NCBI GenBank assembly: GCA_947493035.1 | Contig: CANLOW010000009.1 | Location: forward strand, 1-64,000 | DNA from: an uncultured Aquimarina sp. | GTDB lineage: Bacteria; Bacteroidota; Bacteroidia; Flavobacteriales; Flavobacteriaceae | Direction of reading: 5' to 3' | DNA: 64,000 nucleotides | Part shown: positions 1 through 64,000 of the stretch, piece after piece | How the letters are laid out: every line of letters begins with the position of its first letter | Numbering within the stretch: the stretch's first letter is position 1 | The notes under the pieces: model-generated | What the model was told of the DNA's origin: nothing | The model's database searches: none | The model's input: the letters and a program-made list of their open reading frames with translations, nothing else | Program-made: the position numbers and the translations under genes

Positions 1-1
1 A

Positions 2-448
2 TTGAACACTTTAATTTACCAAAAATCTACTTTTTTATTGATGAAAATCAGCTTAAATATTAATCGAACTCAGGTTATTACCATGTTTAAATCAGAAGCG
101 GCTTCCTGGTTTCGCATTTATGAAATGTTTCGTTTCGAATCCTTTCATATGTATGGCCTCATAGGTTTTACCTTAGCTTTAGGGGTTATTATTACCCAAT
201 GGATCAAAAAGAAAAACATAAAAGATATCAATGGAAATCCTATACATATCGAATCCAAACAAAAAGGTTTTAAACGCTATTTTTTTGGAGGAATTATTTT
301 TGGTTTAGGATGGGCTTTAGCAGGTGCTTGCCCTGGGCCTATGTTTACTCTTTTAGGAGCTAACTATACTGGAATAATAATCGTAATCATCAGCGCTCTT
401 TTAGGAACTTATTTTTATGGGGTATTACGAGATAAACTGCCTCATTAA
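2..448 (+). CDS. YeeE/YedE-family (DUF6691-type) sulfur transport protein, 5' end uncertain
   Basis: The readable part matches the smaller half of split YeeE/YedE membrane proteins, which import thiosulfate or related sulfur compounds. The family stretch SEAASWFRIYEMFRFESFHM (residues 31-50) is followed by a membrane segment (about 52-68), a polar loop, and a second membrane pair carrying GACPGPMF, with Cys110 in the position usual for the family. The C-terminus LRDKLPH is typical. The family normally begins with a hydrophobic helix just before KSEAxSW. Here that stretch reads KISLNINRTQV, which is not hydrophobic, and the only possible start at the window edge is TTG. Either the gene begins outside the window or its 5' end is altered. 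A partner half-gene would be expected just upstream. Confidence 0.75.
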   Translation: MNTLIYQKSTFLLMKISLNINRTQVITMFKSEAASWFRIYEMFRFESFHMYGLIGFTLALGVIITQWIKKKNIKDINGNPIHIESKQKGFKRYFFGGIIFGLGWALAGACPGPMFTLLGANYTGIIIVIISALLGTYFYGVLRDKLPH

Positions 449-752
449 GCAATAATCTGAAAGATGGAGATATTATAAATTTAACACCATAACAGCATGC
501 TTATATTTTGGTGTAAATTCTAAATTAAATAAAATGGGGTTCAACAACTAGTCTTCAAATAAAAGGAACTTGTAATACATCGTTTTTTTATCACTTTCAC
601 CCTATGACAGGCCCTTATTTTGAATGAAAATTTGCGTATTACAAATTAGCAAAAACGTATTCGAAGTAGTTATTATAATATTTTCAATATCATTGTTTTT
701 TAACATCTTTTCACCTATTATTGCCGAAAATTTAACTTAAAAACAAATTATT

Positions 753-1637
753 ATGTTTTCAAAAAACGTATTACTTAAATCTACTAGCTTGGTAGCTTTA
801 GGGGCTTTATCTATCTTATCTACTTCATGTAATGATGATGACAACAAAAACAGTTCACCTATAGGAAATGGTGACCCTGTAATGATGGTGGACCCTGAAC
901 CTACAACTAAAGTTAGCTGGAACTATGACGATAAAGGACCTGCACAATGGGGAGGTTTAAGTGCAGATTTTATTCTATGTGCTGAGGGGCTAGAGCAATC
1001 TCCTATAGACCTTATCGTATCAACAATTGTTAAAAAAGGAGACGATACGGCATTAACTTTTGATTATAAAACAGATGCTGTATTACAAGCTATCAACAAT
1101 ACACATACAAATGAATTTGCCGTAGACAAAGGTAGTTTTGTTACTTTTAACGGAAAAAAATTCCAATTAGCTCAATTTCACGGTCATGCTAAAAGTGAAC
1201 ATGAAATCGATGGTGAACAATCTCCATTAGAATTACACTTTGTTCATGTTTCTGATGATAACGAATTATTGGTTGTTGGTGTATTGATAGATGAAGGTGA
1301 AGAAAACACTAACTACACTAGCTTTTGGACTTCTGAAAACTTCTTAGGTACTGAAGCTGAAAAAGTAGATCAATTAGTTTCTGGAACACACGATCTTACT
1401 AAACTTTTCCCTCAAGACAGTCCATTATACCAATATGATGGGTCTTTAACTACTCCTCCTTGTTCTGAAGGTGTTAACTGGAATGTATTGACTACAAAAA
1501 TCACTATGTCTGCAGCACAATTAGCGCTTTTTACAGACATCTTTGATAACAACTACAGACCTGTACAATCTTTAAACGAAAGAGAAGTAATTTCTACAGA
1601 AGAGAACAGTGATGCTGTTGCTCAAGCAATCAACTAA
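753..1637 (+). CDS. alpha-type carbonic anhydrase, lipoprotein
   Basis: This enzyme hydrates CO2 to bicarbonate outside the inner membrane. The N-terminus is a lipoprotein signal ending at Cys26, followed by NDDDN, an acidic stretch resembling the surface-export signal of flavobacterial lipoproteins. Family motifs appear in order: WGGL, EQSPIDL (residues 81-87), QFHGHAKSEH with zinc ligands His143 and His145, ELHFVH with His162, and SLTTPPCSEG (231-240) holding the active-site threonine. Cys76 and Cys237 fit the conserved disulfide. At 294 aa it is a normal length for a bacterial alpha-carbonic anhydrase with leader. It stands alone, and a clear terminator follows. The ATG at 753 gives the full signal peptide. 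Confidence 0.93.
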   Translation: MFSKNVLLKSTSLVALGALSILSTSCNDDDNKNSSPIGNGDPVMMVDPEPTTKVSWNYDDKGPAQWGGLSADFILCAEGLEQSPIDLIVSTIVKKGDDTALTFDYKTDAVLQAINNTHTNEFAVDKGSFVTFNGKKFQLAQFHGHAKSEHEIDGEQSPLELHFVHVSDDNELLVVGVLIDEGEENTNYTSFWTSENFLGTEAEKVDQLVSGTHDLTKLFPQDSPLYQYDGSLTTPPCSEGVNWNVLTTKITMSAAQLALFTDIFDNNYRPVQSLNEREVISTEENSDAVAQAIN

Positions 1638-1698
1638 TTATAAAACCAATACTCTTAAAATAGATTTATATTTTTTTTGAGAATTATTGCAAATAATA

Positions 1699-1727
1699 AA
1701 AGCCCTCGTGAATTTCACAAGGGCTTT
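1699..1727 (+). terminator. intrinsic terminator of the carbonic anhydrase gene
   Basis: The arms AAAGCCCT (1699-1706) and AGGGCTTT (1720-1727) are complementary. They continue inward with GTGAA/TTCAC around one mismatch, and T-rich DNA follows. Confidence 0.85.
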
Positions 1728-1740
1728 GTTGTTTTTATAA

Positions 1741-2317
1741 TACTAACACAGTTATATTGATTTTTATTCTTTACGTAGCGAGTCCTGCATAACTATAAAA
1801 TACTTTGCAGCCACTAGTCGCTGACTAGCGGGAGCCATTGTATTTATGCTTACACACTAGGAGCAGCTGGGGCAGATTAAAACTCATGAATACCTCACTA
1901 AATAACACTTTAAAATTACTCACTGAGTGGTTGTATACGCCTTAAAAACGTTTCCGCACTATCAGTACTTACTCTCTTATAAAAAAATAAACAAACTACT
2001 TCGAGCCAATTTTAAGAGGCATTTATAAGATACGTTGTATGCTGTATAATCGAATCAACACACAGTTAAGCACTACCTCCTCAGTAATTCAAAATACTAA
2101 CAATCAAATATTTGTATTTATTCATATTTATGTGATTCTAGGTCAAATGAAAAGTGAGTTTTATAGCATATGAAATTCCCATATAAATGAATATAAGCCA
2201 TTTATATTCCAGCATTATACCTAAAAATTACTGATTAGTACGATATTCTTTTTGTATTTCAATAAAAACTACTACTATTGCACTGTACTACTTAAGTCAC
2301 ACAGTAAAGCAATAGAG
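1741..2317. other. intergenic stretch without a recognisable gene
   Basis: No convincing coding sequence is seen. It contains one small palindrome, CTAGTC/GACTAG around GCT at 1814-1828. Its 3' part must hold the promoter of the ABC operon, but no perfect TAnnTTTG element was found there. Confidence 0.5.
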
Positions 2318-3136
2318 ATGATAAACATTAAAAACCTAAATTTTGGCTACAAGAACAAAGAGCCCTTATTTGATCAAATTACCTTAAATCTAAAACCTAG
2401 AAGTATCACTGGCTTATTAGGTAAAAACGGAGCTGGAAAAACCACTCTCCTAAAAATGATTTCGGGTCTTTTACCCCCTAAGCAAGGAGAAATCAAGGTA
2501 GGTAATTACATTCCTGAAAAAAGAAACGCGAATTTCTTATCAGACCTATTCTTTGTTGCCGAAGAATTTTCCCTTCCATCAGTTTCCATTAGCAATCATG
2601 TAAAAGCAAACAGTTCTTTTTACCCAAGATTCGATCACAAGCTACTTCATAAACTTTTAGATGAGTTTGAACTGCCTACTGGAAATAGAATCGATAAGAT
2701 GTCTTATGGGCAAAAGAAAAAGTACCTCATTTCCTTTGCGTTGGCAACAAAATGCAGACTCTTAATATTAGACGAGCCTACTAACGGACTTGACATTACT
2801 TCTAAAGGTATATTCAAAAAGATAGTTGCAAGCTCTTTAGACGAAGATCAGCTAGTACTAATTTCAACTCATCAAGTAAAAGATGTTGAACATCTAATAG
2901 ATAAAATCATCATGCTAGATCATGGAAAAGTATTGCTCCACAAAGACATGCTCGAAATATCTAACCAACTGCAGTTTGGACAAATGACAAAACTTGATGA
3001 TGATGTATTATACAGCGAGACTAGCCCGTTTGGCTATCAAGTTATAAAACCTCAGATAAATGGAAACACTTCTGTAAACATAGAATTATTGTTTAACGCC
3101 CTAGCAAAGGGTACTAACCTATTTGAAAATGAATAA
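2318..3136 (+). CDS. ABC transporter ATP-binding protein
   Basis: This is the cytoplasmic ATPase of an ABC-2 type exporter. Visible motifs, counted from the ATG at 2318, are Walker A GKNGAGKTT (35-43), the signature MSYGQKKK (128-135, a variant of LSGGQ) and Walker B LLILDEP (148-154). The upstream in-frame TTG at 2252 would add residues foreign to the family, so the ATG giving MINIKNLNFGY is preferred. It is the first gene of a tight operon, and the membrane gene overlaps it by 8 bp. A GntR/YtrA-type regulator in the same operon suggests a regulated stress or antibiotic-type exporter, as in the Bacillus ytr operon. The substrate is unknown. Confidence 0.88.
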   Translation: MINIKNLNFGYKNKEPLFDQITLNLKPRSITGLLGKNGAGKTTLLKMISGLLPPKQGEIKVGNYIPEKRNANFLSDLFFVAEEFSLPSVSISNHVKANSSFYPRFDHKLLHKLLDEFELPTGNRIDKMSYGQKKKYLISFALATKCRLLILDEPTNGLDITSKGIFKKIVASSLDEDQLVLISTHQVKDVEHLIDKIIMLDHGKVLLHKDMLEISNQLQFGQMTKLDDDVLYSETSPFGYQVIKPQINGNTSVNIELLFNALAKGTNLFENE

Positions 3137-3917
3137 TACATTTAATATTCCCCGGTTTGGCTTACTAATTAGAAAACATCTAATCGAAAGTTATAAATTG
3201 TACCTGATACCTTTGGCGGCATTCATGGGGTGCCTATTCATTATAATGTTTGCCATTCACATATTCGATAGACAATTAGCATTTAACAATCAATTTAAAG
3301 AAAGTCTATATCAGCTTAGTTTTGTTGCAGCAGGTATTTTATACACAGGGACTTCCTATACTTCTTTTCGATCTAAAGAAAGTACAATGTCTTATTTACT
3401 GGTTCCTTCAACAAGATTAGAGAAATTCACCTTCGAGTATCTAAGTCGTATACTGCTTTTCTTTTTATTAGCTCCAATCGCATATTGGTTAGTAGCCAAT
3501 CTGGAATTGATCTTTGCCAGTACATTATTTCAAAAATTAGAGTTTTACTATCAGCCAATTCGCTTTTTATGGTACTCTTTTAATGTAGATCTACCCATTT
3601 ATGGATATGTATCAAACGCACTATTTGTTTTAATGCTATTCAACATGGTATTTGTGGGAGCAATCCAATATATGAAACAACCCATAGTAAAAACCCTTTT
3701 TCGCGTTGCCCTTATCTGGTTACTGTATGCTACATTTATCATTTGTTCAATTTATCTATTTGATACAAGAGCATATCATCCTATTAGCGATTTTGAGCTC
3801 TCCTTAATTCCTATACAAGAACATGCTTTAGAACCCTTTACTGGCAGAGTTTTCTTTGCCATAAATTTTACTTTGATAATTGTTAGCTATCTAAAATTTA
3901 AAGAAAAGCAGGTGTGA
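3129..3917 (+). CDS. ABC-2 type membrane protein, putative permease
   Basis: This is a hydrophobic protein of 262 aa from the ATG at 3129. About five or six membrane segments are visible: residues near 17-38, 60-75, 105-125, 155-178, 190-210 and 235-255. It overlaps the ATPase gene by 8 bp and is followed 1 bp later by the GntR-type regulator. It most likely forms the membrane channel for the ATPase encoded just upstream. No specific family motif was recognised, so the permease role is inferred from topology and position. Confidence 0.75.
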   Translation: MNNTFNIPRFGLLIRKHLIESYKLYLIPLAAFMGCLFIIMFAIHIFDRQLAFNNQFKESLYQLSFVAAGILYTGTSYTSFRSKESTMSYLLVPSTRLEKFTFEYLSRILLFFLLAPIAYWLVANLELIFASTLFQKLEFYYQPIRFLWYSFNVDLPIYGYVSNALFVLMLFNMVFVGAIQYMKQPIVKTLFRVALIWLLYATFIICSIYLFDTRAYHPISDFELSLIPIQEHALEPFTGRVFFAINFTLIIVSYLKFKEKQV

Positions 3918-3918
3918 T

Positions 3919-4284
3919 ATGAATTTTAACAATGACAAATCAATATTTCTCCAAATCGCTGATAATATTAGTGAAAAGGTAGTCAGTGGAGTTTATAAAC
4001 CAGGAGAAAAAATACCCTCTGTAAGAGAGTTAGCTGCTGATATGGGGGTTAACCCAACCACCATCATGAGAACATTTAAAGAGCTTCAACATATGGAAAT
4101 TATAGAAAATAAAAGAGGGATCGGTTATCATGTAAAAACAGATGCCGTTTCCAAAATTCAGAATCATAAAAAAGATGAATTCTTCCAAGTAGTGCTCCCT
4201 GATTTTTTGCGCCAGGCTAAAATCGCTGGTGTATCGAATGATGAATTAAAAAAACACATCAACCTTAAACAAAACGAATCATGA
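3919..4284 (+). CDS. GntR-family transcriptional regulator, YtrA-like
   Basis: This is a short 121-aa regulator. An N-terminal winged helix-turn-helix carries SIFLQIADNISEKVVSGVYK and GEKIPSVRELAADMGVNPTT, typical of the GntR family. The effector domain is only about 45 residues, which is characteristic of the YtrA subfamily. YtrA-type proteins usually repress the ABC exporter operon they are encoded in. It sits third in the operon, after the ATPase and membrane genes, whereas ytrA-like genes commonly come first. The next gene starts inside its stop codon (ATGA overlap). Confidence 0.88.
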   Translation: MNFNNDKSIFLQIADNISEKVVSGVYKPGEKIPSVRELAADMGVNPTTIMRTFKELQHMEIIENKRGIGYHVKTDAVSKIQNHKKDEFFQVVLPDFLRQAKIAGVSNDELKKHINLKQNES

Positions 4285-4982
4285 AAACTAGCAATAAATT
4301 ATTAATAGGCTTGATCCTGTGTATCTGCCTTTATACAATAGCAGCATTTGCTGAAATCAGAATTATGGGGTGGCCTAATGGCGAAATAACTAGAGTGGAT
4401 CATACCACTAATCTATCTGATTTTAGCTACATAAAAATCAATAATATACGCACAAAAGGTTTGGAAAGACGGAATCAAGCAAATATCAAATTGACGGAAA
4501 AGCCGTGTATTAAAGTTCAAACATTTGAAGGAGACGAAATTCCAGAATTGAAATATCATATGGAAGCAGATACATTGGTTATTGATCAATTTCAAAATGT
4601 AGGTAGATCCAAACTGGAAATCAATGTCAATAAACAATCTCTAAAAAGAATTATAGCTAAGAACTCTGAGGTACATATATTTGGTCATATCGATAGCTTA
4701 GCACTCACACTAAACACATCACAGCTCAATTGGCGTTCACTAGAAAAAACCTTAAACATTAAAAACCTTCAAGTTTCTTCACACAATTCTTTTTTACAGA
4801 CTTATGGAGTTGACATAGAAAACTTAGAGGTTGATAATACAAAAAGCTTTTTTCGTATCATTGGGAATATACAAAACTTAAAAGGCTCTATAATCAATAC
4901 TCAATTATACTTAAAACAGGTGGCAAATATGAATATCTCTAAAGATGCCCTTAGCAAAATCGATCGTAACCACAAGTTTTGA
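4281..4982 (+). CDS. exported protein, possibly GIN-domain (DUF2807)-like
   Basis: This is a 233-aa protein with an N-terminal hydrophobic segment (residues 6-25) that acts as a signal peptide or anchor. The rest is predicted to be rich in short beta strands, with recurring Ser/Asn/Ile patterns such as IKINNIRTKG and NTSQLNWRSLEKTLNIKN. This resembles the GIN/DUF2807 beta-helical proteins common in Bacteroidota, but the match is only by general appearance. It overlaps the GntR gene by 4 bp and is the last gene of the operon, so it is likely co-regulated with the transporter. Confidence 0.55.
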   Translation: MKTSNKLLIGLILCICLYTIAAFAEIRIMGWPNGEITRVDHTTNLSDFSYIKINNIRTKGLERRNQANIKLTEKPCIKVQTFEGDEIPELKYHMEADTLVIDQFQNVGRSKLEINVNKQSLKRIIAKNSEVHIFGHIDSLALTLNTSQLNWRSLEKTLNIKNLQVSSHNSFLQTYGVDIENLEVDNTKSFFRIIGNIQNLKGSIINTQLYLKQVANMNISKDALSKIDRNHKF

Positions 4983-5750
4983 GATATAATCATGACTCTA
5001 CATTCTAAAAAAGTAGGCTACTTTGTTATACAACAGGATTTAGGTGTCATTTTTCACAACCTATGTTGGCAAAAAAATGATGATAGCCCTGATGTGAAAC
5101 TTTATAACGGTACTTGATTACTCAAACAATATGACACTTTAACCTACTTATTATACAAGTGCCTTAATTGATTAAAAAAAAACTTCAAGCACTTATTTAT
5201 AGGGCTACATACCAAATAAACAAAGATCAGAAAAGCATAAAACCTTTAAAACCCTTTATTTATAAGGGTTTAAAGGGTATATTATAATAAACACATAAAA
5301 ACACGAAATGTTTATTAATACCATTTAGTACCATTTAATTACCCTTATATCAAATAAAAAACGCTTAAACAGGGGAATAAATACTACACAATCAATAAAT
5401 CTATATAAAATACCGTTGATGCCTTTTAAAATAGGCTTTTTTTATGCTCAAAAGTAAATATATAATTGGGTTTAAAATTTATAATACATGTTTATTTGGT
5501 TTTTATAGTTAAAAAACACTACAGAGGAACTACGGGGGTAATAACAGGGGAAACTTCCGTTGTGTAAAAATACTCGTAAGTAACACCTATAAATGCATTT
5601 TTAGTGATAAAAAAGCAAAAAAGAACAGGGGTTATATACCCTATAATACACAAAATTAAGTTTGATACACTTGCAATAACCACAAAATCAAACACTTAAT
5701 TGAAATTCAATTAATAATAAACTATAAAAAAAGGTTATGGAATATTTCGT
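4983..5750. other. host-prophage junction region and left end of the prophage
   Basis: No gene is seen here. Host-like intergenic DNA passes into very AT-rich phage-end DNA near 5300. The region contains a 10-bp tandem repeat TACCATTTAG/TACCATTTAA (5321-5340), a candidate end-binding site ACGAAATG (5305-5312), three AACAGGGG boxes, a hairpin AAACCCTT/AAGGGTTT near 5250, and a small GCCT/AGGC hairpin followed by a T run at about 5421-5443 that could stop host transcription entering the phage. The exact end and a target duplication could not be fixed by eye. Confidence 0.6.
5368..5631 (+). repeat. three direct AACAGGGG boxes in the left prophage end
   Basis: Identical octamers AACAGGGG lie at 5368-5375, 5543-5550 and 5624-5631, all on the + strand, inside otherwise AT-rich noncoding DNA between the phage end and the repressor gene. 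They may bind the transposase or a host factor. This is a pattern observation only. Confidence 0.5.
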
Positions 5751-6437
5751 TTATGATTCGATGCTAAAAACTCCTATAACTATGAAGAAATTTTGAATTA
5801 AATCTTTTTTGATATTAAATGAGGGTATTTTATCATTATCAGAGACACATAGTACACTATCCTCGTCTTCTGCCGATGGGTGTAGACGCTTTAAAAGAAC
5901 TCCATTTTTTGAGGAAAGTATAAATATTTTACCCCAATCAATTATATTTTTTTCGTCAATATACTTACATATATAATAAGAACCACTACTGTACTTAGGT
6001 AACATACTATCATCATACATTTGAATTACAAAGTCGCCCCTATTTTGAAGCTCAGGTATTAAAATTGTACGATCTTGAATATTTGCTGTGTGTTTTTTGT
6101 ATTTCAATATTTGATCTTCGTCTACAACGGGTATTGTTATTAAATCCTTTTTTGACTTATAGTGAACTAACTCTTCTGAAACAATATTGTTGGAAATAGC
6201 CGATGGTGGGTAATCTTGGTTGTTATTAAGTAGTGGGTTTCCCTTTCCTGTTAAAAGCCAATGACCGTTAATAGGGTATTTTTCAGCTAATAATTCAATC
6301 CATTTAGAGGAAATATATGTTTTTTTATTGTGAGCCTTACTTATAACACCCTGAGAAACTGGTATACTGAGTTCAAATTCAGTTATAGTATCAAATCCTA
6401 AGATTTTGTATAGTTGATATATTCTATCTGTTATCAT
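5751..6437 (-). CDS. phage repressor with S24/LexA-like peptidase domain
   Basis: This 228-aa cytoplasmic regulator combines an N-terminal helix-turn-helix region (about residues 8-65, including TEFELSIPVSQGVISKA) with a C-terminal S24 peptidase-like domain. Catalytic Ser144 lies in YDDSMLP, and Lys183 lies in GVLLKRLHP at the expected distance. Proteins of this kind hold the prophage silent and cleave themselves during the SOS response, so this lysogen is probably inducible by DNA damage, unlike classical Mu, whose c repressor is not of this type. It is transcribed leftward, away from the early operon, exactly as Mu c is placed. Confidence 0.88.
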   Translation of the reverse strand: MITDRIYQLYKILGFDTITEFELSIPVSQGVISKAHNKKTYISSKWIELLAEKYPINGHWLLTGKGNPLLNNNQDYPPSAISNNIVSEELVHYKSKKDLITIPVVDEDQILKYKKHTANIQDRTILIPELQNRGDFVIQMYDDSMLPKYSSGSYYICKYIDEKNIIDWGKIFILSSKNGVLLKRLHPSAEDEDSVLCVSDNDKIPSFNIKKDLIQNFFIVIGVFSIES

Positions 6438-6503
6438 GAATGGTAAAACAAGGTGGTTAGCCTATATATTTAAAGGGTTTTCTTCACTCTAAACAAGGCT
6501 TTT

Positions 6504-6521
6504 TTTACTCAACAAAGTAAA
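6504..6521. promoter_or_regulatory. candidate phage operator in the repressor-Ner region
   Basis: A perfect inverted repeat, TTTACT/AGTAAA around a 6-bp spacer, lies upstream of the early promoter. A half-site AAAGTAAAA recurs at 6543-6551. A second palindrome, TTGTA/TACAA (6565-6584), overlaps the early -7 element and presumed transcription start. These are the natural binding places for the repressor and the Ner-like protein, but binding is inferred. Confidence 0.55.
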
Positions 6522-6537
6522 AAAATACTCAAATAAG

Positions 6538-6567
6538 TTGCTAAAGTAAAAAAAACCTATAGATTTG
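6538..6567 (+). promoter_or_regulatory. early (transposition) promoter, Bacteroidota type
   Basis: A -33 TTG at 6538-6540 and a -7 TAGATTTG at 6560-6567 (consensus TAnnTTTG) are separated by 19 bp, within the known flavobacterial range. Transcription would start near 6574, giving a leader of about 15 nt before the ATG at 6589. Confidence 0.75.
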
Positions 6568-6588
6568 TATAAAGTTTTGTACAAAATA

Positions 6589-6795
6589 ATGAAAAAAAAA
6601 TTGATGAAGAGGAATGCGTACGATAAGCTAATTATCAATAGATTAGAAAAAAAATACAATGTTGGATACCAGTATGTAGTCAAGGCAATAAAAGGTGATA
6701 GGGTAGGAAAAAAAGCCTTAGAAATAAAAAAAACCTATGAAGAAGCTACATCAGCTAAAGAAGAGGTTTATAACAATATAATAGAAAACAATTAG
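6589..6795 (+). CDS. small DNA-binding protein, Ner/Cro-like (inferred)
   Basis: This is a 68-aa basic, helical protein. The core KLIINRLEKKYNVGYQYVVK followed by KGDRVGKKALEIKK looks like a compact helix-turn-helix: a helix, a turn at YNVG, and a recognition helix. It lies directly between the leftward repressor and the transposase, which is the position of ner in Mu, so a role in shutting off repressor or early transcription is likely. The ATG at 6589 is chosen over the TTG at 6565 because the TTG lies inside the -7 promoter element. It ends 4 bp before the transposase gene. Confidence 0.7.
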   Translation: MKKKLMKRNAYDKLIINRLEKKYNVGYQYVVKAIKGDRVGKKALEIKKTYEEATSAKEEVYNNIIENN

Positions 6796-6799
6796 TAAA

Positions 6800-8893
6800 A
6801 TGGTAAGCGAAAGTCCATATGAATTCTATAACGGTAAACTAGGTATAATGATGAAATTCATCATAGGAGGTGAATTATCCCATCCTGATAGTTTGAAGTT
6901 AATAGCTAGAAGGACATTGAACGCCAGATTAAATTCAAAAACAGCACATGAAAGAAGACTTAGAATGCCTTCTACAAATCAACCAGCATTAGTTGAATTC
7001 AAAAGTTTGTGTAAAGGTTGGAAAGATCAAATAATAGAAGTTTTTGGAAATCCTCCAAAAGAACTAAGAAAGACTTTCTTTGAAAAGCACTACGAATATG
7101 ATCAACTGGCTTTTTCTTTTTTCTTAGAACATCGTTATGGAGATAATCAGAAATTGAATAGTGATCTTATTCGTGAATACACTTACAATGCATCTGTTTT
7201 AAATACTATTGTTAAAGTTATGGCTAATCGAAAAAGTTACCTTAAAACTTTAGGGGTATCTAGAGTAGATATGTATCAGGCAATCAGTAATGATGTCAAT
7301 GCTTTTACTAAAGTGAAATTTAATTTACCTGCTTCTAAAAATGGTTTACGAAGAAAAGTTAATGACTATAAAAAGAATGGATATAAAACTCTTATTTCAG
7401 GAAAACTAAACAACTCTAATGCTGCTCGTGTTAGAGAAAAGCAGCAGCATGCTTTATTAGATTCTCTTATTTCTAAGCATACCAATTTAGATAATGAGCA
7501 AATTTCAGATATATACAACGAAGTAGCCAAAATATATAATTGGGAAAATATTACTGCTAAAATAGTTTCAGGTAGAAGACCTAAAAACAGCTTCCTTACT
7601 TATGCAGCACGGAAAGGAGAAAAAGAATTTAGGGACACCATGCTTAAGCAAAATAGAAGAAAAGCACCTAGTGCTTCAATGTTATATTGGACTATAGATG
7701 GTTGGGATGTAGAATTACTATATCAATCCGTGGTAACAGACAAAAACGGAAAAAGAACAACAACTTATCATAATAGGTTAACTATAGTAGTTGTTTTGGA
7801 TCCTTTTAATAAATATCCAATAGGATATGCTATAGGTACTCATGAAACTCCTAAATTAATAAAACAAGCGATTTATGAAGCAGTAAAACATACAAAAGAG
7901 CTTTTTGGTGAGTATTACTTACCGTATCAATTACAGACTGACAGATACGCGATAAAGACTCTTGAGCCATTATATCGAGCTTGTACAAAGCACTTCACTC
8001 CTGCGAGAGCAAAAAATTCTAAATCCAAAGTAATTGAACCATATTTCAATTATATAAATAAAAAATATGCAAAACTACATGATAACTGGTCTGGATATAA
8101 CATCGATAGCGGTAGTAAAAACACTGTAAATGATGACTACTCTAATAAAATAAAGAAAAGTTTTCCTAATCGCAAAGGATGTGAAAATCAAATCATCTCT
8201 ATAATGGAGGCTGAACGAGCTAAAAAACAACATGATTATCTCGGTAGCTTTTTTGAGGATACACAAGAACAACACAAACTTCAAATAAATCAAGAGCGTT
8301 TTTTACTGACTTTGGGGGAAACTTCTCCAAGAACAATAAAGCTTAAAGGAGCCGGACTCCTTATGGAGCGTCTAGGGGTAAAGTATAGTTATGATTCATT
8401 TGATATTGATTTCAGGAAAAATCATCATCTAGATTGGAAATTGTATTACGATCCTTCAGATATGAGCCGAGTACTTGCTACAAGCATGAATGGTGAGAAA
8501 AGATTCATTTTAGAAGAAATGTATTTAGAGCCTATGGCAATTGCAGATCGAAAGGATGGAGATGGTGTTGAAATGGCATTAAATGAGCAATTCAATAGGA
8601 AAGCAATTGAATTAACACAGCAGTTTCACGAAGATAATTTCGGGCTAATAGAACCCATATTAGAAAACCCAAAATTAGAAAACACTTTAGCTAAAATGGT
8701 GTTGACAGATAGTCGAGGTCAGCACAAAGATCATAAATCAAAACAAAGAATGCTGAATAGTGGTCAAACAGTACTCGATCAATACGAAGAAAAAGAAATC
8801 ATAGCGAATGAGCAAAAAAGCAAAAACCGCCAAATGGAATATATAGAAAGTAAGAATATTAATGTTGAAGATTTTTTAGAAGATGGAGATTAG
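6800..8893 (+). CDS. Mu-type DDE transposase (MuA homologue)
   Basis: This 697-aa protein would cut the phage ends and join them to target DNA, for both integration and replication. The catalytic DDE triad can be placed: Asp300 in WTIDGWD, Asp381 in LQTDRYA and Glu413 in KVIEPYFNYIN. The N-terminal 290 residues are predicted to be helical and should contain the end-binding domains. The C-terminal region after about 520 matches the position of the MuA beta-barrel and the MuB/ClpX-contacting tail, and the tail is highly charged. Its length is close to MuA (663 aa). The next gene starts 11 bp before its stop codon, indicating translational coupling. Confidence 0.92.
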   Translation: MVSESPYEFYNGKLGIMMKFIIGGELSHPDSLKLIARRTLNARLNSKTAHERRLRMPSTNQPALVEFKSLCKGWKDQIIEVFGNPPKELRKTFFEKHYEYDQLAFSFFLEHRYGDNQKLNSDLIREYTYNASVLNTIVKVMANRKSYLKTLGVSRVDMYQAISNDVNAFTKVKFNLPASKNGLRRKVNDYKKNGYKTLISGKLNNSNAARVREKQQHALLDSLISKHTNLDNEQISDIYNEVAKIYNWENITAKIVSGRRPKNSFLTYAARKGEKEFRDTMLKQNRRKAPSASMLYWTIDGWDVELLYQSVVTDKNGKRTTTYHNRLTIVVVLDPFNKYPIGYAIGTHETPKLIKQAIYEAVKHTKELFGEYYLPYQLQTDRYAIKTLEPLYRACTKHFTPARAKNSKSKVIEPYFNYINKKYAKLHDNWSGYNIDSGSKNTVNDDYSNKIKKSFPNRKGCENQIISIMEAERAKKQHDYLGSFFEDTQEQHKLQINQERFLLTLGETSPRTIKLKGAGLLMERLGVKYSYDSFDIDFRKNHHLDWKLYYDPSDMSRVLATSMNGEKRFILEEMYLEPMAIADRKDGDGVEMALNEQFNRKAIELTQQFHEDNFGLIEPILENPKLENTLAKMVLTDSRGQHKDHKSKQRMLNSGQTVLDQYEEKEIIANEQKSKNRQMEYIESKNINVEDFLEDGD

Positions 8894-9845
8894 TAAAAAG
8901 AGAGAAATCGCAAAGAGGCTAAAAGTATACTTAGAAGAACATAGTATGCCCCAGGCTATTTTTGCTGAACGCAGTGGTGTTGATAAAGCCCACATTTCCC
9001 GAATTCTTCGTGAAGACTCTGACTTCATGTATGACGCAGGAAGGAGTAAAAAGAGAAATATTCCCAATAAACACTTCTATAAAATAGCCGAAGCAATAGG
9101 TTTTAGTATTGAAAAAAGTTATTGGAACATAGTGCAAACAGACGAGAGTAAAGCGATGCTTTCTTATTTATTTGATGCACGAGAATATGGATTCACTAAC
9201 GTAATCATTGGAGAAACAGGAATTGGCAAAACGTATCTAAAAAACTTATTTATGAGAAAATACCCTGTAGATGTATTTTCTGTAACAGTAGGTAAAAGTG
9301 ATACTATAGGTGATTTAATTGATAAAACACTTGATGCATTAAATATCAATACTAATGCAAAATCGAAATCTAAAAAAATCAAAGAAATAATTAAAAAGCT
9401 GGATAATCTTCGAGAAGATGGATATAAACCCACTCTTATTTTCGATGAAATAGAGTTTATGTCAGCAGCGGCATTATGTTCTTTGGTAAAATCACTATAC
9501 GATTACTTACATGAAAAAGCAGCTATTTTATTAATAGGCACACAACACTTTATAGATAATATAGAAGTTTTAAGAAAACGAAATAGAGCAGGAATTCCGC
9601 AATTATGGAGACGATTGAAATTTTGTGTATTGCGATTACCTAAAATGGATAAAAGCTTTAGCCTTTTTTTAGAGGATATAGAGGATAAAAAGCTTATCAG
9701 ATTCTTACAAACACATTGTGAAAATTACGGGGAATTACATGACATATTAGTGCCAGCAAGACGAGAAGCAGATAGAATGAAGAAGGAGATGACGTTGAAC
9801 CATGTGAGAGCTGTTTGTAACCTCTCGGAATCAGAGTATAAATAA
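8883..9845 (+). CDS. MuB-like AAA ATPase, target DNA activator
   Basis: This 320-aa protein begins with a helix-turn-helix (SMPQAIFAERSGVDKAHISR, residues 21-40), as MuB does, followed by an AAA domain with Walker A GETGIGKT (110-117) and Walker B LIFDEIEF (185-192). MuB proteins bind target DNA in an ATP-dependent way and deliver it to the transposase while protecting the phage's own DNA. The 11-bp overlap with the transposase gene and the 1-bp overlap with the next gene place it firmly in the early operon. Confidence 0.9.
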   Translation: MEISKKREIAKRLKVYLEEHSMPQAIFAERSGVDKAHISRILREDSDFMYDAGRSKKRNIPNKHFYKIAEAIGFSIEKSYWNIVQTDESKAMLSYLFDAREYGFTNVIIGETGIGKTYLKNLFMRKYPVDVFSVTVGKSDTIGDLIDKTLDALNINTNAKSKSKKIKEIIKKLDNLREDGYKPTLIFDEIEFMSAAALCSLVKSLYDYLHEKAAILLIGTQHFIDNIEVLRKRNRAGIPQLWRRLKFCVLRLPKMDKSFSLFLEDIEDKKLIRFLQTHCENYGELHDILVPARREADRMKKEMTLNHVRAVCNLSESEYK

Positions 9846-10483
9846 TGAAACTAAAAAGAGTATTAACATATTCAAATCTACAGAATCAAAAAATAGAGAG
9901 AATACCATTTGAAGGAAAGTTTTTCGAAACATATAGACAACCACAAAAAGCAAGTGTATGGTTTATATGGGGTAATTCGGGAAGTGGAAAAAGCAGTAAA
10001 ACAATGCAATTATTTAAAGAACTGTGTAAATATTATAAAGGACTATATAACCCTTTAGAAGAAGGAACAGATGATGCTGATTTTGTAGAAAGAACCGAAT
10101 TATTTGATATGCACGAAGTACAAAAAAACTTTTTTATTCAAGAGTATAATTTTGATGAAATGATGGAATATATGGGAAGACGTAATAGTCCACAAGTATA
10201 TGTTATTGATTCGGCTATGTATTTATTCAAAAAAAAGGAACAATACGAATTAATGATGAAAACTTATCCTAACAAAACATATATCATAACAGGGCATGCT
10301 GAAGGAAAAGAGCCAAAGCATCCTCTTGAGAAATTTATAAGATACGATGCAAATCAAAAGATTTATTGTGAGGCCTATTTAGCCAGTTGCCAAGGTAGAT
10401 GTATAGGTCAAAACGGCGGGCAATACATTGTATGGGATGAAGGATATGAACTAGCAAGAGGTGTACAACCAGCAACAGCATAA
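9845..10483 (+). CDS. P-loop ATP-binding protein of the early operon
   Basis: This 212-aa protein has a strong Walker A, GNSGSGKS (residues 43-50), and a Walker B-like strand, QVYVIDSAMYLF. It starts in the stop codon of the MuB-like gene. AAA-type proteins at this position in Bacteroidota Mu-like phages are probably replication or recombination helpers, but no specific family was recognised. Four cysteines lie in the last 60 residues, including SCQGRC. A nucleotide-dependent role at the transposition complex is an inference from position only. Confidence 0.7.
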   Translation: MKLKRVLTYSNLQNQKIERIPFEGKFFETYRQPQKASVWFIWGNSGSGKSSKTMQLFKELCKYYKGLYNPLEEGTDDADFVERTELFDMHEVQKNFFIQEYNFDEMMEYMGRRNSPQVYVIDSAMYLFKKKEQYELMMKTYPNKTYIITGHAEGKEPKHPLEKFIRYDANQKIYCEAYLASCQGRCIGQNGGQYIVWDEGYELARGVQPATA

Positions 10484-10487
10484 AACA

Positions 10488-10850
10488 ATGAAAAAAATAT
10501 ATAACATACTACAATACAATAAAGAGCAGTACGAAATGCTAAAATTCAGCTTTTACATGAATTGGGCTGACGAACATTCTAGGGACACTACTCACCTACA
10601 GGAAATATTGAATAATCAGATCATATATAATTGGTTTTGTCGTGAGTACAATTTAAAGGAAAAAAACTTTCTGTTAGACTACGTGCAAATCAACATAGAT
10701 AATAAAAACGCGAATATTGAAGATATAAGAAATCTATATGATAGCTACACCTGTCATATAACTGCATATCCAAAGATACTTTTATCTAAAAAAGACCCTA
10801 ATCGAATTATAAAAATACCCTTACAAAATAAAGCAACCATTAACAATTAA
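10488..10850 (+). CDS. hypothetical early phage protein
   Basis: This is a 120-aa protein of unknown function that starts just after the ATPase stop codon. The ATG at 10488 (MKKIYNILQYN) is preferred over an upstream GTG that would overlap the previous gene. It is rich in Tyr, Asn and Ile, without cysteines that look structural and without membrane segments. No family was recognised. Confidence 0.6.
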   Translation: MKKIYNILQYNKEQYEMLKFSFYMNWADEHSRDTTHLQEILNNQIIYNWFCREYNLKEKNFLLDYVQINIDNKNANIEDIRNLYDSYTCHITAYPKILLSKKDPNRIIKIPLQNKATINN

Positions 10851-10855
10851 ATCAA

Positions 10856-11110
10856 ATGGATAGAGATGATATACATAATCGAATGAATGATTTATGGATA
10901 GTGTTAAACTATAGTTTAAAAAAAGATAGGCATTTAACAATAGGACAACGCATTTGTATACATCAAGAGTTATCCTCTTGGTTTAGGGTGTTAGAGCAAG
11001 AAATAATAACAAACCGAAACAATACGCCAAGATATAAAGTCCCAGTAAAAATTGAAAATGCTATACAAGGTATTCTTAGAAAAATTAATCCAAAAGTAAT
11101 TAGTAATTAG
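10856..11110 (+). CDS. hypothetical early phage protein
   Basis: This is an 84-aa soluble, mostly helical protein. It begins 5 bp after the preceding gene and ends 8 bp before the DUF3164 gene, so it is part of the continuous early operon. No motif was recognised. Confidence 0.6.
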   Translation: MDRDDIHNRMNDLWIVLNYSLKKDRHLTIGQRICIHQELSSWFRVLEQEIITNRNNTPRYKVPVKIENAIQGILRKINPKVISN

Positions 11111-11118
11111 ATTGAAAT

Positions 11119-11787
11119 ATGAGTGATGTAGCCAATCAATTCTCTGAAGCTGAATTAAGAGCAGCACTAAGAGAAAAGAACAAAGCAAAAGAAGAAAGCA
11201 AAAGAGCTTATAAGGCCTTAGTGAATGAGAATCTACCTGTTATCGTAGGTAAACTAATTAATTTAAGTGAATATATATCTGAAGTAAAAACGGAAGTATT
11301 CAAAGACTTTAAGGATCTTCTTCAGATTAAAGAGGAAACATTTGGTGTCAAAGAAAGACAACAGTCTCACTCCTTTAGCTTAGATACTGGTGAAACCATA
11401 AAGATAGGCGTTCGTGTATCTGATGGTTGGGATGATACGGTAAGCGCAGGAGAAGCAATGATTGTACGATACCTAGATTCTTTAATAAAAGATGATGATA
11501 CAGCTTTCTTAGTAAAAACAATTAATGGGTACCTCAAAAAAGATGACAAAGGAAACCTTAAATCTGGTAGGGTATTAGAATTGTCTAAAATTGCTGATGA
11601 ACGTGGAGATGCAGAGTTTATTGAGGGAGTAGATATTGTAAAAAAAGCATATCGTCCTCAAAAGTCTTGTCACTTCATAGATGCTTACACCACCGATGAA
11701 TTAGGAAAAAAGAAAGGTATAGGGTTAAGTATTAGCAGTGTAGATTTTATAGAGCCTTTGGATTTTAAGGTTTCTGAGTTAGAATAG
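11119..11787 (+). CDS. DUF3164 family phage protein
   Basis: This 222-aa protein matches DUF3164 proteins, found almost only in Mu-like phages and always near the transposition genes. A charged helical N-terminus (residues 5-75) leads to the conserved region with SFSLDTGETIKIGVRVSDGW and then GRVLELSKIADE. The biochemical role of the family is unknown. Conservation beside MuA and MuB homologues suggests a part in early replication. Confidence 0.8.
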   Translation: MSDVANQFSEAELRAALREKNKAKEESKRAYKALVNENLPVIVGKLINLSEYISEVKTEVFKDFKDLLQIKEETFGVKERQQSHSFSLDTGETIKIGVRVSDGWDDTVSAGEAMIVRYLDSLIKDDDTAFLVKTINGYLKKDDKGNLKSGRVLELSKIADERGDAEFIEGVDIVKKAYRPQKSCHFIDAYTTDELGKKKGIGLSISSVDFIEPLDFKVSELE

Positions 11788-11802
11788 CATTTCCCCCAAG
11801 AT

Positions 11803-11949
11803 ATGTCTGTAAAAATTATTAGAACACAAACTGGCTACCGTATTAACGGTAAGCCAGTTCGTAAAGATCAAAACGGTAACTGGATTACTAGTCTAGAACT
11901 AACCGAGTATGAAAAAAAAGAGTTTAACAAACACTTATTATCATTATGA
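11803..11949 (+). CDS. small hypothetical protein
   Basis: This is a 48-aa gene from ATG 11803 to TGA 11947-11949, starting with MSVKIIRTQTGYRING. It lies in the operon, and the next gene starts inside its stop codon (ATGA). The compact spacing and codon usage support it as real. Its function is unknown. Confidence 0.6.
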   Translation: MSVKIIRTQTGYRINGKPVRKDQNGNWITSLELTEYEKKEFNKHLLSL

Positions 11950-12119
11950 ATTCACATATAGAACAAGATGGCAGAGGATTTGAAACACCAAAGCATCTAA
12001 GAATAAAAGCTTTACAGGTTTTAGAAAAGGTTAAAACACAAGATTTAGAAAAATTAAAAAACGGAGCTAAATATATTCGTATAGATCGAAAAACTCTAAT
12101 ATTAAAAACAAATGTTTGA
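11946..12119 (+). CDS. small hypothetical protein
   Basis: This is a 57-aa basic protein (MNSHIEQDGRGFETPKHLR at its start). It overlaps its neighbours on both sides by 4 and 8 bp, a strong sign that it is translated. No family was recognised. Confidence 0.6.
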   Translation: MNSHIEQDGRGFETPKHLRIKALQVLEKVKTQDLEKLKNGAKYIRIDRKTLILKTNV

Positions 12120-12315
12120 TCCTGTTGATGCTTCAGTAAATGTTATAAAAATACTTACTCTAGATGATTACGAAAGTACCAGAGAAGTAATAATCGCACA
12201 AAACAAGTTGCAAGAATACTTAAAAAACTTACATGAAACCGCTTTTAAAAAAGGGTTTAATGAAGCACTAAAAAGCAACGAGGTTATAAAAAACTTAACA
12301 GATGAGAACAATTGA
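12112..12315 (+). CDS. small hypothetical protein
   Basis: This is a 67-aa acidic and helical protein. It overlaps the genes before and after it by 8 and 14 bp. No motif was recognised. Confidence 0.6.
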   Translation: MFDPVDASVNVIKILTLDDYESTREVIIAQNKLQEYLKNLHETAFKKGFNEALKSNEVIKNLTDENN

Positions 12316-12739
12316 GAAATTAATGTCCACTAAAGCACAACGGCTAACCATTATGGGCGCTATTAATTACAAACACGATATTAAAGTTGTATTAGCTAGT
12401 GAATTTAGTAATGGGCGTACGGATAGTCTTACAAAACTATTTTTTAAAGAAGCTGATGAGCTGATCAAATCATTAAAAAGTAATAGAAAAGAATTAGGTA
12501 CACCAAGACACTTGCAATTTGACTTAAGTAATAGCAAACACAAGTATATTATGAGCTTATGCCGGCAACTAGGTTGGGTTAAATACCATGAAAGGCTAGG
12601 TACAGTTGTAAATATGAAAACACTATATGATTGGCTAATGAGTGAAAAAAGTCCAGTAAATAAGTGTTTGATGAATTTAAGCTATCCTGAGTTATCTAAA
12701 ATCATTTTCGCGTTAGAGCAAATTTTAGATAAAGGATGA
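12302..12739 (+). CDS. Gp16-like (DUF1018) phage regulator
   Basis: This is a 145-aa protein resembling Mu Gp16/DUF1018. An N-terminal helical segment begins TKAQRLTIMGAINYKHD, followed by a region in which the DUF1018 middle (short helix, then DELIKSLKS) can be seen. The C-terminal part contains KYIMSLCRQLGWVK and NMKTLYDWLM, which fit the family's QLxxIxxLxxxLGW pattern. In Mu the protein lies in the semi-essential early region, and its biochemical role is unsettled. Start sites at 12302 and 12323 are both possible. Confidence 0.65.
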   Translation: MRTIEKLMSTKAQRLTIMGAINYKHDIKVVLASEFSNGRTDSLTKLFFKEADELIKSLKSNRKELGTPRHLQFDLSNSKHKYIMSLCRQLGWVKYHERLGTVVNMKTLYDWLMSEKSPVNKCLMNLSYPELSKIIFALEQILDKG

Positions 12740-12879
12740 AAAAAACAAATAACTGCCCACACCCTCAAGATGCACTGAAGTTAGTTGTTATTAGTGTTGT
12801 TTTGACTTGTGAAACCACAAGGGTAAAGTGCATGAATTGTGGGCAGTTTATTACTAAGCCAGAAACAGATTGTAGATGA
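12736..12879 (+). CDS. small Cys-rich protein, possible zinc finger
   Basis: This is a 47-aa gene from ATG 12736 to TGA 12877-12879, overlapping both neighbours by 4 bp. Cys7-x-His9 near the N-terminus and the later CMNCG knuckle form a possible single zinc-binding site. Small zinc ribbons of this kind are common in phage early regions. Its function is unknown. Confidence 0.6.
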   Translation: MKKTNNCPHPQDALKLVVISVVLTCETTRVKCMNCGQFITKPETDCR

Positions 12880-13070
12880 TTATCTATCCATTATTGAAGC
12901 CGATTAATAAGCATTGTTTAGTTAGAAACAATGGACAGGAAATCATTTTCACTATCAATAATGGGATACCCAAACCAGAAACAATAAAAGAACTATTGAT
13001 TTATGAGTTTAATTATATCATAAATGTTTATTCAAAAACATATGAAGATAGATTTAAAGATATCGGTTGA
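12876..13070 (+). CDS. small hypothetical protein
   Basis: This is a 64-aa protein starting in the stop codon of the Cys-rich gene and overlapping the next gene by 29 bp. No motif was recognised. Confidence 0.5.
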   Translation: MIIYPLLKPINKHCLVRNNGQEIIFTINNGIPKPETIKELLIYEFNYIINVYSKTYEDRFKDIG

Positions 13071-13377
13071 TACAGTCCCATTGATAAGTAACATTTTACA
13101 AGATGTCTATCAACCTTTAAATAATAACAATATCAATCAAAAAATAATACGTAGCATCGGGTTTGTGTTGGCGGATATGTTTGATAAAAAACACAAAAAT
13201 CTCATTAAAAAAAATGATTTATTTCAAAGTGCCAAACCTATAAAAATAGGATTAAAATATCATGAAGCTTGGGCGCTGAAAGGAGTTTTAATGAATGAAC
13301 CTGAAATTAAATACAATCCATTACATAATGCTTTGTTAAGAAAAACAATACATCAATTAGATCAAAAACTACAATAA
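13042..13377 (+). CDS. hypothetical early phage protein
   Basis: This is a 111-aa protein from the ATG at 13042 (MKIDLKISVDTVPL). The TTG-like upstream start at 13024 would only lengthen the overlap. It is helical and basic in the middle (FDKKHKNLIKKND). It ends one base into the next gene's start. Its function is unknown. Confidence 0.55.
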   Translation: MKIDLKISVDTVPLISNILQDVYQPLNNNNINQKIIRSIGFVLADMFDKKHKNLIKKNDLFQSAKPIKIGLKYHEAWALKGVLMNEPEIKYNPLHNALLRKTIHQLDQKLQ

Positions 13378-13832
13378 TGAATGAACCATTAACCTCATAT
13401 ACCTGTAGGTCTCGAAATACAAATGTAATATGGATTTTTAGATTCAATCTTGAAGGGCAAATAAAAAGCTTTGAAATTCATGGTGACGCTTTAACGTCGA
13501 AACAAGTTAATTGGCTTTTTTCAGAAAACAACTTCCCTGTTTCAGAAGACGTAGTATTGAGTTGGAAATATGTGTTAAAAAAGAATTTTGAAATCTTTAA
13601 AGAAGAATTCGATATAACCTTCTTAAACTTCTACGCATTGTACGATTATAAAGTAGGAAAACAGGAAGCTGAAAAAGCTTGGAATAAATTATCAAAGAAA
13701 GACAAAATATCTGCTATTATAGGTGTAAAGCATTATAATAACTACCTAAAAAGAAACAATGGAATAGCTAAAACCTATCCCTCTACATATCTTAATAAAC
13801 GTCGCTGGGAAAGTGACTATAGAAGTTTATAA
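13377..13832 (+). CDS. replisome-organiser-like C-terminal domain protein (tentative)
   Basis: This is a 151-aa protein. The second half resembles the C-terminal module of phage replisome organisers: FYALYDYKVGKQEAEKAWNK, then a helix ending in YNNYLKRN, then TYPSTYLNKRRWESDY. The pattern is known from DnaT/DnaD-linked proteins (xxYPxKVGKxxAxKAWxxL ... PxTxLNxxRWExxY). The first half is not recognised. It may help load host replication proteins after transposition. The assignment rests on motif resemblance. Confidence 0.55.
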   Translation: MNEPLTSYTCRSRNTNVIWIFRFNLEGQIKSFEIHGDALTSKQVNWLFSENNFPVSEDVVLSWKYVLKKNFEIFKEEFDITFLNFYALYDYKVGKQEAEKAWNKLSKKDKISAIIGVKHYNNYLKRNNGIAKTYPSTYLNKRRWESDYRSL

Positions 13833-13834
13833 TC

Positions 13835-14503
13835 ATGAAAACAAAAACAACTCTAAAAAATCATTGGCTACAAGGAGAATGGGCAGCTTTAGTGCCGACA
13901 ATGTTATATATGGCAGGACTAGGTTGGAAATTGGGCTATGTAGCCACTGAGCAGCTACACTACTCTAACCAAAATTTAGAGATCCCTTTCGCTGTATTAT
14001 TTGGGCTGGCAGGTGCCATGATTAGTACCGTGTTCAATGCCAATTTCGATGAGAAAAACAAGGAACATCAAATTATTAAGTATGGGTTGTTGTTCTCGTC
14101 ATTGGGCTTGTATTTGTTTTTGTTTCAAGTGTTTTCGAGTAGTGATGTTGTCGAAGTGGTACGAGGTGCATTTTTATCCTTAATGGCTATTTTCTTTGAA
14201 TGGTTATTAGTTGGAATGGTTTCTGAAAAAGTAGGAAATCAGCTATTAGAACAATTTGAAGGTTTACAAAATGAATTAAAGTCGTCAAATGAAAAGCTAG
14301 TTTCAAGTAAAAAACAACTTGAAGAAAAAGAAGTCAAAAATGAAAATTTGAAACTAAAAATAGATCAGCTTGAAAAATATAAAGTTTCATTGATCTGTCC
14401 AAAATGTGAATTTCAACACGACACTCCTAGTCGATTTAGAAACTGTACGCACGATTTAGAAAAAGAAAACCGAAAAAAAAATAACCGTGAAAGTAAAAAG
14501 TAG
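13835..14503 (+). CDS. four-helix membrane protein with coiled coil and Cys motif
   Basis: This is a 222-aa protein of unknown function. Four membrane segments (about residues 18-37, 50-68, 82-100, 108-128) are followed by a long charged coiled coil (135-182) and a short Cys cluster with Cys188-x2-Cys191 and Cys204, so the C-terminal half should lie in the cytoplasm. A membrane protein in the early operon is unusual. It might tether phage complexes, alter the membrane or exclude other phages. The next small membrane gene overlaps it by 17 bp and probably works with it. Confidence 0.65.
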   Translation: MKTKTTLKNHWLQGEWAALVPTMLYMAGLGWKLGYVATEQLHYSNQNLEIPFAVLFGLAGAMISTVFNANFDEKNKEHQIIKYGLLFSSLGLYLFLFQVFSSSDVVEVVRGAFLSLMAIFFEWLLVGMVSEKVGNQLLEQFEGLQNELKSSNEKLVSSKKQLEEKEVKNENLKLKIDQLEKYKVSLICPKCEFQHDTPSRFRNCTHDLEKENRKKNNRESKK

Positions 14504-14687
14504 TAAAGAAGAACTATTAGCATTGTCAGCAGCAGCAATACTCACATTATTAGCTTACTTAATCGGCATAACGTTATTTTTTACAATTACCCAATTGTGT
14601 CAAAGAACCAACGAATTAGAGAAGTTACAAAATGAAAAAAGTAAACTGGAAGCGAAACTTCTTAAACGAAATTTAAACAAGATTTAA
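14487..14687 (+). CDS. small membrane protein with coiled coil
   Basis: This is a 66-aa protein with a GTG start, one membrane helix (about residues 11-36) and a C-terminal heptad region rich in Glu/Lys/Leu (ELEKLQNEKSKLEAKLLKR). It overlaps the preceding membrane protein gene, whose C-terminus is also a coiled coil, so the two may associate. A spanin- or holin-like role is possible but not shown. Confidence 0.55.
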   Translation: MKVKSSKEELLALSAAAILTLLAYLIGITLFFTITQLCQRTNELEKLQNEKSKLEAKLLKRNLNKI

Positions 14688-14698
14688 ATCACATTAAA

Positions 14699-15238
14699 AT
14701 GGAAAAATGGAAAGAGATCATATTTGATAAAGGAATCTGCGACAACGGAGAGTGGCAAGTTTCAAACTTAGGGAATTTACAAAAATGGAATGAAGATTTG
14801 GAAGTTTGGGAATATCGAAAAGGCGGCAACCTTAAAGGGTATCCCTCCATTCAATTGAAAACACCTAAAGGAACAAGCACGCAAAGATTAATACATAGAC
14901 TTATGGCAGAAGTCTTTATTCCAAATAATGACATGTCTAAAAAATGGGTAATTCATTTAGACTATAATAAAAAAAACAATCATTTATCGAATCTAAAATG
15001 GGTGAATCATAAAGAAAGATACGAACATATGTTTAATGATCCACAGTATGATCGAGAGAAAGGATCATACACTGGTTTTGGGAAAAAGCTTAATGAAGGT
15101 AGAGTGAAAATAATTAAGAAAATGTTAAAAAACCCCAAAAATAAAATTAAAGTAATCGCTGCACAATTTGGTGTTTCAACAATGCAAGTCAATAGAATTC
15201 AAAGAGGTGAAAACTGGGCACATGTTACAATTGATTAA
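14699..15238 (+). CDS. HNH endonuclease with NUMOD4 and HTH (homing type)
   Basis: This 179-aa protein has three modules: NUMOD4 (residues 2-30: EKWKEIIFDKG, then WQVSNLGN), HNH (LIHRLMAEVFI with His67, VIHLDYNKKNN with His86, NLKWVNHKERY) and a C-terminal DNA-binding helix-turn-helix (VIAAQFGVSTMQVNRIQRG). Such proteins are free-standing homing endonucleases common in phages. The usual VNHIDG core is VIHLDY here, which keeps the catalytic His but changes the residue before it. It may be a passenger in the early region rather than a functional part of the phage cycle. Confidence 0.85.
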   Translation: MEKWKEIIFDKGICDNGEWQVSNLGNLQKWNEDLEVWEYRKGGNLKGYPSIQLKTPKGTSTQRLIHRLMAEVFIPNNDMSKKWVIHLDYNKKNNHLSNLKWVNHKERYEHMFNDPQYDREKGSYTGFGKKLNEGRVKIIKKMLKNPKNKIKVIAAQFGVSTMQVNRIQRGENWAHVTID

Positions 15239-15243
15239 ATGAT

Positions 15244-15354
15244 ATGAATATGTTACTTGTTATACTTTCGATAATATTATGTATTATCAGGTTTATACTA
15301 ATCTTAGCCAATAATTCAAAGCCATACACACTATTATCACAATTTCATGGATAG
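15244..15354 (+). CDS. very small single-helix membrane protein
   Basis: This is a 36-aa frame from ATG 15244 to TAG 15352-15354 (MNMLLVILSIILCIIRFILI at its start), almost entirely one membrane helix. It lies between the HNH gene and the next gene and overlaps the latter by 8 bp. Its small size makes the call uncertain. Confidence 0.4.
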   Translation: MNMLLVILSIILCIIRFILILANNSKPYTLLSQFHG

Positions 15355-15673
15355 AGAGACTAAAGAATATATGGATACAACTCATCAAAGTTTCTCTATG
15401 GTGCATGATGTATTACAAGGAGATAAAGAGAAGGCTAAATCGTTACTAATTCAATGTGTTATTGATGATTCGAAGTATGAAGAGGAATTAGATCGACTTA
15501 AACGAGAATTAATCAAAAAGGATAAGGAACAAGAATCAATATTAAGAACTATCACCCACGTTTGTAAATTGATGAAAATTGAACTTCCTATCAACCTACC
15601 GCATAATGGTGATATGTATATGATAGATATGGAGTATAACACACAAATTGTTCGTGGTACTAGTTTTAAATGA
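15347..15673 (+). CDS. hypothetical coiled-coil protein
   Basis: This is a 108-aa protein with a central charged helix (EEELDRLKRELIKKDKEQES, residues 44-63) likely to form a coiled coil. No known family is recognised. It is followed by a 120-bp noncoding gap. Confidence 0.5.
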   Translation: MDRETKEYMDTTHQSFSMVHDVLQGDKEKAKSLLIQCVIDDSKYEEELDRLKRELIKKDKEQESILRTITHVCKLMKIELPINLPHNGDMYMIDMEYNTQIVRGTSFK

Positions 15674-15794
15674 TTTGTGATACTGAGCATGGCTAAAGTT
15701 AGTTGCCTTAAACACTGACTATCAAATTTAACACTAGCCTTAATAGGCAATTAAATTTAGGTGGTGTTAGCAAATGTTTTTAAATACATCGATT

Positions 15795-16097
15795 ATGGAT
15801 TTCAATAAATTAACTGTAAATAGTTTAAAGCAAACAATTGTAGAATTGAGAGATGAAAAGTATCAATCAGAAAAAAATGGATTAGCCAAATCAGCACTTG
15901 ATTTAGTTGATATTTTATCGAGTTCAATTAATAAAATAGATGTGAGTAATAAATACAGGCATCAAGATGGTGTTATAGGTGTTTTTAAAAAAATATATGC
16001 TCATCCTAGATTTGGAAAAATGATGCTCGTGGATTGTCAAATGACAGGAAAAGAATTTTTTGCTCCACTTTCGGAGTTTACACCAGTTAAGGATTAA
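15795..16097 (+). CDS. hypothetical phage protein flanked by an inverted repeat
   Basis: This is a 100-aa protein from the ATG at 15795 (MDFNKLTVNSLKQ). The C-terminal half (VIGVFKKIYAHPRFGKMMLV) looks like a small beta-rich domain. A 9-bp inverted repeat, TTAGCAAAT at 15767-15775 and ATTTGCTAA at 16099-16107, closely brackets the gene. Its function is unknown. Confidence 0.5.
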   Translation: MDFNKLTVNSLKQTIVELRDEKYQSEKNGLAKSALDLVDILSSSINKIDVSNKYRHQDGVIGVFKKIYAHPRFGKMMLVDCQMTGKEFFAPLSEFTPVKD

Positions 16098-16100
16098 TAT

Positions 16101-16479
16101 TTGCTAATGTACAAGTGTATGGGTAGTTTATTTACGAATTAAAAGAACGAAACAAAATGATAAAATTAACAAAAGGAGAAATAATTGACGGACAGAACGA
16201 AGCTTACTTAAAAGCAGGACATAATGCTTACTTTGGTAATGGATTTAACGCAGGTGTAGATTTTGCACTAAAGCAAGTAAATAAATTACCTATACACATT
16301 GTTAGCAAGCGTTTTAAAACTGAACTTGAAATGCACGAAATAGCCACTGAGAAATACCACGAACATAATTATGGTGATGCTAAATATGACGGATTTATGG
16401 AGTGTTACAGAATGCTAGTAAAGGCAGAAAAGCTTATTGATAAGTAAATGCTTGCTAATGTGCGATTGTATGTTTTAGT
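16101..16479 (+). repeat. intergenic repeat motif TTGCTAATGT ... TGTATG, two copies
   Basis: The same 28-bp pattern, TTGCTAATGT then TGTATG after a 5-bp variable stretch, appears at 16101-16128 and 16452-16479, each immediately after a gene end. The second copy runs into a GC-richer stretch (16480-16560) that stands out from the surrounding AT-rich DNA. Confidence 0.45.
16157..16447 (+). CDS. hypothetical phage protein
   Basis: This is a 96-aa soluble protein starting MIKLTKGEIIDGQNEAYLK. It has a lone promoter-distal position in the early operon, with noncoding DNA on both sides. No motif was recognised. Confidence 0.5.
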   Translation: MIKLTKGEIIDGQNEAYLKAGHNAYFGNGFNAGVDFALKQVNKLPIHIVSKRFKTELEMHEIATEKYHEHNYGDAKYDGFMECYRMLVKAEKLIDK

Positions 16480-16578
16480 GGCGACGGTGCGCCTTACCAC
16501 CGAATACTAACCAAGCCCCGTTTTTCTTTTATTTTTTGCGCGGTGGCTCAAAATGCCTGATAAGGCAATCTTAATATT

Positions 16579-17214
16579 ATGAATGATTTTGATTATAAAG
16601 CTTATCATCCAGAAAAGGGAGTGTTTGATGTTCATTGTATAAACACAGAGTATGTGTTTGCGGATTGTCCAAACAGTCCTTGTTTTGATGAAAACATCTT
16701 TCCTGTTGAGGATTGTGAATTAATGAAGTTTATAGGTTTAAAAGATAAGAATGGAGATAAAATTTACGGCGGTTTTTGTTTGATCGATAGATTTCCTCTA
16801 GATGGTGAAGATTTAGAAAATGGAGTAGGCACAAGTCTAATGCCTGTAGTTTGGTGCGATAAACAGTTAATGTGGTGTGTTGATGCTTCCTTTGTTAAGG
16901 ATGGGTCATTCTTAACCTCGTTAGTTGATTATTTTGGAGATGAATTAGAAATAGGTGGTAATATCTACGAAGGAGTTGTGAGAGAAAAAATAAAAGAAAA
17001 AGCAAGTGAGCAACAACCATTCGCAGAACAGGAAACTGAGCCATTGAACATACATGGTATTAAGGCATGTATATTAAACGATCTTAAGGAAAGAGAATCG
17101 TATTGGGAGAAAGAATCTAATTCTGAATTTGACAGAGAATTAGCTATTGAACAACACGGAAAGCAACAAGGGGTTGAGGAAGCGATTGAGATTGTAACTA
17201 AATATATGCCTTAA
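16579..17214 (+). CDS. YopX family protein
   Basis: This is a 211-aa protein. The YopX domain (named after a Bacillus phage SPbeta protein) is visible as LMKFIGLKDKNGDKIYGGF, VVWCDKQLMW and IGGNIYEG (residues 48-135). A charged tail (ERESYWEKESNSEFDRE) follows. YopX proteins are frequent in phage early regions and have no established function. It is the last gene before a noncoding region with two strong inverted repeats, so it probably ends the early operon. Confidence 0.8.
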   Translation: MNDFDYKAYHPEKGVFDVHCINTEYVFADCPNSPCFDENIFPVEDCELMKFIGLKDKNGDKIYGGFCLIDRFPLDGEDLENGVGTSLMPVVWCDKQLMWCVDASFVKDGSFLTSLVDYFGDELEIGGNIYEGVVREKIKEKASEQQPFAEQETEPLNIHGIKACILNDLKERESYWEKESNSEFDRELAIEQHGKQQGVEEAIEIVTKYMP

Positions 17215-17553
17215 TAACTGTATATACGTACAAGTACGTATATATTTAAAAGTAAAAATGTAACTAAGATTAATTTAGTTACCTAAAATACCTAACTAGT
17301 TTTTAAAAGGCGAATGAAAAAAAAGTTTTTATGAAAACAACACAAATAAATGGATTTAAGGTAGTTATTCATGTTAAAAGCATGTTTTTTTTTAAAAAAT
17401 GATAAAAATAAAGAGTTGTAAAATTGAAACTCTTTTGAAACAAAAAACAATATATATTTGAAAAGTTGTTGATAATTATCTCTATATAGGATATTTGAGA
17501 GTTGGTAAATACAAATGAGCGTTGTATTATTTGTAAAATTTAAATCTTATATC
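17215..17553. other. noncoding region closing the early operon
   Basis: No gene is seen. Two perfect inverted repeats are present: an 11-bp arm pair TATATACGTAC/GTACGTATATA (17221-17244, 2-bp loop) and GTAACTAA/TTAGTTAC (17260-17282, 7-bp loop). A possible -7 element TATATTTG lies at 17453-17460, which could drive the cargo genes downstream. No -33 TTG at good spacing was found. Confidence 0.55.
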
Positions 17554-17727
17554 ATGAAATATTTATTCAACATCAAAACATTAGTATTAGCAGTATTTTT
17601 AATTGTAGTTTCTTGTACACCTGACACAGCAGATATTCAAGAAAATAATGAAGATGTATCCAGTGTAGACCAGTTTTCACCATTGCAAAATACTAGAAAA
17701 ACATATCCAGGAAGGGGAAATAGATAA
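17554..17727 (+). CDS. small lipoprotein
   Basis: This is a 57-aa protein from the ATG at 17554, with a lipoprotein signal ending in LIVVSC (Cys21), followed by a short acidic Ser/Asp/Glu-rich tail. Small phage-encoded lipoproteins are often superinfection-exclusion factors, but that is only an analogy here. An upstream GTG at 17515 would spoil the signal peptide. Confidence 0.6.
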   Translation: MKYLFNIKTLVLAVFLIVVSCTPDTADIQENNEDVSSVDQFSPLQNTRKTYPGRGNR

Positions 17728-17731
17728 TAAT

Positions 17732-18283
17732 ATGAAGAAAATTATACGCACATTAAATTTTTCACTAAAATTAGACGAGTTAAGGTTTGATGTGCGCTTA
17801 TTTATTTCTATCATACCTACCTTTTCGATCTTACTTTTATACATAAATGAAGTAAAGGCCTTTTTTAATTGGATCTCAACTCTACCTCTTATACCTCGAA
17901 AAATAGCATTGTTGCTTTTTGATTTAAAAATATTTGATTTTTGCTATCAATTTGAATCATGCAACATATTTAACGATTATCTTGGGATTACATTAGTCCC
18001 TATAATAATTTTACTTTGCGTACTTTGTAAAGCATATACTTACAGTGTTATCCCCCCTCTACACTTTTATTTAGTTGATTTAATTTGGATTTTCAATCCT
18101 GGTCAACAGCTTGATTCTTTTTATACTCATGTAATAGCTGTAACGGTTATTTTGGCATTCTTTGTTTTATTGAGGTTGCTTATGAATATAAAAGTTTTAA
18201 GAGATGAAATAAATATTGAATTTGATGAAGTAAAGGAAAATATATTAAGAAATCTAGAAAAATTAAAAACGACCAAGTTATAA
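17732..18283 (+). CDS. integral membrane protein, unknown
   Basis: This is a 183-aa protein with about four membrane segments (near residues 25-45, 60-78, 84-104, 130-152) and a charged C-terminal tail rich in Glu and Lys. It starts 4 bp after the lipoprotein gene. It is placed between the early and late modules, a usual spot for lysogenic-conversion or exclusion genes. Confidence 0.55.
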   Translation: MKKIIRTLNFSLKLDELRFDVRLFISIIPTFSILLLYINEVKAFFNWISTLPLIPRKIALLLFDLKIFDFCYQFESCNIFNDYLGITLVPIIILLCVLCKAYTYSVIPPLHFYLVDLIWIFNPGQQLDSFYTHVIAVTVILAFFVLLRLLMNIKVLRDEINIEFDEVKENILRNLEKLKTTKL

Positions 18284-18301
18284 TTTATACGAATTACGAA
18301 T

Positions 18302-18580
18302 ATGAGGATTAATGAAATAGAATCTTTGATTAAAGATGTTGGATTAGAAGAAGAAGCACAAAGATTAGTAATAGATACTATCGATAATTTAAAAAGACTT
18401 GAAAGTGTATTACAAAAGAAATCAAGCATAGAAACTAGATCTTTAAATAAAATGAAAAATGAAATAAAGAATGATTTATTAGAAATTTTTTCAGAATGGG
18501 TAAAGTCGGCTTATGCAGATGATCAAAATGAAAGGATCGAAAAAACGAATTCCTTTATGAACATAATTCAGTTAATATAA
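18302..18580 (+). CDS. hypothetical helical protein
   Basis: This is a 92-aa, strongly charged and helical protein (EEEAQRLVIDTIDNLKRLES). It is probably co-transcribed with the two upstream membrane-associated genes. Its function is unknown. Confidence 0.5.
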   Translation: MRINEIESLIKDVGLEEEAQRLVIDTIDNLKRLESVLQKKSSIETRSLNKMKNEIKNDLLEIFSEWVKSAYADDQNERIEKTNSFMNIIQLI

Positions 18581-18605
18581 TGACACTAGACTTATAAACC
18601 CCTCT

Positions 18606-18634
18606 TTGTTTTTAACAAAAGAAAGTTAACTTTG
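18606..18634 (+). promoter_or_regulatory. promoter upstream of 18651, Bacteroidota type
   Basis: A -33 TTG (18606-18608) and a perfect -7 TAACTTTG (18627-18634) with an 18-bp spacer precede the gene at 18651. The start of transcription would be near 18641. Confidence 0.7.
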
Positions 18635-18650
18635 TGTAAAACCTTGATTT

Positions 18651-18845
18651 ATGAAGGAGAGCACGAAGAGAGAACGATTGATTAAGAGAAACAAAATCAT
18701 TAGAAAAAAGTTTCACGATTTATACGAGAAAAAAAACTTAAGGTCAGACAAAGCTATCATAAAGTTACACGAAGAATATCCGTTATTACTTCCTGAAACA
18801 ATCAGTTTAATTATATCCCAAACGGGATATTATAAAGATTTATAA
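18651..18845 (+). CDS. small basic helical protein, possible DNA binding
   Basis: This is a 64-aa protein that starts MKESTKRERLIKRNKIIRKK and contains a segment, RSDKAIIKLHEEYPLLLPET, that could form a helix-turn-helix. It is the first gene after a clear promoter, so a regulatory role is plausible but unproven. The next gene starts 1 bp after its stop. Confidence 0.5.
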   Translation: MKESTKRERLIKRNKIIRKKFHDLYEKKNLRSDKAIIKLHEEYPLLLPETISLIISQTGYYKDL

Positions 18846-18846
18846 A

Positions 18847-19374
18847 ATGCTACGATTTTTAATTTTCATTTTACCTGTTTTTGTATTTGCACAAACTAAA
18901 TATTCATCTTTAGATGTGATGGCTATACAAAAACATCCTTTACAAACTATTTTAATAGATGCTCCAAAAGACTTGGCTTTCAATCAGCAAGCACTTGTAG
19001 ATTACGCAATTACAGAACTGAATATTCCGCAAAGTGAATCTTATTCTAATCCTTGCGGTGATTTATGTTGGAAATCGGTACACATAGTAAAACCAGTGGG
19101 TAAGATTAAAGAAAAACGTCTTGAATTTATGTTTGAGTACTTTCCTAAATTCAACAATGAAGATTTAGGTGTTAGAGCAATAAAGAAATTAACAGTAACT
19201 GGAGATACCGATTCACTGATAAAACTATTTACGTCCTACTGGTCAACTCAACTAGATTTAAATAATGTTAAATCTAATGAAGTGGCAACAGTACGTTTTT
19301 TAAGCGATATTGCCACTTTCAAACTAGATAAAGGTATCGCTAGTGTAGAGGTAGTAAATGTTTCAAATTACTGA
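18847..19374 (+). CDS. exported protein, unknown
   Basis: This is a 175-aa protein with a signal peptide (MLRFLIFILPVFVFA, cleavage near AQT). A Cys pair (NPCGDLCW, residues about 74-81) could form a disulfide in the periplasm. It overlaps the end of the oppositely oriented tail gene by 7 bp. It is a cargo or structural gene of unknown function, and no family was recognised. Confidence 0.55.
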   Translation: MLRFLIFILPVFVFAQTKYSSLDVMAIQKHPLQTILIDAPKDLAFNQQALVDYAITELNIPQSESYSNPCGDLCWKSVHIVKPVGKIKEKRLEFMFEYFPKFNNEDLGVRAIKKLTVTGDTDSLIKLFTSYWSTQLDLNNVKSNEVATVRFLSDIATFKLDKGIASVEVVNVSNY

Positions 19375-19934
19375 TTAGGTATTATTGGTAAATATTCTAA
19401 AACAGATGAATCAACAGATTTGTCTGTTTTTTTTTGCAATCTAGCGTCTACAATTATATTTGGATCAACAGCCAATTTTTGATAGCCTTTTAAATGTGCT
19501 GTGCTTTTGTCTAGTATAGTAATAGCATATTCAAAATAAGTAACAATAATATTTTTATGATCTTCATCATCCTCGTCATTGATACGGCTTAAATTTTTAA
19601 AATAAGTACCATGTAATCCTTCTAAAGCTTGATGTACTTTTTCGTTAAAATCGAAAAAAGCGATTGCTTTGTCTTCATCAATACTTCCGCTAAAACTTTC
19701 ACTATAATTTTCATAGGCTGTTCGTACTTTAAGAATGCCATCTCCTATTTGTGTCCCATCAGCTTGTTTTTCATATTGTACATTTCCGTAACTAATAAAT
19801 ACTGCTGGGCGAGGAAACATATAATTACTAGTGTCATCTAATTGTCCTCTATTTTTTGCTGCATGTGCTAATCCTTCTACACTGTGCATCAAGTGCCCTG
19901 TAATTTCTTTGTATATACTGCCTTTGGTACTCAT
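19368..19934 (-). CDS. tail-completion-type protein (gp37-like position)
   Basis: This is a 188-aa protein, the last gene of the leftward late block. It overlaps the virion-morphogenesis gene by 4 bp, as Mu gp37-like genes lie near gpG-like genes. The sequence shows an N-terminal helix (YKEITGHLMHSVEGLAHAAK) and a mixed core with NIIVTYFEYAITI. The assignment as a tail terminator or completion protein comes from position only. Confidence 0.5.
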   Translation of the reverse strand: MSTKGSIYKEITGHLMHSVEGLAHAAKNRGQLDDTSNYMFPRPAVFISYGNVQYEKQADGTQIGDGILKVRTAYENYSESFSGSIDEDKAIAFFDFNEKVHQALEGLHGTYFKNLSRINDEDDEDHKNIIVTYFEYAITILDKSTAHLKGYQKLAVDPNIIVDARLQKKTDKSVDSSVLEYLPIIPNQ

Positions 19935-20428
19935 CTAAATAAGTGTTTTAAATCTTTTACTATCATCCTATCTATGGTAATCGGAAATGCTTTACTATCT
20001 CCTATAAACTGACGTTGTTCAACATCAATTTTCTTTGCTAATGCCATACCTTTCCATTGATCTTCATTAGTCTGCATATACATTGCCCAAAAGTATCTGC
20101 GTTGTTTCGGAGTTGGCACATAACTACCTCCATTATTATGAATTTCGGCATAAGGGATTGATTTATCTACACCCCAAACCACACGATTAGTCCGAATGCT
20201 TAATGAACGGATACCACGCCTTAAGTTTCCGCTCTTTACTAAAGTCTGACCACTTTTCTTTTTTGACTTCCCCCATTTTTTAAATGGCTTGTCTACAAAT
20301 CCTTGTACTTGAATGTTGCGCTTCCAAAACTTAGTACCTGTAACAGCAATACGGCGAGGCAATTGATTTCGCCATCGCTTGTAATCTCTCTCTAGTACTT
20401 TAAACTGTTTTGCATTATCATTATACAT
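19931..20428 (-). CDS. phage virion morphogenesis protein (gpG-like)
   Basis: This is a 165-aa basic protein of the phage virion-morphogenesis family: LVKSGNLRRGIRS is followed by VVWGVDKSIPYAEIHNNGG and PTPKQRRYFWAMY. Proteins of this family help finish or join the tail. It overlaps the tape measure gene by 8 bp and the following gene by 4 bp. Confidence 0.8.
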   Translation of the reverse strand: MYNDNAKQFKVLERDYKRWRNQLPRRIAVTGTKFWKRNIQVQGFVDKPFKKWGKSKKKSGQTLVKSGNLRRGIRSLSIRTNRVVWGVDKSIPYAEIHNNGGSYVPTPKQRRYFWAMYMQTNEDQWKGMALAKKIDVEQRQFIGDSKAFPITIDRMIVKDLKHLFR

Positions 20429-22274
20429 TTACCAGTCGTTTTTCTAAGTCTGCGGTCATTTCTAAAAAAACTTCTTCAATTACACGCTTAATATCATTTG
20501 AAGTGTTCTTTCCTTTGTCCATTGTAATGGATAAATTTTCTACAAACTTATCAATGGTAACCGTTAATTGCTTTGTTCCTTTTGCAGCTGATACGCTTGT
20601 TGTAATCTTGTTTTTGTTATTAGAAGCAATTTTAGTCTCTTCTTTGTTAACATTATTTGAGGAAAATGGAGCGCTAAATATACCTTTAGATCGTATCTGT
20701 TTATCAATATTTGATAATGGAGATTTTGATATCTTAGGCACTGCGACCTTTGAATTTTTAGAGGCTTCCCAAAGTCCAACACGATATGCTGTACCTGCTT
20801 TCTTAGCAGTATCTCGTGCATGAGCTATTAAATTCTGTTTAGTTTCTACCCCAAATACATTGCCTATTGCTTTTTTTCCGACCTCAGCTGCTTTAGTAAA
20901 TTCTCCATCAAAAAGATGTTTTATTGCACTAGCAACACCTGTTATTCCTCGGATTAATTCCATAAAACGATCTACTACAGCCATTTTTATTGCCATACCA
21001 AAACCTTTTATTATCTCCCACGTAGCTTTAATACCACCTCGAAACCAATCAACTTTTTTATACGCTAAAGCAATAACACCAACCAAAGCTGTAATTCCTA
21101 GTACAATTGCTAAAACAGGGTTCATAGCCATTATAACATTCAATATTCCAAATACTATAGCAAGACCTTTAATAGTTGAATGTAAGGGTTTTGTAAATTC
21201 GTATAGTGTTGCTATACCTGTGGACATTACATTAACGACAACAGCAGTCTTTTCCATAATACCTCTAATGATATCGATAACTCCCGCTGTTCCACCAATT
21301 TCATTACCTATATCATTAAAAACAGCTTTTAAAGGACTAAAAGCCTCCCAAATTTGTAAAGCACTATCTTTTAATGTAAATAACTTGGGTAGTAAACTTT
21401 CTATGTATTTTAATATTTTAGGTATAGTATTCTGAACATTAATAATTAAAGGACGAAATAATTGCGCTGTATTACGCTTAAAGCTTATAACACTATTATT
21501 CATGCGGTTAATACTTGCCTGCATACTATTAGACGCTACAGCTAATCCTCCTTGAAAGGTTGACTTTAATTGCTTGGCGAATTTTGGTAAGAAGTCTTCG
21601 GCATAAACATTTCCAGCATCTAGCATTTTATTGAACTGCTGTTGATTTACCCCCATAGCATCAGCAGCAATTTTTAAAGCTCCTGGTATCCTTTCCCCTA
21701 GCTGTCCTCTGAGTTCTTCGGCTTGCACCTTTCCCTTACTTGCCATTTGGCTTAATGCCAAAAATGCTCCTTCACTTTGGTCTGCTGAAAGCCCCATAGT
21801 AGTAGATGCAATCGAAACTGCTTCGAATATGTCTCTTGTAGATTGACCTTCGAGCTGTGTTCCTTTTAAAGAAGCTGCTAAAGTTTTGAATCCTTTGTAA
21901 GAACTGTCTACATTTAGATTGAGCTTGTCAATTTGATTGTCTAGAAACTGAAAATTTTTAGTGGCCGCAGCACCAGAAGCAAAACGAATGGCATTTTCGT
22001 AACCTTCGAACTTTGCTTCTAATCCTGTAATTTGATTACCGAATGCCACCGCCTGTTGTACACTTAGCATAGCCGCAATACCAATGGCAGCACGTTTAGC
22101 ATAACGTCCAATGCCTCCAAATGATTTACGGCCTGTAACTTCTATTGTAGCAATATTGCTATTTGCCCTACCAACAGCAAAATCTAAACCTGCGGTTGCT
22201 GATTTTGCCTTTCGGATGTTAACTCCAAAGGTTTTATCTATCAGGTCGAGTGCGTATTCTATTCCCTTAGTCAT
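20421..22274 (-). CDS. tail tape measure protein
   Basis: This is a 617-aa protein. The conserved tape-measure N-terminal region is clear: GLSADQSEGAFLALSQMASK, KVQAEELRGQLGERIPGALK, then the NQQQFNKMLDAGNV motif (residues about 157-225). Hydrophobic helices in the centre (around 370-400) fit the family. It sets tail length; at this size the tail should be short to medium. The gene is on the minus strand, whereas the sheath, tube, chaperone and baseplate genes that it normally accompanies are on the plus strand 10 kb away. Confidence 0.9.
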   Translation of the reverse strand: MTKGIEYALDLIDKTFGVNIRKAKSATAGLDFAVGRANSNIATIEVTGRKSFGGIGRYAKRAAIGIAAMLSVQQAVAFGNQITGLEAKFEGYENAIRFASGAAATKNFQFLDNQIDKLNLNVDSSYKGFKTLAASLKGTQLEGQSTRDIFEAVSIASTTMGLSADQSEGAFLALSQMASKGKVQAEELRGQLGERIPGALKIAADAMGVNQQQFNKMLDAGNVYAEDFLPKFAKQLKSTFQGGLAVASNSMQASINRMNNSVISFKRNTAQLFRPLIINVQNTIPKILKYIESLLPKLFTLKDSALQIWEAFSPLKAVFNDIGNEIGGTAGVIDIIRGIMEKTAVVVNVMSTGIATLYEFTKPLHSTIKGLAIVFGILNVIMAMNPVLAIVLGITALVGVIALAYKKVDWFRGGIKATWEIIKGFGMAIKMAVVDRFMELIRGITGVASAIKHLFDGEFTKAAEVGKKAIGNVFGVETKQNLIAHARDTAKKAGTAYRVGLWEASKNSKVAVPKISKSPLSNIDKQIRSKGIFSAPFSSNNVNKEETKIASNNKNKITTSVSAAKGTKQLTVTIDKFVENLSITMDKGKNTSNDIKRVIEEVFLEMTADLEKRLVNV

Positions 22275-22325
22275 TTTTTTGTATATTTGAACTGCCTGTC
22301 TACGGTCGGGCTAACTTAGAAAAGC

Positions 22326-22344
22326 AGTCACCTTCATGGTGACT
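22326..22344. promoter_or_regulatory. hairpin between portal-fusion and tape measure genes
   Basis: AGTCACC and GGTGACT form a perfect 7-bp stem with a 5-nt loop in the 78-bp gap. It could be a partial terminator or processing site that separates head from tail expression in the leftward block. Confidence 0.5.
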
Positions 22345-22352
22345 CTTTTATT

Positions 22353-25274
22353 TTATAACAACTTTTTAAACGTTCCGTTTTTAATTTCAGCTCTAGTTAT
22401 TCGAATTAATTTGTTATTTGGTAAAAGAATACTAACATTCTTTATCCTATCTCCTGATTTAGGTTGATTAATAGCACTTAAAATTCCACGTATAATTTGA
22501 TTTCGATCATAACCTCCATTTATCGCAATTAGCGCATTACCTAAACCTTGTTTTGTTGCTTTTTGAAGCTCTTTTTTTAATCTATTTGCTAGATTGCTAT
22601 ATTTTTCTAAAACTTTAATTTCAAAAGGAACGTCGTTCCATAGCGTATCATAGGTAGCCCCTGATTTAGGAGTTCGCAACACAAATCTGTGTCCTAACGT
22701 GATCATACGATCGGTTACACTTTTGTTTAATGCTATTTCATTATTTAGGTGTCCTTTTTCTGTTAAGTACCAACCACCTGTTTTTGTATCGAATCCCTTT
22801 TCCGATCGTAAATCCAAAGCTTGTTGTCCTTCATTATACAATCGTTGTTCGAAAGCAATAGCATCTGGTTTGTTATAAGTCAATAAGCCTTCACGTAAAT
22901 TATTTGGTTGCTTATCAATAACGATATCTTCTAATAGTTTCGATTGCTTTCGAGAAAAGCCAACTGTCGCACGTATAGAACCTTCTTTGTAATGCTTTAG
23001 ATAATGATATTGAAATGCCTGATCTGCACCTAAATGATATACTTCGTCAGGAAACAGCAACACATCACTTAATTGATTGATTAAATTAGGTTCGATGTTC
23101 TCTAGAGCCTCTGCCCCAGCCCATACAGGTGCATGGTTTAGGTCAAATAACTTTACCAATCCGTTATCGTCTAACTTTTCGATCCATTTAAAACGTGTTG
23201 CATTAAAGTTTAAACTAGATTTAAATGTTTTTGCAAGACCAAAGTCTTCGGGTGTTAGATCGGTATAGTTGATCGGGTCAGCACGTAACTTGCGTAAATA
23301 ACTTTGGCCGCTACTAAATACTTGACCCGCATCGCCCCAGTTGACATCGTGACCCGTTTTTTGCATGCGTTCCCACAAATCAGGGTCACTAGCAATAGCA
23401 TCACTAAAATTGCTTACTTCACCGTCATAATTATCCAATTCTTCCTCCGCATCACAACGGCAATTGAATTCAATAGGCGGTAAATACTTCGCTGATTCGG
23501 GATCATCTTTGCGAAACACCTTTCCGTGTAATGCTTTGTGTGAATCACGTACTTTTTCATCAAGTACAGAGACATATTTCCAATAAGGTGCGATATCAAT
23601 ATTTTCGACCCACTCTTGCCATCTTGCGCCCATTTGCGAAGCTGCGAATGCTTGCTGGTATTCGGTCTTTAACCAATGTAATTTGTAATTCGGAAATAGC
23701 TTTAACGCTCTTTCCTTTACTTCAGAAAAGTCCTTACTTGTACGTACAATATCGTTAAGTTGCCATACTTCGGCTACCGTTTTGTCATGTCCAAAACGAT
23801 GGATGCTGGTGCGCATAATAGCTTGCATCTTGTGACCGTCAGCATCGAAACTCGTATCGACCAAGCCAATACCTTCGCGCAACCCTTTTAGCAATTCTTG
23901 GTGATGGTGTAAGAACTCTTTGTAGTTCCAGTTTACGCTACCCTTCATCACGGCACGAAGCAAACTTAATTCGTCTTCGCTTAGATCGTAATTCGAATTG
24001 TATACCGTTAATCGATAATCGTCTGGGTGCGCCCCACAGTTATGAACGCTGTGGGGCGGATTAAAATTTGCAATACGATTATTTGGCGGTGTATTAGAAT
24101 TGTCTGGAGGTGGTGCATCTTCGAGTTCTACATCTAGTTCTCTTTTGATTTGATCTTTAGAAACGTTGTGCCCTAACTTCTTAACTCCTTTAAATATTTC
24201 TAAACGTTCTTTTGGGTCTAATTTTGTGTTTTCGTTCCATTCGAACTCGGTGTTTTCGGGAAGTGGATACCCCAATTCGATCAACATCGGGATCAATTGT
24301 TCGTTTACGCTTGTCTTTACAAATTTAGCATCATTAGCTGTAATTAGGTCTTGAGTGCTTTCGATCATTGAGTCGGCTTTGGCTCGGCTACCAGTATCTT
24401 TAGTTGCCTCCATATGACCGTCGATTAACGAACCTATTTCCTCGTTACATGCCTTTCTTTTTTCGTTAAATACTTGATAGGCATCACGTGAATTACTTTC
24501 CTTGATTTCTAATTCAGTATCTACTGGAAATCTAGCTCGTGCTGAGCTCCCTAGCTCTTTCAGCCATTTGTCAATTTCTTTTAAAACACGTGGATCGGTA
24601 CTAGCTGTTTTGGCGATACGCATCGGCAGCCCAAACTTTTCCTCAAATTCGTCCCAGTTTTGCCAAGAATGCTTTTTGAACACATACAAGGGTATGATCT
24701 TATTCAATAAGCCTAAGAAATTCTTATGGTTGATGAAGATACTGGTACGTGTATATGGCGGCTGAGAAAAGTCAACTCCTTTTTGGTCGTATAGATTTTT
24801 AAGGATTTCGCACTTTTCGGGAACGATATGGTCACGAAATACCAAATCCATTTCCTTGATCATTCCTTCTTCATCAAACTTGTTTACAAAAGGTAATGAA
24901 TAGCCGAAGTAATTAGATTCGTGCGAAGCACGTATATAGAATCGAAACCACGATTTTTCAAAAAGTTTCTTTAGGTCGTCATCAATTTCATCATCAACTT
25001 TAATATTAAAATCTTTATTTAGAATACGAAGCGTACGCGTTTCTAAACGCCCATAAATAAAAGCATCGTCCAACACTTCGTCGATAAAGTCCATTAACAA
25101 CTTTCGACGTGGTTGTTCGGGGTCTTTGGCAGCATTCTTAGCCATTAACCAATGCTTCATTTCTTTGCGATACGAGGTGTGTTGGGATTTTATTACCTCT
25201 ACCAGTTTTTTTACCGCATTTTCGTGCTCTCTTTTGTCGGCTTTATTTTCGATCCAATTACTTATTAACCCCAT
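22353..25274 (-). CDS. fused portal / Mu-F-like head morphogenesis protein with C-terminal nuclease-like region
   Basis: This is a 973-aa protein. Residues 1 to about 400 resemble the Mu gp29 (DUF935) portal. About 440-640 resembles the Mu gp30/F, SPP1 gp7 head-morphogenesis domain, with the signature LDEKVRDSHKALHGKVF and PPIEFNCRC. From about 690 it continues with LSDVLLFPDEVYHL and LLTYNKPDA, resembling the phage PBECR (barnase/EndoU/colicin/RelE-like) nuclease fold. The end (VPFEIKVL, ALIAINGG, IKNVSILLP) resembles a CdiA-type toxin domain. In Mu the portal and F are separate genes. The portal and F assignments are secure; the C-terminal nuclease is an inference. Confidence 0.85.
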   Translation of the reverse strand: MGLISNWIENKADKREHENAVKKLVEVIKSQHTSYRKEMKHWLMAKNAAKDPEQPRRKLLMDFIDEVLDDAFIYGRLETRTLRILNKDFNIKVDDEIDDDLKKLFEKSWFRFYIRASHESNYFGYSLPFVNKFDEEGMIKEMDLVFRDHIVPEKCEILKNLYDQKGVDFSQPPYTRTSIFINHKNFLGLLNKIIPLYVFKKHSWQNWDEFEEKFGLPMRIAKTASTDPRVLKEIDKWLKELGSSARARFPVDTELEIKESNSRDAYQVFNEKRKACNEEIGSLIDGHMEATKDTGSRAKADSMIESTQDLITANDAKFVKTSVNEQLIPMLIELGYPLPENTEFEWNENTKLDPKERLEIFKGVKKLGHNVSKDQIKRELDVELEDAPPPDNSNTPPNNRIANFNPPHSVHNCGAHPDDYRLTVYNSNYDLSEDELSLLRAVMKGSVNWNYKEFLHHHQELLKGLREGIGLVDTSFDADGHKMQAIMRTSIHRFGHDKTVAEVWQLNDIVRTSKDFSEVKERALKLFPNYKLHWLKTEYQQAFAASQMGARWQEWVENIDIAPYWKYVSVLDEKVRDSHKALHGKVFRKDDPESAKYLPPIEFNCRCDAEEELDNYDGEVSNFSDAIASDPDLWERMQKTGHDVNWGDAGQVFSSGQSYLRKLRADPINYTDLTPEDFGLAKTFKSSLNFNATRFKWIEKLDDNGLVKLFDLNHAPVWAGAEALENIEPNLINQLSDVLLFPDEVYHLGADQAFQYHYLKHYKEGSIRATVGFSRKQSKLLEDIVIDKQPNNLREGLLTYNKPDAIAFEQRLYNEGQQALDLRSEKGFDTKTGGWYLTEKGHLNNEIALNKSVTDRMITLGHRFVLRTPKSGATYDTLWNDVPFEIKVLEKYSNLANRLKKELQKATKQGLGNALIAINGGYDRNQIIRGILSAINQPKSGDRIKNVSILLPNNKLIRITRAEIKNGTFKKLL

Positions 25275-25275
25275 T

Positions 25276-25713
25276 TTAATATCGTGTTGTGTAAGATTCG
25301 TTACTTCCCCCTTCGAAAAATAGGGCGTTATCTGTGCTGCCTTCTTCCCCTTCGCTTACTAGTTTGGGTAAGTTTGGGGTGAGTTCACTACGGTTTACCT
25401 TTTGTAACCAACGCATGGCATTGTCATAGCGAATTTGGCGTACTTCGGGTACGTCGTTCGGTGTGATGTTTGCGTGTAAATGATAGATAGCTATATCAAT
25501 CATATACATCACCACTAATTGATTGCGATCTTCTGGTGCTTGATCAGGATTGAAAATTTTAGCAACATCGAATCGTGATGATAGATACTGCTCCATTTCC
25601 TCTTGTGCGCTTTGCTCTGCTAATTCTAGGATAGCAGGATCGTCGCTGCTTATCATGTTTTTAATCCATTGACGGATTTGGACTTTATAGTCGTTTTCTG
25701 TTAAAAATGGCAT
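25276..25713 (-). CDS. gp36-like (DUF1320) head-tail protein
   Basis: This is a 145-aa protein of the DUF1320 type: a helical array (AEQSAQEEMEQYLSSRFDV), then VVMYMIDIAIYHLHANI, then RQIRYDNAMRWLQKVNRSE. Mu gp36 belongs to this family and is thought to act at the head-tail joint. It lies 2 bp after the terminase gene and 1 bp before the portal fusion. Confidence 0.8.
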   Translation of the reverse strand: MPFLTENDYKVQIRQWIKNMISSDDPAILELAEQSAQEEMEQYLSSRFDVAKIFNPDQAPEDRNQLVVMYMIDIAIYHLHANITPNDVPEVRQIRYDNAMRWLQKVNRSELTPNLPKLVSEGEEGSTDNALFFEGGSNESYTTRY

Positions 25714-25715
25714 AG

Positions 25716-27260
25716 CTAGTATCTGTTGTCTGAGTATTCACGTTGTCCGATTTCAACGCTGGATTCTTGTATATCTTCGTAGGTAATGTGTTGATCTAAA
25801 TAAAACCAAGCTCCTTCGTCGGCATCTGGAGCATCGTCGGGACTTGAATAACCTGGTTCAATTCCTTTGACCTGCATATTCCCTTCTACCATATCTGTAT
25901 CGTGTTTCTCCTCTTCGTTATATACCACATTTCCCGAAGCATATTCTGGAGACATCTTTACGATACGAGTGTATTTATTCTCTTTAGATCGTTCATCAGT
26001 AATTACTGACAGTCGATGTTTGGTTTCTTTAATCACGCGTTTTAATGCATTTTGAACTGGACGATTGAAAAATTGCTTTTCTACGTACCAAATAATACCA
26101 ACTCCTAGTGGTAGTGTTTTTTCAAAATCAATCATTGCACGGAAGGCATCGTCTAATTCGCAACGTCGGGTAAAGCGTTTTATGCAATACTTTTTGTTAT
26201 GTCTTTTAGACCATACTGCCCATGCCTTATAGTCACTAGTAGCTTTGTTTTCAAATGATGGATCTAAATATCCAATAACAACATTCATTAAGCGTAAAGC
26301 TGGAATACGTCCCCATTTGAAATATTCGTTTTTAAAAATTGAACCTTCAATATCTGTCTTGTGAAAGAATTCGCGACCTGCTCTAACGGGTCCCGCTTTT
26401 TTAATCTTTTTGTTTAGTTGCTCTAAAGTGTAGCGTTGCCACCATGCAGGCTTTCCATTTTGAATAGCAAATACTTTACTGTGATAAAGCCCTTCGCGCT
26501 TAGGAATATTAGGTTTGGTATCTCCTACAATATTAGCAATTACACTATTCTGATGAATTCTATTTCCAGAACCAACCAAACGTGAACCTTTAATACTTAA
26601 TGCAAATAATAAAGCTCCTAAAAGGTTGTCTACGACTTTATTTACACGTTTGGGGTTTTGTACCAATTCGTCATCATCCACATCGTCAAAAACAGCATAA
26701 TTTGGGCGTTTTTCTCCTTTTCTGAATCCACGTGGAGATTGTTTTCGTCCAATCGCTCTAAATTGAAAACCTTCTTTAGTAGTAAACTTTCCCTCTTCCC
26801 AACTTCCGAAATTGTATTGCTCCCCAAAATCATTAGCAAACAATTGGTTTTCCATTAGCTGGGCTTGAATGTCACTCAACAAGTTACACGCATCATCGTT
26901 GTTTTTTCCTACCAAGATCATCCCTGTTAATTGCTTATGTGCAATCAACCACATAGGAATAATTATAGTGGTATGCACTGATTTGGCATGTTCCCTTGGC
27001 CACTCTGCAACACCAAAGAAATCCTTATCGGCTAATACTGCATTCGCAAAGTCTATATGGAAGTAGGCACAGTCTGCATCGGCATATTTTGGAAAATAGG
27101 TTTTTACAAAATAGTTGTAATCCTCTAGCGCACGGTTAATACGTTTTTGCTGCTCGGCTTTCGACTCATTAATCGTAACCGAAGTACTATTTCGAACTTG
27201 ATCACAAAAGTCGATCCATCCCTTGTAATCCCTTTTTGTTATGTCTGCTGCTACTGCCAT
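25716..27260 (-). CDS. terminase large subunit (Mu gp28-like)
   Basis: This 514-aa protein is the ATP-driven DNA-packaging motor with a nuclease domain. The ATPase part shows WPREHAKS (residues 87-94, a variant Walker A) after HIDFANAVLADKDFFGVAE, and Walker B-like YAVFDDVDDDE. The nuclease part begins at VIGYLDPSFEN, whose Asp is a likely metal ligand. Its size and order are those of Mu gp28. Headful packaging of phage with some flanking host DNA would be expected. Confidence 0.9.
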   Translation of the reverse strand: MAVAADITKRDYKGWIDFCDQVRNSTSVTINESKAEQQKRINRALEDYNYFVKTYFPKYADADCAYFHIDFANAVLADKDFFGVAEWPREHAKSVHTTIIIPMWLIAHKQLTGMILVGKNNDDACNLLSDIQAQLMENQLFANDFGEQYNFGSWEEGKFTTKEGFQFRAIGRKQSPRGFRKGEKRPNYAVFDDVDDDELVQNPKRVNKVVDNLLGALLFALSIKGSRLVGSGNRIHQNSVIANIVGDTKPNIPKREGLYHSKVFAIQNGKPAWWQRYTLEQLNKKIKKAGPVRAGREFFHKTDIEGSIFKNEYFKWGRIPALRLMNVVIGYLDPSFENKATSDYKAWAVWSKRHNKKYCIKRFTRRCELDDAFRAMIDFEKTLPLGVGIIWYVEKQFFNRPVQNALKRVIKETKHRLSVITDERSKENKYTRIVKMSPEYASGNVVYNEEEKHDTDMVEGNMQVKGIEPGYSSPDDAPDADEGAWFYLDQHITYEDIQESSVEIGQREYSDNRY

Positions 27261-27685
27261 TAACCTTCATTAATTTTAGTATCGACATAACCACGCATTA
27301 ATTCATTAATGCTTTTAGCAACTTCTGGATTCTCGCCAAAAGCGTAAGTGGTAAAATCTTTAAATACATTGATGATTTGACTGATGGTAACTTTTCGGTT
27401 GCTTAGCTTTTCTATTGCTCCAGCATATTTAATCATCTTGTCTGCGCTAGGATCATCTTTCAAAGATTCTTCATAGGACTTCTTATATAGATTATGTATG
27501 ATATTTTTTGCTGTTACAGTTTGGGCTTGTCGTAACAATTCCCATTCTCCTTCATCTTTCCACTTCCCTAATGTCTTTTCGGTAACCTTAACAATAGTGG
27601 CAATTTCTTTTTGCGTTTTATCTGTATTTAGAAACAGATCTTCCGCAACGCCTTTCTTGTCTTTGATCGTCATCGTCTTCGCCAT
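27260..27685 (-). CDS. small terminase-like protein (gp27/DUF1804 position)
   Basis: This is a 141-aa protein with an N-terminal helix-turn-helix (TQKEIATIVKVTEKTLGKWK, residues 25-44), then charged helices. It overlaps the large terminase by 1 bp. DNA recognition for packaging is the expected role. It is the first gene of the leftward late block. Confidence 0.8.
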   Translation of the reverse strand: MAKTMTIKDKKGVAEDLFLNTDKTQKEIATIVKVTEKTLGKWKDEGEWELLRQAQTVTAKNIIHNLYKKSYEESLKDDPSADKMIKYAGAIEKLSNRKVTISQIINVFKDFTTYAFGENPEVAKSINELMRGYVDTKINEG

Positions 27686-27855
27686 ATCATCACCGCTTTA
27701 TGTACAAAGATGGTAGCGTTGACTGGGTTTTGAAGAAAGTTTACTTAGGGCTTAAAGTATATGGTCTAGTGCCTAAATCTTGGGGTTTAGCCCCTAATTC
27801 CCAATTGTTCGAAAGCAAAATTGCAGCTTCATATTTGTGATGTAAATCGAACGAA
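27686..27855. promoter_or_regulatory. divergent late control region
   Basis: This 170-bp gap separates the leftward (terminase-tape measure) and rightward (protease-baseplate) late blocks, so it should hold both late promoters. For the rightward block a near-consensus -7 CATATTTG (27830-27837) follows a TTG about 22 bp upstream. The gap also holds a GGGG-ttta-GCCCC hairpin (about 27781-27793). A late activator such as a Mor/C homologue was not recognised in the window. Confidence 0.5.
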
Positions 27856-29007
27856 ATGTCAGATAATCCACAACAAGTTTTTACGGTACTCAATGGCAAA
27901 GACAACCGTCCTGCTATTGCTCTTAATGGTTTCATTGGAGGGTGGCGTATTAACAGTGAAGTATTTTATACTGCTATTGCCCGATTAGAAAAAGAAAAGG
28001 TTACGGACTGTGATCTTATTATCAATTCGGGTGGTGGTTCTGTAGTCGATGGGTTTACCATTGGTGAAGCTATGGAAGCCAGTAGTATTAAATTTCACGG
28101 GGTTGTCGTTGGTATGGCAGCGTCAATGGCGGGTGTTATTCTTCAATTTTGTGATACTCGTAAAGCCTATAAGTATGCTCGTGTAATGACACACAAAGCA
28201 AAAGGTCGTATTAGCGGCGAGGCTGAACAAATACGCAACTATGCGGACTTCGTAGACCAAGAAGAAACCAAGATTGTAAACAAGTTTGTCGAGCGTACAG
28301 GGAAGGATAAAAAGGCGGTTGCCAAATGGATGAAAAGCGGGATTGATCTTTGGATGAATTCGGAAACCGCAAAAGCCAACAACCTAATCGACGAGATTGT
28401 AAACCACGGAAAAAAGGTAAGCAACGACACTACGGACGAAAAAGACCTTGTAAACAGCTACAACGAAAACTACTCTATGGCAGTAGCTGCCTACACACCA
28501 CACGAACCGAATAATGAAAATAAATCTATGAATAATTTATTAGTTGCCGCTTTAGGCAAAGCAGGCTTAGTCGAAGCCTCTAGCAATCCAACTGATGAGC
28601 AGGTTGCGGGTATTGTAAACGATCTAATTTCCCGTACGGATAAAGCCGAAACCGAATTGAAAAACTTTAAGCAAGAACAAGCCGAAGTTTTAATCGCAAA
28701 TGCGTTAAAGGCTGGTAAGATCGGAGCTAAAGAAAAAGAACAGCTTATTGAAGATGCTGTGCAAAACTACGCTTTAGTGTCTAAGATGTTAGAGCGTATG
28801 TCTGGTACACCTGACCTTAACAACGGTTTAGAGCGTCAGTTGCCAGAAGATAAGGACAAAGACGACAACCAACCAGAAATCATGAACGGTCGTGAAAAGT
28901 GGACGTTTGCGGATTGGCAAGAAAAGGATTCAAAAGGGTTAAAAAACCTTGAGGAAGACCACAAAGAGATTTTTGAAAAATTGTTTAACGAAGCGTTTCT
29001 TAACTAA
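27856..29007 (+). CDS. ClpP-like prohead protease with scaffold domain
   Basis: This is a 383-aa protein. Residues 20-180 form a ClpP-fold protease, with IINSGGGSVVDG, nucleophile Ser90 in GMAASMAG, His113 in VMTHKAKG and a probable acid Asp164. The C-terminal 200 residues are acidic, helical and lack hydrophobic motifs, as expected of an internal scaffold. The Mu counterpart is the I/Z gene pair, in which protease and scaffold share a frame. An internal start such as the ATG at 28528 (MNNLLVAALGKAG) might yield a separate scaffold. Confidence 0.88.
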   Translation: MSDNPQQVFTVLNGKDNRPAIALNGFIGGWRINSEVFYTAIARLEKEKVTDCDLIINSGGGSVVDGFTIGEAMEASSIKFHGVVVGMAASMAGVILQFCDTRKAYKYARVMTHKAKGRISGEAEQIRNYADFVDQEETKIVNKFVERTGKDKKAVAKWMKSGIDLWMNSETAKANNLIDEIVNHGKKVSNDTTDEKDLVNSYNENYSMAVAAYTPHEPNNENKSMNNLLVAALGKAGLVEASSNPTDEQVAGIVNDLISRTDKAETELKNFKQEQAEVLIANALKAGKIGAKEKEQLIEDAVQNYALVSKMLERMSGTPDLNNGLERQLPEDKDKDDNQPEIMNGREKWTFADWQEKDSKGLKNLEEDHKEIFEKLFNEAFLN

Positions 29008-29033
29008 GAAAGTAGCGTAAATAAAAGACAACA

Positions 29034-29966
29034 ATGGCAGATTTAATAGATGGTGTTTATTTAAATACTTATTTGGCACCGCAATTATTGCAGGAGTATA
29101 GAAATTTCAAAGACGACTTTTTAGGAGTTTTGGGAAAAGCACCTAAAAAAGCAATTACGGCGGATGGGATTAGAATGAATAAGTTGATTAACAACGTTGA
29201 TTTACTTATCAATAACAGCGATCCGTTTACTCCCAAAAAGATGAACTTCAAAAAGGGGATAATTGAATGGGATAAGTTAGATACTACACCTACATCTGTA
29301 GATGATTCAGAAGTAAGAGCACTAACAACAGATAAACGTGCTGCTGTTAGAGTGAAGCATGGAGAATCTTTCAGAATTGGCGCAAGAAATTATGTGATGA
29401 ACAAATTAGCTCCAAATCAAGATGCAAATGGAATGCCTGTGTTAAGAACTACTGGGGAAATTGTTACAGATAAAACAGGTGCTTCTCGTAGAAGATTGAC
29501 TTATGCTGATTTAATTATTTTCTGGTCAATCATTGAAGGTTTAGATCTTCCTAATCCAGATGGATTCAATCTAATATTATGTAAAGATCATGTTCAAGAT
29601 TTAATCTTAGATAGAGCTAGTACGCAAAATTATAGAGATATAGTTATCGATAAGGAAACAGGAGAATTAAAACGTTTCTATACCTTGAAATTATGGAAAA
29701 ATAACCATAATCCATTATATACTGAAGGAGGAATTCTTAAATCTTTAAAGGCGGTAAAAGTACCTACAGACAAGAATGCAAGTATTTTCTTCTATGACCC
29801 AAACACAGTGTATCACTTAGATAGAGTAAAAATTCTTTACAAACCTGAAACTATAGATACAAGAAACGCAGAACCTGAATCTGAGTACAGAACACAGACT
29901 TACGGATTATGTGACAAAACACAGGAATACGGATTCGGTGCAATTGTATCGGGTAACGCAGCATAA
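29034..29966 (+). CDS. major capsid protein (by position)
   Basis: This is a 310-aa protein right after the protease/scaffold gene. It starts MADLIDGVYLNTYLAPQLLQ and ends TYGLCDKTQEYGFGAIVSG. The size, location, composition and lack of membrane or nuclease motifs match a capsid subunit (Mu gpT equivalent). No specific HK97-fold motif can be named by eye. Confidence 0.75.
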   Translation: MADLIDGVYLNTYLAPQLLQEYRNFKDDFLGVLGKAPKKAITADGIRMNKLINNVDLLINNSDPFTPKKMNFKKGIIEWDKLDTTPTSVDDSEVRALTTDKRAAVRVKHGESFRIGARNYVMNKLAPNQDANGMPVLRTTGEIVTDKTGASRRRLTYADLIIFWSIIEGLDLPNPDGFNLILCKDHVQDLILDRASTQNYRDIVIDKETGELKRFYTLKLWKNNHNPLYTEGGILKSLKAVKVPTDKNASIFFYDPNTVYHLDRVKILYKPETIDTRNAEPESEYRTQTYGLCDKTQEYGFGAIVSGNAA

Positions 29967-29990
29967 GCATTCTCTTTTTTCTAAACAATG

Positions 29991-30019
29991 GCAGGCTTTA
30001 CTTATTGCAAGTAGCCTGC
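29991..30019 (+). promoter_or_regulatory. hairpin between capsid and amidase genes
   Basis: GCAGGC and GCCTGC pair, and inner TACTT/AAGTA extends the stem after a small bulge. It is followed by the palindrome CCCTTAAGGG (30021-30030) and an unusually G-rich stretch 7 bp before the amidase ATG. It may reduce read-through from the strongly expressed capsid gene or regulate the lysis gene. Confidence 0.5.
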
Positions 30020-30039
30020 TCCCTTAAGGGGGAAACCAT

Positions 30040-30489
30040 ATGAGAACAATAAAACACATAGTACTCCATTGTACCGCAACCGTAGAAGGTGTAAATATAA
30101 ATGCTAAGGACATCGACGCATGGCATAAAAAACGTGGATGGAAAGGTATTGGTTATCACTATGTGATTTTATTAGATGGTACTATTGAAGTCGGAAGACC
30201 CGAAAAAGAGATTGGAGCACATGTAAAAGGTCATAATAAACATAGTATTGGTGTGGCTACTGTTGGTGGTTTAGATAAAAACCTTGCCCCAAAAGATACT
30301 CGCACACCAGCGCAAAAAGAGGCTTTAGTTTTTTTATTAAAGAAACTAAAGGCTAAGTATAAGAAAGCTGAAATACTTGGACATAGAGACTTTTCTAAAG
30401 ATCAAAACGGCAATGGAATTATTGAGCCTTTTGAGTTTATGAAAATGTGTCCTTGCTACAATGGAAAAGAGGAATATAAAGACTTATAA
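30040..30489 (+). CDS. N-acetylmuramoyl-L-alanine amidase, endolysin
   Basis: This is a 149-aa T7-lysozyme-like (Amidase_2) enzyme that cuts peptidoglycan at lysis. Zinc ligands can be placed: His10 in VLHCTAT, His115 in ILGHRDF and Cys137 in MKMCPCYN. The catalytic tyrosine region GIGYHYVI and the glycine-rich HSIGVATVGG are present. There is no signal peptide, so a holin is needed to release it. The two following small genes encode a membrane protein and a coiled-coil protein. Confidence 0.92.
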   Translation: MRTIKHIVLHCTATVEGVNINAKDIDAWHKKRGWKGIGYHYVILLDGTIEVGRPEKEIGAHVKGHNKHSIGVATVGGLDKNLAPKDTRTPAQKEALVFLLKKLKAKYKKAEILGHRDFSKDQNGNGIIEPFEFMKMCPCYNGKEEYKDL

Positions 30490-30491
30490 CA

Positions 30492-30824
30492 ATGAATTTT
30501 AAAAACCTATCGGAGAACTTAATCATTGTTTTTGTAACGGCTATTGCTTCGGGAATGGTGGGTTACTTCGCAAGTACTTTTTCCAATAAACAAACAGTAA
30601 AGTTATTGCGCCCAACGATCGAGCAAGCCATTAGAAAAGAAACGACCTCGATTAGTAATGAGTTTAGAACCGAGATCAAGAAATTAAAAGCTAAAAAAGG
30701 TGGTGCGGCCACACTTGAGGTAACACCAAATTTAGAAAGTGAAATCGTATCGAAAGATTCTACTGTAATACAAACAGCCAATCAAAAGAGTTGGTTAAAA
30801 CGCATATTCTCTAAAACAAATTAG
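30492..30824 (+). CDS. small membrane protein near the endolysin, holin/spanin candidate
   Basis: This is a 110-aa protein with one membrane helix (residues 9-30) followed by a charged helical domain (residues 40-75) and a polar tail. It starts 2 bp after the amidase gene. The arrangement is like an inner-membrane spanin or a class of small holins. No outer-membrane partner was found nearby. Confidence 0.55.
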   Translation: MNFKNLSENLIIVFVTAIASGMVGYFASTFSNKQTVKLLRPTIEQAIRKETTSISNEFRTEIKKLKAKKGGAATLEVTPNLESEIVSKDSTVIQTANQKSWLKRIFSKTN

Positions 30825-31325
30825 ATGAAACCAGAATTAGAAAAATTAGCAAAACAACTACTTAAAGATCACCCAGAGCAAAACGTTGTATTTGTAAGTG
30901 AAAGTGGTCAGGCATTTTTCAACAAGAATGCTGCTGAAAATCATGAGGCGACAAGGGGCGAAAAAGTGTTTCCCTTTTTTCGTAAAGGTTCAGCACCTGA
31001 TACTGAAATGGCAGAGACTTTGGAAGAGGTGCAAGAGGCTTTGGCAGAACGTAAATCGGTTGTGGAAACAGTTATCAAGGTGGCGACTGAAGACAATCAC
31101 GGAATTGAAGTATCACCCGCAACCGATGAAGCTATTGCAGAAGTGGTTCAGCTTAAAGAAAAGTATATCATTGCTAAGGATGCTCTTACTGAAGCTAAAG
31201 CAGAAATTAATGCTAATCAAGCAGAAATAGACTTATTGAAAAAGAAATTAAAAGATTCTTTAAAAGACACTAATGTCGTCGATGCAAAAACATTAGATAA
31301 CAAGCCTGCAATAGCAAAAAAGTAA
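30825..31325 (+). CDS. hypothetical coiled-coil protein of the late block
   Basis: This is a 166-aa acidic protein. An N-terminal segment (residues 1-60) with VVFVSESGQAFFNKNAAENH is followed by helices ending in a coiled coil (residues 130-150). It begins directly at the preceding stop codon. It is probably a structural or head-tail factor, of unknown family. Confidence 0.5.
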   Translation: MKPELEKLAKQLLKDHPEQNVVFVSESGQAFFNKNAAENHEATRGEKVFPFFRKGSAPDTEMAETLEEVQEALAERKSVVETVIKVATEDNHGIEVSPATDEAIAEVVQLKEKYIIAKDALTEAKAEINANQAEIDLLKKKLKDSLKDTNVVDAKTLDNKPAIAKK

Positions 31326-31345
31326 CTCCTTAACCCGAAAGATCA

Positions 31346-32584
31346 ATGAGACCGCAATTAACCATAAATAAGTTACAGGGAACACTAGGGCGTCGAGAAC
31401 CTTCGGCAACCATGACCTCCGCAATTGTAATGAATGCCGTTGCTAACACTTCAATGGAATTAAATAAGGTATACGAACTTAATAGTCTTCAAGATGTAGA
31501 ACTACTAGGGCTTTCAGACCAATACGACACTGATAATACGGTGTTAGTATATCATCGCTTATATCGTTTGTTTACTTGGAATCCTAGTATTAAGGTTTGG
31601 TTTATGCCTGTTTCGCAAACGGTTACTATGGCTGATATGTGGGATAAGGACAACGAATATATGGCTAAAGTACTTCGTAACGCCAACGGAGAAGTACGAC
31701 AAGCTACTTGTGCATTGAATCCTGTTGATGGATATAGCGCTACGATTGTAAAAGGATTTGATGAAGATAGTATCGATTCTATTCTTAAAGCACAAGAGTT
31801 AGCCAATCACGAATTCCAAAAACACCGAAATACACTGATGTTAGTCGAGTGTAGAAGCTTCACAGGCACAGCGACAGCTTCAGAAAACTTTAGAGATCTA
31901 ACAACAGAATGTCCAGATGTAATGCCAATAACTTTGGCAGATAATGATATTAGTGTTAAAAACGATTTATATAAAGGTTATGCTGCGGTTGAAGATGTAA
32001 TGGCTTTTTTAAGCTTTGCATCGGTAAGTCAAAATATCGGAGAGCACCAACCTGAATTTAATCTTGTTAATGAATTTGAGCGCTTTTTTATTAAAGCGGG
32101 GTTATCATCTGGGAAACCGATAACGGAATATACAGACAGTGATTTTGATGTATTAAATGAGCATGGACATGTATTTGCAACAACGGTTAATGGTATTACA
32201 GGCTTGTTTATTGTGGACTCACATACTGCGGCAAAAATATCTAGCGATTACGCTTATGCCGAAAATGTACGCAGCATTAATGAAATGATACGTGCTGGTC
32301 GAGCTGCATTGTTACCAAGGGTAAAAGGGCGTATTGCTGTAGACCCTAGCACAGGAAAAATAGATAGTAATCAAATTAAAGAACTAGAAGCTGTTTTAGT
32401 TGCTAGTCAAGATGAATTAGTAAGAAACGCAGACCTATCAGGAGGCGTTGATGCTTATATCAATCCTGACCAAGACATTTTAGCAACTTCTGAACTTCTA
32501 ACACAATTGGTAGCGGTACCTCAAGCTATCGGGAGACAGATAAAATTAAATATCGGCTTTAATAATCCTAAAAACGCATCATAA
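31346..32584 (+). CDS. tail sheath protein (DUF2586-type)
   Basis: This is a 412-aa protein resembling the DUF2586 sheath family of Bacteroidota contractile phages. Features include MTSAIVMNAVANTSMELNK near the N-terminus, a variable middle, and a conserved C-terminal part with RAALLPRVKGRIAVDPSTGK and ending near IGRQIKLNIGFNNP. It precedes a tube-like gene by a 1-bp overlap, the canonical sheath-tube order. It indicates a contractile tail. Confidence 0.82.
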   Translation: MRPQLTINKLQGTLGRREPSATMTSAIVMNAVANTSMELNKVYELNSLQDVELLGLSDQYDTDNTVLVYHRLYRLFTWNPSIKVWFMPVSQTVTMADMWDKDNEYMAKVLRNANGEVRQATCALNPVDGYSATIVKGFDEDSIDSILKAQELANHEFQKHRNTLMLVECRSFTGTATASENFRDLTTECPDVMPITLADNDISVKNDLYKGYAAVEDVMAFLSFASVSQNIGEHQPEFNLVNEFERFFIKAGLSSGKPITEYTDSDFDVLNEHGHVFATTVNGITGLFIVDSHTAAKISSDYAYAENVRSINEMIRAGRAALLPRVKGRIAVDPSTGKIDSNQIKELEAVLVASQDELVRNADLSGGVDAYINPDQDILATSELLTQLVAVPQAIGRQIKLNIGFNNPKNAS

Positions 32585-33012
32585 TGGCTATTACAGTAAA
32601 TGGAAGATATAAAAACTATGCAAGTGTTCGTGTAAATCTACTAGGTATTAATGCAGCACCTTATGTAAAAGCAATCAATTATTCTACTAAAGAAGAATTT
32701 ACACCAGTAAAAGTAATAGGAACAAAAAAAGCAGTTGGTTTTACTCAAGGAGATCAAAGTAATGAAGGATCTATCACATTGATGATTGAGTTTTTAGAAA
32801 ATTTACAACGAGTATTGCCCCCTGGTACTACAATTATGGATATTCCAACATTTCCAATTTCAGTTGGATATGTAGACGAAGTAGGTCTTCAAATTAGTCA
32901 TACACTCAAAGCTAAATTTATGAAAAACGGTAGAGAGGCAGAAGCTGGTAATAACGATGCGTTAACCCAACAAATAGAATTATTTGTATTTGACATCAAT
33001 TGGAATGCCTAA
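32584..33012 (+). CDS. tail tube protein (by position)
   Basis: This is a 142-aa beta-rich protein, directly after the sheath gene and before the tail assembly chaperone. Size and order match contractile-phage tube subunits. VNGRYKNYASVRVNLLGI and FTQGDQSNEGSITLMIEFLE fit the alternating strand pattern of such proteins. Confidence 0.72.
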   Translation: MAITVNGRYKNYASVRVNLLGINAAPYVKAINYSTKEEFTPVKVIGTKKAVGFTQGDQSNEGSITLMIEFLENLQRVLPPGTTIMDIPTFPISVGYVDEVGLQISHTLKAKFMKNGREAEAGNNDALTQQIELFVFDINWNA

Positions 33013-33466
33013 GAAATTAAAATTACAAGATTACAAAGATGCTTGTGATTATTACGGGATTATATACAAAAACTCGGACACAATTAAAATATTAGATAAC
33101 AAAATAAAACGTCATAAGATGGCTGAAGAAACGAAAAAAGGAAATGTTACTAAAGAGCAAATTGATGCTTGGAAAAAGGAACATGGTAAAGTACATCGCA
33201 TAGCGGTGGTTATCAAAAAGGATGCTGATGGAAAAATAGTCGAAGAGGCTGTCGGATATTTGAAAAAGCCTAGACGAGACCACAAGGCTACAGCAATGAG
33301 TATGTATGCACAACATCAAATTTTAGAATGTGGTGAGTTTTTACGAGATAATTGTTGGTTAGGTGGAGATGATCGTTTAAAAACATTGGGTGATATTGCA
33401 GATACCGCTGCTATACAAGCAAATGGAATCATACAATTTAAAGATGGAAGCTTGGGGGAGGCTTAA
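33005..33466 (+). CDS. tail assembly chaperone, short form
   Basis: This is a 153-aa protein from the ATG at 33005. A SAP/HeH-like N-terminal stretch (KLKLQDYKDACDYYG) precedes the main domain, which begins near 33119 with a possible internal start (MAEETKKGN). It occupies the position of lambda gpG or Mu gp41, between tube and baseplate genes. Its last codons contain a G5 run at 33454-33458 followed by a hairpin, and the -1 frame stays open for another 65 codons, so a longer fusion product is expected. Confidence 0.75.
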   Translation: MPKKLKLQDYKDACDYYGIIYKNSDTIKILDNKIKRHKMAEETKKGNVTKEQIDAWKKEHGKVHRIAVVIKKDADGKIVEEAVGYLKKPRRDHKATAMSMYAQHQILECGEFLRDNCWLGGDDRLKTLGDIADTAAIQANGIIQFKDGSLGEA

Positions 33467-33660
33467 GCCTGCCCATAGATAAGTTAGCAGGCTATGATCT
33501 CATACGAAAAAGACATGCTATGTTGTCCTTTTATATGCACATCCCTGATCCTGAAAATTTAAGTAATTACGAATTTAATGAGAAATGGGAGCAATTAATT
33601 TGGGTGATGTGGTTCGATAAAAAACTAAAAAACTTCAACGGGAAAGAAATTGAGTTATAG
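33442..33660 (+). CDS. -1 frameshift extension of the tail assembly chaperone
   Basis: This frame has no start codon of its own near its beginning. It opens after a TAA at 33439-33441 and runs to the TAG at 33658-33660. It overlaps the end of the chaperone gene in the -1 frame. The sequence (IDKLAGYDLIRKRHAMLSFY, later EQLIWVMWFDKKLK) is well-formed protein. A slip at or just after GGGGG (33454-33458) would give a fusion of about 218 aa. This is the G/G-T arrangement conserved among tailed phages, where the long form binds the tape measure protein. Confidence 0.78.
   Translation, partial: RWKLGGGLSLPIDKLAGYDLIRKRHAMLSFYMHIPDPENLSNYEFNEKWEQLIWVMWFDKKLKNFNGKEIEL
33466..33493 (+). promoter_or_regulatory. 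putative frameshift-stimulating hairpin
   Basis: AGCCTGC (33466-33472) and GCAGGCT (33487-33493) form a perfect 7-bp stem with a 14-nt loop. The stem begins 7 nt after the G5 run and inside the zero-frame stop codon, the spacing expected for a -1 frameshift stimulator. Confidence 0.65.
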
Positions 33661-34255
33661 TTTCAATATAGCTGCTCTTTTTGAGCAAGTTGGTATTACG
33701 CCTAATCGTGGTGTTCAACAGATATTCGATCGAATTGTCAAATACAAGGACATCAATACTGATCGCTTTGAGTCTGAACATGAATACACTTCAAAACTGG
33801 GGGTTCCTGTATGGGATATCATTTTTTTAGATGAAAAAGTAATTGAAGGCACAGGAGAGAATTTTCAAGGATATGAATTCCCCGCAGAAATGGTGCTGGA
33901 AGTTTCAAGAGCTAAAAAGGTAGTTGAAGAAGATGTCGCAGGTAAAGACGGCATGACAGAAGAACTGGTTGCGTTAGGTGATTGGGAAATTCAAATGAGT
34001 GGAGTAATTATCAATTATGGAAGTTTGGACTATCCAGAAGCAGAGGTATCTGAACTACAAGAAATTTGCTCTTTAAGGGATTCTTTGTTGGGTGTCACTT
34101 CTAAATATTTAAATAATCTAGGAATTAATTATATAAGTATTAGAGATCTCAAATTACCACAACTACCAGGATATAGTAATGTGCAACCTTTTAAGATTTC
34201 AGCAAAAAGCAGAAATCCATTTATTCTGAATCCTACTAATGGTATTGAATTGTAA
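33650..34255 (+). CDS. phage tail protein, DUF6046-like
   Basis: This is a 201-aa protein with a probable TTG start at 33650 that overlaps the frameshift extension by 11 bp. Features include GVPVWDIIFLDEKVIEG near residue 50 and the C-terminal KSRNPFILNPTNGI. It lies where the tape measure gene would normally be followed by hub genes, and it overlaps the hub gene by 17 bp. It is probably an inner baseplate or tail-terminal protein of Bacteroidota phages. Confidence 0.6.
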   Translation: MSYSFNIAALFEQVGITPNRGVQQIFDRIVKYKDINTDRFESEHEYTSKLGVPVWDIIFLDEKVIEGTGENFQGYEFPAEMVLEVSRAKKVVEEDVAGKDGMTEELVALGDWEIQMSGVIINYGSLDYPEAEVSELQEICSLRDSLLGVTSKYLNNLGINYISIRDLKLPQLPGYSNVQPFKISAKSRNPFILNPTNGIEL

Positions 34256-35210
34256 AGTCACCATCGGAAATCTAGTATTTACAGCGATTACGAACATTGA
34301 AATTGTTAGTACTTGGCAAAAATTTACCGACACGGCAAATATTAAAATACCGAGAGAGCTTTATTTTAGAGAAAATGGAAAAATAAAAAGGCTGTCGAAA
34401 CCAATTAAAGATGTTATAAAGCCTAATGATGAAGTTAAAATCGAGTTGGGCTATAATCGCCAATTAGTTACGGAATTTGAGGGATATGTTGCTTACACAC
34501 CAAAGGCAACAATCCCTTATCTCATAGAATGTGAAGATGAAATGTTTCAGTTGAAACAAAAAGAAGTTTCCATACATATTGAAGATGCAACACTTAGACA
34601 AATACTGGAAAAAGCTGCTCCAGGTTACGAAATAGATTGTCCTGATGAAGTCTATGGAGATTTCTCTATGGCAAGTGTTACACCTGTAGAAATATTCAAC
34701 GAGCTAAAAAACCGAGCGGGTATTTATACATTTTTTAGAGGGAAGCGCTTAGTCGCTTCTATGATGTATAGTGATCCTAAGCTATCTGAAATTGTTGCTA
34801 ATTTCAAAAGAGGTGTAAATATTATAGATAGTAACATTGAGCATGTTCGTCCAGAGGATGTTCGGGTAAAAATATATTACGCTAGTAAACAAAAAAACGG
34901 TTCAATTCTACGGGAAAGCATTGGAGAGGTTGGAGGAAACATTATTAGAAAAACTATAGGTTTTGGATTAAGTAAAAAACAGCTTAAAAAATGGTTGAAC
35001 ACCACTTATGAAAGCATTAAAAGTACTGGAGGTATTACAGGAGATTTTAGAAGTTTTGGTTTCCCTAAAGTAGTACATGGACAAACGATTAGGTATGTAG
35101 ATGATATTTATGAAGAAACAGATTCATTACACTATGTCGATGAAATAATAGTTCGGTTTAGCCCTAATGGAGGATATAAGCGGATTATAAAACCAAGCAA
35201 AAGAAGATGA
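34239..35210 (+). CDS. baseplate hub protein, gpD / late control D-like
   Basis: This is a 323-aa protein similar in layout to P2 gpD and Mu gp44-like hubs. A beta-rich N-terminus (VFTAITNIEIVSTWQKFTDT) leads to KIELGYNRQLVTEFEGYV and to the middle part RQILEKAAPGYEI. These hubs sit at the tail tip and hold the spike. It overlaps genes on both sides by 17 and 4 bp. Confidence 0.75.
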   Translation: MVLNCKVTIGNLVFTAITNIEIVSTWQKFTDTANIKIPRELYFRENGKIKRLSKPIKDVIKPNDEVKIELGYNRQLVTEFEGYVAYTPKATIPYLIECEDEMFQLKQKEVSIHIEDATLRQILEKAAPGYEIDCPDEVYGDFSMASVTPVEIFNELKNRAGIYTFFRGKRLVASMMYSDPKLSEIVANFKRGVNIIDSNIEHVRPEDVRVKIYYASKQKNGSILRESIGEVGGNIIRKTIGFGLSKKQLKKWLNTTYESIKSTGGITGDFRSFGFPKVVHGQTIRYVDDIYEETDSLHYVDEIIVRFSPNGGYKRIIKPSKRR

Positions 35211-35683
35211 AATCTATTTTAAAAGTCATTGAAAATGCAGTTAAAAATCTAAAGCCACCTAATGTTTTAACGGGTGTTGTAACTAAGGTCAAAGAGGATT
35301 GCTGTGTAGTTGAAGAAGATGCGACAGGTAAAGTGTTTTTTAAAGTTGCATACAATGCCATTATTGATAACGGAGACGATCAGATCATTGTAAAACCAAA
35401 GGAAAATGCACAAGTGTTATTTGTGGTTGCAGAGAATAATCAAGATGCCTATTTGGTTTCGCATAGTGCCATCGAAGAAATTAAGGGAAGTCTAGGTTTG
35501 ACTTCTTTTTTACTTGATAAGAATGGTTATAAGATTGAAAGTGAAGGTGAAAATCTAAAAACTGTAATTAACGATCTAATTAATCAAATCAATCTAATTG
35601 TGGTTAATCCTGATTCTGGCATAACACCAAATGTAGCAGCTATTAATGCCATACAAGCTCGTTTAAATAAAATTTTGCAATGA
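35207..35683 (+). CDS. baseplate spike / OB-fold protein (gpV-like, Mu gp45 position)
   Basis: This is a 158-aa protein with an OB-fold-like N-terminal half (NVLTGVVTKVKEDCCVVEED, then KENAQVLFVVAENNQDAYLV) and a helical C-terminus. It lies between the hub and the gp25-like wedge, the usual place of the membrane-piercing spike or its adaptor. The terminal iron-binding HxH motif of long spikes is absent. Confidence 0.65.
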   Translation: MKSILKVIENAVKNLKPPNVLTGVVTKVKEDCCVVEEDATGKVFFKVAYNAIIDNGDDQIIVKPKENAQVLFVVAENNQDAYLVSHSAIEEIKGSLGLTSFLLDKNGYKIESEGENLKTVINDLINQINLIVVNPDSGITPNVAAINAIQARLNKILQ

Positions 35684-35970
35684 AGGATTTTTTGCTTGAT
35701 GAAGATGGGGATTTATTGATTGTAAATGGTGATCTAGTAATAGGTGATTCAGATGCAACGATAGTCGAACATTTAATGCATTCTTTTAAAGGAGAATGGA
35801 AAGAATCGCCACTTACAGGCGTTGAAGCTCCGCTATTAATAAAAAAACGTGGTGGTATAACTCGTCTTAAAAAAATCGCAAAACAGCAATTACAGGAAAA
35901 CAGATTTAAAAATATAAGTATAACACAAAATGGCAAAACGATAGATATTGATGCTGATAGTGTTATTTAA
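35680..35970 (+). CDS. baseplate wedge, gp25/gpW-like (Mu gp46 position)
   Basis: This is a 96-aa protein with the recognisable wedge pattern: LDEDGDLLIVNGDLVIGDSD, VEHLMHSFKGEWKESPLTGV, and C-terminal beta strands. It overlaps the spike gene by 4 bp. Confidence 0.82.
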   Translation: MKDFLLDEDGDLLIVNGDLVIGDSDATIVEHLMHSFKGEWKESPLTGVEAPLLIKKRGGITRLKKIAKQQLQENRFKNISITQNGKTIDIDADSVI

Positions 35971-35983
35971 CTAGAATTGAATA

Positions 35984-36295
35984 ATGGATTTTTTGAAAGA
36001 ACACTTACCTAATATGTTGGCTTGGATATTTGGTGCTGGAGGTTTGCTTTCGGCTATATCAGAACGTAGAAAAAGAAAAGTGGATTTGTTAAAAGCTGAA
36101 ACAGAAAGTAAGCAACAAATCATGGATATGTATCAAGAAGCTTTGTCGGATCTTAAAACTAGATACGATGAAAAATTCAAAGAACTATCTGATGAAATAA
36201 AAGGTCTAAAAGAACAAGTGAACACTTGGAAGGTAAAATACCAGAGGCTTAAGAAAGAGTTTGATGATTATAGAAAAAATCATGAAAAATCATGA
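35984..36295 (+). CDS. small membrane protein with coiled coil, holin/spanin candidate
   Basis: This is a 103-aa protein with an N-terminal membrane helix (LPNMLAWIFGAGGLLSAI, residues 9-26) and then a long coiled coil (KQQIMDMYQEALSDLKTRYD and beyond). The layout is that of an Rz-type inner-membrane spanin, or of a tail-linked coiled-coil protein. It overlaps the next gene by 4 bp. Confidence 0.55.
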   Translation: MDFLKEHLPNMLAWIFGAGGLLSAISERRKRKVDLLKAETESKQQIMDMYQEALSDLKTRYDEKFKELSDEIKGLKEQVNTWKVKYQRLKKEFDDYRKNHEKS

Positions 36296-36597
36296 ACGAA
36301 GTGATCGCACAACAAAATCAAAATCTTTTTGACATCGCTATACAAGAAGATGGCACGATTGAAACAGCGTTTCAATGGGCTTTAAATAATGGTTTAAGTG
36401 TTACATCTAATTTGGAAGCTGGGCAAAAGCTAGTTGTTCCGCATAATACTAATAAAGAACAAGAGGTAGTGAATTTTTTTGAAACTAGAAACTTGAAGCC
36501 AGCCACCTCTACAACTAAACTACAAGAAGCTGCATTAAATGATGAGTTAGATGGTATAGATTATTGGGGAATAGGAAACGATTTTGAAGTACAATAA
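36292..36597 (+). CDS. LysM-like tail protein
   Basis: This is a 101-aa protein whose N-terminal half fits a LysM-like fold: QNLFDIAIQEDGTIETAFQW, then NNGLSVTSNLEAGQKLVVP. In Bacteroidota phages a LysM-type protein often lies in the baseplate operon and may bind peptidoglycan or the tail core (compare gpX). Confidence 0.65.
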   Translation: MNEVIAQQNQNLFDIAIQEDGTIETAFQWALNNGLSVTSNLEAGQKLVVPHNTNKEQEVVNFFETRNLKPATSTTKLQEAALNDELDGIDYWGIGNDFEVQ

Positions 36598-36600
36598 ACA

Positions 36601-37437
36601 ATGGCAACAGTAACAGAAATACATAACAATCAATTAGAGGAAGCAATGGCATCGCCACAGCTTAGCCAATTGACAAGCACCTCGAAAGTTTCGCTATTTC
36701 GTTTGTTTTTTTTCAATATAGCTTATGCTATTTCGTTGTTACGAGAAATATTCGAAGAACACAAAAAGGAAGTTAAAGGCTTACTAGATAACGAACGATT
36801 AGGAAGAAAAAACTGGTACAAACAAAAAATGCTTGACTTTCAGTATGGCTTTGACTTGATTCCTGACACAGATATTTTTATTAATAGAGATGCAACTGAA
36901 GAGGAAATTGAGGAAAGTAAAATAATTACACACGCGGCAATAGTAGAACCAGCAGATAAAAGTGGTCTTATTGTAAAAATAGCCACAGGAATAGATCAGT
37001 TGGAGCCAGCCAATGAAGAACAACAAATTGCGGTAGAAAAATATTTGGATGAAATAATAATTACAGGAACTAGAGCCACACTGATAAATCAAGCACACGA
37101 TCAGTTGATTCCATACATCGACATTTATCGTGATCCTTTACAGATTGATAGTAGTGGCGTTAATATTTTGACAGGAGAACGTCCTGTTGAAACAGCGTTT
37201 AACAACTATTTAAAACAAAAACTGCCTTTTAATGGTCAGTTGACATTACAAGCATTAGCGGACAAAATTCAATTGGTCGATGGAGTTGAAATTGTAGATA
37301 TCTTAAATGTAGAAACTGCATCCGTAAATCCATCAACGGGAGTATATAGTGCGCCATTATCTATAAATGTGAGGCATATACCAGCAAGTGGTTATTACCG
37401 AGTAGTCACCTTTGAAAACATTCGATATGTGGTATAA
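36601..37437 (+). CDS. baseplate J-like protein (gpJ / Mu gp47 position)
   Basis: This is a 278-aa protein placed directly after the wedge and LysM genes. The C-terminal part (RDPLQIDSSGVNILTGERPV, then YLKQKLPFNGQLTLQALADK) fits baseplate J-type wedges. It is shorter than Mu gp47 and has an N-terminal membrane-like stretch near residues 30-45. Confidence 0.65.
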   Translation: MATVTEIHNNQLEEAMASPQLSQLTSTSKVSLFRLFFFNIAYAISLLREIFEEHKKEVKGLLDNERLGRKNWYKQKMLDFQYGFDLIPDTDIFINRDATEEEIEESKIITHAAIVEPADKSGLIVKIATGIDQLEPANEEQQIAVEKYLDEIIITGTRATLINQAHDQLIPYIDIYRDPLQIDSSGVNILTGERPVETAFNNYLKQKLPFNGQLTLQALADKIQLVDGVEIVDILNVETASVNPSTGVYSAPLSINVRHIPASGYYRVVTFENIRYVV

Positions 37438-37897
37438 TGTAAACTGGAATAAATTAATGTTATGGCTACTGCCAACACTTTTGCGTAAGCCTAAAATTTA
37501 CGCATTACTAAAAGCAGCAGTATTGCCAATATCACAGATACACTATCAATGGTTGTTGTTTAGAGAAGATAACATTTACAGGTTGGCACATAATGGACAA
37601 ACGTGTTATTTCCGAGGAGCATTAAATGATGTATTTGATCCCGACTTAAGACGAATTACGATAGAGAACGGATTGGCAATTGAACCTGATTTTGTTTTTC
37701 TACCAATAGAAAACAAAGCCTTGTATTTAGATGATGAACCAATATATATACACAGTTCAAGTGATAGTCGTAATACTGGTGTCGATTTTATAGTAAAAGT
37801 ACCAGGGCAAATTATAACTGAGCAATCAGATCGGTTAGTTGCTGAAATCAATTTTTATAGACAAGCAGGGAAACGCTTTAAAATTCAAGCGATATGA
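37427..37897 (+). CDS. baseplate protein, gpI / Mu gp48-like (by position)
   Basis: This is a 156-aa protein from the ATG at 37427 (MWYNVNWNKLMLWLLP), overlapping the J-like gene by 11 bp and the fibre gene by 4 bp. Its order between gpJ and the tail fibre matches gpI/gp48. LYLDDEPIYIHSSSDSRNTG and the C-terminus RLVAEINFYRQAGKRFKIQ are typical of Bacteroidota phage proteins at this site. Confidence 0.6.
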   Translation: MWYNVNWNKLMLWLLPTLLRKPKIYALLKAAVLPISQIHYQWLLFREDNIYRLAHNGQTCYFRGALNDVFDPDLRRITIENGLAIEPDFVFLPIENKALYLDDEPIYIHSSSDSRNTGVDFIVKVPGQIITEQSDRLVAEINFYRQAGKRFKIQAI

Positions 37898-38814
37898 ATA
37901 ATTACAATTTTGAACTAGCTGGAGGTTTTCCGCTAGAGTTAGATATTTTTAAGGAGCTACAAGATAATCGGAATTTACTGCAAGCCTTTGGAGACTTGGC
38001 TGGTAATTTTAGCATCATTAAAGGTTGTGAAGTTGCTGGGGATCGTGTTGGTAATGGAGTGGTTTATTATAACAATGAAGTTATTCCATTCGTAGGCGGT
38101 ATTTCACAAACAAAAGTAGTTGTTAAAGAAACTGAAATCAGGAAACAGTTTAAGGATGGTACTCAGCCAGTGGTTTTAGTACAGCGAGTAATGTGTTTTG
38201 GTACAGGTGCTACAGCGGTAAATTGGTCAAGTTTTAAGCGCCCTAAAACAACATTGAAATTAACAGAAGAGCAAGGTAAAAAAGAAGAGAAAACAGTTGT
38301 TAAAAAACTTTTAGATAGAATTGTAGTGTTAGAAAACCGCCCCAATACAGGAGTGCCTATTGGTTTAGTAGCTATTTGGGGCTTACCGCTAGAAGATATA
38401 CCAAAGGGATGGGTCGAACATGTGCCTTTAATTGGTAGGACTCCTATAGGTTATGATCAGAGCTATACTAAAGGAGCGGATGCAATAGACTATAAGCTAA
38501 ACGAGAAAGGAGCAGCAATAGGAGCAAAAGATGTTCAATTAAGTATTGATCAAATGCCTAAACACCATCACCATAAAGAAGGGTCTGATTTTGACAAATT
38601 TGCTTCAAAGGCTATTGATGTAGGAGGTAATGTATCAACAGGTGCTGGCGCTGATCAAGATAATCAAGGTACAGAGATAACAGTTGCAAGAATTACTGAT
38701 GCAATGTGGGAAGAGGCTACTGAAAAAACTATTGGAAACAGTAAACCTCATTCAAATATACAACCTTCACGAGTTGTTGAATTTATAAGATATATAGGAT
38801 TTCAAAATAATTAA
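37894..38814 (+). CDS. tail fibre with collar-type C-terminal domain
   Basis: This is a 306-aa protein. The C-terminal half is a phage tail collar domain: IPKGWVEHVPLIGRTPIGYD, LSIDQMPKHHHHKEG, then PHSNIQPSRVVEFIRYIGF. The natural His run (HHHH) in the collar domain is family-typical. It is likely a receptor-contacting or fibre-anchoring protein. Confidence 0.82.
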   Translation: MNNYNFELAGGFPLELDIFKELQDNRNLLQAFGDLAGNFSIIKGCEVAGDRVGNGVVYYNNEVIPFVGGISQTKVVVKETEIRKQFKDGTQPVVLVQRVMCFGTGATAVNWSSFKRPKTTLKLTEEQGKKEEKTVVKKLLDRIVVLENRPNTGVPIGLVAIWGLPLEDIPKGWVEHVPLIGRTPIGYDQSYTKGADAIDYKLNEKGAAIGAKDVQLSIDQMPKHHHHKEGSDFDKFASKAIDVGGNVSTGAGADQDNQGTEITVARITDAMWEEATEKTIGNSKPHSNIQPSRVVEFIRYIGFQNN

Positions 38815-38816
38815 AA

Positions 38817-40880
38817 ATGAACTGGACATCATTAACAACAATATATGACTGGTTTAAGACTCGAAAAAAACCAACCGAAGCTCAATTTCGTGCAACATGG
38901 AATTCATTTTGGCATAAATCAGAAAAGATTCCAGTTGCTCAAATTGATGGAATTGACGAGCTATTGAACGATCAAGCGGATGCGGATTTGTTAGAATCGC
39001 ATATAAATAATGAAGATAGACACTTGTCGTCAGAGCAGGTTAATGATATTAAGACTATCAAAGACAAGGTTAATAATGATGATCTTCATGAAGTAGCTAA
39101 AACAGGTAGTTTTAATAGTTTAAAGGATAGACCTGTATTCGCAAATGATGGTAGGCTTCATATTATAAGGAGAGCTGAAGTTAGGGATAGGGATTTCATT
39201 TCACACCCTCCAAGCGCCGAGATTGCTAAACCTTCTGCGGGGGATGTTTGTGAAATATTATATATTATAACCAAGTATAAATCTGTATGGCTCTACAATG
39301 GATCTCGCTGGGTTTTTCAATATGAGAGTTCTTATAAGCCCATCAATTCCTTAAGTGATCTAGATGATGATATAGGTATCGTCCCTTCAGGATCAGGTGT
39401 ACACGCTAATGTTCGTGTTAATTATTTGATGGAATCAATATCACGAAACAGATCTCTTTTTAATAATATAACTGTACCTGGTTCAATTTCGGTATCTAAA
39501 TTTCAAGAATTAAGAGATACGTATGAAGATATAGAACAAGCTGAAGCAGCCATCAAATCAGCAGAATTAGATGTATCTATCACTAAAATTCAGTCTATAA
39601 GATATGTTTTTATTAAAAAAAGTATAAGATCCATTAACAGATTGAAGTGCTTAAGGCGCAGTTCGAGACTATCTGTTTACCGAATTATATTATATTCTCA
39701 GACTACCCCCAATTTTAGAGAACACGAATCTCTTTCAATTAGATTTGATGTGAGCTATAGAGATTTAATTGATAGTAGTGATTTTTGGGTTTTTATAGAT
39801 AGAAGTGAAAGAGTATTATCTAGTAGTACTTTGTTTGAAAATATGAACATGGGGGAGGTGTTTATAGAGCATATTGAAGATGCAAGTGATCTTAAAAGTC
39901 ATGTAGAAAATGAAGACCTACACTTACAAAACGACCCGCAAAATCCATTTATTAAACAAGAATACCTAAATAGTGTTGTTGATATACAAGAAAATGGATC
40001 ATTTAAGGTTGGTGGATCGTTTGATAACTTCTACCCTATAGTATTTAAGGGTATAACAAGCTATTCTTTAGATTTAGAAATATATAGGGTTAATGTACAT
40101 CAAAACGGCACTTGGAGAGGATCATTAAGTTTGAAAATACACAACTCTACAATAAGTAATAATGGTCATTCACGAAATAATTTAAAAATGACTCATTACT
40201 GGAGGGGTGACAATAAGTTATGTAGATGGGTCTGCCTCAATGGGCTGAGTACAGAATATGTCGTATACCTTAGAGGCGACACAAACTATCAATATAAATC
40301 TAGCGGGCATGTATCAAAAGATTTAAATACTACAGGAGTAAGGAAAGTACTAGATAATAACCAGTATACTGAAATAGTAAATTCATCTGCATTGACTCCT
40401 GTCGTTTCTGGAAGTGTTAGATTTTTAACAACTCCTGATAATGGTTCGTTTTTTGAACAAGTAAATACTCCTTTACTAGAAAGTAAAAAGATACAAGTCA
40501 CAGATACGGACACTACTTTAGAAAATTTGCCTTATGTCGTTATTGACCCAACTTCAGGAGAATTAAAGAAACTAACCAATTCAGATTGGCAAGACTTATC
40601 TTTAATAACAGGAGCAACAGCTACAATAGCTAGATATCGACGACTAGGCAATTTAATACAAATCCATTTCGAAGATTTATTAAATGATAGACCTTCTGTT
40701 GCTGGGGTTTTTAATGCTCCAAGTATAGAAGTAAGAAAAGTGGTATCATCTAGTGATAAAACTCAATTCGGAACACTCACAGTTACTACGGGCAGTGGAG
40801 TTCCTAATTCAAAATCAGGAATCATAAGAATAGAACCCTTTAATGTTCCTTATTCAGGTTTAATTGAATTTAATATATAG
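38817..40880 (+). CDS. large tail fibre / phage tail protein
   Basis: This is a 687-aa protein. The N-terminus (TTIYDWFKTRKKPTEAQFRA, then WNSFWHKSEKIPVAQI) is the conserved baseplate-anchoring part seen in Bacteroidota phage tail proteins. A degenerate internal repeat is visible: LLESHINNEDRHL (about residues 59-71) and LKSHVENEDLHL (about 361-372). The C-terminal part is beta-rich and ends with a small jelly-roll-like region. It probably determines host binding. The following 138-aa gene may be its assembly partner. Confidence 0.75.
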   Translation: MNWTSLTTIYDWFKTRKKPTEAQFRATWNSFWHKSEKIPVAQIDGIDELLNDQADADLLESHINNEDRHLSSEQVNDIKTIKDKVNNDDLHEVAKTGSFNSLKDRPVFANDGRLHIIRRAEVRDRDFISHPPSAEIAKPSAGDVCEILYIITKYKSVWLYNGSRWVFQYESSYKPINSLSDLDDDIGIVPSGSGVHANVRVNYLMESISRNRSLFNNITVPGSISVSKFQELRDTYEDIEQAEAAIKSAELDVSITKIQSIRYVFIKKSIRSINRLKCLRRSSRLSVYRIILYSQTTPNFREHESLSIRFDVSYRDLIDSSDFWVFIDRSERVLSSSTLFENMNMGEVFIEHIEDASDLKSHVENEDLHLQNDPQNPFIKQEYLNSVVDIQENGSFKVGGSFDNFYPIVFKGITSYSLDLEIYRVNVHQNGTWRGSLSLKIHNSTISNNGHSRNNLKMTHYWRGDNKLCRWVCLNGLSTEYVVYLRGDTNYQYKSSGHVSKDLNTTGVRKVLDNNQYTEIVNSSALTPVVSGSVRFLTTPDNGSFFEQVNTPLLESKKIQVTDTDTTLENLPYVVIDPTSGELKKLTNSDWQDLSLITGATATIARYRRLGNLIQIHFEDLLNDRPSVAGVFNAPSIEVRKVVSSSDKTQFGTLTVTTGSGVPNSKSGIIRIEPFNVPYSGLIEFNI

Positions 40881-40882
40881 CT

Positions 40883-41299
40883 ATGATTACCATCACAACA
40901 AAAAAAGAAGTATGTGTAGACAGGGTTTATACAGAAAAGAAAGGATTAGTACTCTTAAAGATAGAGCCTCCAACATTGTTATCTAATTGGGGAATTAAGT
41001 TTTATATAGATGATTTTTGGCTAAAGCAACAAGAGCTTCCAGATGATGTAGAGTTACAAACAGGTAGTGCTTATGAAGAGGTGAAGATGAATCCCACTTT
41101 TGAAAGAATGGGGGGTAATTTTAGCAAACAAGAAGTAGACTATGTAGAAAATATGTTAACCAAAGCAGGAATCATTAAAGAATCTATGAATGGAAGACAG
41201 AGAACGTTACTAACTATTGCTCATGGTACGATAGGTAGATTAGTTGAAGCAGGTGCTTACGGAGGTTTAAAAACGGAGGATTATGAAATCAAAATATAA
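40883..41299 (+). CDS. hypothetical tail-associated protein
   Basis: This is a 138-aa soluble protein of unknown family immediately after the fibre gene, overlapping the DUF1353 gene by 17 bp. Position suggests a fibre assembly factor. The sequence shows only a mixed alpha/beta pattern and EVDYVENMLTKAGIIKESMN near residue 90. Confidence 0.5.
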   Translation: MITITTKKEVCVDRVYTEKKGLVLLKIEPPTLLSNWGIKFYIDDFWLKQQELPDDVELQTGSAYEEVKMNPTFERMGGNFSKQEVDYVENMLTKAGIIKESMNGRQRTLLTIAHGTIGRLVEAGAYGGLKTEDYEIKI

Positions 41300-41828
41300 T
41301 AGTAATGTAATCCATTACACGGATTTCTATAATGTAGGTTTATTGGATGAAAAGTTACCGACTAATGAGGTTATGCAACTTAGTTATCTTCAAGCTCCTT
41401 ATATTGAATGGACTGAAAGACTACCGAAGACTAAAGAGCATCCTCGCCATTGGATTACGATAATAGATATTGTCTTTACTTTATCTGATGGACGTACAAT
41501 TTTTATTAATAAAGGCACTGTGTGGGATGGTAGTAGTATTCCGAAACCATTGTGGAGAATATTATCTCCATTTGATAAAGCAGTATTTGGGGATTTCATC
41601 CACGATATGCTTTGGAAATTTAAGTATCAAGAAATCGTCCATTTTGTCAAAGTTAATGGTGAATTCAATTTAAATATACACTCAGTTAGGAAGTTTGCAG
41701 ATGATGAACGACATAAATGGCGCTGTCATTTAGCTCCTGAATTAGAGTTAAAAAACGAACTCACTCATTTTGTTGTTCGAAATGTTGGGGGATTGTACTA
41801 TAGTAGGCAAAGAGAAATACCTATTTGA
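41283..41828 (+). CDS. DUF1353 family protein
   Basis: This is a 181-aa protein with the DUF1353 core: FTLSDGRTIFINKGTVWDGS, SIPKPLWRILSPFDKAVFGD, then FIHDMLW. DUF1353 proteins occur in many phages near lysis or tail genes and may be small hydrolases, suggested by the conserved His-Asp. Their role is not established. Confidence 0.8.
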   Translation: MKSKYNSNVIHYTDFYNVGLLDEKLPTNEVMQLSYLQAPYIEWTERLPKTKEHPRHWITIIDIVFTLSDGRTIFINKGTVWDGSSIPKPLWRILSPFDKAVFGDFIHDMLWKFKYQEIVHFVKVNGEFNLNIHSVRKFADDERHKWRCHLAPELELKNELTHFVVRNVGGLYYSRQREIPI

Positions 41829-41869
41829 TTAAGCGTGTATTTTTAACTTAACAAATAGTAAGTTAAGAA

Positions 41870-41987
41870 GCCCCTCGATTTACGAACGACCAAGTTACAT
41901 AAATAGAATTACGAGAACTCCGAACGAGGGGCAATACCTTCATCGAAGAACTCAATAATTTTAAAATGTAACTTGGTCATTGTAAAT
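41870..41987 (+). ncRNA. candidate structured RNA with pseudoknot topology before the methylase gene
   Basis: Two perfect inverted repeats are interleaved. Arms A are GCCCCTCG (41870-41877) and CGAGGGGC (41925-41932). Arms B are GACCAAGTTACAT (41888-41900) and ATGTAACTTGGTC (41966-41978), and B extends by ATTTAC (41878-41883) with GTAAAT (41982-41987) across a small internal loop. The order A-B-A'-B' is that of an H-type pseudoknot. The structure ends 2 nt before the methylase ATG, so folding would hide the start region. It may be a leader that controls methylase translation, or a separate small RNA. No known RNA family was recognised. Confidence 0.6.
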
Positions 41988-41989
41988 AT

Positions 41990-42814
41990 ATGAAAACACC
42001 TATTAGTTATTACGGAGGAAAACAAAATCTTGTAAACACTATACTTCCTTTATTTCCAAAGCATTTACTTTATGCAGAGCCTTTTATTGGTGGTGGCGCT
42101 ATATTTTGGTCTAAACAAAAAAGTGAAATAGAAGTAATCAATGATACAAATAGGGAGTTAATCAACTTCTATGAAGTTATCCAGAATGAGTATGTAGAAC
42201 TTGAAAAAATGGTACGAATAAGCCTTCATAGCCGTTCACTTCATAATGATGCTTCAGTAGTCTATAATAATCCACACATGTTTAGTCGTATAAAAAGAGC
42301 TTGGTCTGTTTGGGTCTTAGCTGCTCAGTCGTTCAGTTCGATGCTTGACAGTACATGGGGTTACGACAAGAAAAGAGCAACTACTAGCCAAAAAGTAACC
42401 AATAAAAGAAATAGCTTTAGTCTAGACTATGCACAACGCATTCAAAATGTTCAAATAGAATGTACAGATGCGCTACGTATAATAAACTCTAGAGACAGCA
42501 AAAATTCCTTCTTTTATTGTGATCCTCCTTATTACAATAGTGATTGTGGTCATTATGATGGTTATACTATAGAGGATTTTGAAAGACTATTGAAGACTTT
42601 ATCTAAAATTGAAGGTACTTTCTTATTATCTAGTTATCCTAGTGAAGTCTTAACAAAGTACACTAAAGACTTCGGTTGGCATAGTAAAGTAATAGAACAA
42701 ACTGTTTCTGTTGCTAATAGTACAAGTAAGCCATCTAAGAAGAAATCGGAGGTTTTAACAGCTAACTACGACTTAAGTAATCCAATGCAACAGAAAACTT
42801 TATTTGATGTTTAA
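41990..42814 (+). CDS. DNA adenine methylase (Dam-like, D12 class)
   Basis: This 274-aa enzyme transfers a methyl group from S-adenosylmethionine to N6 of adenine. The motifs are YYGGKQNLV (residues 7-15), the AdoMet-binding EPFIGGGAIFW (30-40) and the catalytic DPPYYNSDCGHYDGY starting at Asp178. The recognition site cannot be read from the sequence. It is the last phage gene and probably protects the phage genome against host restriction, in the place Mu keeps its mom modification gene. It is preceded by a pseudoknot-like leader. Mom is also tightly controlled, by different means. Confidence 0.9.
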   Translation: MKTPISYYGGKQNLVNTILPLFPKHLLYAEPFIGGGAIFWSKQKSEIEVINDTNRELINFYEVIQNEYVELEKMVRISLHSRSLHNDASVVYNNPHMFSRIKRAWSVWVLAAQSFSSMLDSTWGYDKKRATTSQKVTNKRNSFSLDYAQRIQNVQIECTDALRIINSRDSKNSFFYCDPPYYNSDCGHYDGYTIEDFERLLKTLSKIEGTFLLSSYPSEVLTKYTKDFGWHSKVIEQTVSVANSTSKPSKKKSEVLTANYDLSNPMQQKTLFDV

Positions 42815-42834
42815 ATAGGTCTTAAATCATGTCT

Positions 42835-42871
42835 AAACGAACATTTCGTTTGTCGAAACTGATCATTTCGT
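42835..42871. promoter_or_regulatory. right-end sites of the prophage / hairpin
   Basis: CATTTCGT occurs twice (42842-42849 and 42864-42871), 22 bp apart. On the bottom strand it reads ACGAAATG, pointing inward, as the left-end copy at 5305-5312 does on the top strand. The first copy is part of a perfect AAACGAA/TTCGTTT stem (42835-42851, 3-nt loop), which could also end transcription of the methylase gene. Transposase binding at these sites is inferred from the symmetry of the ends. Confidence 0.55.
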
Positions 42872-42889
42872 TTTTCCGATTATATATTA

Positions 42890-43610
42890 AAGATTAAATT
42901 ACAATGTTTCTTTTAAGAAGGACATTAGTAAAGACAAAATCCTTTATACACTTAATTATCATTAGGGATTTAATAATCGATGGAGTCAATAAAGAAAAAC
43001 TTTATTTTTTTATTCTAAACACTGAGAAAACCTTCTATCCAGTAAATAATAATGTATATAACTCTTAATCTAGAAACTCGTTCACATATTTACTTTAGCT
43101 ATATTTGATGGAGTTAATAATTAATATACCCCATTAATAGTGGATATAATATTGTTATAGATAATTTAAATATTTTAATGAAAAAATTAGGAAATAAGGA
43201 TTTCTAAATACAATCTTTAGAAATTAAAAAAAATCAAAATAATACTATTCATTGGGTTTTAGATACAGGCGTTTACATTGTTATATGCATACCTATTGGA
43301 TATAAAAGCTTTTTAATTAATCTTGATAACTACTAGCTCACGAAAAATATAACTACAGCCAAAACTATATATACATCATGCGAACTGTGGTTGTCTAAGG
43401 TAAATGTGTACTTTCTTGCTAAGCCACGCATACAATTTTGATTTATCACATAATAGTTTAAATTAGCAATAAACAAAAAGGTATACGCTCCTGCCCGACC
43501 GAAGTTCCTTGAACTTCTGCACGCACGAATGTATATATTCACCGTTGTATATAAGCCGTAGAAAAAGAGGCTCTACTCAATAACAATTACCCCTTTTAAA
43601 CCTTGTTCTA
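42890..43610. other. noncoding DNA at the right prophage junction, with a decayed reading frame
   Basis: No intact gene is seen. A frame at 43178-43336 begins MKKLGNKDF, meets a TAA at 43205-43207, and continues in the same frame with IQSLEIKKNQNNTIHWVLD, which looks like a broken small gene. The words GATGGAGT(C/T)AATAA occur near 42978 and 43108. From about 43340 to 43560 the composition changes; a hairpin GAAGTTC/GAACTTC lies at 43501-43517. This part looks like a dispersed flavobacterial intergenic repeat. Confidence 0.45.
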
Positions 43611-44222
43611 ATGTTTAATATAAATCAAATACCATATAAAACTAAAATATTATCAGTAGTTTTTCTTTTTCTTTCATCTTTAGCTTTTGGACAAACTAAG
43701 ATGAAATTATATTTTAATAACGGTGATATAAAAGAAGGTGCATATGAAATCAAATTGAGTTCTATTATTTACTCTAAACCTAAAAAAAATAAAGGAAAAA
43801 AAATCAAAAAAGAGCGTTATTATGTTAGAAGAGATATAAGGAAATTTGACATCTATAAATGCGGAGATACAATACATTATAGGCATATTGACACAAAAAA
43901 ATACGCAACATCAAAAGAAATTAAAAAAAAACTAGCACAACTCATCTATAGCGGAAATAAGCTTGAAATTTATTATGTAGGAGAAGGCCTTTATCAAGCT
44001 GGCACATTTGGTTCATATTACGAAAAGTATGTCAAGAAAAAAGGTGAGAAAATAGCATATAACATGGGGTATATATATGGAGCTGGTCAAAGAGGGATAA
44101 AAAAACGAGTTCGGGATTACTTTACTGATTGTCCAGATTTAATAAATATTGTAAATGAAAATAAAATCAAGAAAAATGACCTCTTAGAAATCGTAAAATT
44201 CTATGAAGGTAATTGTAACTAA
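43611..44222 (+). CDS. exported protein, unknown
   Basis: This is a 203-aa protein with a signal peptide (ILSVVFLFLSSLAFGQ, cleavage near residue 28). The mature part is very Lys-rich (KPKKNKGKKIKKE near residue 55). Conserved-looking glycines and tyrosines follow (YYVGEGLYQAGTFGSYYEKY). No family was recognised. It is probably host DNA, as the gene lies between the prophage end and ygiQ. Confidence 0.6.
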   Translation: MFNINQIPYKTKILSVVFLFLSSLAFGQTKMKLYFNNGDIKEGAYEIKLSSIIYSKPKKNKGKKIKKERYYVRRDIRKFDIYKCGDTIHYRHIDTKKYATSKEIKKKLAQLIYSGNKLEIYYVGEGLYQAGTFGSYYEKYVKKKGEKIAYNMGYIYGAGQRGIKKRVRDYFTDCPDLINIVNENKIKKNDLLEIVKFYEGNCN

Positions 44223-44600
44223 TAAAACTATTTACAAGACTTGTATAACCATTCCATTACACACCTATTAAATTCACTAAGACCTATTTAAAATGGTTTT
44301 TTGAGGAATATAAAGTATTGAGTTAAGTAAGTCGTTAACATTTACAAAGCTTAAAAGGCTTTTATTTAAATCTTAAAATCCGTTCATACCGTATTAAATA
44401 AGGCTACAAAAATAGTTGAACACATAACTAAAAAACACGAAAGACACTTTCAAGCTCTAATATTCTACATTTATAGGTTCTTATCACCTTATTTTTCTCC
44501 AAAATCTATCTAATTCCAAAAAACAAAATATTACAAACTACGCAGAGATACTTTAAAGCAGAAAAATTACTCAAAAAAAGCACTGCACTTAACTTTTGTT

Positions 44601-44633
44601 TTGAGTCATAAATCTAATTAAACAGTACCTTTG
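44601..44633 (+). promoter_or_regulatory. ygiQ promoter, Bacteroidota type
   Basis: TTG (44601-44603) and a perfect -7 TACCTTTG (44626-44633) are 22 bp apart. Transcription would begin at about 44639-44640, one or two bases before the ATG at 44641, so the message is leaderless or nearly so. The rest of the 44223-44600 gap shows no gene. Confidence 0.7.
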
Positions 44634-44640
44634 CACTACT

Positions 44641-46593
44641 ATGCAAGTAAATAAACTTTCAGACTGGTTACCGACAACGAACAAAGAAGTAAAAATTCGA
44701 GGTTGGGAGGAATTAGACGTTATTCTATTTAGTGGAGACGCTTATGTAGATCATCCCTCATTTGGACCTGCCGTTATTGGTCGTATTTTAGAAAGCTATG
44801 GATTAAAAGTAGCCATAGTTCCGCAACCCAATGTGAATGACGACTTACAGGATTTTACAAAGTTAGGAACTCCTAAATTATTTTTTGGAGTTACTGGTGG
44901 TTGTATGGATCCCATGGTCAGTAATTATACTGCTAGTAAAAAACGTAGAGACAAAGATGCTTACACACCTAATGGTGATAAAGGGTTTCGACCAGACTAT
45001 GCTACCTCTGTATATTCTACCATTTTAAAAGACAAATTTCCTGATGTTCCTGTATTGATCGGAGGAATCGAAGCCTCTCTTCGTCGTGTAACACATTACG
45101 ATTATTGGAGTGACAAATTGCTACCAACTATTTTAGAAACCTCTAAAGCAGATATGTTGGTGTACGGAATGGGAGAACAACCTTTGCGAGAAGTGGTTAA
45201 GCTACTGCAAAAAGGAGTTCCTTTTTCTAGTTTGAAAACCATTCAACAAACGGCTATTTTAGTAGATCAGGATGAAAATATTCCTAAAAATAAAAATTGG
45301 GATGATGTCGAGATTCAATCACATGAAGTTTGTTTAAAGGATAAGAAAAAGTTTGCCTCTAATTTTAAAATTATAGAGCAAGAATCTAATAAACTTAAGG
45401 CACGTCGTATTTTTCAAAAGGTAAAGGGCAAGACATTGGTCATTAATCCACCCTACCCTACCATGACCGAAAAGGAAATTGATGCCTCTTTCGATCTACC
45501 CTATACACGTTTACCACATCCAAAATACAATAAGCGAGGGCCTATACCTGCGTTTGAAATGATTAAAACCTCGATTAACATACATCGTGGTTGTTTCGGG
45601 GGTTGTAGTTTTTGTACCATTTCGGCACATCAAGGAAAGTTTATTGCCAGTAGAAGTCAAGAATCTATTTTAAAAGAAGTGGATAAAGTGGCTAATATGC
45701 CAGACTTTAAAGGCTACCTATCAGATATTGGAGGCCCTTCTGCAAATATGTATAAGATGAAGGGTAAAATACAGTCTATTTGTGACAACTGTGTGGCTCC
45801 TTCATGTATTTCACCTGTAATCTGTAGTAATTTAGATACCTCTCATAAACCACTAACGAAGTTATACCAGGCTGTAGACAAACACCCTAAAATAAAAAAA
45901 TCATTTATTGGAAGTGGTATTCGTCACGATATGTTGGTGCCTGAATTCAATAAAAATGCCGACCCAAAAGAATTGGATGACTACACGGAAGAAGTGATGA
46001 CCAATCATATTTCTGGACGTTTGAAAGTAGCTCCAGAACACACTTCGGATCCTGTATTAAAACTGATGCGGAAACCTTCTTTTCACTATTTTCATAAGTT
46101 TAAAGAACGTTTTGATAAGATCAATATAAAGAAGGGATTAAAACTTCAGTTAATTCCATATTTTATTTCTAATCACCCTGCTTGTGAATTGGAAGATATG
46201 GCTAACCTAGCCGCTGAAACTAAAGAAATGGGATTTCAGTTAGAACAGGTACAAGGCTTTACACCTACACCAATGACGGTTGCTACAGTTATTTATTATA
46301 GTGGATATCATCCCTATACCTTAAAGCCAACCAAAACTCCTAAAACTAAAAAAGAAAAGGAGGAACAACATCGATTCTTCTTTTGGTATAAGAAAGATAA
46401 TAAAGGTTGGATTTCGAAAACATTAAATAAACTTGGTAGAAAAGATTTAGCAGAAACACTAGTTCCTGAACAAGAAAATGGTTCATGGAAAAGTATTAAA
46501 CCGAAAAAAGTAAGCCATACTTTTGATGATGCTATTCCATCAACGCATTCAAGACCTAAGAAGAAATACAAACCCAGAAAAAAGCGACGATAA
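44641..46593 (+). CDS. ygiQ: YgiQ family radical SAM protein
   Basis: This 650-aa protein belongs to the YgiQ group of radical SAM enzymes, whose substrate is unknown. The radical SAM cluster motif is HRGCFGGCSFC with Cys318, Cys322 and Cys325. The N-terminal B12-binding-like region (VILFSGDAYVDHPSFGPAVI, residues 28-47) and the C-terminal YgiQ domain (QGFTPTPMTVATVIYYSGYH) are complete. A basic C-terminal tail (KKKYKPRKKRR) is usual in Bacteroidota members. The family start sequence agrees with the ATG at 44641. Confidence 0.93.
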   Translation: MQVNKLSDWLPTTNKEVKIRGWEELDVILFSGDAYVDHPSFGPAVIGRILESYGLKVAIVPQPNVNDDLQDFTKLGTPKLFFGVTGGCMDPMVSNYTASKKRRDKDAYTPNGDKGFRPDYATSVYSTILKDKFPDVPVLIGGIEASLRRVTHYDYWSDKLLPTILETSKADMLVYGMGEQPLREVVKLLQKGVPFSSLKTIQQTAILVDQDENIPKNKNWDDVEIQSHEVCLKDKKKFASNFKIIEQESNKLKARRIFQKVKGKTLVINPPYPTMTEKEIDASFDLPYTRLPHPKYNKRGPIPAFEMIKTSINIHRGCFGGCSFCTISAHQGKFIASRSQESILKEVDKVANMPDFKGYLSDIGGPSANMYKMKGKIQSICDNCVAPSCISPVICSNLDTSHKPLTKLYQAVDKHPKIKKSFIGSGIRHDMLVPEFNKNADPKELDDYTEEVMTNHISGRLKVAPEHTSDPVLKLMRKPSFHYFHKFKERFDKINIKKGLKLQLIPYFISNHPACELEDMANLAAETKEMGFQLEQVQGFTPTPMTVATVIYYSGYHPYTLKPTKTPKTKKEKEEQHRFFFWYKKDNKGWISKTLNKLGRKDLAETLVPEQENGSWKSIKPKKVSHTFDDAIPSTHSRPKKKYKPRKKRR

Positions 46594-46680
46594 TTTTTTA
46601 ATCGGACTGACTAAGATATTAGATCGCTTCGCTGTTAGATAATAGACTTAAATCTATTTATTTTTTTAGCTTAGAATTTT

Positions 46681-47349
46681 ATGCCGAAACTTGACATCTT
46701 ACACGAAAACAATGATTATATCGTCATAAACAAAACTGCGGGACTTATCAGTGAAAAAAGCACTTATGAAGCGGTAACGATTGAAAGTCTAGTTTTCAAC
46801 CATTTTTTAAAAAGTAAACGTAATCCCTATCTAGGGATCATACATCGATTAGATCGCGTAACAAGTGGAGTATTAATACTAGCTAAGAAAAAAAGTATAC
46901 TAGTCGCATTTAACGATCTATTTAATACTCGCAAAGTTCAAAAAACGTATCTCGCTATTGTTACTACTAAACCTCCAAAAAACAAAGGGAACTTGGTGAA
47001 TTTTTTGGTAAAAAACACCAAAGAAAAAAAGGCAGATATCGTACCCTCAAAATCAAAGAACGCTTTAAGCTGTATGCTTTCTTATCAAGTTATAGATAAA
47101 AATGATTTTGGTTACCTGTTAGAAGTCAAACCCAAAACGGGACGATTCCATCAAATAAGAGCACAATTGGCAAATATAGGACTACCTATTCTTGGAGATC
47201 AAAAATATGGTTCGGAACAGGAATACTTGCCTTTATCTGTTTGTCTTCATGCTTGGAAATTAACTTACCAAATACCTGGATCTAAAGAAACTCAAACCTT
47301 CGAAGCTCCTTTACCTAAAAATGATTTTTGGGTATTTAGCTCTATTTAG
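46681..47349 (+). CDS. RluA-family pseudouridine synthase
   Basis: This 222-aa enzyme isomerises uridine to pseudouridine in RNA. The catalytic motif is IIHRLDRVTSGVLILAK with Asp58, and KPKTGRFHQIRAQLANIG provides the second family signature. It lacks the N-terminal S4 domain, as do the short RluA-type members. The target (rRNA or tRNA) cannot be decided. Confidence 0.9.
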   Translation: MPKLDILHENNDYIVINKTAGLISEKSTYEAVTIESLVFNHFLKSKRNPYLGIIHRLDRVTSGVLILAKKKSILVAFNDLFNTRKVQKTYLAIVTTKPPKNKGNLVNFLVKNTKEKKADIVPSKSKNALSCMLSYQVIDKNDFGYLLEVKPKTGRFHQIRAQLANIGLPILGDQKYGSEQEYLPLSVCLHAWKLTYQIPGSKETQTFEAPLPKNDFWVFSSI

Positions 47350-47419
47350 GATTAAATATTTAATAAGTTTTCTTGAAACTAAAAATCTAATTTTCAACAC
47401 CTCTTGATGGTATTGCTTA

Positions 47420-48763
47420 TTATTTCAAGAATTTAGATTTCACAAAAAAGCTAATCATTATTAAAATGATATTCATCAACATAATCGAATAAAGAGCCTC
47501 TAAGTGATAGATCGGCTTTATCTTGTAAAATGAGGGTTTATACTTTTCCCAAGAAATGGTATCTGCTTTATGAGCTTCAAAAATTTTAGGATAAAAATCT
47601 AATCTTAAATCTTCATGAAACTTAGTAGTAGCATCCAAAAAGTCAATATGATGCATCAAACTAGTTTTTGCGATTTCATTCATAGATAATTGAACCTGTA
47701 ATGGAGGAAAAAACTGTGCTATTTTCTTACTCAACGCATCTCTTTTTTTAATCTTAGCATACATTGCTTCTTTTTCGCCCAAAGACTGATCGTCCCCCAT
47801 TTGTTGCATCGCATAATACCACATCCACGAAAAGCCTTTCTCCTGTAGTTCATATTTAGCAAACTGGGGATAATGCTTCAAAAACATATTCATTGTTTCT
47901 TTCTTATCCGTATCCCATCTTTTGTGATATTCATCACGCTGCTTAATGGTCATCGTGTAGGCTTCTGATATAGGATATGTATTTACAATGTACTGGTTAA
48001 CCACTACAGGTATAAAAACCACTAATACTAGCCAAGCTGTCAAGAGCAAAATGGCATTCATACTCGATGATTTTCGTAATAATATTACACAAAAGCATAT
48101 CGTAAACCAAAACAACACATAAGCATAACTTATTAGAATAAAATTACCAAAATCAGCTGCTAAAGGGATTTTTAAAACCAAACTAGCTATAATAAATAGT
48201 ACACCTAAAGTAGTAATGACAAAAAGCACTCTTATAGATAACTTTTTCAATAAAAACTTGAAATGGGATTTCCCTTGAATGCTAATCATCTTCCAAGTTC
48301 CTTTTTCTTCTTCCTCTGATAGCAAATTGAAATTTAAAGCTATGATAACTAAAGGGAATAGGTATATAATTAAAAAACTAAAATCTAAATTCCCTGCTTG
48401 CAATCGCATAGGATTTACTAAATCAGTATCATATTTTTGCCCTTCTAGATTTAGAATAGTTACATTTTGAATATGAGCATTTAAATCACTTTGCCCAATA
48501 GAAATCCCTGCTAAAGGCTGTAGTGGATTGATAAATGAAAATTTGAAATAATACATCATCAACCCAATATCATCTTTATGCAATCGTAATTGATTCTCTA
48601 AATGTATATCATGTTGTGCTATTGTTTTTTGTATCGATACTTCTTTTTGATTCAAAAACTGTTTTCCTGTACCAATGCTAAGCGCTCCTAAAACCATTAA
48701 AGTAGCAAAAGCGATGAATACTGTTTTAGATCTAAAAAATTGTTTTATTAAAAGTAAATACAT
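47420..48763 (-). CDS. ABC-2 permease, DUF3526 type
   Basis: This is a 447-aa membrane protein with an N-terminal helix (residues 15-32), a large extracytoplasmic loop, a helix block (about 128-265) with LLSEEEEKGTWKMISIQGKS between segments, another large loop, and a C-terminal helix. The pattern is that of DUF3526 ABC-2 permeases (EExxGTxxxIxxQG). It is the last gene of an operon with a second permease of the same type, a TonB receptor and an ATPase. Confidence 0.82.
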   Translation of the reverse strand: MYLLLIKQFFRSKTVFIAFATLMVLGALSIGTGKQFLNQKEVSIQKTIAQHDIHLENQLRLHKDDIGLMMYYFKFSFINPLQPLAGISIGQSDLNAHIQNVTILNLEGQKYDTDLVNPMRLQAGNLDFSFLIIYLFPLVIIALNFNLLSEEEEKGTWKMISIQGKSHFKFLLKKLSIRVLFVITTLGVLFIIASLVLKIPLAADFGNFILISYAYVLFWFTICFCVILLRKSSSMNAILLLTAWLVLVVFIPVVVNQYIVNTYPISEAYTMTIKQRDEYHKRWDTDKKETMNMFLKHYPQFAKYELQEKGFSWMWYYAMQQMGDDQSLGEKEAMYAKIKKRDALSKKIAQFFPPLQVQLSMNEIAKTSLMHHIDFLDATTKFHEDLRLDFYPKIFEAHKADTISWEKYKPSFYKIKPIYHLEALYSIMLMNIILIMISFFVKSKFLK

Positions 48764-48764
48764 A

Positions 48765-50210
48765 CTAAATAATTTTGAATTGATTAGAAAATCGAATCAT
48801 AATAAATACTACCAATAGTATCCAAAAACACAACACTAGTAAAGTGACTATATTATTAGAAAATGTCTCCCTTACTGAAACATATTCATATACAAAGTCA
48901 GGAAATGAACTCCAATGTTCTCTTCCTACAACATGTGTTTTACCTTCACTACTTTTCGCCTTATTGCTAATATGCTTCATTTGTAGGGAGTTCATATACT
49001 GAGATTGTTTGTATCGATAACGCTCCGTTTGATCTAAAAAATTGACATAAGTATCAAAGTCAGTCCCAGAGAAACTCATCGAAATTTTCTTCATTGCTAG
49101 ATAAGGGTTAACCCACTGTAATTTATCGGTAATGCTATTTTGATATTTATAAGATTGAATTAGCTCCTTACTAAATCGGTTGAACAGCATCGCAGTCTGT
49201 TTCTCTCCTTTACCCATTATAAAACCGCCATAATTGAATGGCAAGTCTTTTACATCTTTCACCTTATTAGCTTGTAAAACAGAATCTCGAATATGATTAA
49301 AGTAGGGATCGTTTGGATCATGACTATCTCCTTGTTTAGCAACTTCTTTTTCTATTGCTGTTTTGAATTCAATTTGAGAAAGGTTTGGGAATATAGCATT
49401 CCCCACAGTCTGTGACATTTTAGGAATAATAATAAAAAAAGACAACCAAATACCCAGTAAGCTTAATAACGATCTATTAGTATTCGAACTTTTTGCTGAG
49501 ATAATCACTGTTACTCCACTTAAGATCATAAAAAACAATAGGTACCAAATGGTAATAATAAGCACTCTTAATACAATAGCACTATTGATGCTATCGTCTT
49601 TCATAAAGATGATTGCCCATAAGGTAAAAAACACTGGAAGGAAAAATAAACTTGCTACCCATAGTAGCCCCATAGATTTACCCAGAAGCAATTCTTTCAT
49701 TTTGGTTCCCTGAATATAGATCATCTTTAAAGTACCATTTTCCTTCTCTGTACTTACTGATCCGTAACCTATAAAAAAGATAATCAAGGGAATAATTAAT
49801 TGTAATAGAATAGCAAGATTTAAATCTCCAAAACGTGCTAACCCTGTAGATAAACTAGCTTCAGAAAAATTGGCTGTATGCTGTTTATGCGCCTCTAAAA
49901 AAATGGAATTTCCAATATAACTTTCGATCCCCGAATCGAAAATACGTAATGGGTGTTGTTGGCGAAACACAAAGGTTCCGAAATGTGCCATTCGATGAGG
50001 ATGCTTATCAGGGTTATCTTCCCAACTACTTCTATTTTTTTCTTGATGAAGCTCTATTTGTCGATGTTGTTTTTCAAAAGCTTTCCAATTTGTATGGATT
50101 GTATAACCTAATATTATAATAAAGAAGCCCCACAGCAGTAAAAGGCCTTTATTATTAAAGGCCTTTTTAAAAAACTGAATTGCAATCAACACAATTACTG
50201 ATCTATTCAT
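48765..50210 (-). CDS. ABC-2 permease, DUF3526 type
   Basis: This is a 481-aa membrane protein of the same family as its downstream neighbour, with the cytoplasmic loop STEKENGTLKMIYIQGTKMK and a large periplasmic domain. It starts 5 bp after the TonB receptor gene. The two permeases probably form a heterodimeric channel driven by the ATPase at 52733. Confidence 0.82.
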   Translation of the reverse strand: MNRSVIVLIAIQFFKKAFNNKGLLLLWGFFIIILGYTIHTNWKAFEKQHRQIELHQEKNRSSWEDNPDKHPHRMAHFGTFVFRQQHPLRIFDSGIESYIGNSIFLEAHKQHTANFSEASLSTGLARFGDLNLAILLQLIIPLIIFFIGYGSVSTEKENGTLKMIYIQGTKMKELLLGKSMGLLWVASLFFLPVFFTLWAIIFMKDDSINSAIVLRVLIITIWYLLFFMILSGVTVIISAKSSNTNRSLLSLLGIWLSFFIIIPKMSQTVGNAIFPNLSQIEFKTAIEKEVAKQGDSHDPNDPYFNHIRDSVLQANKVKDVKDLPFNYGGFIMGKGEKQTAMLFNRFSKELIQSYKYQNSITDKLQWVNPYLAMKKISMSFSGTDFDTYVNFLDQTERYRYKQSQYMNSLQMKHISNKAKSSEGKTHVVGREHWSSFPDFVYEYVSVRETFSNNIVTLLVLCFWILLVVFIMIRFSNQFKII

Positions 50211-50215
50211 ATCAC

Positions 50216-52714
50216 CTAAAACTTATAGGTTGCATTTAATAAGAAATTTCTTGGAGCTCCAGGACCTAATCTAGAAGGATTAAGACCACCTAACCAGTAA
50301 GTCTCGTCAAACAAATTGTTCAATTTAAGCGTTAATTGGATACCCGTATTATTTGGCTTATAATATACCGCTGCATCAAGTACCGTGTATGAAGGTAATA
50401 ATACTCTATTAGGAAGGTATTCAGGATTGTACCAAGTATATCTTTCGTCAACATATTGAGCACCAAATCCAACACCTATACCTCTCAATACTTTACTTGT
50501 AAAATCATAGCGTCCCCAAAAGTTTGCATTATGCTTAGGAGCACCTCCTATTCGTTGTCCATTAAATTCTTGTACCGTATCTTCTATAATTTCAGCATTA
50601 TTAAAACCATAAGAAGCCATTAACTGCAGATTAGGTAAAGCATATCCCGTTATATCCATTTCAAAACCTCTACTTCTTTGCTCCCCCCTTGTATTTAAAC
50701 TTTCAGGCGTATAACTGTCTCCTATTAATAAGTTTTTTTGGGTAATATCGAAATAAGCAATATTTGCGAATAGTCTACCGTTGAAAAACTCTCCCTTAGC
50801 TCCGAACTCAGACAAGCTACTTTCCAAAGGATCAAATCTTGCAGGAGATGCTGCATTGAAAAACCCCTCTGCAGAAGGAGATAATGATACCGTGTTAGTA
50901 TGCGGCTGAAAACCTTCTAAATAGGTAGCATATACACTAATATTGTTTGTTATCTCATAAGTAGCACCTAACCTTGGAATAAATGCTTTTGTTTTAAACT
51001 CTTCTTCTCCTTGTTGTTTGTATTTAAAAATATCACTAAACCACTCGTATCTTAAATTGACTAATGCTGAAAATTTACCCAGTTTAAATTGATTTTGAAT
51101 GTATATCCCATCAGACGAAGTTAAGTTCGGATTAATTTCAACTTCTGTTAGGTTATAGTTACTAACATCTCTAATACCATTAAAAGGATTATTAAGATCA
51201 AAATGTGGCACAAATGGAATTAATTTTCCATCCGCTACTTCAAATTCTGCCAAATCACTCCTGCCTGGTCTAAATCTAGCAAAAGTACCATCTGTTTTTA
51301 GATATTGCCTTCTTGCACTGCTACTTCCCCCTACTTTTCTTTCCCAACGTGTAGCATCGTAACCTACTAAGGTTTTATTTTTGAAATTATTAGTTACAAT
51401 ATCATAATTAAAAAAAACACTTAAGTTATCCGTTTCCCAAGATTGTTGTCTTTCAGCATATCTAAAGGGAGCTAAGTCAGGAATAGCCTCTCCGTTTTCA
51501 TCATAGGCTGCATTAAAAGCATCTATTCTATGCTCTTGTAAATCTTCGTCCCAAATTTGTTTCATATACTGAGCATTCAAACTCAGGTTTTTAGTAAACT
51601 CTTTATGAAAACTAGCCATAAACATCACTTCTTTTGTATTATAGAAGTCATTCTTCGCTGCTGGACTTAAGGTGATTGGTGTGCTGTTTGGATCATAATT
51701 ATTAATATCATCTAAAATAGGTTGACCTCTATCCAAATTACCATCGGCATTATTGTAAATCATTTCTACATTAAGTGAAGTTTTATCATTTGGGATATAA
51801 CTTAAAGAAGGAGCTATTAAAACTGCATTATTATTTACTACATCTCTAAATGAATCTGCTTCTTGATAAGCTGCATTAAAACGATATAATAGCGTTTTTT
51901 CCTCATTTAACGGACCTGTAAAATCTCCCGTTGCTCTCAATGTTCCAAAACTTCCTGTAGTTAAAGAAACTTCTTTGTATTTCTCTCTTAAAGGCTTCTT
52001 AGTTACCATATTTACAGTTCCCCCAGGGTCTGCACTAGAAAAAGTAACTGAAGATGGTCCTTTGATGACTTCTACACGTTCCAAATGAGAAGTAATAGGT
52101 GGCAAAAAATAGAATTGACGTGTACGCATTCCGTTTACCACTTGCCCATCGTCAGCTTGAGTGATTCCTCTAATATTATAATGATTGTAAAGTCCTGTTA
52201 GTGCCACATTACTAACTGTTCTTACGGCATCAGTAAGTTGGAATGCCTGACGATCCGCTATTAATTCTTTTGTAACGGTAGTAATAGCTTGTGGTAACTC
52301 TTTATTTTTGATGGCTGTTTTTGTAGCTGAAAAAGAATAGTCACTTACATAATCTTTACGTTTACGTCCAATAATTTCTATAGATTGTAAGGATTCTATC
52401 GATTCTTTTAAAACGATAGTACCCAAATCGATTTTTTTATTACTTGTTGTATTAATCTCTTGCTCGAAATACTCGAAACCGATATAAGAAATATGTAGAT
52501 TAAAAATCCCACTTTTAGATACTTCAAATGTAAAATCTCCATCGTTGTTTGAAGTTATTCCTCCTTGTTCTTTTCCTTTATCTAAAATCACAATATTGGC
52601 TCCAGGGATTGGAGTATCATTCTTATCAACTACATTCCCTGTAATTGTAGATTGTGCAATCCCTAGTTGAGTCAACAAAAGAGCAACTGCTAATAATACG
52701 TTTTTAACGTTCAT
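50216..52714 (-). CDS. TonB-dependent outer-membrane receptor
   Basis: This 832-aa protein has, in order, a signal peptide (residues 1-20), a carboxypeptidase-like regulatory domain (about 23-105; ITGNVVDKNDTPIPGANIVI), a plug (about 135-245, with YNHYNIRGI and GPSSVTFSSADPGGTVNMVT) and a 22-strand barrel ending in NATYKF. The plug resembles siderophore-type receptors (PSSVTFSSADPGG). Under a Fur/Zur-like regulator, the substrate is likely a metal chelate. Confidence 0.93.
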   Translation of the reverse strand: MNVKNVLLAVALLLTQLGIAQSTITGNVVDKNDTPIPGANIVILDKGKEQGGITSNNDGDFTFEVSKSGIFNLHISYIGFEYFEQEINTTSNKKIDLGTIVLKESIESLQSIEIIGRKRKDYVSDYSFSATKTAIKNKELPQAITTVTKELIADRQAFQLTDAVRTVSNVALTGLYNHYNIRGITQADDGQVVNGMRTRQFYFLPPITSHLERVEVIKGPSSVTFSSADPGGTVNMVTKKPLREKYKEVSLTTGSFGTLRATGDFTGPLNEEKTLLYRFNAAYQEADSFRDVVNNNAVLIAPSLSYIPNDKTSLNVEMIYNNADGNLDRGQPILDDINNYDPNSTPITLSPAAKNDFYNTKEVMFMASFHKEFTKNLSLNAQYMKQIWDEDLQEHRIDAFNAAYDENGEAIPDLAPFRYAERQQSWETDNLSVFFNYDIVTNNFKNKTLVGYDATRWERKVGGSSSARRQYLKTDGTFARFRPGRSDLAEFEVADGKLIPFVPHFDLNNPFNGIRDVSNYNLTEVEINPNLTSSDGIYIQNQFKLGKFSALVNLRYEWFSDIFKYKQQGEEEFKTKAFIPRLGATYEITNNISVYATYLEGFQPHTNTVSLSPSAEGFFNAASPARFDPLESSLSEFGAKGEFFNGRLFANIAYFDITQKNLLIGDSYTPESLNTRGEQRSRGFEMDITGYALPNLQLMASYGFNNAEIIEDTVQEFNGQRIGGAPKHNANFWGRYDFTSKVLRGIGVGFGAQYVDERYTWYNPEYLPNRVLLPSYTVLDAAVYYKPNNTGIQLTLKLNNLFDETYWLGGLNPSRLGPGAPRNFLLNATYKF

Positions 52715-52732
52715 TTTAATAGTTATAAGTAG

Positions 52733-53425
52733 TTAAATTGTTTTTATGTATAAGTCTTGTAATTCTTGTGCAGTAATGTTATCTGTTTCGGCTGTATGAA
52801 TTAATGTCCCTTCTTTCATGATTCCTATTCTAGAACCTATATTTACCGCATTAAAAATGTCATGAGTAGCCATTAGAATACCTACTCCATTTTGGGATAA
52901 CACCTTACAGGTATTAGCAAACTCGACTGAAGCTTTTGGATCTAAACCAGAAGTAGGCTCATCCATTAGGATATATGATGCATTTTTAGATAGCGCTATT
53001 GCAATACCAACCTTTTGCCTCATTCCTTTTGAGTAAGTAGATAGTTTTTTTTCAAATGCTTCTTCTTGTAAATTCGCTTTATATAAAAATTGATCTAAGT
53101 CTTTTTTTGAGTAAACAAATCCAGCTAAGCGACTAAAAAAATCTAAATTTTCTAAAGCAGATAAATTACCATACAACTGCACAATTTCTGGGATATAAGC
53201 AATCTCTCTTAGTATCTTACTATTTTTTGTTACGGGTACTCCTTTGATTAAAGCATCTCCCGAAGTTGGGGAGAGTAATCCTAAAAAGAGATTAATAGTC
53301 GTTGTTTTCCCTGCTCCATTTTGACCTAAAAGACAAAATATTTCACCTGGTGCCACAGAAAAACTTAACTCTTTAAGCGCTATAGTATTACCATAACTTT
53401 TGGTTAGCTGATTAGCTTGTAGCAT
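52733..53425 (-). CDS. ABC transporter ATP-binding protein
   Basis: This 230-aa ATPase has Walker A GQNGAGKTTT (residues 34-43), signature YSKGMRQKVGIA and Walker B YILMDEPTSGLDP. It is the first gene of the leftward operon, whose other members are a TonB receptor and two DUF3526 permeases. The arrangement suggests a two-membrane system for uptake or handling of a metal complex. NosF-like copper systems have a similar ATPase and permease layout. Confidence 0.9.
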   Translation of the reverse strand: MLQANQLTKSYGNTIALKELSFSVAPGEIFCLLGQNGAGKTTTINLFLGLLSPTSGDALIKGVPVTKNSKILREIAYIPEIVQLYGNLSALENLDFFSRLAGFVYSKKDLDQFLYKANLQEEAFEKKLSTYSKGMRQKVGIAIALSKNASYILMDEPTSGLDPKASVEFANTCKVLSQNGVGILMATHDIFNAVNIGSRIGIMKEGTLIHTAETDNITAQELQDLYIKTI

Positions 53426-53499
53426 AATTATTACTATTTTTCATTTATTTATTAACTTCATTTGCCTAATACAATTAAGCGAAATGGTGCGCTTCACTT

Positions 53500-53557
53500 A
53501 TTGCAACTCGGTTGCAATATTATAATGAAATATCCTTTATTGCAACTATGTTGCATT
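53500..53557. promoter_or_regulatory. two palindromic operators, Fur/Zur-type box
   Basis: Box 1, ATTGCAAC-TCG-GTTGCAAT, at 53500-53518 is perfect. Box 2, ATTGCAAC-TAT-GTTGCAT, at 53539-53557 has one mismatched end. Their centres are 39 bp apart, in the shared region between the leftward ATPase operon and the rightward regulator gene. They would serve both promoters. Confidence 0.75.
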
Positions 53558-53569
53558 TATAATTATCTT

Positions 53570-53965
53570 ATGGGTGTAAATAGACAGACTAAACAAGTCA
53601 AAAAATTAATTCAGATTTTTGAAGAAAGCACAACAGCGATCGCTGTTGCCGATTTAGTAAAACGTGTTGATAAAGAAATGAATAAAAGCACGGTATATCG
53701 TGCTCTCAACAAACTTATGCAAGATGGAGTGGTACATTCTTTTACAGGAAAAGATGGATTAAAATGGTATACAAAATGTAATAATTGTTCTTGCGAAAAA
53801 CATGATGATGCACATCCTCATTTCCAATGTAAAATATGTAACGAGGTTAATTGTCTTCCCGTAAGCTTCAACGTACCCAATGTAAGTGGCTACAAGGTAG
53901 AATCTATCAATTTACTATTGATAGGTGAATGTCGTAATTGCTCTCAAGAAGAAAAGTCGAAATAA
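53570..53965 (+). CDS. Fur-family repressor, Zur-like
   Basis: This is a 131-aa metal-sensing repressor. The N-terminal winged helix (TAIAVADLVKRVDKEMNKST, VYRALNKLMQDGVV) is followed by the dimerisation domain. A structural zinc site (Cys87, Cys90, Cys121, Cys124) and a His/Cys-rich segment (CSCEKHDDAHPHF) form the sensor. His-rich loops of this type fit zinc (Zur) more than iron, but this is not certain. The start at 53570 follows the two palindromic boxes; an upstream in-frame start at 53462 would translate through the operators and is rejected. It probably represses its own gene and the divergent TonB/ABC operon. Confidence 0.85.
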   Translation: MGVNRQTKQVKKLIQIFEESTTAIAVADLVKRVDKEMNKSTVYRALNKLMQDGVVHSFTGKDGLKWYTKCNNCSCEKHDDAHPHFQCKICNEVNCLPVSFNVPNVSGYKVESINLLLIGECRNCSQEEKSK

Positions 53966-53985
53966 TTTACTCATTTATAACAAAA

Positions 53986-54012
53986 CCCTTACAAACTTAA
54001 TGTTTATAAGGG
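53986..54012 (+). terminator. terminator of the Fur/Zur-like gene
   Basis: CCCTTA/TAAGGG (53986-53991, 54007-54012) and inner AAAC/GTTT form a hairpin soon after the stop codon. Only a short T-containing stretch follows. Confidence 0.7.
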
Positions 54013-54373
54013 CTTAAATTAGTCTGTGGACTTAATGAAAGCTACATCGAACTTTTTAAAGGCAGATATTGAATTAATCATCTCAAAACCAATTGATATA
54101 AAACTGACCCAAATTCCTGAAATCTGAATAGATTCTAAAAAAGAATCAAAAAACTATAGGCTTACCAAAGACCTAAAGTTTCTGAATTAGGAAAAATAAG
54201 TATGAATAGTTATGAAGTATGGCTTTATAACAACTACCTATTTATTCTGTAACGGCAAATTTATTGGTAAATATAGATATTGCCAGTGCTTTGTATTTGA
54301 CAGTAATTTTTACAGATAATGATGGGGATTAAAAGATTTAAGCCTAATAATTATTCTTAGAGAGTACTGCACT
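54013..54373. other. intergenic stretch without an intact gene
   Basis: Only short frames are present, for example 30 codons from an ATG at about 54036. A small hairpin GATTCT/AGAATC lies near 54131-54147. The stretch may be decayed coding DNA, but no parent gene was recognised. Confidence 0.4.
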
Positions 54374-54835
54374 TTATATGGGCACAGCATAGTCATGTTT
54401 TATAACCCCCATTACAAATGTACTATGAGCACTCCCTATATTTTTAATTGAGCCTAAATCATTGAGTACAAAATCCTGATAATGTTTCATATCACTCACC
54501 ATCACCTTTAATCTAAAATCATAATCCCCTGAAATATTATAACACTCACATACATACTTGGAAGACATAATATCCTGTCCAAACTGATGCCCTATTTCTT
54601 TAGGATGCTCTTTTAAAATAATATCAAAGAAAACGATAAGTCCTTTACCAACTTTTTCGGCTTCCACCAATGCTACATATTTTTTGATGACTCCTTCTCT
54701 TTCCAAACGTTTGATTCTTTCATACACAGAAGTTAGTGATAGATTAACCTGTTGTGCAATTTCTTTTGTGGTCAATTTTCCACTTTATTGAAGCAATTCT
54801 AATAACTTCAAATCAATTTGGTCTAAATCGGACAC
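54374..54835 (-). pseudogene. Lrp/AsnC-family regulator interrupted by a stop codon
   Basis: The intact part (133 codons) has the AsnC helix-turn-helix second half (TTKEIAQQVNLSLTSVYERI, KRLEREGVIKK) and a complete RAM effector domain (GDYDFRLKVMV). Reading upstream in the same frame gives VSDLDQIDLKLLELLQ, then TAA (54785-54787 complement), then SGKLTTKEIA. Family members have Lys or a similar residue at that position, so one A-to-T change in AAA would explain it. Translation could restart at the TTG at 54773-54775 and give a protein lacking the first helix. It lies divergent to mesX-mesD. Confidence 0.75.
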
Positions 54836-54874
54836 AGATAAATTTTCTTTTTGTGAATTAAATCATCACAAAAA

Positions 54875-54953
54875 AAGATATTTAATCTAAAAAATTTATA
54901 AAAAAGGATAATTTATCTTATTTAAAAACAAAAGGTAATTAAATAATCTTTTG
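54875..54953. promoter_or_regulatory. three phased operator-like boxes between the Lrp-type gene and mesX
   Basis: AGAT-ATTTA-ATCT (54876-54888), GGAT-AATTT-ATCT (54906-54918) and CAAAAG/CTTTTG (54929-54953) are centred near 54882, 54912 and 54941. The near-30-bp spacing is about three helical turns. Lrp-type proteins bind phased AT-rich boxes of this kind. Confidence 0.6.
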
Positions 54954-55020
54954 TTTTAAAATTTGCAGGGTATAAAAACTATTCCACTAAATAAAATCAC
55001 TCATAGTAAAAGATTCAAGA

Positions 55021-56043
55021 ATGAACGAAAAATCAATTACTGAAAACACCCAGAATATCGTCAAGACTAATTTTTTATTCACACTAAAGAGCAGGCGTTT
55101 AGATGAAAACTATCACCCAGCAAACAATACGCGTTTAACAACCAACTTCGCAAACTTGGCTAGAGGTGCTAATCGTAAGCAAAACTTACGGAATGCTTTG
55201 AATATGATTAACAATCGATTCAATGCATTTGCTCATTTAGACAATCCAAAAGGTGATCGTTACCATGTAGAACTTGAAATCATGACAGTAACGTTGAGTA
55301 TTGATCATAAAAATAGTATTGACAATCTGCCAATGATGGAAGTTTTGAAAACGAATATTTTAGATCGTAAAACGAATCAGTATGTCGAAGGTGTTGCTGG
55401 AAATAATTTCTCCTCTTACGTCCGTGATTATGATTTCAGTGTTTTGTTGATCGAGTACAATAAAGATAAACCTGAATTTACTGTTCCAGAAAAGTTTGGT
55501 GACTTGCACGGTAAGCTTTATCAGTCTTTTGTAAGATCAGAGACATATAAAGAACACTTTAGGCAATCACCTATCATTTGCCTAAGTGTATCGGGTAACA
55601 AAACGTATACTCGCACTGGGTTTCAGCATCCAGTACTTGGTTTTGAGTACTTACAAGACGAATATTCTCTCACTGACGAATACTTCTCTAAAATGGGTAT
55701 GAAAGTTCGTTTTTTTATGCCGGCAAATAGTGTAGCACCAATGGCTTTTTATCATACTGGTGACCTACTTAAAGAGTATACTGATTTTGGATTGATCAGC
55801 TCAATCAGCACGATGGAGACTTTCCAAAAGATTTATCGCCCTGAAATTTACAATGCAAATTCTGTCGCTGGTAAAATCTTTCAACCTAGCCTTAAACATG
55901 AAGATTACTCACTGACACGTGTAGAGTATGACCGTGTTGAACGCAGCCAACTGGCCATTGAGCAGGGTAAATATTGTGAAGAATATTTTATCAAACCTTA
56001 CCAACATATTCTTCAGCAGTGGGCTGCCGATTTCGCTCTTTAA
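55021..56043 (+). CDS. mesX: MesX (DUF1852), partner of folate-independent methionine synthase
   Basis: This is a 340-aa DUF1852 protein. Conserved stretches include FLFTLKSRRLDENYHPANNT, NFANLARGANRKQNLRNALN and RFNAFAHLDNPKGDRYHVEL. DUF1852 (MesX) is needed for the oxygen-dependent MesD methionine synthase in bacteria such as Acinetobacter, and the two genes are nearly always adjacent. Here mesD starts 29 bp downstream. The neighbouring divergent Lrp-type gene suggests amino-acid-responsive control. Confidence 0.88.
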   Translation: MNEKSITENTQNIVKTNFLFTLKSRRLDENYHPANNTRLTTNFANLARGANRKQNLRNALNMINNRFNAFAHLDNPKGDRYHVELEIMTVTLSIDHKNSIDNLPMMEVLKTNILDRKTNQYVEGVAGNNFSSYVRDYDFSVLLIEYNKDKPEFTVPEKFGDLHGKLYQSFVRSETYKEHFRQSPIICLSVSGNKTYTRTGFQHPVLGFEYLQDEYSLTDEYFSKMGMKVRFFMPANSVAPMAFYHTGDLLKEYTDFGLISSISTMETFQKIYRPEIYNANSVAGKIFQPSLKHEDYSLTRVEYDRVERSQLAIEQGKYCEEYFIKPYQHILQQWAADFAL

Positions 56044-56072
56044 TCAATTTAAAACACTATAATCATATCATA

Positions 56073-57101
56073 ATGAGAAAATTATTACCAACCTCAATTG
56101 TTGGAAGTTTGCCCAAACCTGCATGGCTTGCACCTCCTGAAAAATTGTGGTCACCATGGAACTTAGAAGGGAATCAATTACTAGAAGGGAAACAAGATGC
56201 TTTGCGCATTGCATTGCAAGAGCAACAATTAGCAGGGCTAGATATCGTTTGCGATGGCGAACAAACACGTCAACATTTTGTAACGACTTTTATAGAGCAT
56301 TTAAGTGGTGTAGATTTTGAAAATCGTAAAACTGTAAAAATTCGTGATCGGTATAACGCGAGTGTTCCTGTTGTTAAAGGTGAGGTTACACGTCAAAAAG
56401 CAGTGTTTGTTGAAGATGCTAAATTTTTACGCAAACAGACTAACAAACCAATAAAGTGGGCATTACCAGGCCCCATGACCATGGTAGATACCTTGTATGA
56501 CGACCATTACAAAAGCCGAGAAAAATTGGCTTGGGAATTTGCAAAGGCACTCAATGAAGAAGCAAGAGAATTACAGGATGCAGGAGTAGATATTATACAG
56601 TTTGATGAACCTGCATTTAATGTGTTTTTTGAGGAAGTAAACGATTGGGGAATGGCAGCATTAGAAAGAGCCATTGAAGGTTTACATTGCGAAACTGCAG
56701 TCCATATCTGCTACGGCTATGGTATAAAAGCCAATAATGATTGGAAAAAAACATTAGGATCGGAATGGCATCAATACGAAGAAATTCTACCTAGTATTCA
56801 AAAGTCAAACATTGATATTGTATCATTAGAATGTCATGGTTCACGTGTGCCTTTTAATCTAATTGAACTCGTTCGTGGTAAAAAAGTAATGGTGGGCGCT
56901 ATTGATGTGTCAACCAACACCATTGAAACACCTGAAGAAGTAGCCGATACGCTACGTAAAGCACTTGAATTTGTAGATGCGGAAAATCTTTACCCATGTA
57001 CAAACTGTGGTATGGCTCCACTTTCTCGAGATTTAGCGATGGGTAAAGTTAGTGCTTTGAGTGCAGGGGCAGAAATCATACGTAAAGAACTTGGGATTTA
57101 G
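56073..57101 (+). CDS. mesD: MesD, folate-independent methionine synthase (MetE catalytic domain only)
   Basis: This is a 343-aa enzyme equivalent to the C-terminal half of MetE, lacking the N-terminal folate-binding half. Zinc ligands can be placed at His211 and Cys213 (VHICYG), Glu253 (SLECHG) and a Cys in PCTNCGM (Cys312). It methylates homocysteine, but the methyl donor of MesD is not known. The ATG at 56073 (MRKLLPTSIVGSLPKP) is the family start; an earlier in-frame ATG at 56019 lies inside mesX. Confidence 0.88.
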   Translation: MRKLLPTSIVGSLPKPAWLAPPEKLWSPWNLEGNQLLEGKQDALRIALQEQQLAGLDIVCDGEQTRQHFVTTFIEHLSGVDFENRKTVKIRDRYNASVPVVKGEVTRQKAVFVEDAKFLRKQTNKPIKWALPGPMTMVDTLYDDHYKSREKLAWEFAKALNEEARELQDAGVDIIQFDEPAFNVFFEEVNDWGMAALERAIEGLHCETAVHICYGYGIKANNDWKKTLGSEWHQYEEILPSIQKSNIDIVSLECHGSRVPFNLIELVRGKKVMVGAIDVSTNTIETPEEVADTLRKALEFVDAENLYPCTNCGMAPLSRDLAMGKVSALSAGAEIIRKELGI

Positions 57102-57153
57102 TTCTAATGTATTAAATAACCTAAGATCAACAGAAAAACATAGTAAGAACATT

Positions 57154-58149
57154 TTGAAGAAGTTATTAGAAATACTAAATAAAGTAGGTTTAAACGGTTT
57201 TATATTAATGATAGGTAGTATGATTCTACTTGCCTATTTTTTTCCTCAGCCGGGAATGATTAAAGAACCTATTTCACTAGGGGAAATTGCCAATGTTGGC
57301 GTTTCATTTATTTTTTTGTTTTATGGCTTAAAACTAAGTGTTGAAAAACTAAAGGCTGGACTTTCCAACTGGAAAATGCATATTATTGTTCAGTTGACCA
57401 CATTTTTATTTTTTCCACTGCTAGTTTTGGCATTTCGACCTTTTTTCGTGAAAACTGATTTAGAGTTGCTTTGGCTAGGTATCTTTTTTCTAGCAGCTTT
57501 ACCGTCAACTGTTTCATCTTCGATTGTTATGATTTCTATTGCAAAGGGCAACATTCCAGCAGCCATTTTCAATGCGAGCATTTCCAGTTTGATTGGGGTG
57601 GTGGCTACGCCACTATGGATAGGACTGTTCATCGCTTCGGCAACAGGCAGTTTTGATGTCAGCAATATTGTTTTAAAGTTGATTCTACAGGTTTTGTTAC
57701 CAGTGATTATCGGCATAAGCCTTAACTCCCGTTTTGGTACCATTGCCGAAAAATACAAAAAGCAACTAAAGTATTTCGATCAGGCAATCATCCTCACCAT
57801 TATTTATACCTCGTTTTGCAAGTCTTTTTCCGAACATCTTTTCGCAAGCTTCTCAGCTCTGGAACTTGCCGGACTTGCTGTAGGAATGATGACTTTGTTT
57901 TTTGCCGTATTCTTTTGTGTGGGATTACTAAGCAAGTGGTTTGGCTTTTCAAATGAAGACCGTATTACGGTCTTATTTTGTGGGTCTAAAAAGTCATTGG
58001 TACACGGAACGGTCATGTCAAAAGTACTCTTTCAGCATAGTACCATCACCGGAATAGTATTGTTACCACTCATGCTTTACCATGCCTTGCAATTGATTGC
58101 CGCCAGCATAATCGCTCAGCGTATGGCTAGACGAAAAGAAAAAGTATAA
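57154..58149 (+). CDS. bile acid:sodium symporter (BASS/SBF-like) family transporter
   Basis: This is a hydrophobic protein of about 331 aa with nine or ten membrane segments. Features include VGVSFIFLFYGLKLS, FLAALPSTVSSSIVMISIAK and the conserved GSKKSLVHGTVM of the YfeH/SBF-like branch. The TTG at 57154 (KKLLEILNKVGLNGF follows) seems the best start, because the only in-frame alternative upstream (GTG 57061) lies inside mesD. The family exports or imports organic anions with sodium. Being downstream of mesD, it may move a sulfur compound, but that is a guess. Confidence 0.82.
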   Translation: MKKLLEILNKVGLNGFILMIGSMILLAYFFPQPGMIKEPISLGEIANVGVSFIFLFYGLKLSVEKLKAGLSNWKMHIIVQLTTFLFFPLLVLAFRPFFVKTDLELLWLGIFFLAALPSTVSSSIVMISIAKGNIPAAIFNASISSLIGVVATPLWIGLFIASATGSFDVSNIVLKLILQVLLPVIIGISLNSRFGTIAEKYKKQLKYFDQAIILTIIYTSFCKSFSEHLFASFSALELAGLAVGMMTLFFAVFFCVGLLSKWFGFSNEDRITVLFCGSKKSLVHGTVMSKVLFQHSTITGIVLLPLMLYHALQLIAASIIAQRMARRKEKV

Positions 58150-58429
58150 TTTTCACAAAATGATACTGTGCATCAACAAAAAGTTCGATTACTAAGGGAA
58201 ATTTACAGGCTATTTTTCTCGGTAGACTTTAACCCGTTTTATGCATTAGAAAATCTATTACAGCTGCAATTTACTTCAAATATTAACGTAAACTGAGTTT
58301 TTTGATTTAACCATAGTGATACTATGCTAAAATTAAGAAAACACTAGTATTTATTGTATATCACAGCCTCATGTCGAAGTTCTAATACATAAAACGGACT
58401 TAACAAATATAAAGCTAGAAAAATATTAA

Positions 58430-59524
58430 ATGAAACTTTTAGAAAAAGTACAATTAGGAGGTATCAACCTAAAGAATAGAATGGCTATGGCAGCTATGAC
58501 CAGAGGTCGCGTAGACAGAAATGGCTTAGTGGGTGATATGACAGTAGAATACTACACCCAAAGGGCTGGTGCTGGTTTGATGTTAACCGAATCCATCCGA
58601 ATTAGTAAAGAAGCTACTGGTAGCCCGCTTACTCCAGGTATTTTCACAAATCAACAAATAGAAGCATGGAAGAAGGTAACAACTGCAGTACACGATAAAG
58701 GCGGTGTTATTATTGCACAGCTTTGGCATACCGGACGTATGGGACATTCTATCGACAGAAACGGCAAGCTTCCTCTTGCGCCATCCCCCATTCCTATAAA
58801 GGGAATGCAGCATTTTACCTCTCAGGGGAAAAAGGAATACGAAATACCTCGGGAAATGACAATCCCAGAAATCAAACAGACTATAAAGGACTTTGGCCAA
58901 GCCGCAAAAAATGCAATAGCAGCTGGGTTCGACGGCGTTCAATTGCACGCTGCTAATGGCTATCTGCCCAACCAGTTCTTAGCTGAAAGTGCCAACCAAA
59001 GGACAGATGAATATGGCGGTAGCATCCCTAATAAATCCCGTTTTGTGATAGAGATAATGCAGGAATTAATCAGTTCGGTAGGAAGTGAAAAGGTGGGTAT
59101 CAAAATATCTCCTTTCCATCCCTATGGTGATATTATACTGGATAACCCTTCTGCCACTTATTCCTATCTAATTGAAGAACTGAACAAACTAGACTTTGCC
59201 TATGTGGAAATTCAGAAGCGCAGTACATTTTTCCCTTCACCTGAACATTATGCAACCGTCAACGAAATTGAATTCTTTGGAAGGAAGATTCGCCATACAG
59301 TTATTGCTAATGCTGGATACGACAAGGCTTCTGCCGAAGCAGAACTTGAAAAAGGCATTGCAAATCTTATTTCCTTTGGCACATTATACATCGCAAACCC
59401 CGACCTGCCAGAACGGTTTGAAAGAAATTCAAGACTTAGTAAGCCGGACAGGGCAACAATGTTTGGTGGCGGGAAACGTGGCTATATTGATTATCCGTTT
59501 TTGTATCAACAAAATTCCCAATAA
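58430..59524 (+). CDS. NADH:flavin oxidoreductase, Old Yellow Enzyme family
   Basis: This 364-aa FMN enzyme reduces activated alkenes (enals, enones, nitro compounds). The barrel shows RMAMAAMTRGRVDRNGLVGD near the N-terminus, HTGRMGH, the substrate-binding HAANGYLPNQFL (the usual His-x-x-Asn pair), and ANQRTDEYGGSI. It is NemA-like in length. It stands alone with a 280-bp upstream gap and is probably induced by electrophiles. No regulator is seen next to it. Confidence 0.92.
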   Translation: MKLLEKVQLGGINLKNRMAMAAMTRGRVDRNGLVGDMTVEYYTQRAGAGLMLTESIRISKEATGSPLTPGIFTNQQIEAWKKVTTAVHDKGGVIIAQLWHTGRMGHSIDRNGKLPLAPSPIPIKGMQHFTSQGKKEYEIPREMTIPEIKQTIKDFGQAAKNAIAAGFDGVQLHAANGYLPNQFLAESANQRTDEYGGSIPNKSRFVIEIMQELISSVGSEKVGIKISPFHPYGDIILDNPSATYSYLIEELNKLDFAYVEIQKRSTFFPSPEHYATVNEIEFFGRKIRHTVIANAGYDKASAEAELEKGIANLISFGTLYIANPDLPERFERNSRLSKPDRATMFGGGKRGYIDYPFLYQQNSQ

Positions 59525-59777
59525 ATAAAAGATGAATTAAACTACCATCGTCTGCTGGACAAACAGGTTCGAGATTTTCTAAACAGATACAAAATAAAAT
59601 CAATACTTTAAGCCGCTATCACTTTGGAATATCCAAAGCTGAACTTCCGACTATTAAAAACTGGAATATGAATTAAAGTCTCTAGTGAATTATTGAGCAA
59701 AAATTTCTTAATATCTACCGAAGTTTCGTTTAATAAATTACGTCACCTTTCCTAAAAGCATATTGTTCAAAAAAGAA

Positions 59778-59812
59778 AAAACCTCACAAAACACACTGTT
59801 TTACAAGGTTTT
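59778..59812 (+). terminator. bidirectional terminator-like hairpin
   Basis: AAAACCT (59778-59784) and AGGTTTT (59806-59812) pair, and inner AAAAC/GTTTT extends the stem. Both flanks carry A or T runs, so it could stop transcription in either direction. Confidence 0.65.
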
Positions 59813-59820
59813 AATCTAAC

Positions 59821-59840
59821 CTGTGGAGTCGGAGGGAATG
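59821..59840. other. possible attachment site: tRNA 3'-end-like sequence
   Basis: The stretch GTGGAGTCGGAGGGAAT reads on the bottom strand as the acceptor and T-arm end of a tRNA gene, but no full cloverleaf surrounds it. Such 3'-end fragments are left by integration of elements at tRNA genes. It lies 165 bp upstream of a tyrosine recombinase gene. Confidence 0.5.
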
Positions 59841-60004
59841 TTTCCTTATCGTTTTAATTATTCAGTTTTAAGTGTTAAGTTGTTTTATTGCAATAGTTTG
59901 AAGTGTATTTATATAGCTTGTTTATATTTTTTTATAAAATAAGATATAAAACAATTTTCAACGATTCTGTCAACGCATTTGTAAACCGAATTTTATTGAA
60001 AATT

Positions 60005-61240
60005 ATGAAACATTCTTTTTTCTTAAGAAAGCCAAAAGGCACAACTGAGACATTAATTCTTTTCAATTGCTTCTTTAATGACGAAAAAAAGAAGTTTGTC
60101 TACTCTACAAAACAATCTATCCTTCCTGCACATTGGGATTTTGAAAATCGCCAACCTAAAAACAAAGGAAAAGGTATTGCGAATAACCATACTTCTATAG
60201 CTAAAACACTTCGAAAATATACCGACGAATTTTATCTTTTTCAATCTCGTTGTAGTCTTGGGGAATTAAAATTCGATAGTATATCTCTAAAAGAACACTT
60301 TGATAAAACCTTTGGTAATCACATAAAAAAGAGTTCTTTTTTTGAAGTCTACGATAAATTCACTCAAGAAAAAATCAAACTAAAAGAATGGAAACCTTCT
60401 ACTATAAAAAGGTATAGTAATATCAAAAATCTACTACTTGAATTTGAAAAAGCTTACAAATACAAACTAAACTTTAACCGCATTAATAAAAAGTTTTATA
60501 CCGAGTTTACCGATTATTGTTACGAATACAAAAACCACTATACCAATACATTCAGTAGAAATCTGGGATTAATCAAAACCTTTATGTTTTGGGCTACTAA
60601 AAACGAATACAACTTTAATATGGCATTTATCGATTTCAAAAAGCCTCAAAAAGTACTTACCCGAGAAGAAGCTTTATCACTAGAGCAAGTACAAGAGATA
60701 CACCGCTATAGCTGTAAAACAGAAAGTGCTCAAAAAATAAAAGATATATTTATTTTTCAATGCTTAACAGGTATGCGTTATGGTGAGCTAAAACGTATCA
60801 ACAAAAGGGTAATAAGTGATAAAAAATGTATTGTCCTTAAGGAAGAAAAAAACTCTAAGAAACAAGAACGCGAGATACCTTTATCTATTATCCCCTACTC
60901 GATTCTATTAAAATACAATTACCAGCTACCTTTACTTTCTAACCAAAAACAAAATGATGCTATTAAAGAAGTTATCAAAGAAATTGGGTATACACACGAT
61001 GTAGAATTTACGCGAACTAAAGGTGTTGAACAAACGACCTTTATTAAACCTTTCTACGAACGTATTTCAACACATACTGCCCGCAGAAGTTTTATCACCA
61101 TTATGAGAAATAATGGCATCGCTGATAAAACGATTATGAGTATTAGTGGACACAAAGACATCAAAACCTTTAACATGTACCATCAAGTAGATAATACTGC
61201 ACGTATTAATGCGGTGAATAAGGTGTTTTCTAATTTCTAA
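60005..61240 (+). CDS. tyrosine recombinase / integrase
   Basis: This 411-aa protein has an arm-binding N-terminus (residues 1-80), a SAM-like core-binding domain (about 105-205) and a catalytic domain with Arg258 (TGMRYGE), a Lys near 282, His357 and Arg360 (HTARRSF), His383 (SGHKDIK) and Tyr392 (NMYHQ). All catalytic residues are present. It belongs to the Bacteroidota integrase group of conjugative and genomic-island elements. The in-frame extension upstream of the ATG at 60005 does not fit the family. It lies between a tRNA-like fragment and a CRISPR array. Confidence 0.92.
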   Translation: MKHSFFLRKPKGTTETLILFNCFFNDEKKKFVYSTKQSILPAHWDFENRQPKNKGKGIANNHTSIAKTLRKYTDEFYLFQSRCSLGELKFDSISLKEHFDKTFGNHIKKSSFFEVYDKFTQEKIKLKEWKPSTIKRYSNIKNLLLEFEKAYKYKLNFNRINKKFYTEFTDYCYEYKNHYTNTFSRNLGLIKTFMFWATKNEYNFNMAFIDFKKPQKVLTREEALSLEQVQEIHRYSCKTESAQKIKDIFIFQCLTGMRYGELKRINKRVISDKKCIVLKEEKNSKKQEREIPLSIIPYSILLKYNYQLPLLSNQKQNDAIKEVIKEIGYTHDVEFTRTKGVEQTTFIKPFYERISTHTARRSFITIMRNNGIADKTIMSISGHKDIKTFNMYHQVDNTARINAVNKVFSNF

Positions 61241-61417
61241 TTAAAAATAAAAAGTTGTTCTATTAGAACTAAATAACACTTAACATTTTATATATTTACG
61301 TTAGTGTAGAACACTAAATTTATTCTTTGATTTTTTTTGGGTTTAAATAATATGAGGTTTACGATTTTTCAAAAACTTTGGAAACACCTTATTTTATTAA
61401 TGTTCCCAAAAAGCAGG
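61241..61417. promoter_or_regulatory. CRISPR leader region
   Basis: This AT-rich region between the recombinase gene and the first repeat contains a perfect palindrome TTAGTGT-AGA-ACACTAA (61301-61317). It ends at repeat 1, which is intact, whereas the opposite end of the array is degenerate, so this is most likely the leader side with the array promoter. Confidence 0.55.
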
Positions 61418-61797
61418 ATTGTAGAGGTACCGTAGTCAGATAGACGTAACAACTTTTAATTGTCGAATGATCTCGATCGATATCAATTGTAGAGGTACCG
61501 TAGTCAGATAGACGTAACAACAAATATTTCTTTTGTATCTCTTCATCAAACACTATTGTAGAGGTACCGTAGTCAGATAGACGTAACAACTGATACGACT
61601 TAAGGCATTTTTTAAATCACGGAATTGTAGAGGTACCGTAGTCAGATAGACGTAACAACACTGATCTTTTTCGCCTCGAGGGACAGAGCTAATTGTAGAG
61701 GTACCGTAGTCAGATAGACGTAACAACGAATAGTGACTGATGTAAGGTTGTTGGAGCTAAAATTGTAGAGGTACCGTAGTCAGATAGACGCAATGCT
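61418..61797 (+). CRISPR. CRISPR array, six 36-bp repeats and five spacers
   Basis: Repeats start at 61418, 61486, 61555, 61624, 61692 and 61762. The 36-bp unit begins ATTGTAGAGGTACC and ends GATAGACGTAACAAC. The first five copies are identical. The last matches for 29 bases to 61790 and then diverges, marking the trailer end. Spacers are 32, 33, 33, 32 and 34 bp, all different. None was found in the prophage or elsewhere in this window by eye. A compact Cas10 gene follows 106 bp downstream, so the array probably serves a type III system. Transcription left to right is inferred from the degenerate last repeat. Confidence 0.95.
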
Positions 61798-61903
61798 TTC
61801 AACCTAATTTTTTAACATTTATCGAAAAAGTATACCAAAACCGTATTTATATTAAAAAAGGTTTTTATTTTTAGTTCTGAACAAACCAACTAATAGTAAA
61901 ATA

Positions 61904-63322
61904 TTGACCACTTATTTATACGGATTTTCGGTTTATCATATTCAAGAATACATCTTCCAAACCAATGCCTTAAAAGAAATTGTAGGCGCTAGTGATATCG
62001 TCGAGGGTTTAAGTGAAATTGAGATTATTGATTGCTTTTCCGATTTTAAGACCTCTACAATATTAAACGCTGCGGGTAACGTACGCTTACAAATCGAAGT
62101 AGGTAGTAATGAAAATAATAACCTAGCCGCTTTAAAAGAGGTTTATAAGAATCTTCCGAAACAAATCAGCTTAAAATACCCAGGCTTAAAATTTGTTCAA
62201 GGAATTAGCGAACTAGAAAACGAAGATATATTGCCTGCTACCTATGACACTTTAGATGCTAATATCGCAGCTAAACGAAATATGGGCCCTTATTTTAATG
62301 CTATTGCACCGATGGGAGCAGAACGTTCGAAACGTACAGGAGCAATGAGAGTACCCGATTTTGATTCAACAGTAAAAGAAGGTGTATATCCCGATATTTC
62401 GAACGCCACAAAATACAAACGAAGGACGGGAAAACGACTTTCGAATAAGCTAAAAGGCTTACCTTTTACATATCCGTTAGAGATTAAAAAAATCACCCAA
62501 ATAGATTCGTATTTTGCCATGATACATGTCGATGCTAATGGGTTAGGTGATCTCGTAAAAGCCTTGCCTTTAGATAAACTTACTAGTTTTTCGAAAACTA
62601 TTGCTGGCTGTACGATTTCAGCTTTACAACAAGCTTTAAAAATCACCTTCGAAAAAGAGTATAATTGTGCAATCAAAGAAAAAACAACCATTGAAATTCC
62701 ATTTCGCCCCATTATTATAGGGGGTGACGATATTACGGTACTAATAAAAGCAGAAAAGGCTTTACAATTCACCGAAGAATATTTAAAAGCCTTCGAAAGC
62801 TTTACTAAAAAAAAGGGATTAAAAGACGAAAAGAACAACTTAGAATATTTAACCGCTTGTGCAGGGGTTACCTTTATCAAAGAAAAATTCCCACTACATT
62901 ATACTGCTAACTTGGTCGAAGATTTGTGCAAATATGCCAAAGACCATACAGGGCGCAAAGAAAGTGCCTTACAAATTCACCGAGTACGCAGCACTTTTGT
63001 AGAAGATTACGAAACTTTGTTAGCACAAGAAGCTATACAAAATAACACGGTATTGTTCGATGTAGCACCTATCAAATTAAACGATATAGGTAAACTACGA
63101 AAGCAACTTTATCTTTTAGAAGCTAACGATGCTCCCACTAACGATTTACGACAGTATGCAAGCTTTGTGATCGAAGGCAACCCTCAATTACAAAAGTTCA
63201 AAGCGCATTTGGATAGAAAACATGCCAAAAACGAATTGTACCAAGAAGTCTTTAGTACTACAGAAAACCCAAAGAAGAACCTATTGTTCGAATTACTAAA
63301 TCTTAGAAAAATCGCAAATTAA
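61904..63322 (+). CDS. cas10: compact Cas10-like protein (Cmr2/Csm1 family) without HD domain
   Basis: This is a 472-aa protein. The N-terminus has the Cmr2/Cas10 pattern YHIQEYIFQTNALKEIVGAS. The first palm motif is FAMIHVDANGLGD (Asp210, Asn212), and the polymerase/cyclase motif GGDD is intact at residues 273-276 (IIIGGDDITVL). Typical Cas10 proteins have 700-1000 residues and an N-terminal HD nuclease, which is absent here. Making cyclic oligoadenylate on target binding is therefore possible. The start is a TTG at 61904, since no ATG lies in the frame before residue 125. The next gene overlaps its last base. Confidence 0.85.
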   Translation: MTTYLYGFSVYHIQEYIFQTNALKEIVGASDIVEGLSEIEIIDCFSDFKTSTILNAAGNVRLQIEVGSNENNNLAALKEVYKNLPKQISLKYPGLKFVQGISELENEDILPATYDTLDANIAAKRNMGPYFNAIAPMGAERSKRTGAMRVPDFDSTVKEGVYPDISNATKYKRRTGKRLSNKLKGLPFTYPLEIKKITQIDSYFAMIHVDANGLGDLVKALPLDKLTSFSKTIAGCTISALQQALKITFEKEYNCAIKEKTTIEIPFRPIIIGGDDITVLIKAEKALQFTEEYLKAFESFTKKKGLKDEKNNLEYLTACAGVTFIKEKFPLHYTANLVEDLCKYAKDHTGRKESALQIHRVRSTFVEDYETLLAQEAIQNNTVLFDVAPIKLNDIGKLRKQLYLLEANDAPTNDLRQYASFVIEGNPQLQKFKAHLDRKHAKNELYQEVFSTTENPKKNLLFELLNLRKIAN

Positions 63323-64000
63323 TGAAGGAATTACAATACACTATCGAATTGTATTCCTATTGGATGCAATTCGATAAGGATGGTCAAAATTTTGCAGAAG
63401 ATATGGTGCCCGTCACCGAGAATGGATTGCCTATTTTTGGAGGAAAAGCGTTAAAGGGTTTACTAAAAGATCAGTTAAAAATATTACAGAAAATAGATGC
63501 CCTACAATGTACTACTTTGGGGGATGAATTATCTTTTGATACTGCTACCACCTACACTACAATATGGTCTTCTATAAAGGTAAGTTCTGCTAAAATAAAA
63601 GAAAATATTGCTCTAAAAGATCGATATGCACTAACAGACACCCATGCACAAACGGCTTTAGGTAAATACAAAAGTGCTGAACGAGGGAGCTTAAGAACCC
63701 TAAAAACGTTGGTACCTATTAGTTTACAAGGAAGTATTACTATAGATCTAAATGAACTTGAAAGTAATCAGGATAAAAACCTAATAGAAGATTTACAAAA
63801 CGCTGCTCTACTAATCAAAGAGATTGGTTTTAATCGTTACAAAGGTTTAGGACGTTGTCGTATTACTATTTCGGAAAAAGAAACAGAAGAGACACCTGAG
63901 AAAAAAGAGCATAAAGAGTTAAACATTACAGAAGAAACTACAGCAGATAACTTGTTAAATATTCCTAATAAAATTGATATCACCATAACGGCTATCTCTC
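63322..64000 (+). CDS. RAMP-superfamily (Cas7/Csx10-type) protein, cut by window end
   Basis: This is the first 226 residues of a longer protein. It opens like a RAMP (MKELQYTIELYSYWMQFDKD), then shows GLPIFGGKALKGLLKDQLK and the glycine-rich loop KEIGFNRYKGLGRCRIT. After an acidic linker (about residues 185-210) a new strand (NKIDITITAIS) suggests a second RAMP domain, so it may be a fused subunit of a type III effector such as Csx10. It starts directly at the cas10 stop codon, indicating one operon. Its 3' end lies outside the window. Confidence 0.8.
   Translation, partial: MKELQYTIELYSYWMQFDKDGQNFAEDMVPVTENGLPIFGGKALKGLLKDQLKILQKIDALQCTTLGDELSFDTATTYTTIWSSIKVSSAKIKENIALKDRYALTDTHAQTALGKYKSAERGSLRTLKTLVPISLQGSITIDLNELESNQDKNLIEDLQNAALLIKEIGFNRYKGLGRCRITISEKETEETPEKKEHKELNITEETTADNLLNIPNKIDITITAIS

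Follow-up and report, generated by a model that had tools for sequence, protein, structure and literature searches.

A pseudoknot-type RNA family encoded beside DNA-modification genes in phages of Bacteroidota

Antisense RNAs have been described in the EcoRI and Eco29kI restriction-modification systems, and in type I toxin-antitoxin systems the antisense RNA overlaps either the 5′ or the 3′ end of its target mRNA (PMC3874152). In phage Mu, Com is a protein that binds the mom mRNA and activates its translation (PMC6483171), and RCd22, an ncRNA associated with AbiF, binds the AbiF toxin (PMC12373285). The locus described here lies in 64,000 nucleotides of DNA from an uncultured Aquimarina sp. 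(contig CANLOW010000009.1, positions 1 to 64,000; in the following, the window), where we propose a gene for a structured RNA directly next to, and divergent from, an adenine methylase gene of a prophage. Modified DNA is an advantage to a phage in the late stage of infection but may do harm at an early one, and we know of no description of how DNA modification is timed in phages of Bacteroidota.

The RNA locus in the window

The prophage is Mu-like, with genes for a transposase, a transposition ATPase and tail proteins, followed by a DUF1353 gene (41283 to 41828, plus strand; Pfam PF07087, E 1e-6) and, on the same strand, an open reading frame for a D12 class N6-adenine DNA methyltransferase (41990 to 42814; Pfam PF02086, E 8.4e-26). 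Against the NCBIfam family dam, this methylase scores 99.3 bits, which is under the cut-off of 114.85. The proposed RNA gene sits between a late gene and the methylase.

The original prediction had drawn attention to interlocked repeats in this gap, and its description of them proved accurate. Arm A is a perfect inverted repeat of 8 bp (41870 to 41877 and 41925 to 41932), arm B a perfect one of 13 bp (41888 to 41900 and 41966 to 41978), the arms are interlocked in the order A-B-A′-B′, and an extension, ATTTAC/GTAAAT (41878 to 41883 and 41982 to 41987), ends 2 nt short of the ATG at 41990. That chance rarely creates such a pattern was likewise borne out, in that when the 118 nt were dinucleotide-shuffled 20,000 times, a perfect 13-bp inverted repeat arose once and an interlocked 8+8 pair 12 times. 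Both strands also fold better than their shuffled versions, with z-scores of −7.9 for the plus and −5.8 for the minus strand.

Read on the minus strand, the repeats become part of a proposed ncRNA gene of about 115-120 nt (41862 to 41981, with putative ends), which was located by matches to two models of the family, R1 and R2. The R2 match covers 41846 to 41990 with 59.7 bits, the window itself being in the training set of this model, and R1 also matches the minus strand. The gene would be preceded by a predicted −7 promoter box, TATATTTA (41983 to 41990; TAnnTTTG in the family). It continues with the 5′ arm of helix B (41966 to 41978), the 5′ arm of a hairpin C (41951 to 41960), the loop arm A, GCCCCTCG (41925 to 41932), the 3′ arm of hairpin C (41907 to 41915), the 3′ arm of helix B (41888 to 41900) and A′, CGAGGGGC (41870 to 41877), the pseudoknot partner of A. 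Right after A′ follows a T-rich stretch in the sequence, TTCTTAAC (41862 to 41869), which is weak in the window. Helix B is drawn from the perfect repeat and covariation, and the A/A′ pairing from the perfect repeat, covariation and a G-U bias. Hairpin C, drawn from the fold and from covariation in the family, had not been part of the original prediction; it is imperfect in the window and is a feature of the family. The extension ATTTAC/GTAAAT overlaps the −7 box and hence probably lies outside the transcript.

A conserved RNA family

With the methylase protein as query, at least 80 loci on viral contigs and 73 loci in genomes were collected, and many of the leaders in these methylase loci have the same architecture in different letters. 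On the minus strand, members of the family begin with a −7 box of the Bacteroidota type, after which come helix B, hairpin C, a loop arm A that forms a pseudoknot with the 3′ end, and finally a T-run. A strict detector, which required a −7 box, perfect pairing over at least 8 bp in helix B and over at least 6 bp in an interlocked A, and a T-rich end, gave 55 matches in 2.02 Mb (both strands of the window and 153 loci, some of which are copies of one another), 54 of them opposite to the methylase strand and one on it, and no match in dinucleotide-shuffled versions of the same sequences. The single plus-strand match of the detector is at L160:834-932 (+). Of the first set, which comprised 81 sources, 48 had a minus-strand match to R1 at E ≤ 0.001, namely the window and 47 viral loci, and the seeds of R1 itself account for 41 of these 48. 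Among the 73 genome loci, 29 had such a match.

Covariation was evaluated in three alignments. A plain MAFFT alignment of 41 RNAs, from which the helix columns themselves were picked, had 80.9% of the cells in helices B, C and A paired, as compared to 38-47% when slid. In alignment A2 (65 RNAs aligned by R1, a model in which A is not a pair), the paired cells reached 89.8% versus 37-45%, with 481 cells changed on both sides, and in A3 (74 RNAs aligned by R2, 72 of them from outside its training set), helices B and C reached 92.9% versus 33-44%, with 557 cells changed on both sides; the figures for B and C tilt upward in A2 and A3, because both alignments were fitted to these two helices. Two RNAs in A3, those of L211 and L276, are the same as those of L036 and L044. 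The original prediction had called for a covariation analysis of homologous phages, among which a lack of compensatory changes in arms A and B was to count against it, and these changes are strong in both. The letters of A and A′ are conserved, while those of B and C turn over. We regard the identity of the element as a conserved pseudoknot-type RNA as well supported.

Some further structures were considered. RNAalifold recovered only helix A from the first alignment, and a small hairpin D overlapping arm A was discarded as weak (78.0% of cells paired versus 73.5% in shuffles). In 53 of 135 members, L037, L040 and L043 among them, a second, C-rich complement of A′ comes after the T-run, at a distance of 4-37 nt from A′, whereas a control stretch located farther along contained one in 3 of 135. 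This second complement could form a rival hairpin with A′.

In database comparisons of the window and 39 loci, the RNA was not covered by any Rfam 15 match at or above the curated gathering score. The sub-threshold matches (in the window, L054, L056 and L367) are weak, for instance 13 bits for Clostridiales-1, and mostly to microRNAs; they were judged to be due to chance. The RT-3 RNA (RF03068), which occurs near diversity-generating retroelements, is present in some of the same loci, but in L196, L259 and L280 it lies about 2 kb from our RNA and does not overlap it. The order A-B-A′-B′ suggested self-cleaving ribozymes of the HDV-like or twister type, and the scans contained no Rfam ribozyme. 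The helix order of HDV-like and twister ribozymes does not seem to fit this RNA. Direct DNA similarity gave no matching phage record, and 299 genomes of the host family had, besides the window's own copy, only matches of 19-39 bases. A motif named 'D12-methyl' has been published; there was no Rfam match of that name, and the term was not found in the literature searched. The RNA itself was not found among the matches listed in a literature search covering titles and the openings of abstracts, with subscription papers mostly outside its scope.

Genes beside the RNA

With the RNA as the starting point, two degenerate patterns yielded 131 loci on viral contigs (51 and 80). R2 confirmed 72 of these (46 of 51 and 26 of 80), representing 67 distinct RNAs. 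Within 4 kb of 54 of the 67, there is a modification-type gene, of a kind that acts on DNA or on its building blocks, on the opposite strand and divergent from the RNA, as judged with probe proteins that were picked after viewing the first genes of this same set. L222, L197, L199 and L204, as well as L213 and L209 for the HTH types, were sources of probes and match by construction. Among the 54, 45 have a D12, C5 or ParB-fused methylase or Mom, and 9 have only a thymidylate synthase and/or an ABC/GNAT gene; of the other RNAs, 7 of 67 have only a small HTH-like gene and 6 of 67 no recognised neighbour. The 59 loci rejected by R2, which were not matched for host, had a modification-type gene anywhere in just one case. 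In most RNA-first loci, the first gene starts divergently within tens of nucleotides of the RNA. The neighbours include true homologues of Mom (L199, L196 and L235, with Pfam Mom at E 6.7e-61 or better), of which the one in L199 also resembles a methylcarbamoylase Mom of solved structure (8BV8, E 9.4e-21), and the neighbour in L197 is a C5 methylase.

R2 was also run, with strict filters, against overlapping samples of 395 genomes each from the class, the phylum and the order, and matched in 5, 3 and 11 genomes, respectively, giving 18 distinct loci. This prevalence is a lower bound, because the first search pass misses even the window's own copy. In each of the 18, a modification-type gene is encoded divergently on the strand opposite to the RNA, namely a D12 methylase in 9, a thymidylate synthase homologue as the only match in 7, Mom in one and a ParB-like/ABC/GNAT module in one, with L186 and the genome of L188 being the source of two of the probes used for this count. 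The module in L188 has a putative role in modification. The link of the RNA to DNA modification is thus carried by 54 of 67 and 18 of 18 divergent modification-type genes, the Mom homologues among them.

Several other genes recur around the RNA. In the RNA-first loci, the modification genes are often separated from the RNA by a first gene that encodes one of two small HTH-like proteins (L213:91-390 and L190:9349-9591; L209:1115-1459), one of which is phrog_17790. On the other side of the RNA, and just past it, there is a reverse transcriptase of the DGR type in L190:7370-8683 (recognised by sequence) and in hankyphage p00 (L367:980-2284, annotated). In L191:6932-9400, the RNA is accompanied by a module of ParB-like, ABC ATPase, GNAT and formyltransferase genes, possibly a DNA-modification module that has gone unrecognised. 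As in the case of the ParB/ABC/GNAT module, the RNA may flag further modules of this kind.

Among named phages, hankyphage p00 (BK010646) carries the RNA at 40530 to 40693 on the minus strand, which is the RNA of viral locus L300, and Winogradskyella phage Peternella_1 carries that of training locus L050. In hankyphage p00, a hypothetical gene that follows the reverse transcriptase lies on one side of the RNA, and on the other a small gene that precedes those for thymidylate synthase and methylase. Elizabethkingia phage TCUEAP3 and Porphyromonas phage012a have the RNA beside Mom-type genes. No R2 match was obtained in the stretches compared from Bacteroides BF1-TP2, Moraxella Mcat3 and Arthrobacter Liebe, which encode related enzymes. 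Hankyphage is a laboratory system, and directional RNA-seq of its induction in B. thetaiotaomicron jmh43 has been published (PMC12135933) in a paper that does not mention such an RNA in its accessible portion, and the accessible portion of PMC10367356 held nothing relevant. Since one conserved RNA accompanies such a variety of unrelated genes for modification, true Mom homologues and those of the gut Bacteroides hankyphage included, the question of timing becomes testable in that laboratory system.

Strand, position and possible function

Several features bear on the strand from which the RNA is made. At the minus-strand 5′ end, all 131 RNAs have TAnnTTT, followed by G in 95% and by A in 5% (A in the window), though this count is partly circular in that the seeds were chosen by a similar pattern and the viral scans required part of the box. 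A TTTG at −33 with the usual spacing of 19 is present in 13 of 131, and 120 of 135 members have at least 5 T in the 8 nt after A′. In helix A, A2 contains 97 G-U versus 11 A-C cells (37 versus 7 where flanked by Watson-Crick pairs), and helix B has 17 versus 1 at flanked positions (A2 and the unshared rows of A3) and 39 versus 23 over all cells. Helix C has 10 G-U versus 15 A-C at flanked positions and 23 versus 36 over all cells (shared rows left out), and 7 versus 25 in the unshared A3 rows alone. Hence, the orientation of box and T-run, together with the G-U bias in helices A and B, argues for an RNA that is mainly minus-strand and divergent from the methylase, whereas helix C leans to the plus strand, so that the mRNA leader may fold too. 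G-U pairs are scarce overall in B and C, and constraint may act on the two strands alike or on the DNA itself, as would be expected if an mRNA leader and an antisense RNA both fold. The plus-strand matches of R1 are weak (5 in the first set and 1 in the genome loci, E 0.0026 to 0.055) and fall on the same palindromes.

The position of the RNA relative to the methylase is not constant. In eight loci (L043, L045, L051, L055, L113, L120, L125 and L127), a distance of about 640-730 nt separates the end of the match from the methylase downstream, and in L051, the one of the eight that was looked into, a thymidylate synthase homologue lies in between (Pfam E 8.1e-21). In 13 methylase-selected loci with 11 distinct RNAs (L061, L070, L091, L092, L095, L098, L099, L144, L155, L157, L172, L177 and L179), a second subfamily of the same layout is located 3′ of the methylase and convergent with it, and the RNA is therefore not simply a methylase leader. 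The genes next to the 3′-sited RNAs differ between the 12 loci compared, several being host-like, as at a prophage end, whereas in L098 and L144 this place is taken by two small genes with the orientation of the methylase.

From the observed family, fold and adjacency, we infer a mechanism to which we would give about an even chance, namely that an independent minus-strand phage ncRNA gene restrains the neighbouring modification gene as an antisense. The RNA would be made from a host-type promoter, end at the T-run and hold down the modification gene until a late stage of the lytic cycle. On the operon strand, TAnnTTTG is absent from inside the RNA gene in 131 of 131 cases (a raw count, given without an expected number), such that the neighbour is probably read from upstream; its mRNA would then, in the main arrangement, carry the exact complement of the RNA just before the start codon. 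The two RNAs would pair, or their transcription would collide, and either event would block the mRNA or lead to its destruction, until strong transcription of the late operon lets the mRNA outrun the RNA. An RNA 3′ of the methylase would meet the 3′ end of the mRNA instead. The fold would serve stability and termination, and the plus-strand leader may fold as well, as helix C suggests. With unrelated enzymes swapped beside one and the same RNA, restraint at the RNA level is the simplest reading. Several points speak against it, however. Helix C leans to the plus strand and does not favour the minus strand, plain antisense pairing has no need of conserved letters in A and A′, and the 3′-sited subfamily cannot act on a leader. 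Furthermore, few RNAs have a −33 element, 7 of the 67 RNA-first RNAs have an HTH-like gene only and 6 have no recognised neighbour, and the copy in the window has both a weak box (TATATTTA) and a weak T-run.

A role in trans keeps some plausibility, because the letters of A/A′ are conserved and a 3′-sited subfamily exists. Tentatively, then, the structured RNA could act in counter-defence or be directed at the host, binding a protein or a host RNA via the conserved A/A′ and AAGG region; its location would reflect a clustering of anti-restriction genes, or the RNA would work together with the modification genes. Its own −7 box and T-run fit such a role, as does the retention of the A/A′ letters amid the turnover in B and C. 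The divergent first gene within tens of nucleotides in most RNA-first loci counts against it and suggests regulatory coupling. In a related and equally tentative proposal, one RNA family might be a general partner of viral DNA modification, acting in trans within a modification/counter-restriction programme rather than as a simple antisense switch, and would in Bacteroidota phages span N6-methyl, C5-methyl, Mom-type and thymidylate-synthase-type chemistries as well as the ParB/ABC/GNAT module.

The original prediction had favoured a plus-strand, cis-regulatory leader of the methylase mRNA, which we now consider unlikely. The site just before the ATG, the leaning of helix C to the plus strand and the scarcity of G-U in B and C, which looks like a constraint on either strand, are in its favour. 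The G-U bias of helices A and B and the orientation of box and T-run point the other way, and in 21 loci the RNA either precedes a gene other than the methylase or lies 3′ of the methylase; the RNA also precedes genes for Mom, C5 methylase, thymidylate synthase and ParB-methylase, which speaks against a dedicated methylase leader. A phage small RNA, which had been listed as an option, fits best. Finally, an element acting as DNA, be it a cruciform, a protein-binding site or a recombination site for the exchange of accessory genes, with no functional RNA, would account for the few G-U pairs in B and C and for very different modification genes beside the same element, but is highly improbable in view of the directional features at both ends and the 97:11 bias in helix A.

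Returning to the antisense reading, the closest parallels are in the EcoRI and Eco29kI systems, where, as predicted here, a reverse promoter lies beside a DNA-modification gene (PMC3874152). The difference is that a single pseudoknotted family is found here beside unrelated phage enzymes, and that a restriction gene is not part of the pattern seen. With mom and Com of Mu, our system shares Mom-type modification in Mu-like phages and, as we propose, control of a modification gene at the RNA level, yet Com is a protein (PMC6483171), whereas we propose an RNA with its own gene on the opposite strand. RCd22 is likewise a structured prophage ncRNA beside a gene and controls this neighbour (PMC12373285), as our RNA would; unlike the toxin-binding RCd22, it is accompanied by unrelated modification enzymes (D12, C5, Mom, ParB/ABC and thymidylate synthase), and no AbiF gene came to notice in the loci that were viewed. 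Judging from its sequence context, the RNA may therefore be a shared part of how these phages handle DNA modification.
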